From positions 1-64,000 of the forward strand of contig MPMM01000017.1 in the NCBI GenBank assembly GCA_002238505.1: a stretch of DNA of 64,000 bases, read 5' to 3'. This document shows, piece by piece, positions 1 to 64,000 of the stretch; position 1 is the first letter of the stretch; every line of letters begins with the position of its first letter. This DNA is from SAR202 cluster bacterium bin22. Its GTDB lineage: Bacteria > Chloroflexota > Dehalococcoidia > Lucifugimonadales > UBA3495. Under the pieces are notes generated by a model. That model saw only the letters and a list, made by a program, of their open reading frames with translations, was not told the origin of the DNA and did no database searches. The position numbers were made by a program, and so were the translations under genes.

Positions 1-1
1 A

Positions 2-490
2 GATGTGCTGGTCAGAGGCTACGTAAATGAGGTGGTGATCAGCTGCGGCGCCGAGATCATTGCCAGGCACCCCCGCTCCTGCGAGAAGGACGACTTCGTC
101 CTCGATCCCATCCACTACCTGCCCCTGCTGGAGCGGAAGACCGCCGCCCTGGACCAGGCCGCGCCCCTGCAGGGGTGGGATTTACCCGACGAGTACCGGA
201 CGCTGCGCCGCCTGTTGGAGGCCAGGATGGGTCGCAGGGGCAAGCGGGAATTCGTCCAGGTGCTGCGGCTCCTGGAAACCTTCTCTCACCAGGAGGTCCA
301 CCACGCCGTGCAGGACGCCCTGCGGCTGGGAGCCATCAGCTTCGACGCCGTGAAGCACCTGCTGCTGTGCCGTATCCAAGGCAGACCGAACTGCCTGGAC
401 CTCGATCTCCACCCCCACCTGCCACAGGTCAGCGTCCAGACCACCAGCGCCACGGATTACATGGCTCTGCTGCCGGGGAGGGCGGCATGA
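2..490 (+). CDS. istA: IS21 transposase IstA, C-terminal part (cut by window edge)
   Basis: The frame is open from base 2 and gives the last 163 or so residues of an IS21 transposase: the C-terminal domain after the DDE core, with the typical RGYVNEVV and HYLPLLERK segments and a helical tail that in this family contacts IstB. The catalytic residues lie upstream of the window. The stop overlaps the istB start at 487 by four bases, as in intact IS21 operons. The apparent GTG at position 5 is internal, not a start. Confidence 0.85.
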   Translation, partial: DVLVRGYVNEVVISCGAEIIARHPRSCEKDDFVLDPIHYLPLLERKTAALDQAAPLQGWDLPDEYRTLRRLLEARMGRRGKREFVQVLRLLETFSHQEVHHAVQDALRLGAISFDAVKHLLLCRIQGRPNCLDLDLHPHLPQVSVQTTSATDYMALLPGRAA

Positions 491-1280
491 CCAGCAAGTC
501 AACGCTGCTCCAGGAGCACCATCTCAAGGAACTACGGCTGCCCACCTTCCTCAGGGAGTACCGCAAGCTGGCCGCCCAGTGCGCCGCCGAGAATGTGGAC
601 CACCCCGACTACCTGCTGAGTCTCGCTGAACTGGAACTCATCGACCGCCACCAGCGCATCGTCCAGCGCCGCATAGTCACCAGAGTCGTGCCGCCCGCTT
701 CCCCGCGGTCAAAAGCCTCGACACCTTCGACTTCCTGGCCATTCCTTCGGTGAACAAGGCCCTGGTCATGCAATTGGCCCGGTGTGAGTACGTCGATCAT
801 CATGAAAACATCATCGCCATCGGCAACAGCGGCACCGGCAAGACCCACGTCGCCCTGGGACTGGGCCTGTCCGCCTGCCAGAGGGGGCTGTCGGTAGGAT
901 TCACCACCGTCGCGGCCCTGGTCAACGAGCTCATGGAAGCCCGGGACGAACGCCGGCTGCTCAACCTCCAGCGGCAACTGGCCCGCCTCAGACTACTGAT
1001 CATCGACGAGTTGGGCTTCGTTCTCCTGTCCACCACCGGGGCGGAACTGCTCTTCGAGGTCTTCAGCCAGCGCTACGAACGGGGCTCCATCCTGGTGACC
1101 ACCAACCTGCCCTTCGACGAGTGGACCCAGGTCTTCGGTTCGGAGCGGCTCACCGGCGCGCTGCTGGACCGCCTCACCCATCACGTCCACATCCTGGAAA
1201 TGAACGGAGACAGCTACCGGCTCAAGGATAGCCGGCAGGACGCCGGTCCCCTGTCTCCAGACGGCCCAGAAGACGTCTAG
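487..1280 (+). pseudogene. istB: IstB ATPase, frameshifted
   Basis: IstB is the AAA+ helper ATPase of IS21 transposition. The first frame (487 to about 690) gives the N-terminal helical domain, beginning MTSKSTLLQEHH. The remainder continues in another frame, with the expected ARFPAVKSLDTFDF linker, Walker A GNSGTGKTH near 828-852 and Walker B LLIIDELG near 1000. A single indel around 670-693 separates the halves, and frame 1 stops at 753. A sequencing error would look the same, but loss of function is the simplest reading. Confidence 0.8.
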
Positions 1281-1374
1281 CTCCTGCCAGAACGGGCTCG
1301 CCCTTACCTCCGGTCACCGCCCGGCGGCGGGACATTTCCCATGAGCAATTAGCGTGGCCATTTATTCTGGCCAA

Positions 1375-2013
1375 TTACGCCAGGTGGTACACTTTTCTGC
1401 CGCCACAATGGTCCACTATTCCGCCGCCATTGACAGCCATTCGGTCAATTATCGTCTGGGCCCTGCAGGTGAAGGTGCTGGAGTCACCGAAGCAGACGTT
1501 TAGATCTCCTGCCGCTACGATTCGGTGCTCTGGGCCGTCTCCCGAATATGAGGGTACGAGGACGGTCATATCTGAAATTATTCGGTGGGCCGATGCGTCG
1601 GGATAGAGCGACCTCGATCCTACATTGGTATGCGACCTCTGCCAGGCTGCATACATGGAAACGACGTTGAAGGGTTCTCCTCCGTCCACGGCGGTGACTG
1701 TGGCGGCGTCCCATAGCCCTATACCACTGGCCGGCATCTGGCGCGGTCCTAGCGTGCCTCGGTGGGGCTCAACCTGCTCGTACCATTCGACTTCCACCCG
1801 GTTTGAAAGCTTCACCACGCGGGGCGGTCGGAGAGCCGTGGCAGTGTAAGATTCGCCTAGCCAGGGTTTGTACGGACCGAGTTCTATAGTGTCGAGGACG
1901 TCAGGGGGCGGTGTGCAGGTTTCCTGCAGCAGAGCTACGTCGACGTCCATTTCGAGTAAATCGAACCAGGGCTGCCTGGCAAATCCAGTGTTCCAACTGA
2001 CTATTTTGATCGT
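1375..2013 (-). CDS. Endonuclease/exonuclease/phosphatase family protein, 3' truncated
   Basis: Motifs of the DNase I-like EEP fold are visible: IKIVSWNTG at the extreme N-terminus, DVALLQET (metal-binding Glu) and AAGDLNV (the GDxN motif). The first ATG is at 1950, but translating upstream in frame adds 21 codons containing the conserved SWNTG strand, with no ATG, GTG or TTG before the upstream stop. An ACG at 2013 sits 8 bases after GGGAG and is the likely (or mutated) start. The protein stops soon after GDLN, without the C-terminal Asp-His motif, where the IS21 end begins, so it is probably truncated and inactive. Confidence 0.65.
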   Translation of the reverse strand, partial: TIKIVSWNTGFARQPWFDLLEMDVDVALLQETCTPPPDVLDTIELGPYKPWLGESYTATALRPPRVVKLSNRVEVEWYEQVEPHRGTLGPRQMPASGIGLWDAATVTAVDGGEPFNVVSMYAAWQRSHTNVGSRSLYPDASAHRIISDMTVLVPSYSGDGPEHRIVAAGDLNVCFGDSSTFTCRAQTIIDRMAVNGGGIVDHCGGRKVYHLA

Positions 2014-2117
2014 GGTTTATCTCCCGGATGTGTAGAGGTGGGCGTCCGCAGGTTCTGGGTGGTGTCCTGGGGAGCTGGCAGGAGGGGATTTTGCAGGGCC
2101 ATTTCGGGGCACCTCAC

Positions 2118-2147
2118 GAGTTCCTATAAAGCCCATTATAGGAACTC
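2118..2147. terminator. Perfect hairpin, probable terminator
   Basis: A 12-bp perfect inverted repeat (2118-2129 with 2136-2147) encloses a 6-base loop. It lies just downstream of the minus-strand gene at 2205-3203, so it probably ends that transcript. There is no long T run, so efficiency is uncertain. Confidence 0.55.
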
Positions 2148-2204
2148 CTGGCCACCCCCTGGCAAGGGGCAAATGTCAGTGGCTGTAACCCTGATTCGAC
2201 AGCT

Positions 2205-3203
2205 TCATTGGGGGAATCGGGAGTGAGGCAGGCGGTCCGCGTCCGGCGGCACGGGAAACAAGTGCTCGTACAGGAACCGGCCGAGCAGCAGCACGTCTGC
2301 AATGAGATCTATCGGCAATTCGTCCCTGTCCTGCTGTGGCGCATACCGGAAGTAGAGACTGAGGCCTGTGGATTCTCTGACCTTTTTAATGCGTTCGAGG
2401 GCTACCTCGAACCAGTCTTCTGGTATTGTATTCCCCGGGTCGTTGCTGTTCACGAACGCCGTGTAGGCGCTCTCCCTGATCCGGTCCGTAATCCTCTCCC
2501 ACTCCTCCTTGGCTTGTTGTTCATTGGTGAACCGGGGTTTTCCCGAGAATCGACGGTCGTAGATCTCCTTTATCTCATCCTCTACCTGATTCCTGAAGTC
2601 GGGATATTCTTTGGCGAACACTTTCGACTCCGCCACCATCTCCTCTTGGAGTGAGTCGGGTAAATGTTCGTACAGTGCGTCTACGTCATGGCCTTCCTCG
2701 AATATGAAGCCGCCGGTCTCGCGGTAGTTTGCGTGGGTCATGACCGCCTTCAGGCATAGTTCAATTGCCATTGTGACGTTGTTCATCATCACCCGTTCCC
2801 GGTCCAGGTGATTGGACAGTATGAACCCCAGGACCTTTTCCATCTGGATGGAGTTGTAGAAGTTGAACACGTCGGCGAGCCAGCCGAGTCTGACAGCCGT
2901 CGGATGGTTAAGTAACTGCATGACTTCCAAGTGTCTGTATCCACTGATGACCTGCGGCATCGTGCAGTAGTCCAGGAGCTTTCCGGCCATATAATAGACA
3001 TTGCCCCTTACCCAGAAGTTATGCCGTTCGGGCGCGGTGATTCCTGTCAGCAGGACCGGGTCTGAGAGCCTGTACTGCCGGCCTCGCGTCTGCAGCGGCT
3101 CCTGAGTGATCTCCATGAAGGAATAGGGCAGCCTGGCCCTGAGGTATTCCACCCATGACCCTTCTATTGGGAGATCGTGGTAACTCGGGTGCTCTTCATT
3201 CAT
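2205..3203 (-). CDS. Hypothetical protein, HEPN-like helical region
   Basis: A 332-residue, mostly helical soluble protein without signal peptide or membrane segment. GGAAGAGG eight bases before the ATG supports the start. Residues 148-153 (ELCLKA) followed by 171-181 (GHDVDALYEHL) resemble the helix pair of HEPN domains, but the RNase signature R-x4-6-H is not present, so it would be a non-catalytic relative if the match is real. Many charged residues sit between 185 and 250. Its neighbours are unrelated accessory genes and a hairpin follows. Function unknown. Confidence 0.6.
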   Translation of the reverse strand: MNEEHPSYHDLPIEGSWVEYLRARLPYSFMEITQEPLQTRGRQYRLSDPVLLTGITAPERHNFWVRGNVYYMAGKLLDYCTMPQVISGYRHLEVMQLLNHPTAVRLGWLADVFNFYNSIQMEKVLGFILSNHLDRERVMMNNVTMAIELCLKAVMTHANYRETGGFIFEEGHDVDALYEHLPDSLQEEMVAESKVFAKEYPDFRNQVEDEIKEIYDRRFSGKPRFTNEQQAKEEWERITDRIRESAYTAFVNSNDPGNTIPEDWFEVALERIKKVRESTGLSLYFRYAPQQDRDELPIDLIADVLLLGRFLYEHLFPVPPDADRLPHSRFPQ

Positions 3204-3424
3204 CGGAAAGACCTCTTCCTTTGACCGCTGGCGGCGGCCACCTCGGCGCGCGCCGGTCTGCGTTTCCAGGTGGCCGCCCTGAAAACCCCTAATGAACTAC
3301 TGGCCCTGGAGCCGGTTACGGGCCGTTCTGGGAGGCTAACCCGTCTCCTGCTGCAGCGCTGGGGCCGTCCCTGGCCTGTTCCTGGCCCTGTTGCGACACC
3401 AACCCATTATCAGGGGGGAGCGCC

Positions 3425-3562
3425 TTGGCGCATCCTTATATGAAATGCCCCCACCGGGGAACCGACCTGCGCGGCCTGGAGGTCAGGAACGGCAAGGTCA
3501 CCTGCCCGCTGCACGGCCTGAGCTGGCGGCTAAAGACCGGCCGGCTGGAGCCCAGCCCCTGA
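3425..3562 (+). CDS. Mini Rieske-type iron-sulfur protein
   Basis: From TTG 3425, four bases after a GGGGGGAG site, this encodes about 45 residues (ATG 3440 gives 40). It holds both halves of the Rieske [2Fe-2S] motif, CPHRG and CPLHG, 16 residues apart, then the usual tail SWRLKTGRLE. Normal Rieske domains are about 100 residues with flanking sheets; here almost only the cluster-binding loops remain. It could be the last part of a decayed dioxygenase or ferredoxin gene or a true micro-protein. The open region before it (about 3240-3420) shows no recognisable Rieske N-terminus. Confidence 0.45.
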   Translation: MAHPYMKCPHRGTDLRGLEVRNGKVTCPLHGLSWRLKTGRLEPSP

Positions 3563-3633
3563 CCGGCCACAACGGGCCAGGGCCAGTGTAAAATAGACCC
3601 GGCAAGGCAGACCCCCAGGAGGAAGAATCCACC

Positions 3634-4239
3634 ATGAACACGACGCAGCCGAAAACCGGACAGCAGGTGGCCGCCGGGGTCCAACCGGAAACGAAACCCT
3701 GCAGGTTTACCAGCCACCAGTACCGCTGGCTCATCGACGCCGGCATCCTGACAACCGAGCACCGGGTCGAGCTGATCGAAGGAGAAATACGCGCCATGGC
3801 GCCAATGGGACCCGCACACCGCAGAAGCATGAGAAGGCTGAACACCTGGCTGGTGCTCCACGCCGGAGATCAGTACGTGGTCGAAAGCCAGCTGACCATA
3901 GACCTGGCCGAGGGATTCGCCCCCAACCCGGACTTCATTCTCGCCAGATGGAGGGAGGACGGCTACCCCGAAGGCGAAAACCCGGGAAGGGACGACGTCC
4001 TGCTGGCAATTGAGGTTGCCGACAGCTCGCTGGAATACAATCTGGGCGAGAAGGCCCTGGTCTACGCCCGGACCGGAATACCCGAACTGTGGGTGGTGGA
4101 CATACCCCACCGTCAGGTCCACGTCTTCATCCACCCCTCCGCCGACGGCTACCAGTCCCACGCCGCTGCCGCCGAAGGCGAGACCGTAACCGGCCTGCTG
4201 ATTCCCAACCTGGAATTGCCCGTCGCCGAGGCGCTGTAG
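3634..4239 (+). CDS. Uma2 family endonuclease (DUF820)
   Basis: A 201-residue protein of the Uma2/DUF820 family, with a PD-(D/E)XK nuclease fold common in cyanobacteria and Chloroflexota. Family landmarks are RVELIEGE (E46), the APxGPAH loop, NPDFILAR (D100), LLAIEVADSS (E127) and the GEKALVYARTGIPELWVVD helix-strand (K140). These match the expected D, E and K positions, so it looks intact. A GGAGG site lies about 12 bases before the ATG. It is a single-gene unit ending in a strong hairpin at 4272-4304. Biological role of the family is unsettled; mobile-element and defence links are proposed. Confidence 0.85.
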   Translation: MNTTQPKTGQQVAAGVQPETKPCRFTSHQYRWLIDAGILTTEHRVELIEGEIRAMAPMGPAHRRSMRRLNTWLVLHAGDQYVVESQLTIDLAEGFAPNPDFILARWREDGYPEGENPGRDDVLLAIEVADSSLEYNLGEKALVYARTGIPELWVVDIPHRQVHVFIHPSADGYQSHAAAAEGETVTGLLIPNLELPVAEAL

Positions 4240-4271
4240 CAAGCCGGTCGACCAGCCAAAACCAGGAAACA

Positions 4272-4304
4272 AGAGCCGCATTCGCCGGAAGGGAATGCGG
4301 CTCT
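4272..4304 (+). terminator. Hairpin after the Uma2 gene
   Basis: Perfect 12-bp stem (4272-4283 with 4293-4304) and 9-base loop, 32 bases after the stop codon. No T run follows. Confidence 0.6.
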
Positions 4305-4436
4305 CAGCTTGCCAACCACAGCCGCCAACCCCCTTGCCAGGAGAATTCAGCCTTGCCCAAAGCAACAACGTTCCCCACTCCATCAGCGCATATGACCCTC
4401 TTCCAGCCGGAACCGATAGAACGGCGTCGGGAAGGG

Positions 4437-4617
4437 TCACCTTCCCGGTGGCCTTTCCCGGCGCCAGGCTATGTTGGGCATGGGAACGGTGTGGCGCATC
4501 AGGGCGTCGCCGGGCACTACGGGAATCTCCTTGACGAAGGCATCGATCAAAGCCCGCCGCTCGGTCAGCTCGCTCTCTTCCAGGAAGTCCTTTCCCTGGC
4601 GTAGGCTGCGACGGCAT
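4437..4617 (-). pseudogene. Serine recombinase C-terminal remnant
   Basis: One minus-strand frame reads RQGKDFLEESELTERRALID, then AFVKEIPVVPG and ALMRHTVPMP. This matches the C-terminal region after the zinc-ribbon and coiled-coil of large serine recombinases, where the FLEESELTERKA-type helix precedes a VKEI-x-VxPG strand. There is no start codon, the frame has a stop just upstream, and nothing of the resolvase catalytic domain remains nearby. It is probably the trace of an integrated mobile element. Confidence 0.55.
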
Positions 4618-4690
4618 TCACATCGTCAACCATCTTCCGGCGCTGGGCCAGGGCCACCCTGGCCTCCGCCGCCGCGCATCATCCCCTCGC

Positions 4691-4745
4691 ACCCCGTGTC
4701 CGGCCGCGGCCCCGGGCCCCCCCGGGCCCCCCCCCCGGACCTTCC
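4691..4745. other. Extreme GC tract with C7 and C10 runs
   Basis: Runs of seven (4717-4723) and ten (4727-4736) cytosines separated by GGG sit in an almost pure G+C stretch without a gene. Length may be unreliable in the assembly, or the tract may be naturally unstable. Confidence 0.6.
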
Positions 4746-4824
4746 CGGCCGCTCCCGCCGCTCCGGCCGAAGGCAGAGAGCCAGGACAGAGCGGTGTCTT
4801 CCACAAAGGCTGGGGGTGGAGGCG

Positions 4825-5337
4825 TCATCGCGTCCAGTCCACAACCCCGGCAATTGACAGGATGATCATGACTGCCAGGACTACATGCAGCACGGCGAAC
4901 AGGACAGGTATCCATCCTTCTATGGTGGTCACTGTACGATAGGTCTTGCCCCGCCCCCTTTTGGCTAACTTCCACTCATATTCGTACATCGCCGCCGGCA
5001 GATGCTGCTCGAATTCGTGAATCACATCGAACTTAATGCGATTCAGGTCAGCGTGCGACCTGATGATCAGATACCAGAGCAAGGATACGGCAATTCCGAT
5101 AACGGGAATCAACAGTGTCCAGTAACCCTGCCCAAAGGTTGCGGACTGCAGTCCGTACAGAGCCACCAGCGCGGCGTTGAGGGTCAGAAGATAACGGTTT
5201 GAGATGACACGCCGGGCGCTGACGTTTTCCGCAGACTGTACGTAGAGCTTATACTGCTCCAGAAGGTCCGCATGGAATGCTCCGCCATACGCGTCCGCAG
5301 CCTGGCGTATTACAGATTCCCGCTCTTGTTCAGCCAT
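4825..5337 (-). CDS. RipA-type octameric membrane protein (SLATT-like)
   Basis: A 170-residue membrane protein with an amphipathic N-terminus and three predicted membrane segments at about 49-67, 72-93 and 142-166. The middle loop (FDVIHEFEQHLPAAMYEYEW) and overall plan match the RipA family of octameric inner-membrane proteins, related to SLATT membrane effectors of predicted conflict systems. It starts three bases after the stop of the TIR-like gene, so the two are almost certainly co-transcribed. In this setting a pore-forming or membrane-disrupting effector is plausible, but that is inferred from context. Confidence 0.7.
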   Translation of the reverse strand: MAEQERESVIRQAADAYGGAFHADLLEQYKLYVQSAENVSARRVISNRYLLTLNAALVALYGLQSATFGQGYWTLLIPVIGIAVSLLWYLIIRSHADLNRIKFDVIHEFEQHLPAAMYEYEWKLAKRGRGKTYRTVTTIEGWIPVLFAVLHVVLAVMIILSIAGVVDWTR

Positions 5338-5340
5338 AGT

Positions 5341-5730
5341 CTACTTCGGATTGGCAATGATCTCTTTCAGGGTGGGCCAGGTCCAAGGGTGGATTCGCTT
5401 CCTCTTCGGCGCAGACTTAGGCCGCGTGCATGTCCTGTCCCTGCGGCCCTTCAAGAGGAAGTACGGTTTCCCTGCCTGCTGCACCATCGTCACTTCTGCT
5501 TCCACACCCTTCGCCTGGTGCGTATGCACCCCACAGATCACGATGGTGAGGTCCGCTCTATCGATGAGGTTTCGCACCTTCTCTCGCCAGTTTTCATCAA
5601 AGGGTTCATTCACTGACCAGTCGGTGATGCTGAACGGCGAATCGGGTCGCCTGGCCTGAGCCACCAGGTTGCCCCGCAGGTCGTTATCGTTATCGTAGTC
5701 AAAGCTTATAAAGACACTCTTGGTAGTCAT
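5341..5730 (-). CDS. TIR-like (ThsB/MTH538-type) protein
   Basis: A 129-residue protein beginning TTKSVFISFDYDNDNDLRGN, the first strand and loop of the TIR-like MTH538/DUF1863 family that includes ThsB of Thoeris. TDWSVNEPF and the LTIVICGVHTHQAKGV strand are also typical. Glu79 in VEAEVTM is positioned like the catalytic glutamate. The C-terminus is short and basic. AGGA seven bases before the ATG supports the start. It is first in an operon with the RipA-type gene, suggesting a sensor or NAD-consuming enzyme coupled to a membrane effector. Activity is not proven by sequence. Confidence 0.75.
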   Translation of the reverse strand: MTTKSVFISFDYDNDNDLRGNLVAQARRPDSPFSITDWSVNEPFDENWREKVRNLIDRADLTIVICGVHTHQAKGVEAEVTMVQQAGKPYFLLKGRRDRTCTRPKSAPKRKRIHPWTWPTLKEIIANPK

Positions 5731-5818
5731 AGACGATTCCTACTCCCTTGCACCGGTCCGGGCGTACCCAGCGGCCCCCGCCAGCCTCCTCCACTTATGT
5801 TAGCTTCAACGACCCTGA

Positions 5819-6520
5819 CTATGCCGGCTCACACGGTCCCAGGCTGACCCCGTCGAGACTGACAAAGCCCTCGAATACGTTTACCTCAACCATCCTTGAG
5901 TCAAACCTGGCAGGCAATTGGGATTCCGGAGAGACAATAACCCGGAACGAGGATGGCCAACGGTCTCCCGATGCAACGACCTCATGGGTGCGTTCTTCCA
6001 GGACAATACTGAGTACTCGCCCATCATAGCCGATTGTCATCTCGGTTTCTCCGGACAGCCATGTGAATTGTTCCGTCAGTTGCCGGCGCAGGGGGCGTGC
6101 GTAATCTCTGTCTATATAGCAACTTGGGCTGGCGGAGTACGCACGGTTTCTTTCTTCTGCCTCCCGCTGCTGACGTGCCATCGGAACAAGCTCCCAGTGG
6201 CGTTCGCCTTCCTCAAACCAGCTCGGCAGGGGTTCCAGGTCGGACCTGTGAGACCTGAGGGCGTAGGTGACCCATGCGGCGGCTTCCAATGGGTTTCCCA
6301 AGTCATCGGGGATTTGGTCCTCAATTAATGCCAGAGTGCGACCGGTGTTGAGAACACCACTCAGCAGAACCACGGGCCTCGCATTTGGGTTTATCACATG
6401 GACCGCATCCAGGTCGAGATGAACGAATTTGTAACCTGCGCCATCCAACCCGGCACTGGTTTTCCCGATCTCGAAGCCGAGCGCAATCAGAGAGCCAATG
6501 GTTGGGCACTGATCAGCCAA
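5819..6520 (-). CDS. Hypothetical protein, TTG start
   Basis: A 233-residue soluble protein of unrecognised family. AGGAGG lies seven bases before a TTG at 6520, and no better-placed ATG exists, so TTG is the likely start. The N-terminal half is mixed alpha/beta with FVHLDLDAVHVINP; the C-terminal half has beta-rich stretches (GRVLSIVLEERTHEVV). No signal peptide, membrane segment or catalytic motif is visible. It lies about 90 bases upstream of the TIR-like gene on the same strand and might share its transcript. Confidence 0.6.
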   Translation of the reverse strand: MADQCPTIGSLIALGFEIGKTSAGLDGAGYKFVHLDLDAVHVINPNARPVVLLSGVLNTGRTLALIEDQIPDDLGNPLEAAAWVTYALRSHRSDLEPLPSWFEEGERHWELVPMARQQREAEERNRAYSASPSCYIDRDYARPLRRQLTEQFTWLSGETEMTIGYDGRVLSIVLEERTHEVVASGDRWPSSFRVIVSPESQLPARFDSRMVEVNVFEGFVSLDGVSLGPCEPA

Positions 6521-6673
6521 TTAGTTGCCTCCTACATTAACCCTGCTTTTCCCATCTGCGTGTCCCTCGAAACCGGCTTCGGTAGCAGGGAGGCGGCCTG
6601 GACGTCGCCATCCTGAACAGGGGTTATCCGATGAAATGAGCCAAAACTGGGCTGCCCAATGTAGTATTCTCCA

Positions 6674-6780
6674 AGTGAATCGCCGAGGTCGCCAGTCCAG
6701 TGATCGCCACTAACATTAGTCCATCCTCGACGCGAGTGAGTTAGACTTGTATCAGGTAATGGCCCCCGGGTCAATCACGC
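6674..6780 (-). mobile_element. Solo IS21 end fragment
   Basis: About 100 bp match the istB-side terminus of the complete IS21 copy at 60.8 kb in the same orientation: GAATCGCCGAGG, two copies of a TTAGTCCA-type terminal repeat, GTGAGTTAGACTT and the last istB codons. Nothing else of the element remains, so it is a deletion scar. Confidence 0.75.
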
Positions 6781-6803
6781 TCATTTTCTAGGCAAGTGCA
6801 AAA

Positions 6804-7433
6804 CTATGCCAAGGCCCGATTCCGCTCCAAGAATCTACCCCCAAACCCGTTAGGGTATGTGTCCGCTTTGATGCCAGTTGGTGGCCTTGCTGAAAAACCG
6901 CCGCTGATGAAAAACTCGCGCTTATGTTCTCTAGCCCAGCGTTTGGTCCAAGACAGCTGCATCCTGTCCCGGAAATCAATCAGGGTCGCGCTCATCCATA
7001 CTCTCGTTCCTTCCTGGTGGTATGCGCTGTCCCATACGGTCCCCAGTCTTGGTATCCAGATAAAAGCTGATCCATCATTGCCATCGGTAGCTTGTTTTGT
7101 TGTAAGTGAGATACCGTCGAAATCTCGCCTGATATGAGAATAAAGTAGTTCGCTAACCATTAAGTAATCAGGATGCCGAATATCCAAACCGATACAACTA
7201 TTCTGACCTGGGGCAATGCCAACCTCGCAATAATAGACCAAGCCTTGGTTCTCGTACCCAGACCTGAAGCTACGCCATCTGCCCCTCCACCCACTATGGA
7301 AATCTTGGTCTGAGTGAGGCGGGTAGTACCGCCCCAAAGGCTCGAGTCCGGCATCCTGTAGCCTTATCACGACCGGCCTGTAGAACTCGGCGCACACGAC
7401 GCTTGTATGGCGGGGTTGTCCACTGGTGCTCAT
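6804..7433 (-). CDS. Hypothetical protein
   Basis: A 209-residue protein. An upstream GTG (7466) is possible, but GAGAGG seven bases before the ATG at 7433 favours the shorter form, starting MSTSGQPRHTS. The sequence is rich in aromatic residues and arginine (GWRGRWRSFRSGYENQG, WTKRWAREHKR). The central strand-helix order faintly recalls DUF4268-type domains found in restriction-related proteins; this is weak. It is followed by the IS21 scar, which may have removed a downstream partner. The gene at 7477-7827 lies 43 bases upstream on the same strand. Confidence 0.55.
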   Translation of the reverse strand: MSTSGQPRHTSVVCAEFYRPVVIRLQDAGLEPLGRYYPPHSDQDFHSGWRGRWRSFRSGYENQGLVYYCEVGIAPGQNSCIGLDIRHPDYLMVSELLYSHIRRDFDGISLTTKQATDGNDGSAFIWIPRLGTVWDSAYHQEGTRVWMSATLIDFRDRMQLSWTKRWAREHKREFFISGGFSARPPTGIKADTYPNGFGGRFLERNRALA

Positions 7434-7476
7434 TGTTCGTCCTCTCAAGAACTCAAGGATTGACACACCACAGACC

Positions 7477-7827
7477 CTAATGAGCCTGCTGCCCCCAATA
7501 CTGAAAGACCCTTTCTAATTCCGCCACCCAGAATGCGTGGTCGTCTTCGCCTTCTTCCTGCAAACCTAACCCCAAGGCCAAGGAGAAGAATCCTTCGCCG
7601 GGCATTTCCCTTACGCCTCCATTGGGATTATGGACTACCAATGCTGTGATTAGTGGTCTGCATTCATTATGTTCGTGCCGGTTGATGTTATCCAATAGCT
7701 CAAAGAATCCGCGACTCCGATGGGACATTCCCACGAATTGGGCAGCTTCGCGGTAGTAAATCGTATTGCCCGCTTGCGCCAGCAACTCCAAGTGATTTAG
7801 CAAGTTAGCCTGCAAGTCTTGTATCAT
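7477..7827 (-). CDS. Small conserved-looking hypothetical protein
   Basis: A 116-residue soluble protein. Its order, a helix ending YYREAAQFVGM, then LLDNINRHEHNECRPLITAL and MPGEGFFSLALGLG, recurs in uncharacterised proteins of bacterial accessory islands, from memory and without a named family. The first part could be a winged-helix-like unit. No catalytic motif is evident. It belongs to a minus-strand run of small genes (8711 to 6804) with 40-80 base gaps that may form one transcript. Confidence 0.55.
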   Translation of the reverse strand: MIQDLQANLLNHLELLAQAGNTIYYREAAQFVGMSHRSRGFFELLDNINRHEHNECRPLITALVVHNPNGGVREMPGEGFFSLALGLGLQEEGEDDHAFWVAELERVFQYWGQQAH

Positions 7828-7907
7828 AAGGACTCCCTATTCACGACTAGGCTATTTCCTTCCCTTCTTATTTGGTAGTGCCATTTGTTCTTTCCATCCG
7901 TTGACTT

Positions 7908-8186
7908 TTATCCGGTCCCTGACCGTCCACTCCGCAGGAAGGGATTGATGGTATTGTTCATCCCGTTGAAGACTTGGGTCTCACTGTTGGGGTTGGCAAA
8001 CACACCGTCAACGGCCAGGAACCAGTTGTCGGACACCAAGCGGTCAACCCCACGGTCTTTCATCAACTCCAACAGGGGCGCCGCGCTCTCCTGTACGATC
8101 CATTGCGGGACACCGCGTACTATCTCCCGACTGATCAATTCCTCTTTGCCCACTCCCAAAATAAAGCTACGTGCGTCGGCTTCCAT
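7908..8186 (-). CDS. Hypothetical protein
   Basis: A 92-residue protein with AAAGGAG eight bases before the ATG, a strong site that fixes the start. It is mixed helical, with VSDNWFLAVDGVFANPNSET in the middle and a basic C-terminus. A TATAAT-like hexamer on the minus strand at 8294-8299 lies about 110 bases upstream and may be the promoter for this and the next two genes. No family recognised. Confidence 0.55.
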   Translation of the reverse strand: MEADARSFILGVGKEELISREIVRGVPQWIVQESAAPLLELMKDRGVDRLVSDNWFLAVDGVFANPNSETQVFNGMNNTINPFLRSGRSGTG

Positions 8187-8459
8187 TCCTATTACTCCTT
8201 TGATGTTGTCTTAGCTGGGGATGAGCGGTGTGCCGTGGCGGTGAGGTGGGCAGGCGACATAAGGACAGCCGTACAGCCAGCGGCACGGTCGGCATTATAG
8301 TAGCCCCTGGGAGGTGCGGGCTACGTTCCCATTGGGGGCAAGAGACTTTGATGTGACAGCAATAATGTGGTATGGGCGAGTGCCTGCTCCTCCTACAAAT
8401 AGAGTCGAGAGCGGTGGTTACTTTTGAGCTGGGGAGACGCCAAGGATATTCTTCTTGGG

Positions 8460-8711
8460 TTATGCAGCAGTGTCCTTGACTATTCTTACTCCGGCCATCT
8501 CTAGGAGTCGTTCAGTTGCCCCAATGGTCTGACCGTCAGGGCATATAGCAATTACCCTGTCGGGAGACTCTTGCTGGTCTCTCCTGTCCTCGATGATCAG
8601 GATGGTGTGCTTACCTCGGGTTTCGCCACAAGTGTCGCAGAACCACGCATCCCTCCTGTCTTTTCTTTGAAACTCAAAAGAGGGGTCTTCCCGGCTATAT
8701 TCTTGTGCCAT
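8460..8711 (-). CDS. Small protein with one CxxC knuckle
   Basis: An 83-residue protein with WFCDTCGETRGKHTI near its middle and an acidic, basic-rich N-terminus. Only one CxxC pair is present, so a zinc site would need His or dimerisation. The C-terminal half (RVIAICPDGQTIGATERLLE) looks like a short alpha/beta unit. It is isolated between the IS5 element and a 270-base gap that shows only the TATAAT-like box on the minus strand. Function unknown. Confidence 0.5.
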   Translation of the reverse strand: MAQEYSREDPSFEFQRKDRRDAWFCDTCGETRGKHTILIIEDRRDQQESPDRVIAICPDGQTIGATERLLEMAGVRIVKDTAA

Positions 8712-8843
8712 GAACTCTGCGCTCCTATACCGCTCACCAGCAATCTAAGATGGGGTTTTCCTCCCTTGCGGATGATTGCGCCGCTTTGTTCTAGGGAGTG
8801 TCGTCAAAATAATCTGCTCCAGAATGCCAGGGCGCGGATCTAG

Positions 8844-8989
8844 TATTACAACGACGCTTCGCAAGAAAGGGACTTGAACACCCATACATTGCTACCCGCC
8901 CAAGTGCTCGACAGCTTTGTGACATAGCGCCTGCCGCGAATCGATTTCCCGAGAAAGGCTTACCAGATTGGAGAAGCGTCGTTGTAATA
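8844..8989. mobile_element. 146-bp MITE with IS701-type ends
   Basis: Perfect 17-bp inverted ends, TATTACAACGACGCTTC, are flanked by CTAG on both sides (8840-8843 and 8990-8993). The first ten bases and the CTAG target are the same as for the IS701 element at 59321-60800. It has no coding capacity and sits in the 3' end of the IS5 transposase gene. It was probably mobilised in trans by an IS701 transposase. Confidence 0.8.
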
Positions 8990-9739
8990 CTAGCAGGTCG
9001 CCAGGAACGAAGCCTCGTTCCTGGCATATCGGGTAGCTACTGCTCTCCATTGTTTGAAGTATAGAAATGCGTTCTCCACCAAATGGCGCAGTTTGTACAG
9101 AGCCTGGTCGTAATACCGGGGTTCCTTCCGGTGACTTCTCGGTGGTATAACCTGCTGTATTCCTCGAGCCTCGGCTTCAGCCACGATGGCATCGGTGTCG
9201 TAGCCTCGGTCCGCCAGCAGATATTCGGCTGAAATATCAGCAATCAATGATTGTGCCTGGGTGCAGTCCGCTACCGTTCCCTCACTCAGGCTTAAACGTA
9301 CCGGCATGCCGTGAGAGTCTACCGCCAGGTGCAGTTTGCTGTTCAGCCCCCCTTTTGTACGTCCTATGGCTTGGTTGCCTCCCCGGGCTCCAGTCCCATG
9401 GGGATGGACCTTGATGTAGCTGGCGTCGATCATTAGCCGCTCAAGATCCGGATCGTCGATGACGGAGTCCAGCAACAGCTTCCAGACGCCCCCATCCCTC
9501 CAGCGACAGAAGCGTCGATGGGTATTCTTCCAATCTTCGTAGTCGGGCAGCAGATCCCGCCAGGGTGCCCCAGTTCGCAGAATCCAGAACACCGCGTTCA
9601 GAAACAGTGGGTTGTCCCGGGCTGGTCGACCCCTCTTGAATCCGTCCCCAGGCAAAAGGGGTCGCAACCTTTCCCAAACTTGGTCCGAAATATCGTGACG
9701 CCGATGCGCTGCTGCAATATCCCCACCCTTCACACTCAC
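8990..9739 (-). CDS. IS5-family transposase, C-terminus cut by MITE
   Basis: A single-frame DDE transposase of 249 residues. An N-terminal DUF4096-like region (LRPLLPGDGFKRGRPARDNP) is followed by the DDE_Tnp_1 core: MIDASYIKVH (D), LLADRGYDTD (D), and the HLVENAFLYFKQWR region carrying the glutamate. Many relatives need a programmed frameshift; here one frame covers all. The reading frame ends at a TAG formed in the CTAG target copy beside the MITE. The missing tail, IRALAFWSRLF, is readable on the far side of the MITE, just before 8804. Activity is doubtful. Confidence 0.8.
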   Translation of the reverse strand: MSVKGGDIAAAHRRHDISDQVWERLRPLLPGDGFKRGRPARDNPLFLNAVFWILRTGAPWRDLLPDYEDWKNTHRRFCRWRDGGVWKLLLDSVIDDPDLERLMIDASYIKVHPHGTGARGGNQAIGRTKGGLNSKLHLAVDSHGMPVRLSLSEGTVADCTQAQSLIADISAEYLLADRGYDTDAIVAEAEARGIQQVIPPRSHRKEPRYYDQALYKLRHLVENAFLYFKQWRAVATRYARNEASFLATC

Positions 9740-9796
9740 TTGCTACACAAAAATCTAACATCTTCCTATGATTTTGACGACATCGCCTAAAGCCGA

Positions 9797-10687
9797 TTAT
9801 GAGGATTCGGGAGAGTTATTTGTCATTTGTATTGAGTCATACTCTTGTCTGCAATGGTCAATAGTCTCCATCACGGCGGACGCCTTGAACACGACCCCCA
9901 AATCTATCATCTCTTCCGTTTTCAATACCGGGCGGATTGCAGAAGGTATTGACTCGAAACTTATTGTGCCATCTGTTTCCCGGTAGAAGGCGCTAGACAG
10001 TATGCCAAGGAAGTAGAGCCTGTTACCGATATGTGACGCCCTTCCGCGATCTGACCACGTCCCGCTGTTATAGAGAAAGACTGGACTTCCGCTACTGCCT
10101 GGGAACACCGAGGCATCAATCAAGAATATCGGTTTCCCTTCGTAATCCACCTCTACTGGCGTCGCGGTCATGCCCCTACGGACTATCGGCAGATTGTTGG
10201 TCTTGTCGTAAATACCGTTTGGATACCCCACGAAAACAACGTCCTCGATTGCATCAAGACCTTCAAGAATCTCGGAGTCTACGAAATCATGGATCGGTAT
10301 CGCAGTGTAGAAGAGAGACACAGGTCCTGCTTGCAAGTGTTCTACACAGCCACCAAATGGCATGACTGTTATGTCTATGTCTTTGGATGGGTGCCCGGAC
10401 CAGCTCCACGCTTGGCCATAAAGAAGGAACTCAGTTCGCTTCTTTAGGTTTGGTATTCTTCGGAGCGTCCCGTGAACCAATTGGGAACCAGACGCTATCA
10501 CAGTCCCCGAGTCTGATCCTTCAACAACGTGTTTATTAGTGACCAAATACGTGCTTGTACTACCGTCTTCTTCCTTTTGGGTCACTAAAAAGCCAGTTCC
10601 TACCGATAAAGGATCCCCTTCAACCGACGACGCTGTGATCTTCAGCGTCGTGAAAAACATCCACTCAGCGTTCGTTTGCACTCTCAT
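9797..10687 (-). CDS. Trypsin-like serine protease
   Basis: A 296-residue cytoplasmic-looking chymotrypsin-fold protease. Catalytic residues are His53 (VTNKHVV), Asp105 in DIDITVM and Ser199 in FPGSSGSPVF, all in order with normal spacing. GTGFLV and VVFVGYPNG are typical S1 strands. ATG 10687 is preferred: it follows GGGG at a good distance and lies four bases after the stop of the upstream gene. There is no signal peptide. As the last gene of a three-gene operon with two helical proteins it resembles proteases used as effectors in bacterial conflict systems; that role is inference. Confidence 0.8.
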   Translation of the reverse strand: MRVQTNAEWMFFTTLKITASSVEGDPLSVGTGFLVTQKEEDGSTSTYLVTNKHVVEGSDSGTVIASGSQLVHGTLRRIPNLKKRTEFLLYGQAWSWSGHPSKDIDITVMPFGGCVEHLQAGPVSLFYTAIPIHDFVDSEILEGLDAIEDVVFVGYPNGIYDKTNNLPIVRRGMTATPVEVDYEGKPIFLIDASVFPGSSGSPVFLYNSGTWSDRGRASHIGNRLYFLGILSSAFYRETDGTISFESIPSAIRPVLKTEEMIDLGVVFKASAVMETIDHCRQEYDSIQMTNNSPESS

Positions 10688-10691
10688 TGAT

Positions 10692-11297
10692 TTACCCCGA
10701 CCTGAAGTATCTTCCAACAATCTCAACCTCCGCCCAAGGAGTCGCGTGTACGACCATGTCGTGTATGGGAGTTTTTCCTTCTTCGATGTTGTCCATCTCC
10801 ACATCCAAGGCTATACCGTAACTTCGTAGCAGTGAGTGCAACAGCTCACACAATAAAAACAAACTTCTGACTTTGTCACCGTTGGCCTCAGGGACCATAA
10901 CAAGGAAGGACGCCGTTGGGTGAGTGAACGGGGCTAATTTCTCATCCCACTGGTCAAAATCTCTGGATATGTTGGATACGTTGCGAATTTTGTGTAGCTC
11001 AGAGTAGATGGCGCCCCACACTAGGGGTCGCAATTGCTCGAATGCGGCCCTCATATCCGGTGCCATGGAGTGAATCGACCATTCATCCACGGCCCACCCA
11101 GTAATGGCAGCGACGTGACAATAGACCTTGCGAAGACGGAGCGAGGAGTCGGACTCGTCCCCGTTTATCTCACTAAGCGGACCGAGCGATTCATCATGGA
11201 TTCCTAGCAATCTGTGGAGCACCTCTAGTTGTCGGTGGCACGCCTCGGTAAGTCGTTGAGCGACCTCGCCCTCGGAGTATTTCAAGCAGTCATTCAT
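10692..11297 (-). CDS. Hypothetical helical protein, protease operon
   Basis: A 201-residue, largely helical soluble protein with no recognised family. Its ATG overlaps the end of the upstream gene by eight bases and its stop is four bases from the protease start, so the three genes are translationally coupled. Leucine-rich helices (RQLEVLHRLLGIH, SLFLLCELLHSLLRSYG) flank a Trp-rich middle. It could be a sensor or adaptor for the protease. Confidence 0.6.
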   Translation of the reverse strand: MNDCLKYSEGEVAQRLTEACHRQLEVLHRLLGIHDESLGPLSEINGDESDSSLRLRKVYCHVAAITGWAVDEWSIHSMAPDMRAAFEQLRPLVWGAIYSELHKIRNVSNISRDFDQWDEKLAPFTHPTASFLVMVPEANGDKVRSLFLLCELLHSLLRSYGIALDVEMDNIEEGKTPIHDMVVHATPWAEVEIVGRYFRSG

Positions 11298-12168
11298 GGG
11301 AGTCGCCTTCTTCGGGATTAGTCATCTTTTCGCCAGAGACCTCGTTCTGTAACTCTCTAAAAGGCGCAGCCATCTGCCTTACCTTTTCAGACAAGGCAAT
11401 TGCATCATCGAATAGTTGGCTACCACCCCCTGGGAGGATTTTGATGGCACCGTATGACGTAAGCGCTTGGCACGTGTAGTGCAGGGCTATGTTCAGGACA
11501 AAAACGAACGCAATGTCAAACTGCAATTCTGGTGCGGGAAGGATTCCACCCATGCCCGGCATTACCCTCAATCTGTCGGGTTTAGTGTGGCAGAAGCTGT
11601 CGTTCAAGTATGGGTACCATATCCTCCCTTGGGTTAAAACTGACACGCGGTCGACTAAACGAACCTTCGTTGGTTGTTTGCCATCAGAGGGACCAGTCCC
11701 TTCTCTAGCCCTTGCGAGACTGGCGGTGAGCTCCTCCTGGCTTATCCCACCCTTGGAAAGCCGTCGCATCCAATAGACGGTATCGTACTCAAGATTGTTA
11801 GTAATGTACCTAAACGCCTCAGGAGTCTTTTCGACGGCGTTCCTGGCAATAGACATCATTTCTGCAGCACATTCCATCAACACCTTAGTGTGTACGCCCA
11901 GGGAATGGATGTTGTTATGAGCGTTGGCGAGAATTGCCGAGGCAATGTGAAATCCTATCTTTCTGGGAACTAGACTCCAAAGCTGGAAAGTCGCGGCGAG
12001 TATTTCGCCGTCGGTCGCTTCCTCAGGGTAATCCAGCACGGGTCTATCCAGATTAACTTCACCCAGGTTTGTGTGTAGTATTTCTTGGGCTTCCACAAGG
12101 AGGTCAATGAATGCTACACGCGAGTCTTTCCACGGAAATGACAAGAAGCGGTCTTGAGTGGTGTTCAT
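11290..12168 (-). CDS. DUF5677-like helical protein, first gene of protease operon
   Basis: A 292-residue helical protein. The segment around HTKVLMECAAEMMSIARNAVEK is reminiscent of DUF5677, a helical domain seen in accessory and defence loci; a second, clearer example is at 52.7-53.9 kb. AAGGA lies six bases before the ATG. Upstream on the minus strand a CATAAT-like box may be the promoter, divergent from the chimeric lipoprotein gene. No membrane segment is obvious, although HYTCQALTSYGAIKIL is hydrophobic. Confidence 0.55.
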   Translation of the reverse strand: MNTTQDRFLSFPWKDSRVAFIDLLVEAQEILHTNLGEVNLDRPVLDYPEEATDGEILAATFQLWSLVPRKIGFHIASAILANAHNNIHSLGVHTKVLMECAAEMMSIARNAVEKTPEAFRYITNNLEYDTVYWMRRLSKGGISQEELTASLARAREGTGPSDGKQPTKVRLVDRVSVLTQGRIWYPYLNDSFCHTKPDRLRVMPGMGGILPAPELQFDIAFVFVLNIALHYTCQALTSYGAIKILPGGGSQLFDDAIALSEKVRQMAAPFRELQNEVSGEKMTNPEEGDSHE

Positions 12169-12270
12169 GCAGTTCCTTGGGGCCTGCTTCCTAGGGAAAC
12201 TCTGAACAAGTCAGAGAAATTATGGCATAGTAGGGGAAGACAGGCCACACCAGTAGAGGGGTGAATTGGG

Positions 12271-13554
12271 ATGGAGCAACCCACCTTTGCCGACTTGGAA
12301 TACCAGAGGAAGAAGCGCAAGACCCGTCGGGAGTTGTTCCTGGAGCGGATGGACGAGTTGATTCCCTGGCAGAGACTGGAGGACCGGATCCGGCCCTCCA
12401 GGTGGTCGCTGGCGCCCGTTTTGCTGGTTGCGGTCCTGGCAATGGCTTGTGGCGGCGCTTCCGAGGATGAGCCATACCGTATCGGGGTCATGGAGTCCCT
12501 CACCGGGCCGGGCGAGTCCTACGGCACGGTGGCCAACCAGGCCAAGCAGATGGCCGCCGACGAGATCAACGGCGCAGGCGGCGTTGACGGTCGTCCCCTG
12601 GAACTGGTGGTGGAAGACTCGCAATGCAGCGCCCAGGGAGCGGTGGCGGCCTACCGCAAGCTGACCAGCGTGGACGGCGTCCGCATCATCCTGGGCACGT
12701 CCTGCAGCGGCGCCATGCTGGGGGCCGCGCCCCTGGCTGAGGCCGACGGCGTCATCCTCTTTTCCGGGTTGGCCAGCAATCCGGACATCGCCAGGGCCGG
12801 AGACTACATTTTCCGCACCCAGATCAGCGACGTGGAGGTGGGTATCGGCACCGGCAATTTGCTGTGGGACGACGGCGTCCGGAGCCTGGCCACCATCACC
12901 GAGTCCACCGATTATGCCGAGGGAGTGCGTCGGACCACGGTGGAGCAGTTCGAGAAACGGGGCGGGCAGGTGGTGGCCGCCGAACGGTTCTCCTCCGACA
13001 TTACCGACTTCCGTACCCAGCTAAGCAAGCTGATTGCGGCGGAGCCGGGGGCCCTGCACCTGTCGCCGCAATCGGAGTTTGCGGCAGGGACCATTCTCAA
13101 GCAGGCAAGGGAACTGGGGTACGACGGGCCCGTTTACGCCGAGACGGTGTCGGTGGGCACCACCGCCCTGGAGATAGCGGGGGCCGCAGCCGACGGGATG
13201 AAGGCCATAGTTTCGGACCTGGCCCCGGACAACGAGAAGGGCCAGCAGGTGCTGACCAGCTTCCGGGAGCGGTATGACTACGTTACGCTCCCCTGGCACC
13301 TGGGTTCCGCCTACGACAACGTCTATATTGCCGCCGAGTGCCTGAAGCAGACGGGCGACGACCAGGATGCCGACGGTTTCCGGGACTGCCTGTATGGCAT
13401 TAGCTGGAGCGGGGCCATTGGCGACAACTACAGTTTCGACGCCGACGGTGAGGTGGTGGGCCTTTCGCGGGTGGTGGTGCAAATTCTTCCGTCGGGGGAA
13501 CGAAGCCCAGAGCGGAAGTATGAGGTGCTGGGGCCGGCCCCCAGCGCGCCGTGA
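12271..13554 (+). CDS. ABC substrate-binding lipoprotein fused to an IS5 transposase N-terminus
   Basis: Residues 1-41 (MEQPTFADLEYQRKKRKTRR, then ELFLERMDELIPW) are the N-terminus of an IS5-group transposase. From residue 43 the chain is a lipoprotein signal (SRWSLAPVLLVAVLAMAC, lipidated Cys60) and a type 1 periplasmic binding protein of the branched-chain amino-acid/amide family: YRIGVMESLTGPGESYG, a GVRIILGTSCSGAM segment, and the DFRTQLSKL and AYDNVYIAAECL regions. There is no ATG or GTG between the fusion point and the signal sequence, so translation depends on the transposase start. No permease or ATPase genes lie nearby. Confidence 0.8.
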   Translation: MEQPTFADLEYQRKKRKTRRELFLERMDELIPWQRLEDRIRPSRWSLAPVLLVAVLAMACGGASEDEPYRIGVMESLTGPGESYGTVANQAKQMAADEINGAGGVDGRPLELVVEDSQCSAQGAVAAYRKLTSVDGVRIILGTSCSGAMLGAAPLAEADGVILFSGLASNPDIARAGDYIFRTQISDVEVGIGTGNLLWDDGVRSLATITESTDYAEGVRRTTVEQFEKRGGQVVAAERFSSDITDFRTQLSKLIAAEPGALHLSPQSEFAAGTILKQARELGYDGPVYAETVSVGTTALEIAGAAADGMKAIVSDLAPDNEKGQQVLTSFRERYDYVTLPWHLGSAYDNVYIAAECLKQTGDDQDADGFRDCLYGISWSGAIGDNYSFDADGEVVGLSRVVVQILPSGERSPERKYEVLGPAPSAP

Positions 13555-13695
13555 GCAGTGGCCGCCGTTGGTCGGGTTTGTGGCGGAAATGGTGACCGGT
13601 CTGCAGGGATGTGGTCAGCCCTTTACCATTCCTGGCTTTCCCAGCCGAGAGGTGGGGATAGGTTGACAGGGTTGCTGTAAGTTGGTTTGCAGTGA

Positions 13696-13724
13696 GCAGG
13701 GGCGGGTTTCAAACCCGCCCCTGC
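13696..13724. terminator. Perfect 14-bp hairpin
   Basis: GCAGGGGCGGGTTT pairs with its complement around a single central base. It lies between the converging lipoprotein gene and the minus-strand pair at 13776-14773 and could end both transcripts. Confidence 0.6.
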
Positions 13725-13775
13725 CAGCTTTCATCCACTCAAACCGGAACTCTATCGGACTTGTTCGGGCCCTCC

Positions 13776-14063
13776 TTAGATCTCTAGCTGGATATTTGGG
13801 TCTTGGTAAGCCTGAACGAACTTGTCGTAGTCTGCGAGTGGGTCTGTTTTGATGACCTCGAGGATTCCGTACAGCGCTGCCTGTAGATGGTCGTTGTTCC
13901 CACTTTCAACGGCTTGATGCAACACTTGGTAAAAGTTTTTGAGCGTCTCTTTTCGTTCTGCAAATCTTAGGTGGAATGAGTCAGGGCCGCGCTTTGACGG
14001 CGGCCCTGCTGGAATCCTGCTCTGCTGCGGCGGCCTTGTGCCACCGGTCTTGGCTCCGGTCAC
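13776..14063 (-). CDS. Small helical protein paired with nuclease-like gene
   Basis: Up to 95 residues from a GTG at 14063 that overlaps the upstream stop (GTGA). The last 65 residues (AERKETLKNFYQVLHQAVES and LQAALYGILEVIKTDPLADY) form helices like small partner proteins of accessory loci. The first 29 residues are proline- and arginine-rich, and a later start is possible. It is the distal gene of a two-gene unit. Function unknown. Confidence 0.55.
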   Translation of the reverse strand: MTGAKTGGTRPPQQSRIPAGPPSKRGPDSFHLRFAERKETLKNFYQVLHQAVESGNNDHLQAALYGILEVIKTDPLADYDKFVQAYQDPNIQLEI

Positions 14064-14773
14064 TGCTCGGTGGCCTGCTCCGGCTCTGCCAGGGGGAGCG
14101 CGACGCTATGGCCCTCCTGGGTCATGCCCACGGCTGTGACGTCGTCCGCCAGCTGGCTTCTGGCCTCCGGGGTGATGGCCGTGCCGATGACGGCGGCGAG
14201 GCAGGGCAGGTTGGTGCAGCTCCCGAGGATCTGGGCGCGGCGGCGGGCCCGCACCACGTCGTTCGCCTTGATGGTGAAGGAGACCTCGGCCACCAGGTGG
14301 GCGGTCACCAGTTCTTTGCCTTCTGCGTCGGAGCTGTAGATCCAGAAGATCAGGTCTGTGTCCTCCAGATCGTCCTGGTTCTCTTTGGACGGCCTTTGGA
14401 CGGCCTGGTCCTGCGACAGCAGCTTGCGCAGGTCCTCCCTGCCTTGGCGGCGGGTCTGGTACATCAGCTGCAGGTCTTCCACCTGCAGGGCGTCCCTGAG
14501 CCTGCGGCGGCCGAAGTGGGCGGCCTGCCCCTCATAATCGTCGCCGGTCAGGTTGTTCACGCGGCCGGACACGGTGGTCAACGTGCCGCTCACGTCGTCC
14601 AGCCGGGTGGTCAGCGTGTCGCTCATCCTCTCCACGGTGGCTTTCAGCTCTTCCACCGAGGCGGGGAGGTCGGCTATTTCCTTGGAGATTATCAGCCCGC
14701 GTATGGTGAGGAGCCATTCGGGGTTGTCCTGCAGGACCTTTACCAGGTCTGCCATGTTGTTGATGGTGGCCAA
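14060..14773 (-). CDS. Coiled-coil protein with PD-(D/E)XK-like C-terminus
   Basis: A 237-residue protein. Residues 35-80 are a heptad-rich coiled coil (VEELKATVERMSDTLTTRLD), followed by a basic linker and a C-terminal alpha/beta region, HLVAEVSFTIKANDVVRARR, then AQILG and CLAAVIGTAIT. Proteins with this plan in Chloroflexota and cyanobacteria carry a restriction-endonuclease-like domain. The AEVS strand and following Lys could be the E-x-K half of the active site, but the upstream Asp is not certain. It is the first gene of a pair. Confidence 0.6.
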   Translation of the reverse strand: MATINNMADLVKVLQDNPEWLLTIRGLIISKEIADLPASVEELKATVERMSDTLTTRLDDVSGTLTTVSGRVNNLTGDDYEGQAAHFGRRRLRDALQVEDLQLMYQTRRQGREDLRKLLSQDQAVQRPSKENQDDLEDTDLIFWIYSSDAEGKELVTAHLVAEVSFTIKANDVVRARRRAQILGSCTNLPCLAAVIGTAITPEARSQLADDVTAVGMTQEGHSVALPLAEPEQATEQ

Positions 14774-15343
14774 CTGGTCCTCCTCTGCTGCCCTGCGTCA
14801 GTATATCGCAACCGGGGCCCTGCGGGCCGTGTTTCCTGCCGGCGCGTCCGGTCCCCGGATGGGGTTGCCGTCCGGCTTTAGCCGAAGACGGCAACGCGCG
14901 TTTCTCGCGGCGGGACCTGGCCCGTGGCGGCCTTGTAGGTATATTCTGGGGCTCCCTAACATGTCCTTTAACTGCAATTATCATGCGCGGTTGCCAGCGG
15001 CCGCAACGGGCCAATGTCGCTCCTGAGGAGGTGGGCGTCGGCGTAGCGATAGGCGTTGGTCCAGATATCGGCTCGAGGGTGGGTAACGGTGTTGGCGGCG
15101 GCGGCGGCGCTGCCGTCGGTCGTTCTGCCTCCAGTTGCCGCTGTACATCGGCGACCTCGGCCTCGACCGTGGCGGGAATGTCCGGCGTTGGCTCCGGCGT
15201 GGAACATGCGACCAGGGCCAGGATGACCAGGGGGCGAAGAGGACAACTGCAGTTCTCAAAGGGGCAACCTCTTCATTGGGGTTACCCCGGAGTATGAAAG
15301 AGCCTTCCCGGGTCTGTCAAACCCCGGCTAATGTACCAAATGA
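14774..15343. other. Intergenic region with one long hairpin
   Basis: No convincing gene. A compound hairpin at 14864-14895 pairs GTTGCCGTC with GACGGCAAC around an inner CGGCT-TTA-GCCG stem. Short open frames here have atypical composition. Confidence 0.4.
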
Positions 15344-15372
15344 TTGACAACGGCCTTGTAAACCCTTATACA
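15344..15372 (+). promoter_or_regulatory. Sigma-70-type promoter of leader L1
   Basis: TTGACA (15344-15349), a 17-base spacer, then TATACA (15367-15372). This is the best promoter match in the window and points at the leader and gene that follow. Confidence 0.75.
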
Positions 15373-15379
15373 ATGTTGC

Positions 15380-15630
15380 TCAGGTGGGCGGGGCGACCGG
15401 CCCGCGGAACCCAAACCTTTAGGGCTGCCGACCGGAGAAGCTACGAACTTCCCCGGCTTCCGGCGCCAGTGGTGGACGAGACACCATGGCCCATGAGCCT
15501 AACTATTCCATCGTCCCTCGTTGTGAGGGGCGCCAGTCCATTGTTAGGATCGCCAGGACCCGCCGGTCGGACCTGGTCAAGGAAGCATGTCGGCATGACC
15601 CCGGGCAGTTCTTGCCCGGGGTCATTTGCG
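15380..15630 (+). promoter_or_regulatory. Leader L1: structured attenuator-like leader with short ORF
   Basis: Downstream of the promoter comes a GCCCGCGGA...GGGC hairpin region, a second stem around GAAGCTACGAAC, then a short ORF from ATG 15486 starting MAHEPNYS. That ORF spans a perfect 13-bp hairpin (15595-15607 with 15613-15625) and ends at 15677, overlapping the ATG of the small membrane protein (TAATG). The same order of parts recurs at 16.1, 45.1, 46.4 and 50.2 kb. The layout suggests transcription attenuation or translational coupling. Ligand or signal unknown. Confidence 0.6.
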
Positions 15631-15661
15631 TTCTGCCCGCCGAGTCAAGGGAGGTGGTCCA

Positions 15662-15880
15662 ATGGAGGAAGCCGTAATGTGTACGGCGTCACACAGGTTC
15701 CTTACCATCATCCAGAGTTTGAGCATTATCGCGTTGCTGGCGGCCTTTATATTTCGTTCTTCCAGGGTGGATCGCCGCCTCAAGGCGCTGCGTGATCAGG
15801 TACGGGCTTCTTTACCCGGCACAGACGACGGCGGTGGCCACGATCAGGCATACGGGGGTAAGGACCAAGGCGAGCTTTAG
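15662..15880 (+). CDS. Small single-span membrane protein
   Basis: 72 residues from ATG 15662 (after GGAGGTGG), or 67 from ATG 15677 (after GGAGGAAGC), which overlaps the leader ORF stop. One membrane span, FLTIIQSLSIIALLAAFIF, is followed by a basic, soluble tail. No family recognised; holin-like or bacteriocin-like sizes fit but are not supported by motifs. It lies behind leader L1 and its 3' end overlaps the convergent gene at 15812-15997 by about 70 bases. Confidence 0.5.
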   Translation: MEEAVMCTASHRFLTIIQSLSIIALLAAFIFRSSRVDRRLKALRDQVRASLPGTDDGGGHDQAYGGKDQGEL

Positions 15881-15997
15881 GTATGCCAAAGGTCCCCATG
15901 TGTCCACATCTGAATGAAGGTATCGGACAAACCAGATGGAGAGCGTAAAGAATGCAGCTGCTCCCACGCCTTCCACGAGCCATTCTGTGAATCCCAC
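15812..15997 (-). CDS. Small two-span membrane protein
   Basis: 61 residues from a GTG at 15997, about nine bases after AAGGAAGGG. Hydrophobic segments at about 12-27 (AAAFFTLSIWFVRYLH) and 36-60 (LAYLKLALVLTPVCLIVATA) with a short charged loop give two membrane spans. No family recognised. It is transcribed toward the 15662-15880 gene and away from leader L2. Confidence 0.5.
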   Translation of the reverse strand: MGFTEWLVEGVGAAAFFTLSIWFVRYLHSDVDTWGPLAYLKLALVLTPVCLIVATAVVCAG

Positions 15998-16059
15998 ATA
16001 CCTACCCTTCCTTAGGAGTCGGACTACAACTTAACAACGGGGCATGTCCGGCGGGCTGA

Positions 16060-16300
16060 AACGAAAAAGCCCGCAGGGCGCACCCCACGGGCTCCCCCGA
16101 CCAGCGAAGCTACGAACGACGCTGATCGGTAGGCGCCAATGGTGGACGAAACACCATGGGCCATGCGCATAACTATATCACCGCCCGCCCGTTCCGGGCC
16201 GGGCATCAGCTCAATACCGTCGGCAGCCGCCTCGCGGCCCCGGCGGCTTCAGCGTGTGCAATTTCAGCCTCACGCCGCTATGACGTGAGGCTTCCTTTTG
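16060..16300 (+). promoter_or_regulatory. Leader L2: second attenuator-like leader
   Basis: Same plan as L1: AAGCCCGC...CACGGGCT hairpin, the stem containing GAAGCTACGAAC, the conserved GGTGGACGAAACACCATGG block, then a short ORF at 16156-16317 starting MGHAHNYI. A terminator with 9-bp stem (16266-16274 with 16284-16292) and a T-rich tail lies inside the ORF. The ORF stops a few bases before the next gene. The promoter is not clear. The first hairpin also has a T run on the opposite strand and could terminate minus-strand transcription. Confidence 0.55.
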
Positions 16301-16335
16301 TCCTGCGAGACGGGTGAGACGCGATGGGAGGAAGC

Positions 16336-16719
16336 ATGGACTGCTGGTTCTGTCTCGAACTAATCTCGTCCAGTGACCGGTTCTGCAGCTACTGTGGCTA
16401 TGCCCAGGTGGATGTCATCCTGGCGGTTTGCGAGGTGGTGGCCGAGTCGGTACGGCAGGAGGGAGCCCCGACGGTCCTGACTGCGGACGCTCTCATATCC
16501 GAGTACGTGATGCGGTTCCGCGCCAAGGGCCTGATCGAGGGGTATCCCGCGGAAACCGTCTTGCCCTACAGCGTAGCGGAAGCCATGGGACTCCTGTACG
16601 AGGCCGCCAGGGATGTTCTGAAGGCGGGTTTCGACCCTGTCCTGGTCGCACGCGTCAGCGCCCGCGTGGCCGGCGGCGTTGTCTACGAACGTTTGAAAAC
16701 AATTTCAGGAGGCAACTGA
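16336..16719 (+). CDS. Zinc-ribbon protein, first gene of a pair
   Basis: 127 residues from ATG 16336, placed after GGGAGGAAGC; ATG 16324 would add four residues. The N-terminus holds CWFC and CSYC, a compact four-cysteine zinc ribbon, followed by a helical domain (VLTADALISEYVMRFRAKGL and later helices). No family recognised. It sits behind leader L2 and its stop overlaps the next start (TGATG), so the two are coupled. Confidence 0.6.
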   Translation: MDCWFCLELISSSDRFCSYCGYAQVDVILAVCEVVAESVRQEGAPTVLTADALISEYVMRFRAKGLIEGYPAETVLPYSVAEAMGLLYEAARDVLKAGFDPVLVARVSARVAGGVVYERLKTISGGN

Positions 16720-16943
16720 TGGAACCCAGGTTCAAGAAGCACAAGACCCCCATGGGGCTGTTCGCCCTCTTGATTCTCGCCGGAGCGGTCCCGTTCCTCG
16801 GCGCTGCGGCCGTTGGCCACGCTGTGGTAGGCGGGATGTTAATCGGTGTGGCCGTGATTGCGGTGGCCGTCGTCTGCCGGAAGGACGCCCTGGAGGCAGC
16901 CCGAGTCTTCAACCGGCTCCGCGATAACATGGCGCAGGAGTAA
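16719..16943 (+). CDS. Small membrane protein, second gene of pair
   Basis: 74 residues with two closely spaced membrane segments, GLFALLILAGAVPFLGAAAV and GMLIGVAVIAVAVVC, between charged ends. AGGAGG six bases before the ATG, together with the overlapping upstream stop, fixes the start. Function unknown; the pairing with a soluble zinc-ribbon protein suggests a regulator or anchor pair. Confidence 0.55.
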   Translation: MEPRFKKHKTPMGLFALLILAGAVPFLGAAAVGHAVVGGMLIGVAVIAVAVVCRKDALEAARVFNRLRDNMAQE

Positions 16944-17113
16944 CGCCGTTAACCGTTGCTGCAGCTGACCCTCAGAGAAGGACACGTCCGCGGGCGACGT
17001 GACCTCGACGCGATCATGACCGCTGACATGCCGCTCCGCGGGCCCGTTGGCCAGCGCCATCCAGAAAGCCACAGCCAGGAAAGCCGCATCAGGGACCAAC
17101 GGAAGGAAGAGAA

Positions 17114-17138
17114 GGGCGCCTCTCGTCCAGAGGCGCCC
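17114..17138. terminator. Hairpin between convergent genes
   Basis: Perfect 10-bp stem GGGCGCCTCT around a five-base loop, followed by AGTTTA. It probably ends the plus-strand pair at 16336-16943. Confidence 0.6.
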
Positions 17139-17177
17139 AGTTTACCTGGCCACGGTGGGGACAAATAAATGCAACGG

Positions 17178-17444
17178 TCACCAGGGCTGCCGCAACTCTC
17201 CGCCGTGAGTAACCTCCGGAGCAGCGCCCACCAGGCCTGTCGGCATTTCCATCCTGACTGCCTTCACCGCCACCGGGCCCTCCGGGGAGTAGACTGATAT
17301 CGACTGGACTGCCCGAGACTCCGGCCCTTGAACACCTTCCGTACCCTGCACGTCGGTTGAGGCCGTCTGGACCAGCCAGGCTCCCCAGCTGAAGACCAGG
17401 AGAAGGAGAGCAACGAAACCCAGCTTGCGGGAGACATTTCTCAT
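17178..17444 (-). CDS. Small secreted or membrane-anchored protein
   Basis: 88 residues from ATG 17444 (an upstream ATG at 17516 is possible). A short basic start (MRNVSRK) and a hydrophobic segment GFVALLLLVFSWGAWLV form a signal anchor; the rest is a soluble, low-complexity tail. No ribosome site is convincing before either ATG. Family unknown. Confidence 0.4.
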   Translation of the reverse strand: MRNVSRKLGFVALLLLVFSWGAWLVQTASTDVQGTEGVQGPESRAVQSISVYSPEGPVAVKAVRMEMPTGLVGAAPEVTHGGELRQPW

Positions 17445-17572
17445 AGCAGTCGGGATTATGGCCGCGGCAACCGGCGCTGTCCATACCTGGCAACGCAACG
17501 CGGACGTCCCTTTCAAAGGCTTCCACTGACACGCGCCTCTTGCCAGTCTGGACGACCCATCATCAAACTGGA

Positions 17573-18205
17573 ATGATGGGTAATGATGGACAGCCGGCTG
17601 ACCTGGCCTTTTACCACCTGGGCCGCATTATCGCCGTCCTGGAGCTGGGCGCCCGGGCCCACGGCGAGATCCGGTGGGTCCACCGGTACTACCTGGCAGG
17701 GTTCATGCCCCAGGCAGGCCTGCGGGAGCCCCTGCAGAGGCATGGCCAGTCGGTGCTCCCGCGGCTGGAAAGGAAGGGAACCGCCGAAACCTACAGGACC
17801 ACCCTGGACGAGCTGGCGGCAGCGCTGCAGGCGACCGGAGGCCAGCCACCGGCCTACGCCAGTTTCGACAGCTGGGCCGCGCAGGTCCTGCGGGACAACC
17901 ACCAGGAGGCGCGGGTACCGCCGAGCCCGGGGCCGGAGGACGCCGTCCTGTACGCCGAGGGTTACCTGGAACAGCGCAGCGCCCTGCAGCCAGGCCGGCC
18001 CAGCCCCGCCGGTGAGAGACTGACCAGGGACTACCTGTGGCACTACCACCTGGGCCGGACGATGCCGTGGAACGGCGCCGGCAATGACCCACGACTGCCA
18101 CCCGGGTTCCAGCAGGGACTCAAGGACAAATGGGCAATCACCCCCGACAAAACCAATGAGAGGAAAAGCAACCATGCCCTACGTCAAACGCCACCGCGCC
18201 GGTGA
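17573..18205 (+). CDS. Hypothetical helical protein with repeated YHLGR motif
   Basis: About 210 residues. YHLGR occurs twice, at about 14-18 and 158-162, each in a helix, suggesting a duplicated helical unit. The first half (LGRIIAVLELGARAH and VHRYY) has a faint likeness to the helical C-terminal part of Cas8c/Csd1, not enough for assignment. The start is uncertain because ribosome sites are weak. The gene overlaps the following nucleotidyltransferase by 32 bases, so the two are probably one functional unit. Confidence 0.5.
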   Translation: MMGNDGQPADLAFYHLGRIIAVLELGARAHGEIRWVHRYYLAGFMPQAGLREPLQRHGQSVLPRLERKGTAETYRTTLDELAAALQATGGQPPAYASFDSWAAQVLRDNHQEARVPPSPGPEDAVLYAEGYLEQRSALQPGRPSPAGERLTRDYLWHYHLGRTMPWNGAGNDPRLPPGFQQGLKDKWAITPDKTNERKSNHALRQTPPRR

Positions 18206-19115
18206 GGAGATGCCCGAGGTCGTCCACCTGGACCCGGACCCCAGGGCCGTTCCCCTCTGCCAGGACCTGGTGAAGCACCCTTCCGTCCAGGCGGCCATCC
18301 TCGGAGGTTCCCGCCACACCGGCGGCTGGGACGAACAGTCGGACCTGGACATCATTGTCATCCTGGAAGAGGCTGACGATCAGGAAGAGACGCGGAAGGC
18401 AGCCGGCGCCGCGCTGGCCGGAGTGAAGGAGCGTTACTACCCGGGCTACAGTGACCATCAGAACCCTGACCGCGAAGTCAGACACGGTCAATGGATGGTG
18501 ACGATGGAATACTTCCTGGCCCACCGGCGGACGGTCAACCACCCCATGGCCCAGGCGGCCAGGCAGGGTCGCATCTTCACCAGGGAAGCGGGCGCCGAGT
18601 CAAAATACGAGCACGACGGCGACACCTCCAACGAGTGGGATCTGGTCACCGTCAACAAGCTGAGAAGGGCGGCCGGTGAGCACCGGCAGATACCGACGGT
18701 GAAGAGGTTCTTCGACGGGGCGCCGTTGTCGGGCATCGAGGTGCGAACCAGCCAGGGAAGAACGGCCTACTGGCTGCTGTGGCACTCCGGGTCGGCCATT
18801 CTCTCCATGTTGGGAATAACCTACCCCAACCGGTCTCTGGTGGGGATGGCCGAAAGCCTGAAAAATAACGACCCTGGATGGAGCCACCGGTTCCTGAGCG
18901 ACCTGGACTGCCTGGACCAGTACAACTACTGTGCCTGCGAGGTGGTGGTTGCCAACCCCATCCCCGACCTGCAGGCAATGTGGGAGGCCCTGGAGCGGGA
19001 CCGGGAGGCCCTGTGGGCCCGCATTGAGGAGCTATGCGGCCGCGGGCTGGAATCATTCCTGCGGGAGGAACGGGAAGAGGCGCAACGGCGCCGGGAGGAA
19101 AGAGCCGGAGAATGA
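18174..19115 (+). CDS. Nucleotidyltransferase domain protein
   Basis: 313 residues from ATG 18174, which follows AGAGGAAA. Near residues 44-62 lies the polymerase-beta-type nucleotidyltransferase signature, GGSRHTGGWDEQSDLDIIVI, with the paired aspartates of the metal site. A third acidic residue may lie in the later VTMEYF strand. The C-terminal half is helical with a charged tail (REEREEAQRRREERAG). Size and plan resemble kanamycin-nucleotidyltransferase-like or MNT-type enzymes. Its tight overlap with the upstream helical gene recalls MNT-HEPN pairs, but no HEPN motif is visible there. Confidence 0.7.
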   Translation: MPYVKRHRAGEEMPEVVHLDPDPRAVPLCQDLVKHPSVQAAILGGSRHTGGWDEQSDLDIIVILEEADDQEETRKAAGAALAGVKERYYPGYSDHQNPDREVRHGQWMVTMEYFLAHRRTVNHPMAQAARQGRIFTREAGAESKYEHDGDTSNEWDLVTVNKLRRAAGEHRQIPTVKRFFDGAPLSGIEVRTSQGRTAYWLLWHSGSAILSMLGITYPNRSLVGMAESLKNNDPGWSHRFLSDLDCLDQYNYCACEVVVANPIPDLQAMWEALERDREALWARIEELCGRGLESFLREEREEAQRRREERAGE

Positions 19116-19134
19116 CACCCGTGGAGGCATATCC

Positions 19135-19266
19135 ATGACCACGTCCCAGGTAACCATTGAGTTGGGAGATCCCCGGGAGCAGCGATTCGAGGAACTGGAG
19201 GTCCCCGCGGGTATTCGCGGGTCGGGGAGCGTAGGAGACATGTTGCGGACCGGAAGGCTCCTGTGA
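19135..19266 (+). CDS. Short ORF, possible truncated retropepsin-like N-terminus
   Basis: 43 residues, with GGAGG seven bases before the ATG. The start, TTSQVTIELGDPREQRFEEL, resembles the first strands of small clan AA aspartic proteases of this group, but the D-T-G motif never appears and the chain ends after 43 residues in the hairpin at 19255-19279. It may be a decayed gene or a real micro-protein at the end of the nucleotidyltransferase operon. Confidence 0.35.
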   Translation: MTTSQVTIELGDPREQRFEELEVPAGIRGSGSVGDMLRTGRLL

Positions 19267-19279
19267 CGAACAGGAGCCT
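19255..19279 (+). terminator. Hairpin ending the nucleotidyltransferase operon
   Basis: Perfect 10-bp stem AGGCTCCTGT with a five-base loop overlaps the stop of the 43-codon ORF. Confidence 0.65.
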
Positions 19280-20049
19280 CCACCAGGTTGAGAGCACCCG
19301 CCGGAGGAACCACCACGCCAGGCATTGAGACGGCGGGACCAGGACTGGAGCAATGCAAAGGGAGCTGAGCGAAACCCCAGCGAGCGACACGGTGAGCGAC
19401 TGCCGGTGACTGATGGAAGGTGGGGGTCGGGCGTATCCCCGATCTCGGCCACAGAAAAACCGTCAGGGCAGTTTTCAGGCCAGCCTGCGCCCAGGCACGT
19501 CGGTGCCAGGGTCTGCGCAGCGCCGAAGATTCATGCAGGGAAAAATAATGTCGGAGGAACCTGGAGGCCCACAATGACTAAGGGCCAAGGCCGAGGCTCT
19601 GGCTCAATCACCGATGGCAACAGACTAACCTTTGGGTGACATATTCGCTTCTCAAAAAGGGGACCTAATCGCTGGACAACAACAACTCAACACAAGCCTC
19701 TGGGCGTTCTCCCGGGTAGAACAGCCCGCTCCCCTCATGTCGTAAATCTCTTTCACTCTTCCCACCTTTAACAATCTCTCTGTAGCACCTCCACGGAGTC
19801 TCCGCAGATGATGCCCTTCTTCTCAGGTGGGTCAATTAAATCCTGGCGATTTCGCTCATTCTTGCACTGGCGCTAACAGAGGCAACCATGGTGCACGGCA
19901 GGAGCGCTTGCCGTGGATATATAATCTGAAGGAAATGCCTGAACTGCGCCGATTCCGGCAGAGATGAGGAGGAGCGATATGGCGGCTGGCATCCTGAGGC
20001 CGCATATAGTGCGGGTCATGCCGAACACAGGGAACGGCCCCTGAGCACC
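19280..20049. other. Non-coding stretch with IS scar and HNH promoter
   Basis: No convincing gene from 19280 to 20049. It holds the ISNCY remnant at 19578-19690 and a TATAAT box at 19920-19925. After the box come two very short ORFs (from 19935 and just after 19960) that run up to the HNH start. Confidence 0.5.
19578..19690 (+). mobile_element. ISNCY 3'-end remnant
   Basis: About 110 bp match the end of the ISNCY transposase gene and right terminus at 57.4 kb: GGCCAAGGCCGAGGC, CAGACTAACC, then GTGACATATTCGCTTCTCAA and TCGCTGGACAACAACA. The coding part is degraded. It is an old deletion scar. Confidence 0.75.
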
Positions 20050-20667
20050 GTGGAGATCTACGAGGCGGTGGCCAGCACCGGTGTGGCTGGATTTGACCCC
20101 CGGGCCAAGCGGGACCGGAACCTGGTCAACCGGGAACTCTCGGACCTGGCGGGCATGAGCCCCGAGTCCCACTCCAAGCCCGCCCCGCGGCTGCTGGCCC
20201 GGGTGGGCCGGGGCCGGTACATCTTCAGCGAGCCGGAGCGGCCCATGGACCTGGCGCTGGTGCGGGAGTACCTGGAGCCGGAGGAGGTCTACGAGAAGCG
20301 GCCGCCGCGGGGGCGGCGGTCCGGAGAAAGACGGGAGCGGGCGCCCGAGCCGGTGCGCCGGCAGTTGTTTGCGGTGCAGCGGGGGACCTGCCCCGGTTGC
20401 GGTATCTACCAGCCCCACTACCTGCGCTTTGAGGTGGACTACATCGTGGCGCTGGCCGACGACGGGAGGACCGAGGAGCGGAACCTGCAGCTGCTATGCG
20501 GCTATTGCAACCGCGTTAAGGGGACTAAAGGCAGGGACGGATACCGGCTGAAAATGGCGGAACTGCGGGCGGACAACCTGGGCACCGGCGTGATGGTGGA
20601 CGAGGGTCTGGCGGTGCTGACGGGCAAGCGGTTGGCCAGGTACCACCGCGGGGAGTTTCAGGCGTAA
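20050..20667 (+). CDS. HNH-fold protein with substituted catalytic histidine
   Basis: 205 residues from a GTG. Zinc cysteines C114/C117 (CPGC) and C150/C153 (CGYC) frame a beta-beta-alpha metal core ending NLQLLCGYCNRVKG, as in HNH endonucleases. The expected Asp-His pair is Asp130-Tyr131 (FEVDYIVAL), so the general base is missing and cleavage activity is doubtful. The N-terminal 85 residues form a separate domain (VEIYEAVAS, RNLVNRELSDLAG). A TATAAT box at 19920 and short upstream ORFs suggest a leader; the true N-terminus could be longer if a frameshift is present. Confidence 0.7.
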   Translation: MEIYEAVASTGVAGFDPRAKRDRNLVNRELSDLAGMSPESHSKPAPRLLARVGRGRYIFSEPERPMDLALVREYLEPEEVYEKRPPRGRRSGERRERAPEPVRRQLFAVQRGTCPGCGIYQPHYLRFEVDYIVALADDGRTEERNLQLLCGYCNRVKGTKGRDGYRLKMAELRADNLGTGVMVDEGLAVLTGKRLARYHRGEFQA

Positions 20668-20843
20668 GCAGCCGAGCGCGGTGGCCCGCACCGTGGTTAG
20701 GTGTTACGGAACAAGCCCCCCATGCCCCGTATGGTACAGTGCAGCAACGGGCCCAGCGGCGCAGTCGGGCCATAGTTCGGATCCCCCAACCCCGCCGGAT
20801 AAGCGGTGGGCAGCGATTACAATCAACCCAGGAGGACGGACAT

Positions 20844-21008
20844 ATGACCAGCGCAGCCAGCGACCAGATCTACTGCTTCAAGTGCCGCGAGAAGACGGAC
20901 ACCCTGGAGACCCAGGAGGTGGTGCTGAAGAACGGACGTCCCGCGGTCACCGGCCCCTGCGCCGTCTGCGGGACCAAGAAGTTCCGCATGGGCGCGGCCA
21001 GGAAGTGA
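20844..21008 (+). CDS. DUF5679 zinc-ribbon protein
   Basis: 54 residues starting MTSAASDQIYCFKCREKTDT, with AGGAGG eight bases before the ATG. Two pairs, CFKC and CAVC, form a zinc ribbon, and KNGRPAVTGPCAVCG plus TKKFRMG match DUF5679, a small basic family common in Chloroflexota and Actinobacteria. A nucleic-acid role is likely but untested. This gene is among the better taxonomic hints in the window. Confidence 0.85.
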   Translation: MTSAASDQIYCFKCREKTDTLETQEVVLKNGRPAVTGPCAVCGTKKFRMGAARK

Positions 21009-21332
21009 TCGTCGATAACGAGAGAGTTTACGGTGCTGCTGTGGTCTGTAATCGGGGGTAAGCCGCTGTCTGCCAGTACCAACCAGGTTGGTCTGGATTT
21101 ATCGTCCGACCAGGTTGCTGTCGGGAGGTTCGCGAAATTCCTTGAATCGCAGCAACCGCTGTTTCTGAACGGTACACAAAAGAGGGCTCCTTTACATGCA
21201 TAAGACGCAGATGGTGGGTTGACTCACGGGTATAAAATCCAGGACACAGGGATGAACCAACACCTTCAGTTAACTGGGGCCGATTCCGGCAGGGGGAGGA
21301 ATCGTACGTTTTAGTTTCAGACAGGAGGCGGT
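21009..21332. other. Intergenic, nothing recognised
   Basis: No gene or clear regulatory signal, apart from AGGAGG before the next start. Confidence 0.4.
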
Positions 21333-22154
21333 ATGGATCCTGCCCAAGCCGTCAGGCAAGCCCAGAGAGCCTGGGCGCAGGCCCAGGGGATATCCTTTAA
21401 CCCGGCCGGATATGTCCATGACCTGGAGTCCAACCTCCGAAAACCCCTGTCGGTCCACGCTCGGAACGGCTTCAGGGCCGGCTCCGGCTCGGAACTGGCG
21501 TCCCACATGCGGGCGCTGCATTCCTCCTCGGCCCTGGTGGCCAACTTCTTCGACCACTGGACCGAACGGGACAAGGCGCCTCTCCTCTCCGCCCTGGGGA
21601 TTGATGGTGATGATCCTGCGGTTCAGCTGGACTTCGAAGCCAAGTTTCCCACCGGCCTTGCCGGAACGCCTCCCCACCTTGACCTGGCCATCCGGCTGAG
21701 ATCCGGAGCAGTGGTGGCGGTGGAGAGCAAGTTCACCGAGCACCTGACCCGTTCGACCAGGGGAAAGGCCGACCTCTCGTCCTCATATTTCCCGCCGTCA
21801 GGCGATCTCTGGACGGACGTGGGCTTGTCCAGATGCCAGGGGCTGGCGGAGATTCTGCGGGATGGCAGCTGGCGACCGCAGTTCCTGGACCCTGGACAGC
21901 TGCTCAAGCACGTGCTGGGATTGGCGAAGCAGGGCAACCGCTTCACCCTCTGTTATCTCTACTTCGACTGTGCCGGGGAAAGGTCAGATGCCCACAGGGA
22001 GGAGATCCGGAGTTTCGCCGCCCAGGTGGGAGACGAGATACAGTTAAGGGCCCTGACGTATCAGGAGGTATTTTCGGCCCTCAGTGCCGCGGCGGGTGCT
22101 GAGAGTGAGGATTACCTGAGGTACCTGGGCAACCGGTACTTTAGCGGCTTATAG
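21333..22154 (+). CDS. PGN_0703-type putative restriction endonuclease
   Basis: 273 residues with AGGAGG five bases before the ATG. The core has Asp117 (PPHLDLAIRL) and Glu131-Ser-Lys133 (VAVESKFTEHL), the D...E-x-K active site of a PD-(D/E)XK nuclease, preceded by ASHMRALHSSSALVANFF and FEAKFPTGL as in the PGN_0703 family. The C-terminal half has CYLYFDCAGERSDAHREE. All catalytic positions look intact. No methylase or specificity gene lies nearby, so it may act as a solitary nuclease or toxin-like defence enzyme. Confidence 0.75.
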   Translation: MDPAQAVRQAQRAWAQAQGISFNPAGYVHDLESNLRKPLSVHARNGFRAGSGSELASHMRALHSSSALVANFFDHWTERDKAPLLSALGIDGDDPAVQLDFEAKFPTGLAGTPPHLDLAIRLRSGAVVAVESKFTEHLTRSTRGKADLSSSYFPPSGDLWTDVGLSRCQGLAEILRDGSWRPQFLDPGQLLKHVLGLAKQGNRFTLCYLYFDCAGERSDAHREEIRSFAAQVGDEIQLRALTYQEVFSALSAAAGAESEDYLRYLGNRYFSGL

Positions 22155-22354
22155 CGTGTCTGGTTTCCAGCTTCGCACCATGGGGCATCTGCGCCAGAAG
22201 GGCGGATCTCTTCTGTCGCCTTGCTACGTTCGTGACGTTGACCCAACACCCTCGGGGCGGTCTTGGCCACCCCGTGAACCCCCGTGCCAATGCCGAAGGC
22301 GTTTAGTAACGCTGATACCAGGGCCCTCGTGACCGCCTCCAGCATGTACTACAA
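22155..22354. other. Intergenic, nothing recognised
   Basis: About 200 bases without a gene or clear hairpin. Confidence 0.35.
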
Positions 22355-23293
22355 TTGTGGTTGGAGGAAGAGCCGATACTTGGAATGCATGCGATAAGTG
22401 GAAAACTGAACGGCCATCTCCTTCCCATAGTCCCTGTCGGTGTCAGAACAGAGGACAACACTGTGCAGGATATCGACTTGTTGCTCGACACGGGCTTCAA
22501 CGGGGACATCTGTCTGCAGGCGGCGCTCCTGGACCATTATTGCCTGGCAACTCAACCTGATCGCAAGTTGTTTACTCTTCAAGCGGCATTGACGACTTAC
22601 AGTAGTCTGTCCCCTGACGCTCCATACAAATCTGAAGTGCTATGGAAGGGATATCCTCGGCAAGCCTCGGTGAGGCTTATGCAGGGCGGGTCATTTTGTG
22701 GGATGCTGGGTACCGACCTGCTCTTATACCACCGTGTGACCATAGACGTTGTTGAAGGTGGGATGGTCAGCGTCGAAGAAAGCTATGGAACATTCGCACG
22801 CCGGAGAAGCCGCTGGAGTCTGCGTGGAAGAAAGCGCCCAGGGCCTTCCATGGAGAATTTTGGGGAGTACCAGAAGTGGTTGGATTTAAAGGTGCCTTGG
22901 ATTAATCTGCCGGTCCAAGGCCGTGATGGGAGTTGGCATACCGCCTGGGTAAATGTCGACACCGGAAACAATGGCTACCTGACCCTGCCAGCCAGCTGGA
23001 CTACCATCCTCGGAATTACAGCAACGGCGGAATCTACGGAGGAAACGTCGAATGGCATAGAATCCGTTGGTCTCGGGACGGCAAATATCAAATGGGAGGG
23101 GAAGGAAAGAACCGTAGGATGCCGGCTTAAAGAGGGTACACCGCCTCTCATAGGCATGAAGCTCCTCGAGGGAAGTAGAATCACCATGGACTTCTCTGAC
23201 CCCAGACCAGAGGTGGAGATCGGGGGCATACCCAGATCAGCGCGTATCAAGAAGGGCCACTTCGATTCCGTCGCAGGCTTATTTCGCCTTTGA
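22355..23293 (+). CDS. Two-lobed retropepsin-like aspartic protease
   Basis: 312 residues from TTG 22355; ATG 22385 is an alternative. Two Asp-Thr-Gly sites occur: D45TG in LLLDTGFNGD and D202TG in VNVDTGNNGY. Each is followed by the hydrophobic-hydrophobic-Gly strand of clan AA proteases (GMLGTDLL near 116-123, PLIGMKLL near 270). Retropepsins are normally single-lobe homodimers; here two diverged lobes are fused through a basic linker (residues 145-165), as in pepsin. There is no signal peptide. Neighbours give no substrate. Both aspartates are intact, so activity is plausible. Confidence 0.7.
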   Translation: MWLEEEPILGMHAISGKLNGHLLPIVPVGVRTEDNTVQDIDLLLDTGFNGDICLQAALLDHYCLATQPDRKLFTLQAALTTYSSLSPDAPYKSEVLWKGYPRQASVRLMQGGSFCGMLGTDLLLYHRVTIDVVEGGMVSVEESYGTFARRRSRWSLRGRKRPGPSMENFGEYQKWLDLKVPWINLPVQGRDGSWHTAWVNVDTGNNGYLTLPASWTTILGITATAESTEETSNGIESVGLGTANIKWEGKERTVGCRLKEGTPPLIGMKLLEGSRITMDFSDPRPEVEIGGIPRSARIKKGHFDSVAGLFRL

Positions 23294-23619
23294 TCCAAGC
23301 TGGAAGAAAGTGCAGCCCAATGCAATAAGTTAACCGAAGCGGGCGTTACCTGGACCCCAACCCCGCCCAGGCCATGTTGAACTTCGCTCTCTCCCGGAGC
23401 AACTGGGCTCGGAGATACTCGATCAACGTCACGAAAAAGCCACCGTTGGCGCCGGATGCCCGCCTTATCCGGGGTGACAAAAGGCCGTTGCGGCCGCTGG
23501 CCAGCATGCACGATAATAGTCGCTACCCTTCAGCTTGAGGGGCGGAAAATTGTACGCACCACCAGTCGGTGGCAGAGACACCTGAGACGAGGAATAAGTG
23601 TGACAGGTGAGGTAGACCC
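23294..23619. other. Intergenic, nothing recognised
   Basis: No supported gene or hairpin before the coiled-coil gene at 23620. Confidence 0.35.
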
Positions 23620-24042
23620 ATGAAACAAGACGAAGACCACCGAGACAGAGGGGCAGGCAACAGTCGTTTAGGAAGAAGGTTCTTCCAAAACGTTAGGGAC
23701 AAGGTCGACTCTGTAAATCAAGAGCTACAATCGAACGAGACGCTTTCTCAGGCAAGGGAAACGGTTCGCCAGGGCCTCGACAATGCTGCTGAGGTCGCTT
23801 CTGAAAAGGCTCCTGGGTTGGTCGAAGAGGTCCAGCGCACTGGCGATGTACTCACCGGTGCGGACCTGCGGAAGTTTGATGACTTCACTGAAGCCGTCAC
23901 CCGCGTCTGCGTTGGTCTCCATCGGGAAAACGTCGAATTGAGAAGCCAGCTTGAGCGATTGGAGCAACAGTTGGAAGAGTCGATCTTGGCACAGAAGGAC
24001 CTGGCAGCACGACTGGAGGCCCTGGAGGAAGGCAAGGATTGA
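23620..24042 (+). CDS. Coiled-coil protein, partner of nuclease-like membrane gene
   Basis: 140 residues, almost entirely helical. The last 40 are a clear coiled coil (VELRSQLERLEQQLEESILA). The N-terminal part has amphipathic repeats such as ARETVRQGLDNAAEVASEKA, resembling apolipoprotein- or YtxH-like helices. GTGAGG lies about nine bases before the ATG. The next gene starts within 40 bases, and an earlier frame of it overlaps this stop, so the two form an operon. Confidence 0.6.
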   Translation: MKQDEDHRDRGAGNSRLGRRFFQNVRDKVDSVNQELQSNETLSQARETVRQGLDNAAEVASEKAPGLVEEVQRTGDVLTGADLRKFDDFTEAVTRVCVGLHRENVELRSQLERLEQQLEESILAQKDLAARLEALEEGKD

Positions 24043-24080
24043 TCCAGGGACAGTCGTTTGCCGAAGGGAGGTCCGCATAC

Positions 24081-25064
24081 GTGGGATATGAAGAATTAAC
24101 CGACCTTGCTGAATACTACCCGGCCGCAGCCAGGGAAGATTTGATGGCTCTGTCCACTGGCTACCAACGTCGCAACGAGGGAGAGGTCCTTGAATTGGCG
24201 GCACTGGCCGCCGATCTGTCCGTCCCACACTTGCTAGACCTGTTCAGGGAATCAGACCCGGACCGGCAGGTGATTGAAGCCTTGGAAAGACACTACCGAC
24301 AACCGCTGTCAGAGAGTTTGCAAAGACTGGAAGAGTTGGACGACTCTCAGATGGAGGGTCTGGTTGATGCCGTTAAGGGCATATACTTTGAAGTGTTGGT
24401 TAGGGACCGGCTGAATGACGGCGAACGAGTGGGCGAACTTTGGCTGCAACAGGGACAGAGGGCTGAGCTGGCCAGAGATCCCGGTGAAGACGGATGGGAC
24501 CTGGAAATATTCGACGTACGCGGAGAAACGGTGGAGGAGCTTCAGCTCAAGGCCGTCAAGGACATGGGGGAGATCAGTAAGGCTCTCAGGGCTCACGACT
24601 TTAAAGTAGTAGCTCCGGATCACATCGACAGCACTTCCGAGAAAATCATAGGGACTGACATATCCCTGGAACAAATAACAGAGGACACCAACGAGCAACT
24701 CTCCGAGTTTTCAGAGGGTACCATCAAGAATGCCGTGGATGGCGCCGCTGAAACCGTCGAGCCGGCGTGGGACATTATCCCCCTGGGCTCCGCCCTGGTC
24801 ATTGGCGTGACCGAGGGGCGCCGATACCTCATGGGGAGGGCAACTCTGCAGGAATCGATGACGGGAGTGGGCCGAAGATCGGCCCGGTCCCTCACGTATC
24901 ATACGGTCGGGGCTGCGCTGAGTGCCACCGGCCTGGGCATTGTGTCCATTCCCATCGTAATGGGTGCGCGGGTCGCCGAATCGCGAATCACCGGTGCAGT
25001 TGATTTGGCTGACAATTTGGTAGCCCGTACAGATGATTTGACCGTTCTGGAGTTTGCTCCCTAG
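24081..25064 (+). CDS. Nuclease-like domain with glycine-rich membrane C-terminus
   Basis: 327 residues from GTG 24081, chosen because AGGGAGG lies nine bases upstream; a TTG at 24039 overlaps the previous stop. The N-terminal half is helical (LSVPHLLDLFRESD). The centre reads ARDPGEDGWDLEIFD then ETVEELQLKAVKD, which has the D...(E)-x-Q-x-K order of restriction-like nucleases. The C-terminus has two glycine-rich hydrophobic segments, DIIPLGSALVIGV and TVGAALSATGLGIVSIPIVM, that could insert in a membrane. An effector combining a nuclease-like and a membrane part is an inference. Confidence 0.55.
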   Translation: MGYEELTDLAEYYPAAAREDLMALSTGYQRRNEGEVLELAALAADLSVPHLLDLFRESDPDRQVIEALERHYRQPLSESLQRLEELDDSQMEGLVDAVKGIYFEVLVRDRLNDGERVGELWLQQGQRAELARDPGEDGWDLEIFDVRGETVEELQLKAVKDMGEISKALRAHDFKVVAPDHIDSTSEKIIGTDISLEQITEDTNEQLSEFSEGTIKNAVDGAAETVEPAWDIIPLGSALVIGVTEGRRYLMGRATLQESMTGVGRRSARSLTYHTVGAALSATGLGIVSIPIVMGARVAESRITGAVDLADNLVARTDDLTVLEFAP

Positions 25065-25608
25065 CCCCCCTGGTACTACTGGATCCCTTCATCGAACCAA
25101 CCGGAAGGCACCACGCTCCATCGTTGGGTTTCACCCACTCCGAGAACACTCCTACCCGGCTGACCTGCAGGAAAAGGTAGCAAAGGAGTCCTCGCCCCAC
25201 TTCCCATCCTAGGTGCGCGGTCCATCCACCGGGCTGACATTCCCCGTTGCGGCCGGTAGCCAGGCTGCACGAAAATTGGGTCTGGCGGTTTTCCACATGT
25301 GGAAAACCCCGAAGCACTGGCTGCCAGGTGGACAACGCCTGCGACTGTCATTGCCAATTACTTGCGGTGGCCCGGCCCTCGGACAGTCGGGCCAGCTCCG
25401 GAGCCTTCCGCCATGGAGAAGAGGCTGAAGGCCCGGTTCGCGATGGCTTCCTGTGGCCGCTGCCGGGGCGGGCATTAATGACCGGCGGCGGAGACCATCG
25501 GCCCCAGGCCCCTCAGGCTGCCAGTGTACCATCCAGCGCCGTCAGCGGAAGTATGGGTGCTGCAGCCCGCCGCTTGACCTTGGCGCTACAAGACGTGGAG
25601 GACTTCTG
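25065..25608. other. Intergenic with one long palindrome
   Basis: No gene supported. The notable feature is the perfect palindrome at 25287-25308. Confidence 0.4.
25287..25308. repeat. 22-bp perfect palindrome
   Basis: GGTTTTCCACATGTGGAAAA then CC. The arms contain TTTTCCACA, one base from the DnaA-box consensus, in inverted orientation. It could be a dimeric repressor operator or a paired DnaA-like site. Confidence 0.5.
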
Positions 25609-25878
25609 ATGCCAAAAGTACACGTGCACACCCCCGAGCTGCTCAACTGGTTAGGGGAGGGCAAGGCTTCGGTGATCGAGAAGATCGAAGGGACGGAGCT
25701 CGAGGAGCTCTTCAACGATGCCACCAGGGCTTTTGCCTGCCTTGCAGCGGCGCTGAGCCAGCTGCAGCTGGAAGACGAACTGGCCCACAACCAGGCCTTC
25801 AACAACCTGGGCGACGTCGGCAACCTCCTGAGAGAGACTTACGAAATCTACCAAGCCGATCCACTTTCGGGCAGCTAA
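25609..25878 (+). CDS. Small acidic helical protein
   Basis: 89 residues, with GGAGG seven bases before the ATG. Sequence is helical and acidic (LEELFNDATRAFACLAAALS, LQLEDELAHNQAFNNLGDVG). No motif or family recognised. It stands alone ahead of the secreted FxLYD-type gene. Confidence 0.5.
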   Translation: MPKVHVHTPELLNWLGEGKASVIEKIEGTELEELFNDATRAFACLAAALSQLQLEDELAHNQAFNNLGDVGNLLRETYEIYQADPLSGS

Positions 25879-26052
25879 TTAAATGGGGATTGGAAGTGTT
25901 GTGAGGGGAACAAGCCGGAGCGCTCGACATCAACCGGAGTAGGCCTCCTTGCCAGGGTTGCCGCTTTCAAACAACTCCTGCCGGTGACAAAGTTCTGCGA
26001 CATTTCACCCTTACAGTGAGTCTTGTCAAAGGAATTTCACGAAAGGAGTGGA

Positions 26053-27540
26053 ATGATGATACGCAACAAGAAGATGAAAAAGACCCTGGTGGCCGGACCG
26101 GTCCTAGCGGGCCTGATCGGCGCCGGTGTACTGTTCGGCTTCACGGCTGACACTGGATTCATGGAGGGACGGGACTCCGGCAAAGGCGCAGCGGCAACCC
26201 AGGAGATCTCCGCGCGGGGAGGCGGAGAGACCGGCGGTGAGCATGGCCCCGGCGGCGAAGGCGCTGGCAGAGAGGGCGGCGGATCCGGCGGCGAAGAGGC
26301 CAGCGGCGCCAACCTGGCTCCGGACGCCACCTTCGACGCGGTTCGGGGCGGAGCCCGGCTGGTCTTGAACTACGACGCGGCGGGCAATGCCTTCACCGGA
26401 ACCGCGGAGAACACCACCGCCAACACGCTGACCAACGTCAGGATCGAGGTACACCTGTCCAACGGGACGGAACTCGGGCCCACCACCCCGGTGGACCTGG
26501 CCCCAGGCCAGGTGATGGATGTCAACCTGCCCTCGACGGCGGCCTCCTTCACCGGCTGGGTGGCACACGCCGAGGTGGGCAGCGCTGCCGAGGGAGGCCA
26601 GGCTGCCGGTGGCGGCGGAGAGAGTGGGGCCGGAGAGATTGGTGGTGGCGAGAGCGGGCCGGACGGCCCCGAGGGCGCCGAGGGCGGCGCGGCTGGCAAC
26701 GAAGCAGCCATGGAGGCCGCCATGTCCAGCCCCATCATTCCCCTGGACCAGGCGTGGAACGGAGTCCTGGGCGGGCTGGCCGTCTCCGCCTGGTACGACG
26801 GGGCAACCCAGACAGTCAACTCAACGGTGCAGAACACCACCTCGCAGACCCTGTGCTACGTGCAGGCGGAACCCCACCTGAAGTCGGGAACGCAGACGGT
26901 GGGAGAGCTTGGCCCCGACGTGCTGGGAGACCTGGCCCCGGGACAGCAGGCCATCTCCAGCGTATCGGTCAGCAGTGAGCCCAGCCTGGCGGGAGTAGCC
27001 TTCGATGGCTACGTGGTCCACATGGAAGTCTTTGACTGCGGGGGCCCCGGCCCACAGCCACACACCGGAGGGGTGGGAGCCGAGGGCAGTGGGGTTGAAG
27101 GCCTTGGGGGCGAGGGGCATGGCTCTGGCGGCGAGGGCTCCGGCAGTGAGTCCGGCAGCGAGGGCCCCGAGTCTGGCGGAGGCGGCGAAGAGGGCGGCGC
27201 CAGCATGCTGTCCCCGGACGAGACCTTCGATGCGGTCCGCGGCGGAGCTCGCCTCATCCTGAACTATGACGCGGCTGGCAACGCCTTCACCGGCGCCGTG
27301 ACGAACACCACCGGCAACGCGCTGAGCAACGTGAGAATCGAGGTGCACCTGTCCAATGGAACGGAGCTTGGACCGACCATACCGGTGGACCTGGGACCCG
27401 GCCAGGTATTCGAGGTCAACCTGCCCTCAACCCAGGCGTCCTTCACCGGCTGGGTGGCCCACGCCGAGGTGGGCGGTGGTGAGGGCAGCCAGCCCGGCGG
27501 CGAGCACGGCTCCCGCGGCGAGCGCCGGGGAGGCGGCTAG
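26053..27540 (+). CDS. Secreted FxLYD-type repeat protein
   Basis: 495 residues from ATG 26053, six bases after AAAGGAG. A short basic start (MMIRNKKMKKT) and hydrophobic stretch (LVAGPVLAGLIGAGVLFGF) form a signal peptide or anchor. Three beta-sandwich domains of FxLYD type follow at about 26320-26570, 26740-27025 and 27220-27465. The first and third are nearly identical (FDAVRGGARL, NVRIEVHLSNGTELGP); the middle is diverged. Linkers are Gly/Glu/Ser-rich low-complexity repeats. Likely an extracytoplasmic binding or adhesion protein. Confidence 0.7.
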   Translation: MMIRNKKMKKTLVAGPVLAGLIGAGVLFGFTADTGFMEGRDSGKGAAATQEISARGGGETGGEHGPGGEGAGREGGGSGGEEASGANLAPDATFDAVRGGARLVLNYDAAGNAFTGTAENTTANTLTNVRIEVHLSNGTELGPTTPVDLAPGQVMDVNLPSTAASFTGWVAHAEVGSAAEGGQAAGGGGESGAGEIGGGESGPDGPEGAEGGAAGNEAAMEAAMSSPIIPLDQAWNGVLGGLAVSAWYDGATQTVNSTVQNTTSQTLCYVQAEPHLKSGTQTVGELGPDVLGDLAPGQQAISSVSVSSEPSLAGVAFDGYVVHMEVFDCGGPGPQPHTGGVGAEGSGVEGLGGEGHGSGGEGSGSESGSEGPESGGGGEEGGASMLSPDETFDAVRGGARLILNYDAAGNAFTGAVTNTTGNALSNVRIEVHLSNGTELGPTIPVDLGPGQVFEVNLPSTQASFTGWVAHAEVGGGEGSQPGGEHGSRGERRGGG

Positions 27541-28087
27541 AATCGGCAGGCCCTGCTGAGCAAAGTTGTTGAAACCTGGTGGACTAAGACCTGACCCAAC
27601 AATGGCCTGAAATTGGACGCTGCGCCTGCCAGAGGCGCAGCGTCCAACTCTGGTTTCAAGGGAATGTCGATGACCGGCAAGGCATTGATGGTCCAGGAAG
27701 ACACCAAGACCGCCAGCCGGGTCAGGGTGGACTTCCCAGCGGGCCGTGATTCTGATGGAAGTAGTAGATAACGGGGACAGGGCCCGAGATCTGGCCACTG
27801 GGGAGCGGTTCTGGGACAGCTGGGACCGGCGCATGCAGCGGAGCACCGGCTGGGAAAGCGGCGACTCAGACCCAATCCGGTTCAGGCTGCCCTGCGGGCT
27901 GAAGCCCGTGGAATGGCTTGAACGGGGATCCGATCGGTGTTCCCTGGTGCGAGTCCCGGGCGGAGCCGCCTGGTACTGTTGGGGCGGCGGCGCGGCACTG
28001 ACCGCGTCTCCAGAGATGGCTGACGGAAGTCCCGCGACTGGAATCAACCATTCTTGCAACGGCGCACAACCTGCGTCATGTAAGAGC
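27541..28087. other. Intergenic with terminator
   Basis: Apart from the hairpin at 27613-27647 nothing is secure. Short open frames from 27668 and 27755 lack family features. Confidence 0.4.
27613..27647 (+). terminator. Hairpin after the FxLYD-type gene
   Basis: Perfect 15-bp stem (27613-27627 with 27633-27647), five-base loop, no T run. Confidence 0.65.
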
Positions 28088-28237
28088 CTACGGCTCCGCC
28101 TCCCAGCCCTCCCGGTGCTCACTGTTGTAGCAGCGGAGGCACATCAGGGGCTCACCGGCGGGCACGGTTGCCCGCCGTCCACACTCGCAGGGGCAGGCGA
28201 ATTCTTTCAGTTGTGGCCCCACGTACCTTCTCCGCAT
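28088..28237 (-). CDS. Small zinc-ribbon ORF
   Basis: 49 residues from ATG 28237, preceded by GGAGTG. It contains CPCEC and CLRC separated by 16 residues, a plausible zinc ribbon, and ends EGWEAEP. It overlaps the 3' end of the neighbouring ribbon ORF in another frame by about 30 bases, so the two may be translated in sequence. Confidence 0.5.
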   Translation of the reverse strand: MRRRYVGPQLKEFACPCECGRRATVPAGEPLMCLRCYNSEHREGWEAEP

Positions 28238-28413
28238 CTCTTGCACTCCAGCTGAATCACCCCGTAGAAGACGAAGGCCTTCAGGTGCTCACACCCGTCT
28301 CCGTTCGCGCCGTAGCAGTAATAGGAATCCCCGCACGTCGGGCACTTGTGATGGACGGGGGTAGAGAGGCCGACCGCATCGCTCACCTCCCTCAGCGGAA
28401 CATCCCCACTCAT
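28207..28413 (-). CDS. Small multi-cysteine zinc-binding ORF
   Basis: Up to 68 residues with CPTCG, YYCYG, GCEH and CKRCG, five to six potential metal ligands. The only ATG (28413) lies inside the CRISPR-like repeat and has no ribosome site; GTG 28386 is an alternative. The start of this gene may therefore have been replaced when the repeat arrived. No family recognised. Confidence 0.45.
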   Translation of the reverse strand: MSGDVPLREVSDAVGLSTPVHHKCPTCGDSYYCYGANGDGCEHLKAFVFYGVIQLECKRCGEGTWGHN

Positions 28414-28486
28414 GCGTGGGGCAACTTGAACGGGGTGAACAGGTCCTTGCCCCGGGCCGGAACATCCCCACTCATGCGTGGGGCAA
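28396..28486. CRISPR. Orphan two-repeat CRISPR remnant, type I-E-like
   Basis: Two identical 29-bp repeats (28396-28424, 28458-28486) begin CGGAACATCCCCACTCATGC and contain an inverted CCCCAC...GTGGGG core. They flank one 33-bp spacer. Repeat length, spacer length and the CATCCCC-GGGG core match I-E arrays. No cas gene is present in the window and there is no leader on either side. Confidence 0.7.
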
Positions 28487-29647
28487 GCCTTCCCAACAGA
28501 TGAAGATTATCACAAAACGCCGGTAGGACAATCCCGGCAGAGGCAGGAGCGCCACCCTATGACACAGGTGGAGGAACTTCACACGAGGCTCCCCGAACAG
28601 AGCAGGCCCCGGTGTCAGCGCCGGAGGAAACCGGCGACAACTACCAGGCGCCCCAGGCTCTCCGAACAAACCCCGAGTGGCTCAAACCCAACCTGGCGCT
28701 GACACCGGCTGGCCAGGAACTTTGACCCTTCCGCTGAAGGTCAACTTCCCACCCCCCCTGGCGGCAGCCCCGAGGGTTTCGGTACGGCCGAGACCCTTAT
28801 CCGACCAGAAAATATGACGACTTTCCGCCTCAGGTGAATCAGGTGAATCAGCCTTTGCCGGTTACCGCCAACCTCCCCGCATTCACCCACTCCCGAAACA
28901 AAGCCCCCACTGCCCCTTGGTTCCAATCGCCGTTGCCCTTTCCCCTCCGGTTGGCTGTTGCTGCTCACTGGCTTTTCCTGGCGGGTCCGGCGCGCAGTCC
29001 CGGCGAGTTCGGCCCCCAGTGGGGAGATTTCCATCCTGACGGGGGACGGCGCCAAAGAACACGCAAAGGATACCAAACTAGGCGAACAAGATACACAAAA
29101 GCGATATACAGAGTGCTAAACTTTTTGTACGCTCTTTATATACTCGTATGAAAGAGCATCTTTCCGATTCGCAGAACGGCCGCGTGGAGGGCGTGGATGA
29201 TCTGGCGCAGCACCTCTGTTCACGGTTTCCGCGCATGCGGTTGCCGATGTGCCGTGAGGAAGTTCACGGCGAAGAGCATCCCGCCGCCGGCAGCCCGACA
29301 CCGCCTACATCCTGACTGAGATATGCAACGGCCCAAACTGATACCAAACTCCGGATCTCGCAAGAGTAGAACGATGAGCGATCCACACGTCGAGAAGGTG
29401 GTCCACGAGGTGCTCCGGCGCGCCCAGGCGTCCTGCGGCCGGCCGGCACAAGGCGAGGCCGCCATCCGTTGCGCGGTGGTGGACGGGATACCGCCGTCCC
29501 TGGGCCGGCGCGCCTGGCTGCCCTGGGAACCCCAACCCGGGTTGGCCCTGGGCCGGCACCGACGGAGCGGTAACGCTCTTTTCGACCCTTCCGGCGGCCC
29601 CGCGGTGTTGATCCAGGAACGGCCGTTGGCGCAGCGCCCGGCCTTTT
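28487..29647. other. Long stretch without a supported gene
   Basis: Frames are short and composition varies; an A/T-rich patch lies at 29070-29150. A tandem AGGTGAATC appears near 28833-28850. A short frame from 29374 (MSDPHVEKVVHEVLRRAQA) may be the start of a decayed gene continuing to 29755. Confidence 0.4.
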
Positions 29648-29755
29648 GCCGACCGGCGCGTGGCACGGCTGATCCTGGAGCTCGATGCGCCGAACAACGG
29701 GGAACAGGCTGCGGATGGACTCTACCAATGGCTGGGCAAGGACCGGTGGTGGTGA
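29648..29755 (+). pseudogene. Decayed short ORF, effector-associated-domain-like
   Basis: One frame reads ADRRVARLILELDAPNNGEQ, then AADGLYQWLGKDRWW and a stop. The strand-helix with a LxxWLxxD ending recalls small effector-associated domains of bacterial conflict systems. The upstream part is in other frames. Weak assignment. Confidence 0.25.
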
Positions 29756-29992
29756 GCTGGTTCAGCAACACCGCGGCCCCTGGCCCAGGCCGAGGCGCAC
29801 CGAAAGCGTAACCCGTTGGAGGAGGGTGGTCACCCCGATCATTCCGGCATGGCCGCCGTCCCCAATCCAAATGCGAGACATAGACATCATCAGCAAGCGC
29901 GCGACCCATCCGGCAACTTCCAGGCGATGGATGGCGCCGCGCCAGTTTCAACAAAGCTCGACCAACACGCCACGGCGCGAGAGGAACCCAAA

Positions 29993-32900
29993 ATGAGTAA
30001 GACCATGGCATACCTGCGTATTCGCCCAGCCCCCCCCCCCCCGACTTTGGGGCGGAAAATCACGATGTTAGGGGCCAGATTCCTGCCGCCGGCGGTGTTC
30101 CGGGGCGGTGCGCTGGCTCTGGTCGTCGTCGCCGTGGTCATGACGAGTCTGCTGTGGGCCGGCGGCAGTCCGGCCAGCGCGCAGAGCCCCCAAAAACCCG
30201 CCAAGCCCACCGGGCTGAGCGTTACCACCGAGCAGGGCTCGCTTAACGTATCCCTGGACTGGGACGACACCTCCGGCGCAACGAGCTACAAGGTGCGCTG
30301 GCGGGTGGCAGATAAAGGAAATCCACTTAACGCAGGGATAACCCCCACGTCTTCCGACGCCGACATCACCGTCGCCAAATCCGGCGATTGGGTGGTGCGG
30401 GTGGAGGCGTGCAACGCCGCCGGCTGCGGGGATCCCGTGTCGAAGGGGTTCACCACAATAGCCGCGCAGACCACCGTCCCGTCGCCGGCGCCCACCGGGC
30501 TGACGGTGAGCGCGGGGACCAGTTGGGGTGAGCTGGACGCGAGCTGGACGGCGCCCTCCGGGGTGACGGTCACGGACTACGACCTGCGCTACTACGCCGG
30601 GTCTGCGGATCCGACGGACGAGGCGGACTGGGTCGAGGAAGGGGAGTCCCTCGGCCTGCGGAATCCGGGCACATCGACCTCGGCGACTATCGCCCGCCTG
30701 AGGACGGACACCGTCTACCGGGTGCAGGTGCGCGCGGTGAGCGACGCTGGCGAGGGCGCGTGGTCCGACTCGGCCAGCGCCCGAATCGACAGCACGGCGC
30801 CGGTCCTCCGGAACGCCAGGGTGAGCAGAGACGGGACCAAGCTGACGCTCTACTACGACGACCCGCTGGACTCCGGCAGCGCCCCGGCGCACGGACAGTT
30901 CTCGGTCGCCGTCGCTGGCTCGGAGCGGACGCTCTGGAGCGGAGGCGCCGTCACTGTGTCCGGCACCACGGTGACCATGAACCTGGGCAATCCGGCGGTG
31001 ACGGTCGGCCAGACGGTGGCGGTGAGCTACACGGTGCCCGGCACAAAGCCCATCAAGAACCTGAAGGGCATCAAGGCGCCCGCCATCAGCAGCCTGGCGG
31101 CGATCAACGACCGGAAGCCCGACGGAGCTGCGGCGCAGTCGGATCCGGAAAGGCTGGCAATCGTCTCGACACCGTCCAACGGCACGGACACCTACGGAGC
31201 GGGCGGGGAAATCAAGGTCGAGTTCACATTCGACGAGAACGTGACCGTGGACACCGTCGGGGGCAGGCCGCGCCTCAAGATCAAGCTGCACGCGACCGCA
31301 AACAACAGCGAGAGGTGGGCGTCCTACCGGGGCGGCAGCGGCACGGCGGTGCTGACCTTCTCCTACACGGTGAGGAGCTCGGACTCGTCGAAGGGCGGCA
31401 CCCCCGAAACGGACGCCGGCATCGCGGTGCTCGCGAACTCGCTTAACGAGAACGGTGCATGGATCCTCTCGGCGGCGACGGGCCGGTTCATGAACCTGGC
31501 GCATGCCGGCCTTGACCACGATGCGAACCACAAGGTCGACGGGACGCTGGACGGGAGGGCGCCGAGGTTCAAGAGCGCCGCTGTGGACCAGACCACGATG
31601 ATTATCACCTTCGACGAGAATCTCGACACGAGCTCGGCGCCGGCAGCCGGCCGCTTCTGCGTGGACACCACGGACCCGGACGGCTCTGCGAGATCTTTCT
31701 GCGGCGCCAGTGTGTCGATCCACCCGGTCAGCAAGACCCTGGTGACGGTTACGCTGAGTGAAGGTGTCAGGTCCGCCGAGGCGGCGACAGTGAGCTACAC
31801 GCTAGACGCTACGAACCCTCTGAAGGACGCGGCTGGGAACAAGGTGGCGGCCTTCTCGGGCAAGCGGGTGACCAACTACAGCATTGCGCCGGGCCTGCCC
31901 ACCGGGGTGTGGGCGTCGACGCCGACACTGGGCGGCAGCCTGGACGTGAACTGGACGGCGCCGAGCGAGGGGGCCACCCCCACGGGCTACGAGCTGCGCT
32001 ACTACCAGGGAACCGGGGACCCGCCGGCCGGGCGCGAGGCGGACTGGAAAGAGGATGTGGCCGGCCTGCCGGACCCGGGCGCGGCCGCGACCTCGGCGAC
32101 GATCCAGGGACTCCAGGCGAACACGGCCTACCGGGTACAGGTGCGCGCGAAGACCGCCGCTGAGGGCGGCCCCTGGTCGGACTCAGCCAGCGCGACCACC
32201 GGTTCGCCGTCGGCGACGAACAACCCGCCGCGGGTGCTGCGCAACAATGGCGCCGCGACCGGCAACGTGTGCACGGTCGTGAACCGCAACGGTCCGATAA
32301 AAAAGGAAAACTCAATCAATGCGAGTGACGCCCTCGTTTCCTATCCGAATTTGGTGCCGCATGGCCCAAGGACCGCCGACGGGGAATGGCCGATAGAATG
32401 CGTCGGCGGTTCGGTTGTTGGCAGAGTTGCCCCGGATTTCGACGATGTGGACGGCGACAAGCTGATTCTCTCCGTCGAGCCCGCCCCGATGCCGGACAAC
32501 GTGCGAGTGGATCCCGACTTTAACTTCCTGCTCTGGCAGAATAACGAAACGAACCCCAATGACAATGGTCGCCTGTTCTTTCAGGGCCAGTCCGCGTTCA
32601 GGGCAGTGCCGGCACGGGCCGTGCGAGCGAAGGTGACAGCGACGGACCCGCACGGCGCCTCGGTCAGTAACCGTGTGTATTTCATCATAGCGAAAGTCAA
32701 CAACGACGACGGGGCGCCGAGCCTGCCGGAGGTGGATGACCTGGACGCCTCCACGGTGCAGGCGTTCTCGCATGTCCTGCCGGCGGCGACCGGGGGCGAT
32801 GACTTCGCGAAGGCATTGATTTTCGGAGCAGACCCCCAGTACTACTATGCCATAAGCGGGCTGCCGGAGGGGCTGGCGTTCGACCCGGAGACGCGGAGGA

Positions 32901-35900
32901 TCTTCGGCACGCCGAGCGAGACCGGGGAGTTCACCGTCACCTACATCGCCGACGACCCCGACACGGTGGGGAGCGCCTATCTCAACCCCGAGACCCCGAA
33001 CACGAACGCCCTCAACGACACGGCGAGCCGGACCTTCACGATCAACGTGCGGCCCTACATCGGGCTGGTGCGGGTGACCTCGGCGCCGACCCACGACGCC
33101 AACGGCGACGGCAGGAACGACACCTATGGCGAGGGCGACAAGATCGCAATCGACGTGGAGTTCTTCGAGCCGGTCGAGTTCGACCCAGGCACGGGCACCA
33201 CCGAGACGAACACCGTGCAGCTGGCGCCCGTGCGCGTGGGGCGGGACAGCGACACGTCGGCCGGCGACCTGAAGACGGCGGACCTGACCGACGTGTTGAA
33301 CGGCGGCAAGACGCTGCGCTTCCAGTACACGGTACAGAGCGGGGACAACGACCCGGACGGGGTGTCCATCGGCTCGTTCAGCGGCGCCGATGCAGACAAG
33401 ATGCTGGTCCTGAAGGGCACGGCGACCCTCACCGGGCTGGTCTCGAAGGAGGCCACGAGCCTGAAGAGGGCCGACTACCTCGTAAGGAATGCGGTGGACG
33501 AAAAGGGCCTCCCGTTGAGCTACGTCAACGGGTATCTGACCACCGCAGGTCCCAAGCCGACAGCGGCGCATGTGGACGGCGAGACGCTGACGGTGACCTT
33601 CGACGAGGACCTGGCCGCGCTCAGCGCCGCCGACCTCCAGTCGCTGACGTTCCTCTTTGGCGTGCAGGGCGCGAACGGCACCGGCGGCAACCGCAACGCC
33701 TACCAGCACCCCAGCTCGGTCGCTATGCGGACCGACAATCGCACGCTCGAGCTGACGCTGGGCGTGGCGGCCCGCGCGGGCGAGCAGATCACGCTGAGCT
33801 ACAAGCTGAACAACTACCAGGGGCCGATCGAGGACACCGACGGCAACATGGCGCCGGCGTTCGTGCATCTGATGGTGACCAACAACACCGGCGGGGGCGG
33901 GGCGGAAGGAGCAGCGGGAGCGGCAGGAGCGGCAGGAGCGGGAGCGGCAGCGGAATCGGAAGTGACGCTGGTCAGCAATACCGGGCAGAGCCAGTCTAGC
34001 ACCGGCAACTTCACCAACGACCGCGCCCAGGCGTTCACCACCGGCAGTAACACCGGCGGCTACAGGCTGACGAGCGTGGCGGTCCCGTACTCCGGCACGG
34101 CCCCGACAACCGGTGACGACTACGCCATAAGAATTCAGGATTCGACCTCGAGCAACCTGCCGGGCGCGTCCCTGGGCACGCTTGCATACGGTTCGGTGTC
34201 CGGCCAGACGGTCACTTATACCGCATCGGGAAACGGCATCGACCTCGACGCCGGGACGACGTACTGGGTCGTCCTCGACGCGACCCAGCATGCTCCAAGT
34301 GCGTCAATCACTTTTACGGACTCGAACAACGAGGATTCGGGTGCGGCCGACGGGTGGAGCCTCTCGGATACGCACCTTGGCAGGGGTCGGAATTCCAACA
34401 GCTGGACTACTACCAACCAGTCTTCCTGGCAGATCGCCATCCAAGGCACTGCGCTGACGGCCATCAGTGAAGTCTTGCTGGTCAGCAATACCGGGCATTC
34501 CTACAATTCCCAAGGTTTCTTCACGTACGATATTGCCCAGGCGTTCACCACCGGCAGCAATGCCAAGCTGACCAGCGTGAAGGTCCCTTACCCTACGGCT
34601 CCGCCAGCGAGCTCGCACACGATAAGTATTCATCCTTCGAACTCGAGCAACCGGCCGGGCGCGTCCCTGGGCACGCTTTCATACGGTTCGGTGTCCGTCC
34701 AGACGGTCACTTATACCGCATCGGGAAACGGCATCCCTCTCGACGCCGGGACGACGTATTTCGTGGTCCTCGACACGAGTACCCATCCCAATTATAAAAT
34801 CAATTATACGTCCTCGGACAGCGAGGATTCGGGTTCTGCGGAGGGTTGGAGCCTCGGGAACGGGGTCCTCTATAAGTTAACAGCCGACACCTCCTGGAGC
34901 GATGACACCTCCGACAGCTCCTGGCAGATCGCCATCCTAGGCGTTGCGGTACCCCCGGCAGCAGGGCCGCAGCCGCAGTTGGTGAGAGTGGCCGGGACGA
35001 AGCTGAAGATCGCCTTCGACGTGGCCCTCGACGACACCTCTTCGGTGTCCGGGGAGCATTTCGAGGTCAATTATTCGGACCGGGACGGCAATCAGCGCAC
35101 CATCAAGGGCACGGAGGCGGACGTGGCCATCTCGGAGAAGACGGTGACCGTCACGCTGGACGAGGCGGTGCCCCCGAACGTGACGGCGCAGGTCACCTAC
35201 AAGCCGCCGACGCCGCTCTCCCTCAAGGCCGCCGTGGGCACCGGCCGCGTGGCGGGGTTCATGGGGTTCAAGATCGAGAAGGTGTACGACACCTTCGTTC
35301 CGGAGCTGATGCAGGTCGCGGTCGCGCAGACGGGCAAGAACCCGGACGGGTTCCGGGTGGCGCTCTATTACGACGAGGCGCTGGACACGGACACGGCCTC
35401 GGTGCCGGCAACCACGGACTTCGGCGTGACGCTGGACTGGACCAAGGACAATAACACCGGCTCGACCGAGGCGACCCCCAACGCCGTCGCGGTGGAGGGC
35501 AACACGGTGGTGCTGACGGTGGACCTGGCGAAGGCGCCGGCCGAAGAGGCGGTCGACCGGATCTACACGATGGCGGACGTGTCCTACACCAAGGGCACGA
35601 ACCCGATCCGGGACCCGGCGGGCAACGAGGCGGCGGATGTCGACGAGGACGACGTGGCCGTCGAGGCGGCCGGCACGCCGGCGGTGGCCGCCGCGACGGT
35701 GGCGGTGAAGGGCGATGAAGTTAAGCTGGTCGGCAATTCCACGCAGAGCAACAGTGACACTTCCTCGTTCGCCATCGACCGTGCGCAGGCCTTCACCACC
35801 GGCAGTAATGCCGAAGGCTACAAGCTGACGAAATTGCGGATCCGGTACGTTATCGCGCTCCCGACAGCGGCTTCGCACACGATAAGCATTAATGCTTCGA

Positions 35901-38900
35901 ACTCGAGCAACCAGCCGGGCGGCTCCCTGGGCACGCTTTCATACGGTTCGGCGTCCGGCTTCGACGTCATCTACACCGCACCGGGCGACGGCATCGCCCT
36001 CGACGCCGGGACGACGTATTTCGCCGTACTCGAATTCAGTAGTCAAGGTGGTACAGGATTCTACAGGACGACGAATTCGAATGCCGAGGATGCGGGCGCG
36101 GCAGGGTGGACCCTCGCAGACGGCAGTTTTTGGAAGCACATGTCCGCCACAGCGTGGGATGCAGACGTCAAATCCTGGAAGATCGCTCTCCACGGCGCTG
36201 CCCTTAAGCCGGTTCCTGCCACGGTGCTGGTGCCGATCGTTCCAGCGACGCTGGTCGGCAATACCGAGCAGACCGCCGGCTCCTCAGGTGTTCCGTTCGA
36301 CTACGACTATTCCCAGGCGTTCACCACCGGCAGCAACACCGACGGCTACAGGCTGACGAGCGTTACGGTCCCCTACAATACAGCGGCCCCGGCGTCGAGC
36401 TCGCACACGATAAGCATCCATGCCTCGAACGCGAGCGACCGGCCTGACGCGTCCCTGGGGACCCTTGGATACGGTACGGTGTCCGGCCAGACAGTCACCT
36501 ATACCGCATCGGGAAACGGCATCGCTCTCGACGCCGAGACGACGTATTTCGTCCTCCTCGACGTGAGTGGCAGTCCTACTTCTGAAATCAACACGACCTC
36601 GTCGGGTGCCGAGGATGCGGGCGCGAGCGACGGGTGGAGCCTCGCGGACGGGCTACTGTGGAGGGATGCTACCAGCTCCGGCACATGGAGCACGTTCAAC
36701 GACACTTGGCAGATCGCCATCCAGGGCACTGCGGGGACCGCGGGGACGGTGACGCTGGTCGGCAATACCGGGCAGAGCGAGGACAGCAACCGCGACTTCA
36801 GCCTCCATGTCGCCCAGAAGTTCACCACCGGCAGTAAAGCCGGTGGCTACAGGCTGACGAAGGTGTCGATCCCATACACCGGCTCGGCCCCGGTATCGAG
36901 TTCACACAACATAGTCATTCATGCGAGTGATGGGGGTTCTCTAAGCGCTCGCCGCCTGGGCACGCTTTCATACGGTACGGTGTCCGGCACCACGGTCACT
37001 TACACGGCATCGGGCGAGGGCATCGCACTCGCCGCCGGGACGGATTATTTCGTCGCCATCCAGATGCTGTCCGCTCCTACCGGTCCAAAACTTCGGCTAA
37101 CGAATTCGGACAGCGAGGATGCGGGTGCGGCCGACGGATGGAGCATTGACAGTTCGCACCGGACCTGGGCCGGACCGGGCCACATCTGGATCAAGAGCGC
37201 CGGCGTCGTCTGGCAGATCGCCATCCACGGTGGTGGCCTGGTTGCCAACACTCAAATTGAGAAGACTGCTTACGCCCAGGTGGACGGCGCCAGCCTGACG
37301 GTGACCTACGACAAGTCCCTCGATCCGACCAGCCTGCCTGATCCGGACCGGTTCACCCTGCTCGACGAGGACGGTCTTCCGGTCAGCCGCGTCGTCGCCG
37401 TGGCGGTGGCGGGCAAGCAGCTGGTGCTGACCCTGAATGGTGCGGTGTCTCCCTGCGAACCGGCGTTCACGCTGAGCTACAGCTGGAGCGAGACGGAGAA
37501 GAACATCCGCACGTTCACCGGCCACGAGGCACCCGATATCGAGGCGGAGCCGGTGATCAACGCGCAGGCGGACCGGTGCGTGAACGGGCGCGCGGTGGTG
37601 GTGAACGGCGAGGGCGCGTCAGGCAACAGCGGCGGCGGGTCGGGGCAGGGCATGCAGGGCAAGAGCCTGACGCTGAGTTTCGACCGTCCGCTCGACACGG
37701 GCAAGGCGCTGAAGGCCTCGGCCTTCGGCCTGACGGGCGGAGCGCCCCCGGCAGTCAAGGGGGCAGCGTACACCGAGAGCGGCGCCGGGGTCGTGCTGAC
37801 CCTGGCGCGCGGGCTGGAGACCGGCGAGACGGTCACGCTGGGCTACGCCCGGCCCGCGGGCGACCCCGGGCTGTGGGACGCCGAGGGCAACCAGATCGCG
37901 GAATTCTCCGGGGTGGCGGTGCCGGTCCGTACCTCCGGGCCTCCGGCGGTGGCCGGGGTCGAGGTGGTCTCGGACTCAGGCAGCGACGACACCTACGCCC
38001 TGGGCGAGACGATCCGCGTGCGGGTGACCTTCAGCGAGGCGGTGGAGGTCGACACGACGGGCGGCGCGCCGCGCCTCAGGATCGACATGGACCCGGCCAC
38101 GCACTGGGGCATGAAGTGGGCTACCTACACAGGCGGCAGCGGCACGGAGAGCCTGACCTTCTCCCACGAGGTCGTGCAGCCGAACGAATCGACCCAGGGC
38201 ATCGCGGTGCTGGCGGACACGCTGGAGGCGAACGGCGGCGCGATCCGCTCGGCGTCGACGGGCACGGACGCCGGGCTCGGGCATGACGGCCTGGACCACG
38301 ACCCGGCCCACAAGGTCGACTGGCGGCTGGCGCGGGCGGCGAACTTCCCGGCCACGGGCGCTGCTACCATCACGGGCACCGCGCAGGTGGGCGAGACGCT
38401 GACGGCAGATACTTCGGGCATTGCCGACGACGACGGGCTGGACAACGCAGTCTTCGGCTACCAGTGGCTGGCCGACGATGTGGAAATATCCGGGGCCACC
38501 GGTTCAACGTACACCCTGGCCGCCGCTGACGAGGGCAAGGCGGTCAAGGTGAAAGTGTCCTTCACCGACGACGCGGGCAACGACGAGTCCCTGACCAGCG
38601 TGGCAACGGCCGCGGTGGAAGCAGCGCCACCGGAGAACAATGCGGCCACGGGAGCTGCCACCATCACCGGCACAGCGCAGGTGGGCGAAACACTGACGGC
38701 AGATACATCGGGCATTTCCGACGACGACGGGCTGGACAACGCAGTCTTCGGCTACCAGTGGCTGGCCGACGACGCTGACATATCCGGGGCCGCCAGTTCA
38801 ACATACACCCTGGCCACCGCCGACGAGGGCAAGACAGTCAGGGTAAAGGTGTCCTTCACCGACGACGCGGGCAACGACGAGTCCCTGGCCAGCGAGGCCA

Positions 38901-41491
38901 CATCTGCGGTGGCGGCGGCGGCGCTACCGCCTCCCGCGCCGACCAACCTGGTGGCAACGGACAACGGGAACGCCACAGTCACCCTGACCTGGGACGCGCC
39001 GGAGGACGATGGCGTCACCGGTTACCAGGTACTGCGCCGCCGCCCCACCGAGGGCGAGGGGACGCTGCTGGTGTACGTGGCGGACACGGGCAGCACGGAC
39101 ACCACCTGGACCGACGAGGACGTGACCATCGGCGCCCGGCACGTCTACCGGGTGAAGGCCATCAGCGCCGCGGGGTTGAGCGGAGCGTCCAAGTTCGACA
39201 GAGCGACCCCTGCCTCTCCACCGGAGAACAATGCGGCCACGGGCGCTGCCACCATCACCGGCACGGCGCAGGTGGGCGAGACGCTGACGGCAGACACCTC
39301 AGGCATTTCCGACGCCGACGGCCTGGACAATGCCGTCTTCAGCTACCAGTGGCTGGCCGGCGGCGCGGAGATTTCCGGGGCCACCGGTTCGACGTACACC
39401 CTGGCCGACGACGCCGCGGGCAAGGCCGTCATGGTGCGGGTGTCCTTCACCGACGACGCGGGCCACGCGGAGACGCTGACCAGCGCGGCTGCGGTGGCGG
39501 CAGCGCCTTTGACGGTCAGCATTGAGAATGAGGCCACGTCCCACGACGGCTCCGATTCGTTCACCTTTGAGCTCCGGTTCAGCGAGGAGGTCAAGCTGAG
39601 TTACGAGTCCCTCCGTGACCATGTGTTCACGGTGACGGAGGGCACGGTGTTCAAGGCCCAGCGCCTTGACCAGCCCAGCAACATCCGCTGGCAGATCACC
39701 GTGCAGCCCCACTCCAGCGCCGACGTGACAGTGGTCCTGCCGGTCACCACCGACTGCGAAGCTCAGGGGGCCATTTGCACGAAGAATGGCGGGCTACCGC
39801 TATCGAACACGGTTTCGGTGACGGTGCCGGGGCCAGCGGAGAACAGTCCTGCTTCCGGCCAGCCGACCATCACGGGGACGGCCCAGGTGGGCGAAACGCT
39901 GACGGCAGACACCTCGGGCATTTCCGACGCGGACGGCCTGGACAACACGACGTTCAGCTACCAGTGGCTGGCTGACGGCGCGGACATATCCGGGGCCACG
40001 GGTTCGACGTACACCCTGGCCGACGACGACGAGGGCAAGGCCGTCAAGGTAAAAGTGTCCTTCACCGACGACGCGGGCAACGATGAGACTCTTGCCAGCG
40101 CAGCCGTGGCCGTGGCCGCGGGGGCGGCAGCGCCCCTGACGGTCAGCATTGAGAATGAGGCCACGTCCCATGACGGTGCTGATTCGTTCACCTTTGAGCT
40201 CCGGTTCAGCGAGGAGGTCAAGCTGAGTTACGAGTCCCTCCGTGACCATGCGTTCACGGTGACGGAGGGTACGGTGTTCAAGGCCCAGCGCATTGACAAG
40301 CCCAGCAACATCCGCTGGGAGATCACTGTGCAGCCACATTCCAACGCCGACGTGACGGTGGTCCTGCCGGTCACCGCCGACTGCGATGCTCAGGGGGCCA
40401 TTTGCACGAAGACCGGCGGGAGACCGCTGTCGAACACGGTTTCGTTGGCGGTGCCGGGGCCAGCGGAGAACAGTCCTGCCTCCGGCCAGCCGACCATCAC
40501 GGGGACAGCCCAGGTGGGCGAGACGCTCACGGCAGATACCTCGGGCATTTCCGACGCCGACGGGCTGGACAACGCAGTCTTCAGCTACCAGTGGCTGGCT
40601 GACGGCGCGGACATATCCGGGGCCACGGGCAACAGCTACACCCTGGCCGCAGCCGACGAGGGCAGGGCGGTCAAGGTAAAGGTGTCATTCACCGACGACG
40701 CGGGCAACGACGAGACTCTTGCCAGCGCGCCTACGGCTGCGGTGGCGGCAGCGCCGGTGGAGAACAGTCCTGCCGCGGGCGCGCCGATGATCCAGGGCAA
40801 GGCCCGGGTGGGCGAGACGCTGACGGCAAGAACCACGCGCATTTCCGACGGCGACGGCCTGGACAACGCCGTCTTCAGCTACCAGTGGCTGGCCGACGAC
40901 GCGGACATCTCCGGGGCCACCGGTTCAACGTACACCCTGGCCGCCGCTGACGAGAGCAGGGCGGTCAGGGTGCGGGTGTCCTTCACCGACGACGCGGGCA
41001 ACGACGAGTCCGTGACCAGCGAGGCCACATCCACGGTGGCGGCAGCGCTGCCCCCTCCCGCGCCGACCAACCTGGCGGCAACGGACAACGGGAACGGCAC
41101 AGTCACCCTGACCTGGGACGCGCCGGAGGACGATGGCGTAACCGGTTACCAGGTACTGCGCCGCCGCCCCAGCGAGGGCGAGGGGACGCTCCTGGTGTAC
41201 GTGGCGGACACGGGCAGCACGGACACCACCTGGACCGACGGGGACGTGACCATAGGAACCCGGCACGTCTACCGGGTGAAGGCCATCAACGCCGTGGGCC
41301 TGAGCCAGCTGTCAAACCTCGCCAGGGCGACCCCTGCCGCTCCACCGGAGAACAATGCGGCCACGGGCGCCGCCACCATCACGGGCACGGCCCGGGTGGG
41401 CGGGACCCTGACCAGGGTGGTGAGGCGCCAGCGCCCCCGGCGAATAAGCCGGCGAGACCACGGTCGGGCTGAGCTGGGGCAACCCGGATAG
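29993..41491 (+). CDS. Giant secreted modular repeat protein
   Basis: 3,832 residues from ATG 29993 (AGGAA upstream); ATG 30065 is an alternative. The signal sequence is GGALALVVVAVVMTSLLWAG, ending ASAQ. Modules in order: fibronectin III (30195, 30485); SwmB-like (30795, 31558, 33540, 34975, 35305, 37255, 37640); FDENV/DT-x-G-type beta domains (31150, 33060, 37950); fibronectin (31886); a putative-Ig domain (32700-33050); five repeats like choice-of-anchor R (33955-37245); then six and a part ITGTAQVGETLTADTSGI Ig-like repeats, interleaved with fibronectin and two SIENEATSHDG domains. No LPXTG or other anchor remains, and the end is frameshifted near 41420. Probably a surface adhesin or matrix protein. 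Confidence 0.85.
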   Translation: MSKTMAYLRIRPAPPPPTLGRKITMLGARFLPPAVFRGGALALVVVAVVMTSLLWAGGSPASAQSPQKPAKPTGLSVTTEQGSLNVSLDWDDTSGATSYKVRWRVADKGNPLNAGITPTSSDADITVAKSGDWVVRVEACNAAGCGDPVSKGFTTIAAQTTVPSPAPTGLTVSAGTSWGELDASWTAPSGVTVTDYDLRYYAGSADPTDEADWVEEGESLGLRNPGTSTSATIARLRTDTVYRVQVRAVSDAGEGAWSDSASARIDSTAPVLRNARVSRDGTKLTLYYDDPLDSGSAPAHGQFSVAVAGSERTLWSGGAVTVSGTTVTMNLGNPAVTVGQTVAVSYTVPGTKPIKNLKGIKAPAISSLAAINDRKPDGAAAQSDPERLAIVSTPSNGTDTYGAGGEIKVEFTFDENVTVDTVGGRPRLKIKLHATANNSERWASYRGGSGTAVLTFSYTVRSSDSSKGGTPETDAGIAVLANSLNENGAWILSAATGRFMNLAHAGLDHDANHKVDGTLDGRAPRFKSAAVDQTTMIITFDENLDTSSAPAAGRFCVDTTDPDGSARSFCGASVSIHPVSKTLVTVTLSEGVRSAEAATVSYTLDATNPLKDAAGNKVAAFSGKRVTNYSIAPGLPTGVWASTPTLGGSLDVNWTAPSEGATPTGYELRYYQGTGDPPAGREADWKEDVAGLPDPGAAATSATIQGLQANTAYRVQVRAKTAAEGGPWSDSASATTGSPSATNNPPRVLRNNGAATGNVCTVVNRNGPIKKENSINASDALVSYPNLVPHGPRTADGEWPIECVGGSVVGRVAPDFDDVDGDKLILSVEPAPMPDNVRVDPDFNFLLWQNNETNPNDNGRLFFQGQSAFRAVPARAVRAKVTATDPHGASVSNRVYFIIAKVNNDDGAPSLPEVDDLDASTVQAFSHVLPAATGGDDFAKALIFGADPQYYYAISGLPEGLAFDPETRRIFGTPSETGEFTVTYIADDPDTVGSAYLNPETPNTNALNDTASRTFTINVRPYIGLVRVTSAPTHDANGDGRNDTYGEGDKIAIDVEFFEPVEFDPGTGTTETNTVQLAPVRVGRDSDTSAGDLKTADLTDVLNGGKTLRFQYTVQSGDNDPDGVSIGSFSGADADKMLVLKGTATLTGLVSKEATSLKRADYLVRNAVDEKGLPLSYVNGYLTTAGPKPTAAHVDGETLTVTFDEDLAALSAADLQSLTFLFGVQGANGTGGNRNAYQHPSSVAMRTDNRTLELTLGVAARAGEQITLSYKLNNYQGPIEDTDGNMAPAFVHLMVTNNTGGGGAEGAAGAAGAAGAGAAAESEVTLVSNTGQSQSSTGNFTNDRAQAFTTGSNTGGYRLTSVAVPYSGTAPTTGDDYAIRIQDSTSSNLPGASLGTLAYGSVSGQTVTYTASGNGIDLDAGTTYWVVLDATQHAPSASITFTDSNNEDSGAADGWSLSDTHLGRGRNSNSWTTTNQSSWQIAIQGTALTAISEVLLVSNTGHSYNSQGFFTYDIAQAFTTGSNAKLTSVKVPYPTAPPASSHTISIHPSNSSNRPGASLGTLSYGSVSVQTVTYTASGNGIPLDAGTTYFVVLDTSTHPNYKINYTSSDSEDSGSAEGWSLGNGVLYKLTADTSWSDDTSDSSWQIAILGVAVPPAAGPQPQLVRVAGTKLKIAFDVALDDTSSVSGEHFEVNYSDRDGNQRTIKGTEADVAISEKTVTVTLDEAVPPNVTAQVTYKPPTPLSLKAAVGTGRVAGFMGFKIEKVYDTFVPELMQVAVAQTGKNPDGFRVALYYDEALDTDTASVPATTDFGVTLDWTKDNNTGSTEATPNAVAVEGNTVVLTVDLAKAPAEEAVDRIYTMADVSYTKGTNPIRDPAGNEAADVDEDDVAVEAAGTPAVAAATVAVKGDEVKLVGNSTQSNSDTSSFAIDRAQAFTTGSNAEGYKLTKLRIRYVIALPTAASHTISINASNSSNQPGGSLGTLSYGSASGFDVIYTAPGDGIALDAGTTYFAVLEFSSQGGTGFYRTTNSNAEDAGAAGWTLADGSFWKHMSATAWDADVKSWKIALHGAALKPVPATVLVPIVPATLVGNTEQTAGSSGVPFDYDYSQAFTTGSNTDGYRLTSVTVPYNTAAPASSSHTISIHASNASDRPDASLGTLGYGTVSGQTVTYTASGNGIALDAETTYFVLLDVSGSPTSEINTTSSGAEDAGASDGWSLADGLLWRDATSSGTWSTFNDTWQIAIQGTAGTAGTVTLVGNTGQSEDSNRDFSLHVAQKFTTGSKAGGYRLTKVSIPYTGSAPVSSSHNIVIHASDGGSLSARRLGTLSYGTVSGTTVTYTASGEGIALAAGTDYFVAIQMLSAPTGPKLRLTNSDSEDAGAADGWSIDSSHRTWAGPGHIWIKSAGVVWQIAIHGGGLVANTQIEKTAYAQVDGASLTVTYDKSLDPTSLPDPDRFTLLDEDGLPVSRVVAVAVAGKQLVLTLNGAVSPCEPAFTLSYSWSETEKNIRTFTGHEAPDIEAEPVINAQADRCVNGRAVVVNGEGASGNSGGGSGQGMQGKSLTLSFDRPLDTGKALKASAFGLTGGAPPAVKGAAYTESGAGVVLTLARGLETGETVTLGYARPAGDPGLWDAEGNQIAEFSGVAVPVRTSGPPAVAGVEVVSDSGSDDTYALGETIRVRVTFSEAVEVDTTGGAPRLRIDMDPATHWGMKWATYTGGSGTESLTFSHEVVQPNESTQGIAVLADTLEANGGAIRSASTGTDAGLGHDGLDHDPAHKVDWRLARAANFPATGAATITGTAQVGETLTADTSGIADDDGLDNAVFGYQWLADDVEISGATGSTYTLAAADEGKAVKVKVSFTDDAGNDESLTSVATAAVEAAPPENNAATGAATITGTAQVGETLTADTSGISDDDGLDNAVFGYQWLADDADISGAASSTYTLATADEGKTVRVKVSFTDDAGNDESLASEATSAVAAAALPPPAPTNLVATDNGNATVTLTWDAPEDDGVTGYQVLRRRPTEGEGTLLVYVADTGSTDTTWTDEDVTIGARHVYRVKAISAAGLSGASKFDRATPASPPENNAATGAATITGTAQVGETLTADTSGISDADGLDNAVFSYQWLAGGAEISGATGSTYTLADDAAGKAVMVRVSFTDDAGHAETLTSAAAVAAAPLTVSIENEATSHDGSDSFTFELRFSEEVKLSYESLRDHVFTVTEGTVFKAQRLDQPSNIRWQITVQPHSSADVTVVLPVTTDCEAQGAICTKNGGLPLSNTVSVTVPGPAENSPASGQPTITGTAQVGETLTADTSGISDADGLDNTTFSYQWLADGADISGATGSTYTLADDDEGKAVKVKVSFTDDAGNDETLASAAVAVAAGAAAPLTVSIENEATSHDGADSFTFELRFSEEVKLSYESLRDHAFTVTEGTVFKAQRIDKPSNIRWEITVQPHSNADVTVVLPVTADCDAQGAICTKTGGRPLSNTVSLAVPGPAENSPASGQPTITGTAQVGETLTADTSGISDADGLDNAVFSYQWLADGADISGATGNSYTLAAADEGRAVKVKVSFTDDAGNDETLASAPTAAVAAAPVENSPAAGAPMIQGKARVGETLTARTTRISDGDGLDNAVFSYQWLADDADISGATGSTYTLAAADESRAVRVRVSFTDDAGNDESVTSEATSTVAAALPPPAPTNLAATDNGNGTVTLTWDAPEDDGVTGYQVLRRRPSEGEGTLLVYVADTGSTDTTWTDGDVTIGTRHVYRVKAINAVGLSQLSNLARATPAAPPENNAATGAATITGTARVGGTLTRVVRRQRPRRISRRDHGRAELGQPG
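30030..30042 (+). repeat. C13 homopolymer in the 5' part of the giant gene
   Basis: Thirteen cytosines encode part of APPPP between the ATG at 29993 and the signal sequence. Slippage would switch translation from that ATG on or off. ATG 30065 lies downstream, with GGGGCGG nearby, and would bypass it. Confidence 0.75.
33955..37245 (+). repeat. Five ~165-residue choice-of-anchor-like repeats
   Basis: Units begin near 33955, 34465, 35715, 36240 and 36748. Each has LVxNTxQS, RAQAFTTGSN, SLGTLxYGxVSG, VTYTASGNGI, AxTTYFVVLD, a NSEDAGAADGWSL block, and ends WQIAIxG. Units 3 and 4 are separated from unit 2 by SwmB-like domains. Confidence 0.75.
38345..41415 (+). repeat. Ig-like ~90-residue repeats with 0.6-kb tandem duplication
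   Basis: Repeats at about 38345, 38641, 39226, 39838, 40450, 40756 and a partial one at 41344. The block 39508-40130 (SIENEATSHDG domain plus Ig unit) is repeated almost exactly at 40135-40745, and the fibronectin unit at 38930-39225 recurs at 41050-41340. High DNA identity suggests recent duplication. Confidence 0.8.
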
Positions 41492-41964
41492 CAACAACAA
41501 CAACGGGTATCACCACCGGGCCTGGACGGGCGGTGAGCGGTGGCTTCCGCTGCTCACCGCCCGCTTTCGTGGGGACCACAACCGGTTGAACTCCAGTGGA
41601 TTGATTGCCGGGAAGTCTGCGGCGCAGGTGAATGGAGGCAGGTTGAGCGCCACTGCGGGAAACCGGCTGACGGCAGCGCCCCGGTCCGCTGCAGGAATTC
41701 GGGACCCCGGGCGGCTCGGCCCATTCCGACAACCTCCGGGGAGACGGCCTGGCCAGGGTCTCCAGGAGGTGGCGACGGCAAGACGATACTCATAGTGAGC
41801 AGGGCAACGGCACCCGGACCGGCATGGTGAACCCCAACGGCTCAGAGCGCGACCACGCCTTTACCGGCGCAAAGAACGACAACCGGTTTGAAGAAGCCCT
41901 CGGCGAACGCATCGCTGCTGCGGCTGGGCTTAGATGATTTCTGAAGGTCAACAATCCCTCAAGA
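41492..41964. other. Decayed tail of the giant gene
   Basis: In a shifted frame just before and after the stop one reads EAPAPPANKP and then TVGLSWGNPDSNNNNGY, the linker and first strand of another fibronectin domain. Nothing coherent follows to 41964. Confidence 0.5.
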
Positions 41965-44376
41965 ATGTCTGAATCCCTTTCCTCCAGGCGGCCAACGCAT
42001 CGAGTCGTTGCCACCTCCCTTGCAGCAGCCCTGCTTTTCCTGCTGGCCCTGCTGGCTCTGTCCCAATTGGCCGGCTCAACGGGAGCCGGCCTGGTCAGGG
42101 CGCAGGGCGACGATGCCCTTGATGCCCTTTCAGGCGTGACGGTGCAGTCCGCCTCGCGCAGTCCCGCTGCTCAAACCCGCTACGAGGTTGAATTCGTCAC
42201 ACCCGGGGCCCTGTCTTCCCATACCGACAGGATCGTAATGACCCTGCACCAGGATATCCGCCTCCCAAGCTTTATCGCGACCGACGACGTAAGGGTGCAG
42301 TACCGGACGGAGGATGAAACGCTCAGAGGCAACGCGGGTGACGTTTCCCTCGTCCGGCCGGGAAGTTCGAAGGAGCCGGCAATCCTCACCCTCTATCATG
42401 CCGTGAAGCGGGAGGACCGACTGGTGGAGATTCCGGCAGGGGCGGAGGTGACCGTCACCTTCCTGGAGGAGGCGGGCATCCAGAACCCCACGGAAGGGGG
42501 ATCCTTCGACTGGACGGTGCATACGGACCTGAGCCCGACGCCGGTAATGGCCAATCACCCCGACCCGGAGGTGAGGGACGCCTTCCGCCAGGCATCCCTG
42601 GACAACCGGGACACGGGCCTGCTGGTGAACCGTGAATTAAGGTTGACCCCCGGGCAAACGGGCCGGGGCGACAGGGTTGTCGTCAGCGCCCGGGGCTACC
42701 GGGAGGCACGCACCGTCTATGTCTGGAGGGACGCCAATACCGACGGCGAGCAGGATTCGGGAGAGATCGACCTGTGCCAGGCCGTGGTAGGGACAAACGG
42801 CATCGGGACCTGCAGCTTCGTTGTGGGGGCGCCTCCCTTTTCCCCCGGCTTCGGCAGTTGCAAGGAGGAGGATTCCCGGAACTGTAATTTCATCAATGCC
42901 ACCGACCGGGTAACCGGCACCACGGCGGTCGACCCGGACCTTTCCGACTTCCTGGAAGCCGGGCAGGTCCTGGAGCTGGTGGGCAGAATCGACGCCGAGC
43001 AGTTCAGGAGTCCCCACGGGAGCGTTTTCATCGTGCTGATCGATTTTCCGCCCGGGAGCGTGACGTCGGTGAGAATTGGAGGGATGGAAGCGGAGATTGG
43101 GCAACTGGCGGTTGGGTCCTCGGGAAGGCTGCAATTCCTCGTTCCCCTGCCCAATGGAGTCCGGCTGGGCCGCCAGTACCTGGCGGTGAAGCTGGACAGG
43201 AGCGACACGGGGGAGGAATTCTCGAAGGGCGAAATAGTCGAGATTACCCGCCTGAACACCGAGGTCATCATCTTTCCCCAAACCGCCCTGCCCAACCAGC
43301 GCATCCACCTGCGGGGAGGGGGCTTTACCAGGCGGGAGAAGGCAACGATAAGGGAGGTGCGGGTCGGAAGTCTTGCGGTGAAGCCGGAACGCGTCAGCGG
43401 CGGAGCGGGGATGATCGAGGTGGCCGGGGACGGCGGATGGTCCGCTTCCCTGGACCTCCCCGTGAATGAGGAGACCACGTCGCCGGGAGTCAAGACACTG
43501 AAGGTAATCGACACCGGTGGCCGGCTGGGTCTGGTGGAATTCACCATTCCACCGCGGGAGATCATCGTCACCCCCAAAGGGGGTCGGCCGGGTACCTTTG
43601 TTACGGTAACGGGTAAGGGGTTTCCCGCCCGCAACGACAGCGTGTCCAGCGTGCCCATCCGGCTCTACTATGAGTCCGCATCCGGTTATTCCGTGACCTC
43701 CGTGAAGACGGACCTGAAGGGCAACTTCTCCCAGGAAATCCGGATCCCCCTGGAGACCCCCTCGCCCTCATCCAATGCCGTGAGGGTGGAGTTCGACAAC
43801 GACAGAGGCACAAAGGTATTTACCCGGACAGCCCACAAGGTGGCTGCAGCCACTGTGGAGATCAGCCCTGCCCTTGGGCCGCCGGGCACCCGCGTCACGC
43901 TGACCGGCAGGGGGTTTCGCAACTTCACCCAGGTAAGTTCGGTCAGGATCAGGGCGACGGACGTAACCCCTGGCCCCCCAGTTGCAACGGATGGCCACGG
44001 GGCTTTTTCCCTTACTTTCCTGGCCCCGGGGATCGGGGCCGGGCGTCAGACGGTCAGCGTGTCCGTCGCCGGATTGACCGCCAGCGCGACCTTCGACCTG
44101 TGGCCTTCCGGTGTGGCTGCCGGCAGCCGTACCACCGTGACTGAGGGCCTGGCCAGTCTGGGCGGCGCGTTGGTGCGCCTCTGGCACTTCGACAACAATG
44201 CCAAGGCCTGGAGTTATTACCATCCGTTGATGGCGGGAGACGGGCCATTGACTCACCTGGTCGCCGGAGAGGCCTACCTGTTGTTGGTGCGAGAAACGTT
44301 CGAGACCGTATTGAACGGCAAAGCCCGGCACTTCACATGTTACCGGGGCAATTGCTGGAACCAGATGGTGTGGTAG
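41965..44376 (+). CDS. Secreted protein with IPT/TIG-like domains
   Basis: 803 residues. A signal sequence (VVATSLAAALLFLLALLALS) is followed by a unique N-terminal half that includes VYVWRDANTDGEQDSGEID, an SdrD- or calcium-loop-like strand. Three Ig-like IPT/TIG-type domains begin near 43260, 43560 and 43855, each with a xP-x-x-x-x-P-G-x-x-(V/I)-x-(L/V)-x-G-x-G-F opening. The C-terminus is a beta domain ending CYRGNCWNQMVW. It lies downstream of the giant gene on the same strand and may work with it at the cell surface. Start ATG 41965 is weakly supported by the preceding AAGAA. Confidence 0.75.
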   Translation: MSESLSSRRPTHRVVATSLAAALLFLLALLALSQLAGSTGAGLVRAQGDDALDALSGVTVQSASRSPAAQTRYEVEFVTPGALSSHTDRIVMTLHQDIRLPSFIATDDVRVQYRTEDETLRGNAGDVSLVRPGSSKEPAILTLYHAVKREDRLVEIPAGAEVTVTFLEEAGIQNPTEGGSFDWTVHTDLSPTPVMANHPDPEVRDAFRQASLDNRDTGLLVNRELRLTPGQTGRGDRVVVSARGYREARTVYVWRDANTDGEQDSGEIDLCQAVVGTNGIGTCSFVVGAPPFSPGFGSCKEEDSRNCNFINATDRVTGTTAVDPDLSDFLEAGQVLELVGRIDAEQFRSPHGSVFIVLIDFPPGSVTSVRIGGMEAEIGQLAVGSSGRLQFLVPLPNGVRLGRQYLAVKLDRSDTGEEFSKGEIVEITRLNTEVIIFPQTALPNQRIHLRGGGFTRREKATIREVRVGSLAVKPERVSGGAGMIEVAGDGGWSASLDLPVNEETTSPGVKTLKVIDTGGRLGLVEFTIPPREIIVTPKGGRPGTFVTVTGKGFPARNDSVSSVPIRLYYESASGYSVTSVKTDLKGNFSQEIRIPLETPSPSSNAVRVEFDNDRGTKVFTRTAHKVAAATVEISPALGPPGTRVTLTGRGFRNFTQVSSVRIRATDVTPGPPVATDGHGAFSLTFLAPGIGAGRQTVSVSVAGLTASATFDLWPSGVAAGSRTTVTEGLASLGGALVRLWHFDNNAKAWSYYHPLMAGDGPLTHLVAGEAYLLLVRETFETVLNGKARHFTCYRGNCWNQMVW

Positions 44377-44436
44377 CAGGGACAAAAGGAGTTGCCGGCC
44401 TATCCACCCTTAAGTAGCAAGAGCAGCGCTAACCGT

Positions 44437-44550
44437 GTGAAAAGGTCCATGGGAGGGCTGGCAGCCACCCTGACGGTCGTCTTCATCCTGCCAGCAGCCC
44501 TCGCCTGCGGCCCGGCCGCCGCACGGAGCGCGGAGGAAACTGCGATATGA
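44437..44550 (+). CDS. Very small lipoprotein
   Basis: 37 residues from GTG 44437 (or ATG 44449). KRSMGGLAATLTVVFILPAA is followed by LAC, a lipobox, leaving a mature peptide of only about 14 residues. Its stop overlaps the next ATG (ATGA), so it is coupled to the gene at 44547. Confidence 0.5.
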   Translation: MKRSMGGLAATLTVVFILPAALACGPAAARSAEETAI

Positions 44551-44849
44551 CCCACAGCAACCTTCCCGAACCCCTGGTGGAAGCGGCGCGGGACCTGCTG
44601 GTCATCTGCGACGCGCTAAACGCGCCGTCCCCGGCGGCGCAACTGCTACGGCCCCTGGGCCGGACCAAGGCCGACCAGGTCAGCCTGGCCTACTCCGCAG
44701 TGGCCGAGGCCGTCGAGCTGGCCGCCGGCCTGCAGCGCGATGCCAACCGCTACGGACTTGACCCGGTCGTGGGCGCGCTGGCGGCCCTGATGCTCCGGCG
44801 GGTCGCCCGGGAGCTCGACGTCGAGACCGACCGGTGGAACAACAGCTGA
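44547..44849 (+). CDS. Hypothetical helical protein
   Basis: 100 residues, soluble and helical (PLVEAARDLLVICDAL, AYSAVAEAVELAAGL, VVGALAALMLRRVARELDVE). The ATG overlaps the lipoprotein stop, so the two are co-translated. No motif or family recognised. Confidence 0.55.
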   Translation: MTHSNLPEPLVEAARDLLVICDALNAPSPAAQLLRPLGRTKADQVSLAYSAVAEAVELAAGLQRDANRYGLDPVVGALAALMLRRVARELDVETDRWNNS

Positions 44850-45089
44850 GCGCCGCCGCTCTCCGGCCCCCCGTGGCTCCCTTTCCGCATGCCCCGGAAT
44901 CCTGGCCGCTGCACTGACAAAAGGCCCTCGAAACCCGCTGGGTAACGTCTCCTATGATTGAAGCTAAAGGGCATCTTAGGGGGTCCCAAAATGTACACCC
45001 TCACCAGCTCCAGCACCGAACGAACAACCAGAAACCAACCTACAATCCAATGCGCCGACAGCCGCGGCCGCAACCGAAATTTCCCAGGT

Positions 45090-45300
45090 TTTTGACCACA
45101 CCGCCCAAGACTTTCCCGTTATAATCATTAACAGCCGGACAAAAAAGAAGCCTGCGGATATCAGATGCCAACGGTCTGCCCGGTCCAGCCCGGCTCTCAC
45201 CCGCCCAGTTTGTGCGCTCCAGGGAGGCCCTCACACTATTCCAATAGTAGGGACGGAGTGGCCTAATAGCCCTGTCCCACCCCAGGGATGGACGCCGGAC
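45090..45300 (+). promoter_or_regulatory. Leader L3: diverged copy
   Basis: TATAAT at 45120-45125 is embedded in the shared block ending TATAATCATT. Then follow AAGAAGCCTGCGG, GCTCTCACCCGCCC and GCTCCAGGG, aligned with L4 and L5. The short-ORF start is lost. A GGGAC...GTCCC stem-loop at about 45250-45280 replaces the terminator. Similarity to L4/L5 also extends upstream of the box. The next gene starts at 45381. Confidence 0.5.
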
Positions 45301-45380
45301 CTGGCCGTGTCTGCTTGCATTATGGCCCCGGGTTTATCATTAGAATTCTCACCAAAGCAAACCCAAAGGAAAAACCAGCT

Positions 45381-45851
45381 TTGAGCACGAAAGTGGCAAC
45401 CCAGACCGGTCAGCAGACGCCACCCCGGAAACCCAGTCCTGCCCGAGCCAGCAGGGAGGCCAGGAGAAAATTGCTCAACGAGGCTGAGCGGACGGCAGAC
45501 CTGGCCGCAGCCCACCACAGTCCTGGCAGCCCTGAATTCAGGCAACAGGCACACTGTCTCCTCGAGGCAGCCATAGCCTGGCTGGAATCAGCCGTTAAGG
45601 CGACACAGGACGCAGAGAATGTGCTCAGGCCCAACCCCAGCTTTCGCCAGGCAAACAAGCCCCCCAACCCCAAGGACCGACCCGGGGCCATGAAGTACCG
45701 CAGCTGCCTCCTATACTGGGCCAGCCAGTACGCCTGGGACGAGCACGACGGCCTGGACGCCCAGGAGTCAGCCCGCTACCTGGTCCTCACCGCCTACTTG
45801 GGTTACCAGAAAAGGGTGCAAGAAAAGCCGCAGCAACAACCCGCACGCTAA
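45381..45851 (+). CDS. Hypothetical protein, TTG start
   Basis: 156 residues from TTG 45381, ten bases after AAAGGA. Basic proline-rich N-terminus, then a helical domain (CLLEAAIAWLESAVKATQDA) and a C-terminal part rich in aromatics (CLLYWASQYAWDEHDG, ARYLVLTAYLGYQKR). No family recognised. It lies directly behind leader L3. Confidence 0.55.
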   Translation: MSTKVATQTGQQTPPRKPSPARASREARRKLLNEAERTADLAAAHHSPGSPEFRQQAHCLLEAAIAWLESAVKATQDAENVLRPNPSFRQANKPPNPKDRPGAMKYRSCLLYWASQYAWDEHDGLDAQESARYLVLTAYLGYQKRVQEKPQQQPAR

Positions 45852-46279
45852 CGGATCCAGGTTTCGAAAGACCTTTCCAATCAAGGTCGTCAGGAGTTGA
45901 ACATACTGCCGACAACGGGACTGTTCTTCTTGCCATGAAAGGCAATAACCCCTAGGCCTGAGCGGCTTGTCCAACTACGTCAACGTAACGTCCGAGAAGG
46001 CTGAACTAGGGTCTGTTTACATTCAGATTTAGAGAGGTCTTAATTGGTGTTGGTCGCCAATTCGGTCTATTTGGAAGGACCGGTTACACGAATAGAGCGG
46101 GCATTTTGTCTTGTTCGCGGAACTCTGTTTATAACAGCGGGAATCTTGGACCCGGAGACGGCGCAGGCAATTGCTAGCTCTTGTTTTGGATATCAAATAC
46201 TTTACTGGCAGACAGAGTATCTGTAGGAAAGGCCACTACTTTCCTCTTGCAGGCCGGCAGAATTAATTGTCGTCTATCA
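45852..46279. other. Intergenic, nothing recognised
   Basis: No supported gene before leader L4. Confidence 0.35.
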
Positions 46280-46650
46280 CATCCCCAGGGAATACTGCCC
46301 CGAGAGATTCCAACCCTGAACGGGCCACCAACAAAGTTACCAGTCAGCGGCCCAGCAGCTGCGGCCGCACATTTTATTTCCCATCCTTATTAACCCACCC
46401 ACCCGGTTTTTCCCTATATAATCATTGTTGCCGGGCCAACAAGAAGCCCGCGGAAACTAAATCTCCACGGGCAACCCGGTGCAGTGCAGCTCTCACCCGC
46501 CCTGTCCGTGAACTCCAGGGTGTCGTTACCACCATGGAACCTGTCCCTCAATATAGCAGGTCGCCCCAGACCGGGCGGCCGACAGCAGGACATATCCGCC
46601 GAGGTGCCCCTTGGGTAACTCGGTATATAATTCCCATAGAATAACCGACT
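46280..46650 (+). promoter_or_regulatory. Leader L4 within a ~295-bp repeat
   Basis: TATAAT at 46417-46422, the hairpin GCCCGCGGAAACTAAATC...CACGGGC, then GTCGTTACCACCATGG and a short ORF (46534-46644) starting MEPVPQYS. A CCGAG...CTCGG hairpin at about 46597-46625 is followed by an A/T-rich tail. The block 46280-46572 is an inverted copy of 50111-50405. No gene starts right after it; the nearest on this strand is at 47032. Confidence 0.55.
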
Positions 46651-47031
46651 TAATCTTTCTTGTGGATGCTTCGCCGCGCGACTCGTCCTAAGCGGTACCG
46701 TTTTCTATGTCCAAGAGCAGGACCACAGAAATGTCACGGATGGTAGCAAGTACCGGTAACAGGGCATCCTCTACTTCCCCTACCGAAGGCATAGTCATGC
46801 TGCGAAGCCAAGGCTCCAGTGGTTCTGGTCGCATACAGAACCTCCGGCGAGATTTCCTTCACGCTGAAAAGGGTACACTCCGACACAGATCCCCCCGAGA
46901 CACTGGGCTTCAATCCCCTGCCAACAATTGGACAGGACGTCTTCAAATCCAGTCTCAACCCCTGCCCATGACAGGACACGCCCCGACGCAAGCGATGCGC
47001 CCGCACCAATTTAGCCATAGTGAGGCAACCA

Positions 47032-48243
47032 ATGGAACCTTTTGAAGCGATGGGCATTTTCTGGGAGCCCGACAGTCCCAGTCGGACGCATCAAGGGATA
47101 TTGACCCTCGACGATGGACAAAATATGAACTTAAAGCTGGCCGGATTCGGCTCGGCAACAATACAAAATGTCGGTCCTGAGCCCAGAAAGATAATGTTGA
47201 CTGACACGGGTGAAGTGATCCATGGGAGTACAACCGCAGGTCTTGTTTCACTGTTGGGATGGTACAAGACAGATTCTAGCAGTGGGAGCGATCTGTCAGA
47301 ATCATGGGCAATGGAAACGGTCGAGGCGGTCGAATTGGTAGTTGGAGCCCATTTTGACCTTTCCATTCCGATTTTGAGTTGGACGGTGAAACTTGAGGCA
47401 GTAAAAGAATGGGTCCACCTCGGATTGCGCCGATTGAACAAGACTTTTGACCACGGCGAAACCGGAGTGGGCACACTTCACATCGGTGCAGCGCAAAACA
47501 GACGAATGGACGCGACTGGAGAACATGTCACCGACATAACCATGGCTACGATGGTGTACAACGTACCCCAAGATATTGACCAGGCCAGAAGAGACATGGT
47601 TGCTCTGGATCAAATACTAACTCTCTCAACGGGTGTCCAACCCCCACTCCAGGACGTGACTATGGGGAGCGACGGACTTCAATCACCATTCGAATTCCAT
47701 AGTAAAGCGTTGCAAGGACCGCGAAGTACCTACGAGCCATCCGCATTCCACGCACCGCTGGCCTACGAAGCTATTGCAGGCTCCGCAGGCATAGCAAAGT
47801 GGATACAACGCCACGAAAACTTCGCGCTACCACTGCATGCGATGCTGAATATGCAAAGACATCATGCGCCCGACACCGTCTCCGAGCTTGACTTCCTGTC
47901 GGCTTGGCTAGCGGTGGAGTTCTATCTAGGACAAAAGAGCAAAAACCACGAAAATTTGGAGGAGTTCGCAGAACAATTCTTCACGAAAGAGGAAAAGCAA
48001 ATCATTGACCTCAAGAAATGGGCCAAGGTAGCAGCCAAAGCCAGGAATGATATCGTACACATGAATGAACCCCAACCTGAACCAACGTTATGGTTAAACA
48101 GTATCGACGTTTTGAAGATGCTAGTGGTACGCAAAATGCTTGCCTTGTGCGGTCTAGATTGGAAAGGATGCACAATGGGTTACGGGCATAACCAGACGCT
48201 TTACCGATTATCGCACGCTGTTAAGCAAGAGGGCGGCGCTTGA
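47032..48243 (+). CDS. ApeA-like HEPN abortive-infection protein
   Basis: 403 residues from ATG 47032, seven bases after GAGG. The N-terminus (MGIFWEPDSPSRTHQGILTL) matches the ApeA N-terminal beta domain, with its G-x-F/W-W-x-P opening. The C-terminal HEPN domain carries the RNase motif R-x4-H at about Arg338-His343 (KARNDIVHM). ApeA proteins are single-gene anti-phage systems thought to cleave RNA on infection. Both halves look intact. The region from the preceding leader copy (46.6 kb) to the ATG has no other gene. Confidence 0.8.
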   Translation: MEPFEAMGIFWEPDSPSRTHQGILTLDDGQNMNLKLAGFGSATIQNVGPEPRKIMLTDTGEVIHGSTTAGLVSLLGWYKTDSSSGSDLSESWAMETVEAVELVVGAHFDLSIPILSWTVKLEAVKEWVHLGLRRLNKTFDHGETGVGTLHIGAAQNRRMDATGEHVTDITMATMVYNVPQDIDQARRDMVALDQILTLSTGVQPPLQDVTMGSDGLQSPFEFHSKALQGPRSTYEPSAFHAPLAYEAIAGSAGIAKWIQRHENFALPLHAMLNMQRHHAPDTVSELDFLSAWLAVEFYLGQKSKNHENLEEFAEQFFTKEEKQIIDLKKWAKVAAKARNDIVHMNEPQPEPTLWLNSIDVLKMLVVRKMLALCGLDWKGCTMGYGHNQTLYRLSHAVKQEGGA

Positions 48244-48443
48244 TTTCATGCATTGCCACCAACGCCGTAGCCCGGGACTGTTAGGAGTCTTAGATCCCTG
48301 GTTTAGTCGAACAGGTCATCAGGACGAGGGCTTCCTTATAGGCTTAAACACCCTCCACTAAACGCGGGACTGGGAACGAATTGGGGGACGCGGCTGGGCG
48401 GTAACTGTTGGACTCGTTGTTTACTAAATTTCAATAGGAATGC

Positions 48444-48465
48444 CCGCGCAGATGCGCGGATTTTA
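48444..48465 (+). terminator. Terminator after ApeA-like gene
   Basis: CCGCGC/GCGCGG stem (about 48444-48459) with four-base loop, followed by ATTTTAGG. About 200 bases after the stop. Confidence 0.5.
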
Positions 48466-48498
48466 GGATCCAATAAACGAATTCATGAGGATGATGAC

Positions 48499-48615
48499 AT
48501 GGAAACAATAGCCACGGTCATTACAACGGATGGCTTCATGTACGGGACGATGTTCGGCGTCTTTGGCATGGTTTCCTCGGCATCAAATGCAACAATTTCA
48601 AGGCAGACTGGATGA
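48499..48615 (+). CDS. Possible 38-residue ORF
   Basis: METIATVITTDGFMYGTMFG followed by a short hydrophobic stretch, with GAGGA seven bases before the ATG. Overlaps repeat D1. Weak. Confidence 0.25.
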   Translation: METIATVITTDGFMYGTMFGVFGMVSSASNATISRQTG

Positions 48616-48728
48616 GTAGAATTCGTCACAGCGGCACCCCACTGATCCTAACGGATTTCGACAACTGCACTGCGGATTCGTATCGGGTTCAAGTCCGGAA
48701 CCGAGTAGCGGAATTTTCTCTGGGTTCT
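48530..48728 (-). repeat. Repeat D1
   Basis: On the minus strand: GAGAAAATTCCGCTACTCGG, AAGTCCGGAAC on the complement, then GATCAGTGG and TGTGACGAATTC, ending near ACCATGCC. It matches 53990-54170 in inverted orientation. It supplies the last 23 codons of the lipoprotein gene (RKFRYSVPDLNP). Confidence 0.65.
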
Positions 48729-49802
48729 CAGCAGGGCGTCCCTTTCCTCGGTGGTTCTGGTGAGCCTGAACTCGGCCCTCAGGCACCTTTCCGGCAGCCG
48801 GACGCAATCGTCGTGGGCCTGGTCATTGACCAGGAGCAGGAGGGTGTGGGCCTCCGAATCCGGCGTTATCTCTCTTCCGATGCCGGAGGCGTTTACGAGC
48901 AGGTACCTGCTGACGGCCCCGTCGTAGACATGTTCCGCCAGGTCGTTGAGCCGTTCTCCCTGGGTGTTCCCTTCGGGGCACCACTGGGCCTCTTCCGGCG
49001 ATGGGCCGTGTTGTGGCCTGTTGATAACGTCACCCGGGTTAACCTGGATCTGGCCGGTCCATTCGGGGTCCGGCGGGTTTACGGTGCGGGGATAGCCGTC
49101 TCTGTAGCTGTCGCAGTCCAGGGCGGCGAAGATCCGGCCGCCTTCTGCGGCGTGGACCCTTATTGACTGTTCCTGGAGCGTGAACCGTAACAGGTAACCG
49201 GGGACGGTGGCCATGGTGTACATGTAGCCGTCGTGGGCGCAGCCCATGCTGCCGTCGTTCCAGGTTACGGGTGTGACGGACTGCAGGGTCATTTCTTCCT
49301 GCTGGTCGGGTGTCAGGGCCAGTTCCTGGGCCAGAACCTGGCGGGCCAGCCTGATGTACTTGCCGTCTTTATGAGCAGCTGCTGGGATTGCGCTGGGAGC
49401 CAGTGGCTCCATGTCGGGCGTCCTTAGCTCCTCCGGTTGGGGTGGGGTGGCGGTATTGTCCCTGGGGGATTTGCCTGCGGGTGCGGGAGGTGCTGCGGGT
49501 GGCACGGACGTTTCGGCGGGCAATGTCCTGGCAAGGGCCCCAACCGGCAGCTCAGCTGTCCTCTCCGGCGATGGTGTGGATGTAGCTGCTGCGGGATCAC
49601 TGGTGGCGGTTCCCGCGGTCAACAGCGTGGACACGTCCGGCGGCGGTAGGTTGGAGATCTGCCTTGGAGATGCCGCCAATGGGGTGGTTGTCCCCGGGGG
49701 CGTGGTCGTACCCGAGCATGCTGTGATGACGGCTGCCGCCGTCACCGCCGCCAGGAAGATCCACGCGAGGGTTCTGCTCTCCAGCCAGTGAGTTGCTCTC
49801 AT
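48648..49802 (-). CDS. Lipoprotein with repeat-derived C-terminus
   Basis: 384 residues from ATG 49802, ten bases after GGGAG. MRATHWLESRTLAWIFLAAV leads to the lipobox ITAC. A long Pro/Thr/Ala-rich tether (to about 140) precedes a globular domain with WNDGSMGCAHDGYMYT, GYLLRF, FAALDCDSYRDG and a C-terminal part NASGIGREITPDSE. The last 23 residues are encoded by repeat D1, so the native C-terminus has been replaced. A decayed paralogue lies at 54537. Leader L5 lies upstream on the same strand. Confidence 0.65.
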   Translation of the reverse strand: MRATHWLESRTLAWIFLAAVTAAAVITACSGTTTPPGTTTPLAASPRQISNLPPPDVSTLLTAGTATSDPAAATSTPSPERTAELPVGALARTLPAETSVPPAAPPAPAGKSPRDNTATPPQPEELRTPDMEPLAPSAIPAAAHKDGKYIRLARQVLAQELALTPDQQEEMTLQSVTPVTWNDGSMGCAHDGYMYTMATVPGYLLRFTLQEQSIRVHAAEGGRIFAALDCDSYRDGYPRTVNPPDPEWTGQIQVNPGDVINRPQHGPSPEEAQWCPEGNTQGERLNDLAEHVYDGAVSRYLLVNASGIGREITPDSEAHTLLLLVNDQAHDDCVRLPERCLRAEFRLTRTTEERDALLRTQRKFRYSVPDLNPIRIRSAVVEIR

Positions 49803-49984
49803 CCCACCTGCGCTCCCTGCTAGGGTTGGAGGCTCTCCGTGAAGCAGTCTTAGGTTACGCATTCCGCCTGAAGGGCGTATCCGTCGTGGTGGCCGTGGGC
49901 CTTGGAGTCCATGATGGTCGACCCGTTTATTCTTTCCTCTGGCATGCTTGGTCCTCAGGTATATTCGACTTAGTTACCCTTGCG

Positions 49985-50405
49985 CTGTGGTGCCTCCGGC
50001 CGGAGGCAATAAAAAGACCCACATCCCTATATGGACGTGGATCGAGTGGATTCCGAGGAGGGTAGTTCGCCCAGCGGCGACGTTTGCGGGTTGCGCCTTC
50101 GGGGGTGTCGCCCGGTCTGGAGCGACTGCTATATTCTTGTACAGGTTCCATGGTGGTAACGACACCCTGGAGCTCACGGACAGGGCGGGTGAGAGCCGCA
50201 CTGCACCGGGTTGCCCGTGGAGATTTAATTTCCGCGGGCTTCTTGTCTGCCCGGTACCAATGATTATATCGGGAAAGTCTTGGGCGGAGGGGTTAATAGT
50301 GATGGGAAATAAAATGCGCAGGAGTCGCTGGCGGTGCGTTGGCTGGTAACTTTGTTGTTGGCCTGGTTAGGGTTGGAATCTCTCGGGGCAGTATTCTTTG
50401 GGAAT
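49985..50405 (-). promoter_or_regulatory. Leader L5 within a ~295-bp repeat
   Basis: On the minus strand TATAAT lies at 50263-50268, then the GCCCGCGGAAATTAAATC...CACGGGC hairpin, GTCGTTACCACCATGG, and a short ORF (50151 to 49927) starting MEPVQEYS. A terminator (stem 50017-50026 with 50033-50042) followed by TCTTTTTATT lies inside that ORF. The lipoprotein gene starts 125 bases past the ORF. A perfect 18-bp palindrome, TGCCTCCGGCCGGAGGCA, is at 49991-50008. Confidence 0.65.
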
Positions 50406-50504
50406 GGGGCAGAAGCGGCACTCCGAGGCGCTGGGGACCTTCATGGGTGCCGTATTGTCAAGGGCGGCGGATTGCCGTAGGGAGATTGGTCAAGTGTTGT
50501 TTAA

Positions 50505-50984
50505 TCAGCCAGCATTATCCTGCGGTTGTGGCGGATAAGGTCTCCATTTGGAAAGGCCGGCCAAAGTAGTTGCGTGTCCTTTTTGAGTATCCCGGTTCTC
50601 CATTGCAGCATCAGGCAGAATGATATCGGCATGGAAACGATTTCCTGGCTTGGGAGTGTCGTGCACGACACAAGAATTCCCTCGAGTTGCTTCGGCATTC
50701 ACTACGGCCCATCCGCAAAATGTGTTGGGGGGGTCTGGTCGATTTGCCGCTACCTCCTTCGCGTCCGCAACAACTTCGGGAAGGCCGTCGTGCTCGGCAT
50801 CTGCAACGGTAAGTCGGTCAACCGACAGTTCATTAACATCTTCTTTTTCAAGAAAGAGATGGAATGGAATACGGTTCTTAGCCGCATCCTTGGCGGCTGA
50901 ACGAGAAAATATTCGCCGTCCCAACTTTTCCCAATCCCCCACCGGGCCGGGGCTACTGACGGGATCGGGATTACTGGCAGCCAT
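50505..50984 (-). CDS. Hypothetical protein, third gene of operon
   Basis: 159 residues. Its ATG overlaps the upstream stop by one base (TAATG). A strand-rich soluble protein with FSRSAAKDAAKNRIPFHLFL and WAVVNAEATRGNSCVVHDTP; the C-terminus is proline-rich. Mid-region DAEHDGLPEVVADAKEVAAN is acidic. No family assigned. Confidence 0.55.
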   Translation of the reverse strand: MAASNPDPVSSPGPVGDWEKLGRRIFSRSAAKDAAKNRIPFHLFLEKEDVNELSVDRLTVADAEHDGLPEVVADAKEVAANRPDPPNTFCGWAVVNAEATRGNSCVVHDTPKPGNRFHADIILPDAAMENRDTQKGHATTLAGLSKWRPYPPQPQDNAG

Positions 50985-51649
50985 TAGGCCGGTTCTGCAC
51001 CCAGTTCATGCAGGGCTTCCCGAATGAAACCGTCGGGCAACTGACGCGCAGTATCGTAGCGGGCTCTCCGCTGCTCGTTATCTATGGTAACCAGACACAG
51101 TGCGCCGCCGTCGGAGCCACACATTGTCACTGCTATCCGTCCGTTGGCACCGCGGGCGTCAATCGCTATATATCCATCGGGTGCCGGATAGACACCGTAA
51201 CGGCGCGGTGAGATGCGGTACATTGTCTTTAGGAGCCGCTCAGCATTGGTGAAGGCTAGTTCTGACGGAACTTCAAGCCCGTCCTCTTTCGCATCAACCT
51301 TTACCTCCTTGAGATCCTGCAGCGCCTCCTCAAGTTCAGCAGGAACTTGACGGTTCTCTGCCTTGCTATGTGCATACTGAAGAAGAAGGTGGGAGAAGAA
51401 CTCCTCTAGGTATGCTGGTCCCGAAACCCTTGATCCAATGGCCGTCGCTTGTTCATTCTGAGCGTTAAGTACACGCTGGAGAAATGGGTTTACAGTGTGA
51501 TGTTGTCCGACGAAAACAGCGTAGGCCGCTTTCGGATTTTCAAGCGGTGTCACTCCGAAAGTGCGTTCTCCTGTGTCCAAATAATTTTCCAACGTCGTGC
51601 CCCTGCCCCGGTTCCATCCCGTGCCCTGGACAGACCGATGTTGCGTCAT
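50984..51649 (-). CDS. Hypothetical protein, second gene of operon
   Basis: 221 residues from ATG 51649, eight bases after AAGGAG. The N-terminal half is helical (YLEEFFSHLLLQYAHSK, LEEALQDLKEVKVDAKEDG). The C-terminal half is an alpha/beta domain (RRYGVYPAPDGYIAIDARGA, RIAVTMCGSDGGALCLVTID). It sits between two genes with 0-22 base spacing, so the operon is secure. No catalytic motif recognised. Confidence 0.6.
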   Translation of the reverse strand: MTQHRSVQGTGWNRGRGTTLENYLDTGERTFGVTPLENPKAAYAVFVGQHHTVNPFLQRVLNAQNEQATAIGSRVSGPAYLEEFFSHLLLQYAHSKAENRQVPAELEEALQDLKEVKVDAKEDGLEVPSELAFTNAERLLKTMYRISPRRYGVYPAPDGYIAIDARGANGRIAVTMCGSDGGALCLVTIDNEQRRARYDTARQLPDGFIREALHELGAEPA

Positions 51650-51671
51650 TTTTCGACTCCTTCTTTCGGGT

Positions 51672-52352
51672 TCAACCAAAATAGAATTGGGTTGCTAGTT
51701 CTACAAATCCGTAAATGTCTTGGTTTAAGCCTTCTAAAACAGAGTTGATAAACTCGTCCTGGGAATCTGCGGGCAAGTTTTCCATATTACGAAAAGCTAG
51801 ACCTCCGAGTTGTACTTCAATGACAGCGTTGTCCAAAATGGCTTCAGAAGCAAATAAGGCAATATTTTTTTCAGGAAACTCGTATGACAACCTTATTTGT
51901 GCTTCTGGAGTAGCACCGCTAGAGGTCGCTCGCTGCGCCAAGCCATGTAAGGGTGAAAAAGTCAGTCCCTCTCCTTGGTTTTCAATTCTTAATGTTCCCC
52001 GCCATTCCGTTATGATGGCCTTGTATTCAACTGCTAAGGGTGTTACCCCCAAGTAGCGAGCGATGACGTTAGGAACCGCTATTTCTTCCAAGTTCAATGT
52101 TGGACCCGCCTGTGCAACTTTGAAGTAGTCCTCTCCGGCAGTCACGGACAGTCCATTTGTGTAATCTACTTGGGAAAATCTTGATTCAATGATTACCGGT
52201 AGATCCAATTGCCAAGCAGGGTCCACGACTTCGTTAAATCTAAGGAAATCGGGGTTAATGTGCGGGGGGGAAAAGCGGGATGCGGCCAAATGGATCAGCA
52301 CCATACTGTGCTCTACTTCCATTGGGTTGTTCTGCGGAGTGCCTTCTACCAT
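51672..52352 (-). CDS. Hypothetical protein, first gene of operon
   Basis: 226 residues from ATG 52352 with AGGGA upstream; ATG 52322 is an alternative. The sequence is beta-rich, with VIIESRFSQVDYTNGLSV, VEYKAIITEWRGTLRI and a hydrophobic C-terminus. It resembles a capsid- or SecB-like beta fold only loosely; no family is claimed. It leads the three-gene unit running to 50505. Confidence 0.55.
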   Translation of the reverse strand: MVEGTPQNNPMEVEHSMVLIHLAASRFSPPHINPDFLRFNEVVDPAWQLDLPVIIESRFSQVDYTNGLSVTAGEDYFKVAQAGPTLNLEEIAVPNVIARYLGVTPLAVEYKAIITEWRGTLRIENQGEGLTFSPLHGLAQRATSSGATPEAQIRLSYEFPEKNIALFASEAILDNAVIEVQLGGLAFRNMENLPADSQDEFINSVLEGLNQDIYGFVELATQFYFG

Positions 52353-52656
52353 CGGGTTAATCCCTGTAGGGTGTCGACCTTGGGATTTTTGTCTTAGTGT
52401 CCATGTTGTGTAAGATTGAGGGTGGCGGCATGATGCAAGGATAGGGTTTGCGATTCAGGAAGGCCTGCAGGCGCTTACCTTTAAGTTTATGCAATGCCCA
52501 TTTTATCACACCTCACACTTGTCCTAAACACCCCCGGCTCGCCGTCTCCGGTCTCAATCAACTCCTGACCTTTTTCCTGGCCCAGCGTTCTGGCGCCCCG
52601 TTCATATACTTGGCCCGTACCTTTGCAATCATCTCAACCCAACTCCTTGCACTGGC
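52353..52656. other. Intergenic, no clear signal
   Basis: About 300 bases between two minus-strand genes; a weak TTGCAT/TCTTAC promoter pair may serve the three-gene operon. Confidence 0.3.
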
Positions 52657-53898
52657 CTAGAGGTTATCGGAATTGTTCCTTTGCTTCTGGCGCCCATTTT
52701 TAATGCCTCGAGCTGCCGTTATTAGACGTGGCATTGCCACTTTCTCTACCCCATCGGGAGAGCTTTCCCTTCTAGCAGGGGTAAAGGTTAACACTCGCCC
52801 ATCATTGCCTTCCATTTCAAAACTAAGGTCAAACCCCCTATATGGGGAAAGCAATCTTTGGGGAATCATAGCTACTTCCAACAACACCTGAGTGTGCCGC
52901 CAGTAAGTATAACTTTGGTAAGCTTTGGGTTCTGGTCTTTTGGCCTGATCTACGTTGCATATTAATATGTCGGTGACGATAGAAAGTGACCTTGCGGTTA
53001 GACAAAGTGGCATGTCAAGCCCGGAACCTGAGGGCCCCTTGTCGAAAGGTTGGCTTCTGCCCAGATCATTGAATATGGCTCTCGCGTCGTTGTGAACGTA
53101 AGCGTTGGTTTCGGCGTACATGAACAACCCTGAAATTTCGTTGCCGACTGTTGTATCTGAATACCCTACTGCCTTAGCTCGGGCTGGAATGCCCATTGGG
53201 TTATTCTTGCGAGTCCAACCTATGTCTCTATCCAGTTGCCAACCCTGATACTTCTTTTTCAGCTTGGCTAGCTCGGGGTTGTTAGCGTCTTGCGAGCGTA
53301 GGACTGCGGCGGTGGCCCAGTCACGGAATCTCTCCCCTCTGTCGTTAGTACCTTCTTGAGCAATGAATGCCATGTTGACTTCTATCTCAAATATAGACCT
53401 CCAAATCATAAATGCTGCCTCTGCATGCCCCCTCTGGCATAGGTCCGCTACGGCTCTTGCCAAGTCGCAGACCTTGCAATGCATTGCGACCTGGAATGTC
53501 TGCCTAAATTCTGGCGGTTGTCCATCCGTAATACCTTGTCTGTGAATCTTTATTACGGACTCCGAACACTCTTCAGCGCTAGCTACAGCAGCGCGTAGCC
53601 ACTCCAGCGACTTACCCCACTCGGTTTCCACCTCTACTTCTATGGCTTCTTGGTGAGCTTCGAGAGGCGTTTGGGGATACCTAGGCGATGCTTTTACAGT
53701 CCAGAGGCCGAAGGAGAGCGCGGCAGCAATGGCTATCAACAATAGCACAACTATTTGCTGACCCAGAGTGAAACCACCGTAATGGACTACTACATACCCA
53801 CCTACTGGAAGTGCGACTGCAATAGCTCCAGCTGCAAGGCTACCAAGGAGCAGTTTTCGGTTGATCCGAATGGAGGAGCGCAGATTTTCAGACCACAT
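52657..53898 (-). CDS. DUF5677-like membrane protein
   Basis: 413 residues. Two membrane segments lie near the N-terminus, KLLLGSLAAGAIAVALPVGG and IVVLLLIAIAAALSFGLW. Then follows a large helical domain with CDLARAVADLCQRGHAEAAF, WRSIFEIEVNMAFIAQ and RGERFRDW, the pattern of DUF5677. Such proteins occur near defence genes and may sense cell-surface or phage cues; the role is unproven. Start ATG 53898 is not backed by a strong ribosome site. Confidence 0.6.
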   Translation of the reverse strand: MWSENLRSSIRINRKLLLGSLAAGAIAVALPVGGYVVVHYGGFTLGQQIVVLLLIAIAAALSFGLWTVKASPRYPQTPLEAHQEAIEVEVETEWGKSLEWLRAAVASAEECSESVIKIHRQGITDGQPPEFRQTFQVAMHCKVCDLARAVADLCQRGHAEAAFMIWRSIFEIEVNMAFIAQEGTNDRGERFRDWATAAVLRSQDANNPELAKLKKKYQGWQLDRDIGWTRKNNPMGIPARAKAVGYSDTTVGNEISGLFMYAETNAYVHNDARAIFNDLGRSQPFDKGPSGSGLDMPLCLTARSLSIVTDILICNVDQAKRPEPKAYQSYTYWRHTQVLLEVAMIPQRLLSPYRGFDLSFEMEGNDGRVLTFTPARRESSPDGVEKVAMPRLITAARGIKNGRQKQRNNSDNL

Positions 53899-53989
53899 AG
53901 TTTCTTCGAATCCTATTTGTTGAGCTATTCAGTCTGGGAAAAGCCCTATTCCGATCCTACAACTCGCCGCCGCCGCAATGGGCAACTGT

Positions 53990-54170
53990 TACACCTCGAG
54001 AAAATTCCGCTACTCGGTTCCGGACTTCAACCCGACACTAATTCGCCGTATAGTTGTCGGAATTCGTTATAATCAGTGGTGTGCTTTTGTGACGAATTCC
54101 GCTCATTCAGTTTGCCCGGCAATTCCCGCATGTCATGCCAAGAAGCCGGCCATTTGGTCGGCCCGTGGGT
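53990..54170 (+). repeat. Repeat D2
   Basis: Inverted copy of D1: GAGAAAATTCCGCTACTCGG to CATGCCAAGAAG. It contains GTTATAATCAGTGG, a likely promoter box absent in intact form from D1. A frame reading RKFRYSVPDFNP crosses it. Confidence 0.65.
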
Positions 54171-54456
54171 TGGCTATCCGGCAGTTGATTTACTTGTAGG
54201 CTGGTGGTATTGAAGGAATATCCTCTCCCTCATGGATGTTGCTTCTTCTATTCGGAGGTGTCGGACTCTTTTACGAACTGAGGGGATTCGGCACGTCTGG
54301 AACTGGATGCCCAGGCGTTTCCATTACCTTTGCTTCCCAGGCTGGGTTGCAACCACAGGTCGATGGCTACGGGTGTCCCCATAATGGTGGTTCGGGCCTC
54401 CAGGCCTGCCAATGCAAGAAATCACTGGCATAAAAGTAAAAGACTGAAAAGTGCCG
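54171..54456. other. Spacer with one doubtful ORF
   Basis: A frame from 54236 begins MLLLLFGGVGLFYELRGF, which could be a signal sequence, but nothing downstream supports it. Confidence 0.3.
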
Positions 54457-54462
54457 TATAAT
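54457..54462 (+). promoter_or_regulatory. TATAAT box before decayed lipoprotein
   Basis: TATAATCAGAG resembles the TATAATCA boxes of the leaders and repeat D2. It lies 75 bases before the ATG at 54537. Confidence 0.45.
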
Positions 54463-54536
54463 CAGAGTATTGTTAGGGCCAACGCAAATCCAGGCGCCGG
54501 TTCCGGCCCCAGGAAAGACTCAGGGGAGCTGGTGCG

Positions 54537-54792
54537 ATGCGTCGCAGTATGTTTATTGTCGCACTGTTCGCCTCTGTGCTGTTCTGCGTGATAACAATTA
54601 CGGCCTGTTCGGAAGAAGTAGATGAGCCGGTCCCTGCCGACGACTCTGGCGGTGCGTGTCCATGACGCGGCGGTGGCGATGTAACTGCACGGGAGCGCGT
54701 CGGGCATTGGTCGTGAACTGACGCTCGATTCGCAGGTCTATGCCTTGGAACTGCTCGCCGATGGAGAGGTCTATGAGAGTGCGGTGGCGTAG
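54537..54792 (+). pseudogene. Decayed lipoprotein paralogue
   Basis: MRRSMFIVALFASVLFCVIT leads to the lipobox ITAC and stops after 44 residues. In another frame GSASGIGRELTLDSQVYALE then LLADGEVYESAVA matches the SGIGREITPDSE part of the lipoprotein at 48648-49802. The signal peptide and C-terminal piece remain, while the tether and central domain are deleted. GGGGAG lies nine bases before the ATG. Confidence 0.6.
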
Positions 54793-55019
54793 GGCCTGGG
54801 GCCAGGTGGGCGCAGGGGGCGGCGCGACGCGCAGCCGCCGAAGGATATGCAGCTGAGGCCCAGAATCAACAGCAGACGCTGAGGCTGTTCAGTGGGGCTC
54901 CGGAAAGCGACACTCGAGGAGGATGTCTCATGCCGGCGCCCTTTCCCCGCCAACCAGATATGTGGCCCTTTTTGCCTTTCAGGAAGTCCCTGCCGGGTTG
55001 TCCTTGCCGAGTCGCCAGG

Positions 55020-55340
55020 TTAGCGGCTGCAGAGCAACCAGACCCGCATACTGTAGCCCAGGGCATCGCCGGCCTTGACTGAATACTGCAGCTCTCGAAT
55101 CTGTCGGTCGTCATGGAATAGAGACGTTTCTGCCAGGCCTCCCAGGTGAGACAGGTCGGCATTAACCCGGTTGGCCTGTGGCACGTCCGCGACGCTGCCC
55201 AGGTAGTTCGTGGCGTCCCCTGGAATGGCCTCCGGCTCCGGTGCGGTGATGACCAGTTCCAGGCCGACCGGCCTCTTCTCGGTCGGATTCCACGCCGATT
55301 CTGCCAGCGCCTGTTCCGCCTTTCTCAGCAGCTCGACCAC
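55020..55340 (-). CDS. RusA-like resolvase, probably N-terminally truncated
   Basis: About 106 residues from a GTG at 55340. VELLRKAEQALAESAW, then LELVITAPE, PGDATNYLGSVADV and DDRQIRELQY follow the RusA Holliday-junction resolvase order, in which the first acidic D-x-D-N site and the later DD metal ligands are used. Here the D-x-D-N site reads GDATNY, so one acid is changed. A stop lies just upstream, next to the IS21 fragment, and the first strands of RusA are missing. Confidence 0.45.
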   Translation of the reverse strand: MVELLRKAEQALAESAWNPTEKRPVGLELVITAPEPEAIPGDATNYLGSVADVPQANRVNADLSHLGGLAETSLFHDDRQIRELQYSVKAGDALGYSMRVWLLCSR

Positions 55341-55372
55341 GCGCCGATTGTCCGTATGCTACGGGGAGAACA

Positions 55373-55690
55373 TTGATGTGGCTTCGCTCTCTCTGGGCGG
55401 CAGGCCCTCTACTAACAGGCAGATTTCCGCAGGGTCTCCACCGCCTTTCCGCCCAGCAGTCCGCCGACCTCTACGAGCTGATCATCGGCAGGCATCGGGT
55501 ATCCAGCTTCGTGATCACCAGCAACCGCAGCGCCGAGGAGTGGCTCAGCCTCTTCGACGACCGCATCCTCGGAAACAGCGCCCTGGATCGGCTGGCCTAT
55601 GCCAGCTTCCAGGTCGTCATCGAGGGGGCCAGCTACCGAGAAAAACTGTCGCCCCACCGGAAACTCCTGGGCGACAAAGGCGGTGGTTGA
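55373..55690 (+). pseudogene. istB: IstB C-terminal fragment
   Basis: From about 55437 the frame matches the last 83 residues of the IstB at 60915 (LSAQQSADLYELIIGRHRVS and GNSALDRLAYASFQVVIEG). Everything before, including the Walker motifs, is gone; the first 20 codons are unrelated. Confidence 0.8.
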
Positions 55691-55787
55691 CCCCTCGGCC
55701 ATAACCTGATTAAAGTCTAAATCACTCGCGCTCAGGGTGTCCTAATCATCGTGGATACCACTGTCCTAATGACCCTGGATAACGTGT
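55437..55787 (+). mobile_element. IS21 fragment with terminal repeats
   Basis: The istB fragment is followed by CCTGATTAAAGTCTAAATCA and two TCCTAAT-type terminal repeats, homologous to the end of the complete IS21 at 60.8 kb. It ends where the ISNCY element begins. Confidence 0.75.
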
Positions 55788-57466
55788 GTTGATGTTCTAC
55801 GATTAGGTCACCAGCCAACTGTTCAGCGAAAATGTCATCCCTATGAGGGATGTAAAGTTGAATCAGCAGGAACAGGCAAGAATCAAAGTGCTCAACAGCG
55901 TACTGGAACACCACCTTCCAATAGGACAGGCAGCGGAGATCATGGGAGTCAGTGAACGTCACGCCAAGCGGCTGCTGGTAGCCTACAGAAAGGAAGGGGT
56001 CCCAGCGCTGGCCCACGGCAACCGGGGACGGAGGCCCCACAACGCCGTGCCAGAAGACGCCGCGGACGCCGTGGTGAAGCTGGCCAGCAATCATTATTCA
56101 GGCGCCAACCACAGCCACTTCACCGAGTTGCTGCGGGAGCGGGAGGGAATAGACCTGAGCCGTCCCACGGTGCGCCGCATTCTGGTGAAGGCCGGTATCG
56201 GCAGTCCGAGGAGCCGCCGCTCCCAGCAGCACCGGTTCCGAAGGAAGCGAATGCCCCAGGAGGGGATGCTGATCCAGGTGGACGGCAGCCCCCATGCCTG
56301 GCTGGGGGAGCGGGCAGACAAGTTCGTCCTGCTGCTGGCCGTGGACGACGCCACCGGAGTAGTAGCCCAGGCCATCTTCCACCCCACCGAGGACACCCGG
56401 GGCTACCTGGTCATGTTGGAGGGACTCGTCCGGCAGTGGGGAATCCCCCTGGCTCTGTACAGTGACCGCCACGCGGCCTTCAAGTACAACGCCCGCCAGG
56501 GGCCCGCCCAATACGAGTCCACCCAGTTCGCCCGGGTGATGCGGGAGTTGGGCATCCAGCAGATCTTCGCCATGTCGCCACAGGCCAAGGGCCGCGTAGA
56601 AAGGATGGCGTCCACCTTCCAGGACCGGCTGGTCACCGAGCTACGCTTGGCCGGTGCTACTAATATGGAAGAGGCCAACGAATTCCTGCAGGAGTTCCTG
56701 CCCCGCTTCAACAAGCGCTTCGCCGTGGCCGCGGAGCAGGCCGAGCCGGCTTACCGCCAGGTGCCCGACGACCTGTCTCTCACCGAGACGGTCAGCATCC
56801 GGCACACCCGCAAGGTGGCCCGGGACAACACGGTGAACTACCAGTGGCGGGTCCTCCAGTTGCTGCCCGGGTCAGAACGGCCTTCCTATGCTGGGCTCCA
56901 GGTGGAAGTGCTGGAACGGGCCGACGGGGAGCTGATGATCCGCTACCAGGGGGAAATCGTTGATTTCCAGGAGGGTGAACCGCCCGCGGCGTCTCTGTGG
57001 GGAGAAGGCACCGGCCGTGCCCCTCTGCCGGATGAGCCGCAGCCTGCCAGTGGCCCAGCCTGCAGCCACCTGGATGAGGACCAGAGGAAGCTCCTGGCGG
57101 ACCTGGAGTCCTCGGTGGAGAAGCGGGCCAAGGCCAGGAAGGCCACCGGCAAGGGTCGGGCCGGAAAAGAAAAACCGGTGCGCCACCAGTTGCACCGCAA
57201 GCCTACCCCCACCCAGCAAGCCCGATGGGAGGCGGTGCAGCAGGCCAAGAGCCGGGGACTGTCCCTGCGGGCCATCGCCAGGGAACTGGGCATGTCACGG
57301 GTGGCTACCAGGAAATATGCCCTGGCGGAGAGTCCCCCCACCAAGCTACTCAGCGCCAAGGAACGGGCCAAGGCTGAGGCCCTGGCCCAAGTCCAGATGG
57401 CCGCAGACTAATCTGGTGACATATTCGCTTTTCAAAAGAAGGGACGTAATCGCTGGACAACAACAA
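55788..57466 (+). mobile_element. ISNCY-type element
   Basis: Imperfect inverted ends: GTTGATGTTCTACGATTAGG near 55789 and, as the complement, GTTGTTGTCCAGCGATTACG near 57466, both continuing into GCGAA-ATGTCA. They enclose one transposase gene. Copies of the right end also occur at 58066 and 19690. Confidence 0.65.
55843..57411 (+). CDS. ISNCY-family DDE transposase
   Basis: 522 residues. A helix-turn-helix lies at about 24-55 (GQAAEIMGVSERHAKRLLVA), then an integrase-like core with Asp147 (LIQVDGSPHAWLG), Asp208 (LYSDRHAAFK) and Glu253 (QAKGRVERM). A beta-barrel tail reads LQLLPGSERPSYAGLQVEV. Unusually, the last 120 residues add a Lys/Arg-rich linker and a second helix-turn-helix (SLRAIARELGMSRVATRKY). 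All catalytic residues are present. The stop is a TAA just before the right inverted end. Confidence 0.85.
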   Translation: MRDVKLNQQEQARIKVLNSVLEHHLPIGQAAEIMGVSERHAKRLLVAYRKEGVPALAHGNRGRRPHNAVPEDAADAVVKLASNHYSGANHSHFTELLREREGIDLSRPTVRRILVKAGIGSPRSRRSQQHRFRRKRMPQEGMLIQVDGSPHAWLGERADKFVLLLAVDDATGVVAQAIFHPTEDTRGYLVMLEGLVRQWGIPLALYSDRHAAFKYNARQGPAQYESTQFARVMRELGIQQIFAMSPQAKGRVERMASTFQDRLVTELRLAGATNMEEANEFLQEFLPRFNKRFAVAAEQAEPAYRQVPDDLSLTETVSIRHTRKVARDNTVNYQWRVLQLLPGSERPSYAGLQVEVLERADGELMIRYQGEIVDFQEGEPPAASLWGEGTGRAPLPDEPQPASGPACSHLDEDQRKLLADLESSVEKRAKARKATGKGRAGKEKPVRHQLHRKPTPTQQARWEAVQQAKSRGLSLRAIARELGMSRVATRKYALAESPPTKLLSAKERAKAEALAQVQMAAD

Positions 57467-57496
57467 ATCCCTGGGTCAATGATGCTGTAAATCGAC

Positions 57497-58066
57497 ACTC
57501 CAGGTTGAAGTGCTGGAACGGGCTGACGGAGAGCTGATGATCCGCTACCAGGGAGAAACCGTTGATTTCCAGGAGGGGGACCCGCCCACAGCGTCTCTGT
57601 GGGGAGAAGGCACCGGCCGTGCCCCTCTGCCGGATGAGCCGCCGCCTGCCAGTGGCCCGGCCTGCAGCCACCTGGATGAGGACTAGCGGAGCTCCTGGCC
57701 GTCCTCGAGTCCTCGGTGGAGAAGCGGGCCAAGGCCAGGAAGGCCACCGGCAAGGGTCGGGCCGGAAAAGAAAAACCGGTGCGCCACCAGTTGCACCGCA
57801 AGCCTACTGCCACCCAGCAGGCCCGGTGGGAGGCAGTGCAGCAGGCCAAGAGCCGAGGACTGTCCCTGCGGGCCATCGCCCGGGAACTGGGCATAGCCCG
57901 CGACACCGTTGGGAAATACCTCAAGGCGGGGAGCCCTCCCACCAAACTGCTCAGCGCCAAGGAGCGGGCCAAGGCTGAGGCCCTGGCCCAAGTCCAGATG
58001 GCCGCAGACTAACCTGGTGACATATTCGCTTTTCAAAAAAAGGGACTTGATCGCTGGACAACAACA
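57497..58066 (+). pseudogene. Tandem copy of the ISNCY 3' end
   Basis: The last ~570 bp of the element (from CTCCAGGT.GAAGTGCTGGA, transposase residue 351 on) is repeated. A TAG at 57684-57686 and a frameshift split it into 57502-57686 and 57716-58012. The second piece still encodes the linker and C-terminal helix-turn-helix (about 98 residues, LRAIARELGIARDTVGKYL) and the right inverted end follows. Confidence 0.8.
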
Positions 58067-58287
58067 GATCGACACAGGGGCCGTTTCCCGGGAAACGGAG
58101 GCCTCCGGTCTCTGAAATTGAAGATAACCACAGTTACCAGGCGCGGAGCCGAACCCCGGTCAGGAGAAAGCGAGATAAATGGCATTATACGGCGTTCCAT
58201 TGGACAATGGCAGAATCGCCGAGAACATCGCCCTGACCCTGCGGGTGGAATCATGGGTCGGTATTGGCAAGTCAGCAAGAGAGGTGA

Positions 58288-59244
58288 TTATCTGCTGATT
58301 CTGAATGGAGGCCCCGGAACGCCGACTCCTTCAATCTTTGTCCCCTTGCCGAGCAGCGCGGCTACTGCCTCCTGATATAGGCTTTCCCTTTCCTTGATAA
58401 ATCCGTTGGCGAATCGCAGGTTCCCGTCCTCGTCTATGCGGGTCTTCCCAATGAAGTCGATCCTGTTAGGGACGGGAGTGCCATCGGCTGGGTGCTGAAT
58501 TGGTATGTGGCAGAAGACACCGTTCTCGAACACAACGCTCGCCACGTGCCAGCTCGAACCATCGTCCCATTGATTATCCATCTCTATTCTGAGGGAGACG
58601 AGCCTTGGAGCCGGGATGCTGGCCAAGTCGTCCTCCATCCAGGGGAAGATGGTCCACGAGGCTGCAGCGCCATTGTCAAGAAATCCGGGTGTTTTCGTTA
58701 TGAAGCCCATCTGGTTAAGAAAATCCAACACGTGGCGCATCCCTAGAGTGATGTTGTCACCGGGTTTGAACCAGTTAAGGATCCTGCACTTGCCAGAATA
58801 CTCTTCGCTTACTACGCCATTGTTATGGATCAAGTCGTTGCGAATGAGTCGGAAGTCTCCTATGGCGTCGCCTTCGGGGCGTATGATGCAAGGACCTTCG
58901 AGAGCGTCTCTCATCTCATTGCGGAAGCGACTCTCCCAGAGGAAATAGACCTGTTCAACCCACCCCTTGAAGGCCAGTTGCTCTGCTTCCCCCTCACGTC
59001 CCAAAACGCTGTTAAGATCAAAGCCAATGCCTGACATCGAGAGAGGCACGACAACGTAAGGCAACTTTGGGAAGCAGGGTGCGAATGGCTGCGCCGATGG
59101 GGGCAACTGGCTATATGACCTCAGTTCACTATAGCGAACGGACTCCATTCCCTGAAGAAGGTACATCAGCGATGCAGTTGCCTTGTTCACCTCGTATAGG
59201 AATGAGTGCCACAAAGAAGCCATTTCCCGTTGTCTTGAAGCCAT
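58288..59244 (-). CDS. HEPN-domain protein
   Basis: 318 residues from ATG 59244, five bases after AGGAGG. Residues 88-140 contain a helix pair and the motif Arg135-Asn-Asp-Leu-Ile-His140 (FRLIRNDLIHNN), the R-x4-H signature of HEPN ribonucleases. The C-terminal half is beta-rich (SLRIEMDNQWDDGSSWHVAS) and may recognise a ligand. No antitoxin or nucleotidyltransferase is adjacent. An abortive-infection or toxin role is plausible. ISNCY debris and IS701 flank it. Confidence 0.65.
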   Translation of the reverse strand: MASRQREMASLWHSFLYEVNKATASLMYLLQGMESVRYSELRSYSQLPPSAQPFAPCFPKLPYVVVPLSMSGIGFDLNSVLGREGEAEQLAFKGWVEQVYFLWESRFRNEMRDALEGPCIIRPEGDAIGDFRLIRNDLIHNNGVVSEEYSGKCRILNWFKPGDNITLGMRHVLDFLNQMGFITKTPGFLDNGAAASWTIFPWMEDDLASIPAPRLVSLRIEMDNQWDDGSSWHVASVVFENGVFCHIPIQHPADGTPVPNRIDFIGKTRIDEDGNLRFANGFIKERESLYQEAVAALLGKGTKIEGVGVPGPPFRISR

Positions 59245-59320
59245 GTCGCCTCCTTTCAAAGCTGGCCTTGGGACCGTTTAGCAGGGGATCTTTCTAAAAT
59301 CGCGGATTAGCGCAACCTAG

Positions 59321-60800
59321 TATTACAACGACAGTTCAAGGAGGGATAGCGGAGGATGCGTGAAGGTTGGCGCGGCGCTGGGCGTGGGAGCGACTGGCCC
59401 GTTCGTTGCTATCCTGCGTATTCTTCAGCCACCGCAGCAACTCAGCCGGCCCGAACCGTTCCCTGGGCAGCATCTCCCGCACCACCCGGTACACCCCCGT
59501 CTACACGGGGGCAGGCTCTGTGGCCGCGTGATCCGGGGCATCTTTTTCCCCCCAGGCCTGCTGCAGGCTCAGCAGGAAGGCTCCGCCCAACAGGCACAGG
59601 GCCACGTGATGATGCCAGCCCGCCCAGGTGCGGGTCTCGTACTCGTCCAGCCCCACGTCGCTCTTCTCTGTCTCGAACTCCGTTTCGATGCGCCACCGGG
59701 AGCCACCCACATAGGCCAGGGTCTCCAATGGAGTATCCTCTGGAGCGTTGGACAGGTAGTAGCGAGGCTCGCTGCCGTCCAGGTTCCGGCGCCAGATTAC
59801 CCAGTGGATTTCGCCGGGCTTCCTTTTGCTGGTCGGCCGTAGCCGCTGGGCGCTGAACTGGTAAGTCCGGGGCCCTTGGCTTCCCTGGGCCACTGTGATC
59901 TCACGCCAGGCATCCTCGGGCAATGCGTTGCTCCGCTCCCCCATGGTGCGCCGCTGCCCACCCACCAGCCTGGGTTTGGGAGGGCCACCACGGCCCCGGT
60001 AGACCGGAGTGGTCCACTCGGGCTCCACCGGCCACACCATAAAGCCGGCAGGTACGTCCAGAACGTATTTCATCCCCAGGGCTGCCAGGCCTTGCCGCAA
60101 GGAGGGCGACATCCCGAAGGCGTCGTCGGCTGCGATCCACCCGGCCTTCAGATGGCCCAGGTCCACTGCCCGCTCCAGCATCTCCAACGCCAACTCCGTC
60201 TTGGAGCGGTAGCCCCGTCGCTCCTCCGGCACTCCCGCCGCCGCACACCGGTCCTGATCCGAGGTCCAGCTCTCCGGCAGATACAGGCGCTTGTCCACCA
60301 GCGCCCGGCCCTACGGGCTGACATAGGCCAGGAACATCCCCGCCTGGCAGTTTGCCACCTTGCCCAGTCTCCCGCAGTACTGCCGGGTCACTCCCGCCGA
60401 CTTCCTCCCCTGCTTGGGAAAGTCGCTGCCGTCCAGTACCCACACAGCATCGGGGTGCCCCAGCAGAGGAGCCAGATATTCCTGCAGCCGCCCTATGACC
60501 GCGTCGTCGTCCCAGGGAGAGTCGGTGAGAAACCGCTGCATCCCACGGGCGGAGTCGGGGACCGCCTCAGACAGGTTCTCCGCGTTGCGCCGCTCCCCAG
60601 ACTGCGCCAGCAGGGCCTGCAGATAATGGCCGCTGCGCTCCCGCGTCTCCCTCCGGCCAAACAGCCCAGCGAAGTAGGCGTGAAACTCCTGAAAGTCCTG
60701 ATATACCTGCTCGAAAACCTCCGCTTCCACTTCCCTGCCTCACCCGATCAAGCTTCCCCAATTTTCCAGTTATCTTATCACCGCAACTGACGTTGTAATA
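59321..60800 (-). mobile_element. IS701-family element
   Basis: Ends TATTACAACG and CGTTGTAATA are flanked by CTAG on both sides (59317-59320, 60801-60804). Length 1,480 bp. It lies inside an ISNCY transposase pseudogene. The MITE at 8844 has the same ends and target. Confidence 0.85.
59336..60730 (-). pseudogene. IS701 transposase with two in-frame TAG codons
   Basis: One uninterrupted frame of 463 residues except for TAG at 60311-60313 (after AGMFLAYVSP) and TAG at 59501-59503 (after DHAATEPAPV). Core motifs: VLDGSDFPKQG (D), GWIAADDAFG (D) and RWRIETEFETEKSD (E). The tail REMLPRERFGPAELLRWLKN is normal for the family. The protein is otherwise well preserved. TAG is used as a normal stop by other genes here, so two nonsense mutations are more likely than recoding. 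Confidence 0.8.
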
Positions 60801-60914
60801 CTAGGGGACAAGGCACCTGTGAATCGCCGAGGTCATTAGTCCAGTGATCGCCACGGACATTAGTCCACCCTGGACTTGGGTGAGTTAGACTTTTATCAGG
60901 TTGTGGGCGCTGGG

Positions 60915-61682
60915 TCAACCACCTCCTTTGTCGCCCAGTAGTTTCCGGTGAGGCGACAGTTTCTCTCGGTAGCTGGCCCCCTCGATGACGACCTGGAAGC
61001 TGGCGTTGGCCAGCCGGTCCAGGGCGCTGTTCCCCAGTATGGGATCGTCGAAGAGGCTGAGCCATTCCTCGACGCTGCGGTTGCTGGTGATGATGAAGCT
61101 GGAGACCCGATGTCTGCCAATGATCAGCTCGTAGAGGTCGGCCGACTGCTGAGCGGTGAGCCGATGGAGACCCAGGTCATCCAGGATGAGCAGGTCCGGG
61201 GACAGAAAGGAACGGAAGATCCGGTCGACGGAGTTGTCGACCCGGGCCTGGGTCATGCTCCGGAAGAAGTCGTCGGCGTGGCAGAAGCGGACGGTGTGGC
61301 TGGCCCTGACGGCGGCGTAGCCCAGGGCCTGGGCCAGGAAGGTCTTGCCGACACCGGCGGGCCCCACCAGCAGGACGTGCTCATGCCTGGAGAGGAATTC
61401 CAGGGAGAAGACGGCGTCCAGGAGCCGGCGGTCCAATGTAATGGCGGCCGTCCAGTCGAAGTCCTCCAGCCGGCAGGTCTCCTCGAATCCCGCGTTGCGC
61501 AGCCGCAGTTCCAGGCGGCGGTCGGCGCGGCGGTTGACCTCGTCGGAGAGGATGATCTCCAGGAAAGAGGCGTAGTCCAGCTGGTCCCTGCGGGCCAGGG
61601 CGATGCGCTCGGGCAGGGTGGCGGCCATGGGGCCCAGCTGGAGCCGCTTGAGCAATGGCGTGAGTTCGGTGACGCGGGTCAT
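60915..61682 (-). CDS. istB: IstB helper ATPase
   Basis: 255 residues. N-terminal helical domain (LLKRLQLGPMAATLPERIAL), Walker A GPAGVGKT at about 107-114, Walker B LLILDDLGL, and sensor region SFIITSNRSVEEW. The ATG overlaps the istA stop (ATGA). Length and motifs are normal, so it should be functional. It stimulates target capture by IstA. Confidence 0.9.
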   Translation of the reverse strand: MTRVTELTPLLKRLQLGPMAATLPERIALARRDQLDYASFLEIILSDEVNRRADRRLELRLRNAGFEETCRLEDFDWTAAITLDRRLLDAVFSLEFLSRHEHVLLVGPAGVGKTFLAQALGYAAVRASHTVRFCHADDFFRSMTQARVDNSVDRIFRSFLSPDLLILDDLGLHRLTAQQSADLYELIIGRHRVSSFIITSNRSVEEWLSLFDDPILGNSALDRLANASFQVVIEGASYREKLSPHRKLLGDKGGG

Positions 61683-63274
61683 GGTTGACCTCCTCCGGTA
61701 GACTCGGTTGGCTGATGGCGCTGGCCTTTCCCGTGGGCGAAGACCTCGCCTGGGCGGGCGAAGCGGCCCGCTGGCAATGGCTGGGGATGCTCGGGAGTCT
61801 CCTGCTGTTCCAGGGCCTGCAGCAGGATGCGTTCCACGCGACTCACGTCAATCAGGTCCACCTCCAGGGCCCTGCGGCAGGCGGCGTCCAGGCGCTCGGG
61901 AGTGTAGCGCTGGCCCAGGCGGATGAGCTTGTGGCCCTGCCGGATTCGGGACCAGGGCAGGGGGCCGTCGAAGAGTCGCTCGGCGAATTCGCCCACCGCG
62001 GGGCCCTGCTCGGCGGCGCTGCGCTTGATGCCGTCGGGCGCCCGCAGGGTGTATGCGCTCAGCTCGGCCGGATAGTCGGCAGTGTCGGTGGATCGGCCGC
62101 CCTTGGGCTGGCGAGAATGGACCTTGACCAGCTGGCCCCGGTGGAAGATGCGCACCAGCTTTACTCCCAGGCCGACCTCCACCTGCTGCCCCGGCGGGCA
62201 CAGGGTGGAAGGCACGGAGTAAAGGGCGTACTGGCAGGCCACGTGATGGTCGGGGTGAACTTTGGCGGTGCGCCAGTGGGTGACCTCGTAAGGCGCGCCG
62301 TCCCAGGGAGCCAGAGCTCCTCGCTCCTCGTCCAGGAAGACCTGCAGGGGCTGACGGCGGGTGGTGCCGTGGATGCGCATTCCGGCAACGTCGCGGCACC
62401 AGCGGGCCGCTTCAGAACGGAGGTGGGCCAGATCCCTGAATTCCCCGCCCTTGAAGAACCGCTCCCGGGCGTACTGGACGCTGCGCTCCACCATGGGCTT
62501 GTCCTTGGGGTGACGCACCCGGGCCGGATCGGTGATGAATCCCCGGTGCTGGGAGTATTCCAGGAAGCCCCGGGTCAGGCGGGGGTGCAGGGCGTCCGCT
62601 CCGGCCACGGCGGCGGGGAAGTTGTCGATGACCAGATATTTGGGGATGCCGCCGAAGAAGGCCCAGGCCGCTTCCAGGCCGGCGACCACATCCTCCAGCT
62701 TCTGGCCGTAGGCGGGCCACACAAAGGTGTGCCTGGAGTAGGCCAGCACCACCAGCAGGGCCCACACTGCCTGCCTTTTGCCAGATTCTTGGTCCTGGAT
62801 GAAGCCCAGGCGGCCGAAGTCCAGCTCGGCCACTTCCCCAGGGCCGTTCTGCTCCATCCGTACCGTTCTGAGGCTGCGCCGCCGCCAGTTCCGCCGTTGC
62901 AGGAAACGCCGCAGCGAGGTGTAGGACACATCACAGCCCCGCTGGGCCAGCAACTCCTGGATCCGGGTCACCTGCAGCCGGTCAACGGTGACCCACCGGT
63001 AGATCTGATCACCCCAGGGCTCCAGCAGGTCCTCGGCGGGGGCCACTGTCTGCCGCGGCCCCGACCGACTCAGGGCCACCAGCCGGCTCAGTTGCTCCTC
63101 GGTGGGGTTCGGCCCTTCCCGCTTTACCCCGGCCTCTACCGCCGCCGCCAGGTACTTCCGGATGGTATCTCTGGATAGCCCCGTCCCCGCCGCTATGTGT
63201 CGCTGGCTGTCCCCTTGTTGCCAGCGCCGGATGACTTCCATTACGTCCACTCGGGACACCTCCTTGTAGGCCAT
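61679..63274 (-). CDS. istA: IS21 transposase IstA
   Basis: 531 residues. An N-terminal helix-turn-helix (RHIAAGTGLSRDTIRKYL) is followed by an integrase core with catalytic acids in VAELDFGRLG, YLVIDNFPAAV and KDKPMVERSV. A beta-barrel (VACQYALYSVPSTLCPPGQQ) and helical C-terminus follow. Intact. It forms the usual overlapping operon with istB. The end of the chain is Gly/Gln/His-rich. Confidence 0.9.
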   Translation of the reverse strand: MAYKEVSRVDVMEVIRRWQQGDSQRHIAAGTGLSRDTIRKYLAAAVEAGVKREGPNPTEEQLSRLVALSRSGPRQTVAPAEDLLEPWGDQIYRWVTVDRLQVTRIQELLAQRGCDVSYTSLRRFLQRRNWRRRSLRTVRMEQNGPGEVAELDFGRLGFIQDQESGKRQAVWALLVVLAYSRHTFVWPAYGQKLEDVVAGLEAAWAFFGGIPKYLVIDNFPAAVAGADALHPRLTRGFLEYSQHRGFITDPARVRHPKDKPMVERSVQYARERFFKGGEFRDLAHLRSEAARWCRDVAGMRIHGTTRRQPLQVFLDEERGALAPWDGAPYEVTHWRTAKVHPDHHVACQYALYSVPSTLCPPGQQVEVGLGVKLVRIFHRGQLVKVHSRQPKGGRSTDTADYPAELSAYTLRAPDGIKRSAAEQGPAVGEFAERLFDGPLPWSRIRQGHKLIRLGQRYTPERLDAACRRALEVDLIDVSRVERILLQALEQQETPEHPQPLPAGRFARPGEVFAHGKGQRHQPTESTGGGQP

Positions 63275-63409
63275 CTCCGCACCTCAAGTTCAAGTGCGGA
63301 TATGATCCTCTGCTTGGTGCCCAGGGTGGACTAATGACCCTGGCGAAGTGGACTAATGTACTTGGCGATTTCTCGATTTACTGGACTATAGTTCCTGGCG
63401 ATTTACAGC

Positions 63410-64000
63410 ACCGCCATTCACGCTGTTGATTGCGGTGGACGATGCCACCGGTACTGTGGTCGACGCCCTCTACTGTGAGCAGGAAGACTCCCGCAACTAC
63501 TTCTTGTTGTGCAATCCCTGATGGAGTGTTGTGGCAGACCCGTCGCCTTGTACCCCGACCGGCACAGGGTGTTCAGGCACATGCCCGGCTCCGGCCTCCC
63601 TGAGATGCCCACCCAGTTCAACCGGGCTATGGAGGAGCTGGGGCTCCAGATTATCTTCGGACTGTCGTCTCAAGGGAAGGGTCGCGTAGAGCGCGCGGCG
63701 GGAACTTTTCAGGACCTGCTGGTCATCGAACTCCGTATAGCAGAGGCGAGCGGCATCCAGGAAACCAACGGCGTGCTGAAGCAGTTTCTTCCGCGATTCA
63801 ATCGGCGGTTTGGGGTTCCCCCGCTATACCCTGAGCGTGCATTCCGGCCGCTGGACCCGGAATTGTGCCTCGACCAGGTCCTGTGCTTCAAGCACCGAAG
63901 GAAAGTGGCCAGGGACTACACGGTGAGGTTCCAGCTGTTTACCCTTCAGTTACTGCCAGGTGCGGAACGCCCCAGCTATGCCGGGGCCGCTGCGGAAGTT
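63410..64000 (+). pseudogene. ISNCY transposase fragment, interrupted
   Basis: The frame reads PPFTLLIAVDDATGTVVDAL, breaks near 63515 by a frameshift, and resumes SLMECCGRPVALYPDRHRVF through QGKGRVERAAG to RPSYAGA at the window edge. It is homologous to residues 160-349 of the transposase at 55843. The preceding codons (RNLGDKA) lie at about 59308-59320 and 60801-60817, on the far sides of IS701 and IS21. Confidence 0.8.

Follow-up and report, generated by a model that had tools for sequence, protein, structure and literature searches.

The gene blaNDM-1 is possibly chimeric; a passage in one article gives its first six residues as matching those of aphA6, which is likewise flanked by ISAba125 (PMC8894482, citing Toleman 2012). 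Co-transcription from transposase genes into neighbouring genes has been reported for a few elements, including ISFtu2, an IS5-family insertion sequence (IS) of Francisella (PMC9330008). For fusions of a transposase N-terminus, no direct precedent was found in the literature searched, which was a limited collection. The locus described here lies in a window of 64,000 nucleotides (the whole stretch of DNA that was analysed, contig MPMM01000017.1) from SAR202 cluster bacterium bin22, an uncultured Chloroflexota bacterium whose genome is a draft of 58 contigs. Judged from its sequence, the segment at 12192-13554 of the window joins, in frame, the left terminus of an IS5-family element to a start-less substrate-binding lipoprotein gene. 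A single uninterrupted open reading frame of 427 amino acids (12271-13554, forward strand) spans the IS-derived and the lipoprotein-derived parts, with no stop codon between them. The IS homology ends at 12390/12391 and the match to the substrate-binding gene begins at about 12410, with 85% DNA identity to a related genome (G004). The first-pass annotation had recognized this in-frame fusion of an IS5-group transposase start to a lipoprotein and had placed it at 12271-12460; the site was right, but the true extent is the wider one given above.

All parts of the fused gene lie on the forward strand. The left terminal inverted repeat, TAGGGAAACTCTGAACAAGTC, occupies 12192-12212 and shows 0-2 substitutions against both ends of longer copies of the element. 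It is followed by the IS 5′ leader (12213-12270), with a GAGGGG ribosome site some 9 nt ahead of the ATG, and by the first ~40 codons of an IS5-family transposase, MEQPTFADLEYQ...LEDRI (12271-12391), as delimited by alignment to the IS copies. The earlier count was 41 transposase-derived codons; residues 41-43 are ambiguous. Longer copies on contigs C8, C50 and C37 of the same genome are 87%, 83% and 80% identical, respectively, to 12192-12390/12391 (BLAST, E-values 5e-63 to 1e-39). These copies are about 1.2 kb long, carry terminal repeats beginning with TAGGGATACTCTGAACAAG at both ends and encode transposases of 316-327 amino acids; the C8 transposase matches the NCBIfam model NF033581 ("IS5 family transposase") with 330 bits against a cut-off of 140. 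Both marks of a truncated IS5-family copy, a terminal repeat and a recognized transposase N-terminus, were found at the window locus. A functional element would show both ends and a DDE domain; here, no right terminal repeat was found anywhere in the window at up to five mismatches, only the left end of the element remains, and homology stops at 12391. The idea of a passenger gene inside a complete IS was rejected, as the window is without a right terminal repeat. In the intact transposase, DUF772 begins at residue 50 and DDE_Tnp_1 at residue 136, and the fused ~40 residues precede both; a donated DNA-binding domain was rejected on the grounds that the fused part stops before DUF772.

Over the first 40 codons, the fused IS part differs from the C8 copy in 14 codons (five amino-acid changes) and C8 differs from C50 in 12 (two amino-acid changes), counts which are compatible with relaxed constraint on the fused part and too small to tell. 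In the C37 copy (locus L006, ~2512-2545), a short insertion right after transposase codon 5 disrupts the usual ATG frame, and the ORF finder begins the frame at a GTG farther upstream. G004 has a further truncated copy of this IS (C372:20000-20212, locus L173), with transposase codons 1-71; the match stops near the end of the locus, and the truncation may be merely a contig end.

What remains of the lipoprotein signal lies at 12392-12450, as delimited from the sequence and from the leaders of relatives. Arginines just 5′ of the core are followed by the hydrophobic core SLAPVLLVAVLAM and the lipobox AMA-C60; the core and lipobox expected before the cysteine of a lipoprotein are thus both present (VLLVAVLAMA-C60), and the small residue preceding the cysteine is common to the relatives. 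The mature LIV-type substrate-binding protein (Peripla_BP_6) extends from 12451 to 13554 and is intact to the stop codon. It matches essentially the full model PF13458 (positions 1-333 of 343) at 8.9e-51, its score of 174 bits exceeding the curated cut-off of 31.7, and the PDB structures related to it are those of leucine- and LIV-binding proteins (4gnr, 3hut and 1usg). For comparison of leaders, 68 related loci were used, in each of which the best start was chosen by codon and Shine-Dalgarno energy. The cysteine of the fused gene is residue 60 when counted from Met1 and residue 34 from Met27, and that of the relatives has a median position of 25, with 57 as the longest. Plausible leaders in the nearest species have 28-57 residues, and other plausible leaders in the genus reach 41-57. 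The added n-region contains 12 K/R and 9 D/E and has a mildly positive net charge, and three arginines stand directly before the hydrophobic core.

The ribosome site before the ATG at 12271 forms a Shine-Dalgarno duplex of -8.1 kcal/mol, which ranks within roughly the best 5% of positions drawn at random from the window. It was evident from the alignment of the IS 5′ leader with the C8, C37 and C50 copies that the IS donated this ribosome site and start codon, as had been claimed. The accompanying claim of a donated promoter is unproven; a scan found no sigma-70-like promoter, which is weak evidence in a phylum that has been little studied. Between the junction and Cys60, no ATG, GTG or TTG is far enough upstream for a workable leader, and hence the lipoprotein has lost its own start. 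The statement that there is no other usable start is, however, true for the lipoprotein-derived part only: within the IS part, an in-frame ATG (Met27, 12349-12351) has a GGAG upstream, with a duplex of -6.4 kcal/mol that falls within roughly the best 10%, and would give a 34-residue leader. Other in-frame starts in the IS part are TTG codons at 12334 and 12358, the latter (codon 30) giving a leader of 31 residues. The locus thus has the two properties of a chimeric gene of the blaNDM-1 type, a start donated by another gene and a lost native start.

The transposase N-terminus was absent from all of the ~80 relatives examined, so that orthologues do not share it. A native N-terminus common to the orthologues was considered and rejected, the low query starts of some tblastn matches (e.g., L087, 1-424) being spurious extensions over unrelated leaders. 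In three genomes of other species of the genus (G001, G003 and G004) and on contig C33 of the host itself, a Bax-inhibitor-like gene (PF01027, an assignment tested on the G004 copy) is followed by a binding-protein gene with its own leader. The host therefore contains an intact resident copy at C33, which the first-pass annotation had overlooked, and the window gene is a second copy. In a tree of the mature region, the window copy (labelled C43) groups with G004 with a support of 96 for DNA and 99 for protein, and the resident copy pairs with G003 with a support of 100. Recent duplication of the resident gene was rejected, as the window copy clusters with G004 and not with C33; since the tree places it there, the window copy is probably an extra, horizontally acquired gene, or else an old paralog. 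Genes for a LIV-type permease are found in the same genome at C40 and beside a 66%-identical paralog at C53. In four other genomes, open frames of ~800-850 codons (G005:C3, G020:C7, G030:C21 and G034:C1) each contain two tandem matches to the binding protein, which suggests that the family includes a fused double substrate-binding protein.

The region around the fusion looks like an accessory, IS-rich stretch. Genes nearby encode an IS21-type helper ATPase (IstB, 750-1280), a second IS5-family transposase (NF033580, 8993-9739) and a trypsin-like protease (9797-10804). Farther away, at 29816-41491, there is an open reading frame of 3891 codons with repeated domains, fibronectin-type and Ig-like by eye. 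The DNA flanking the fused gene on both sides was not found in 38 related genomes, except for weak short matches and a dispersed short palindrome, GCAGGGGCGGGTTTCAAACCCGCCCCTGC, located 3′ of the gene at 13696-13724. The 21-bp core of this palindrome has 29 forward and 30 reverse matches in the genome (≤1 mismatch), as against 0 for a reversed control, and it recurs widely on both strands in related genomes, as a dispersed repeat or a terminator-like element. Another, near-perfect palindrome of 26 bp (12/13 pairs, 12376-12401) spans the fusion junction. An equally good one did not arise in any of 2000 dinucleotide shuffles of the surrounding 110 bp (12341-12450), and the entire window contains three sites as good; the palindrome may record the manner of end joining.

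On balance, and somewhat better than evenly, the evidence argues for a chimeric gene that is expressed from the IS signals and whose product is still lipidated and serves as an orphan binding lipoprotein. The promoter scan counts against this explanation, as does a 60-residue leader which exceeds that of every relative examined. That unrelated stretches were instead misjoined during assembly, near 12391-12405, is most unlikely. It is true that the genome is a draft and that the junction is in no other record: the only DNA match covering both parts of the fusion is the window itself, no second genome or viral contig carries the junction, and a plasmid search gave only IS5-family transposases in Marinobacter, limited to the IS part. 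However, there is no near-identical copy through which a repeat could have been misjoined, the nearest IS being 87% identical and the nearest binding protein 84% at the protein level, and the frame is preserved across the join. It is also doubtful that the locus is a dead remnant, i.e., a promoterless, horizontally acquired fragment that fell in frame with a scrap of IS by chance and is not meaningfully expressed. Such a fate would suit an orphan gene copy in a region that is strain-specific and contains ISs, with flanks absent from relatives and no detected promoter motif, in a genome where an intact copy resides at C33. Against this, the 427-codon frame is intact and its constraint equals that of G004. 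By simple substitution counts, 38 synonymous and 9 non-synonymous changes are unique to the window copy, compared with 33 and 9 for G004, and a separate omega for the window branch (0.040 vs 0.036) did not improve the fit (lnL gain 0.04); a likelihood with omega fixed at 1 on this branch looked poorly optimised and was left out. The body has thus evolved like a working protein, under normal purifying constraint. This argument is limited and is no proof of function after the fusion, because a share of the branch, perhaps much of it, predates that event.

It is similarly improbable that the fusion is expressed and the internal signal fails, leaving the binding protein in the cytoplasm or anchored in the membrane without lipidation. 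The position of the cysteine, at residue 60 against the median of 25, and the highly charged n-region would speak for such a failure, and it had been suggested earlier that an internal signal peptide might block export. Export is not obviously blocked, however: the hydrophobic core, the arginines next to it and the lipobox all remain intact, and constraint on the body is normal. The earlier idea stays speculation. In addition, ATG27 would yield an ordinary leader, and leaders almost as long as the full one are plausible in the nearest species. Length alone is no barrier to export, since long Sec signal sequences occur in autotransporters (PMC2805444). A further proposal, that the two in-frame starts give two forms, a long one that is retained or anchored and an exported lipoprotein from Met27, so that capture of the IS created dual localisation, has very little probability.

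In the favoured explanation, that of an expressed and lipidated chimera, an IS5-family element would have resided at 12192 in strain-specific DNA. The gene copy, similar to the one in a different species of the genus, probably arrived horizontally, as the tree indicates. Illegitimate recombination or a deletion would then have linked transposase codon ~40 in frame to the start-less lipoprotein gene, and the same joining event may have taken away the remainder of the IS together with the native start. The order of these events is conjectural, because the flanks are absent from relatives and there is no empty site to compare. Translation most likely starts at the transposase ATG at 12271, with ATG27 as a possible second or back-up start. 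The product probably follows the Sec/lipoprotein pathway despite its longer n-region; this is the simplest reading, as the core, the arginines beside it and the lipobox are undamaged and the IS part contributes neither a complete DNA-binding domain nor a complete catalytic one. It may then act as an orphan binding lipoprotein, perhaps together with a LIV-type permease encoded elsewhere in the genome.

The fusion leaves knowledge of transport or transposition unchanged. It is a well-delimited case in which an IS supplies a ribosome site, a start codon and ~40 residues to a foreign, start-less gene, and it bears on whether the 5′ ends of transposase genes rescue horizontally acquired genes. The resident copy and close relatives allow a comparison of how an N-terminal extension is tolerated by a lipoprotein signal. 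With the LIV-type lipoproteins, the fused gene shares the whole mature domain and the lipobox; it differs in having a replaced leader and in standing neither in the Bax-inhibitor-like context nor next to a permease gene. As for ISFtu2, IS expression signals may drive an adjacent gene, but the effect there is transcriptional only, whereas here the promoter is putative and coding sequence is fused as well. The likeness to blaNDM-1, as far as the cited passage describes that gene, is that, in an IS-flanked setting, an exported protein has had its native start replaced, at the signal peptide, by a foreign start and first codons. By the same passage, six residues from a resistance gene are involved there, whereas here the transposase itself has contributed ~40, which make the n-region longer. 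By analogy, the mechanism would resemble the known gene rewiring of the blaNDM-1/aphA6 chimera, to which this locus would add a longer, transposase-derived coding extension.
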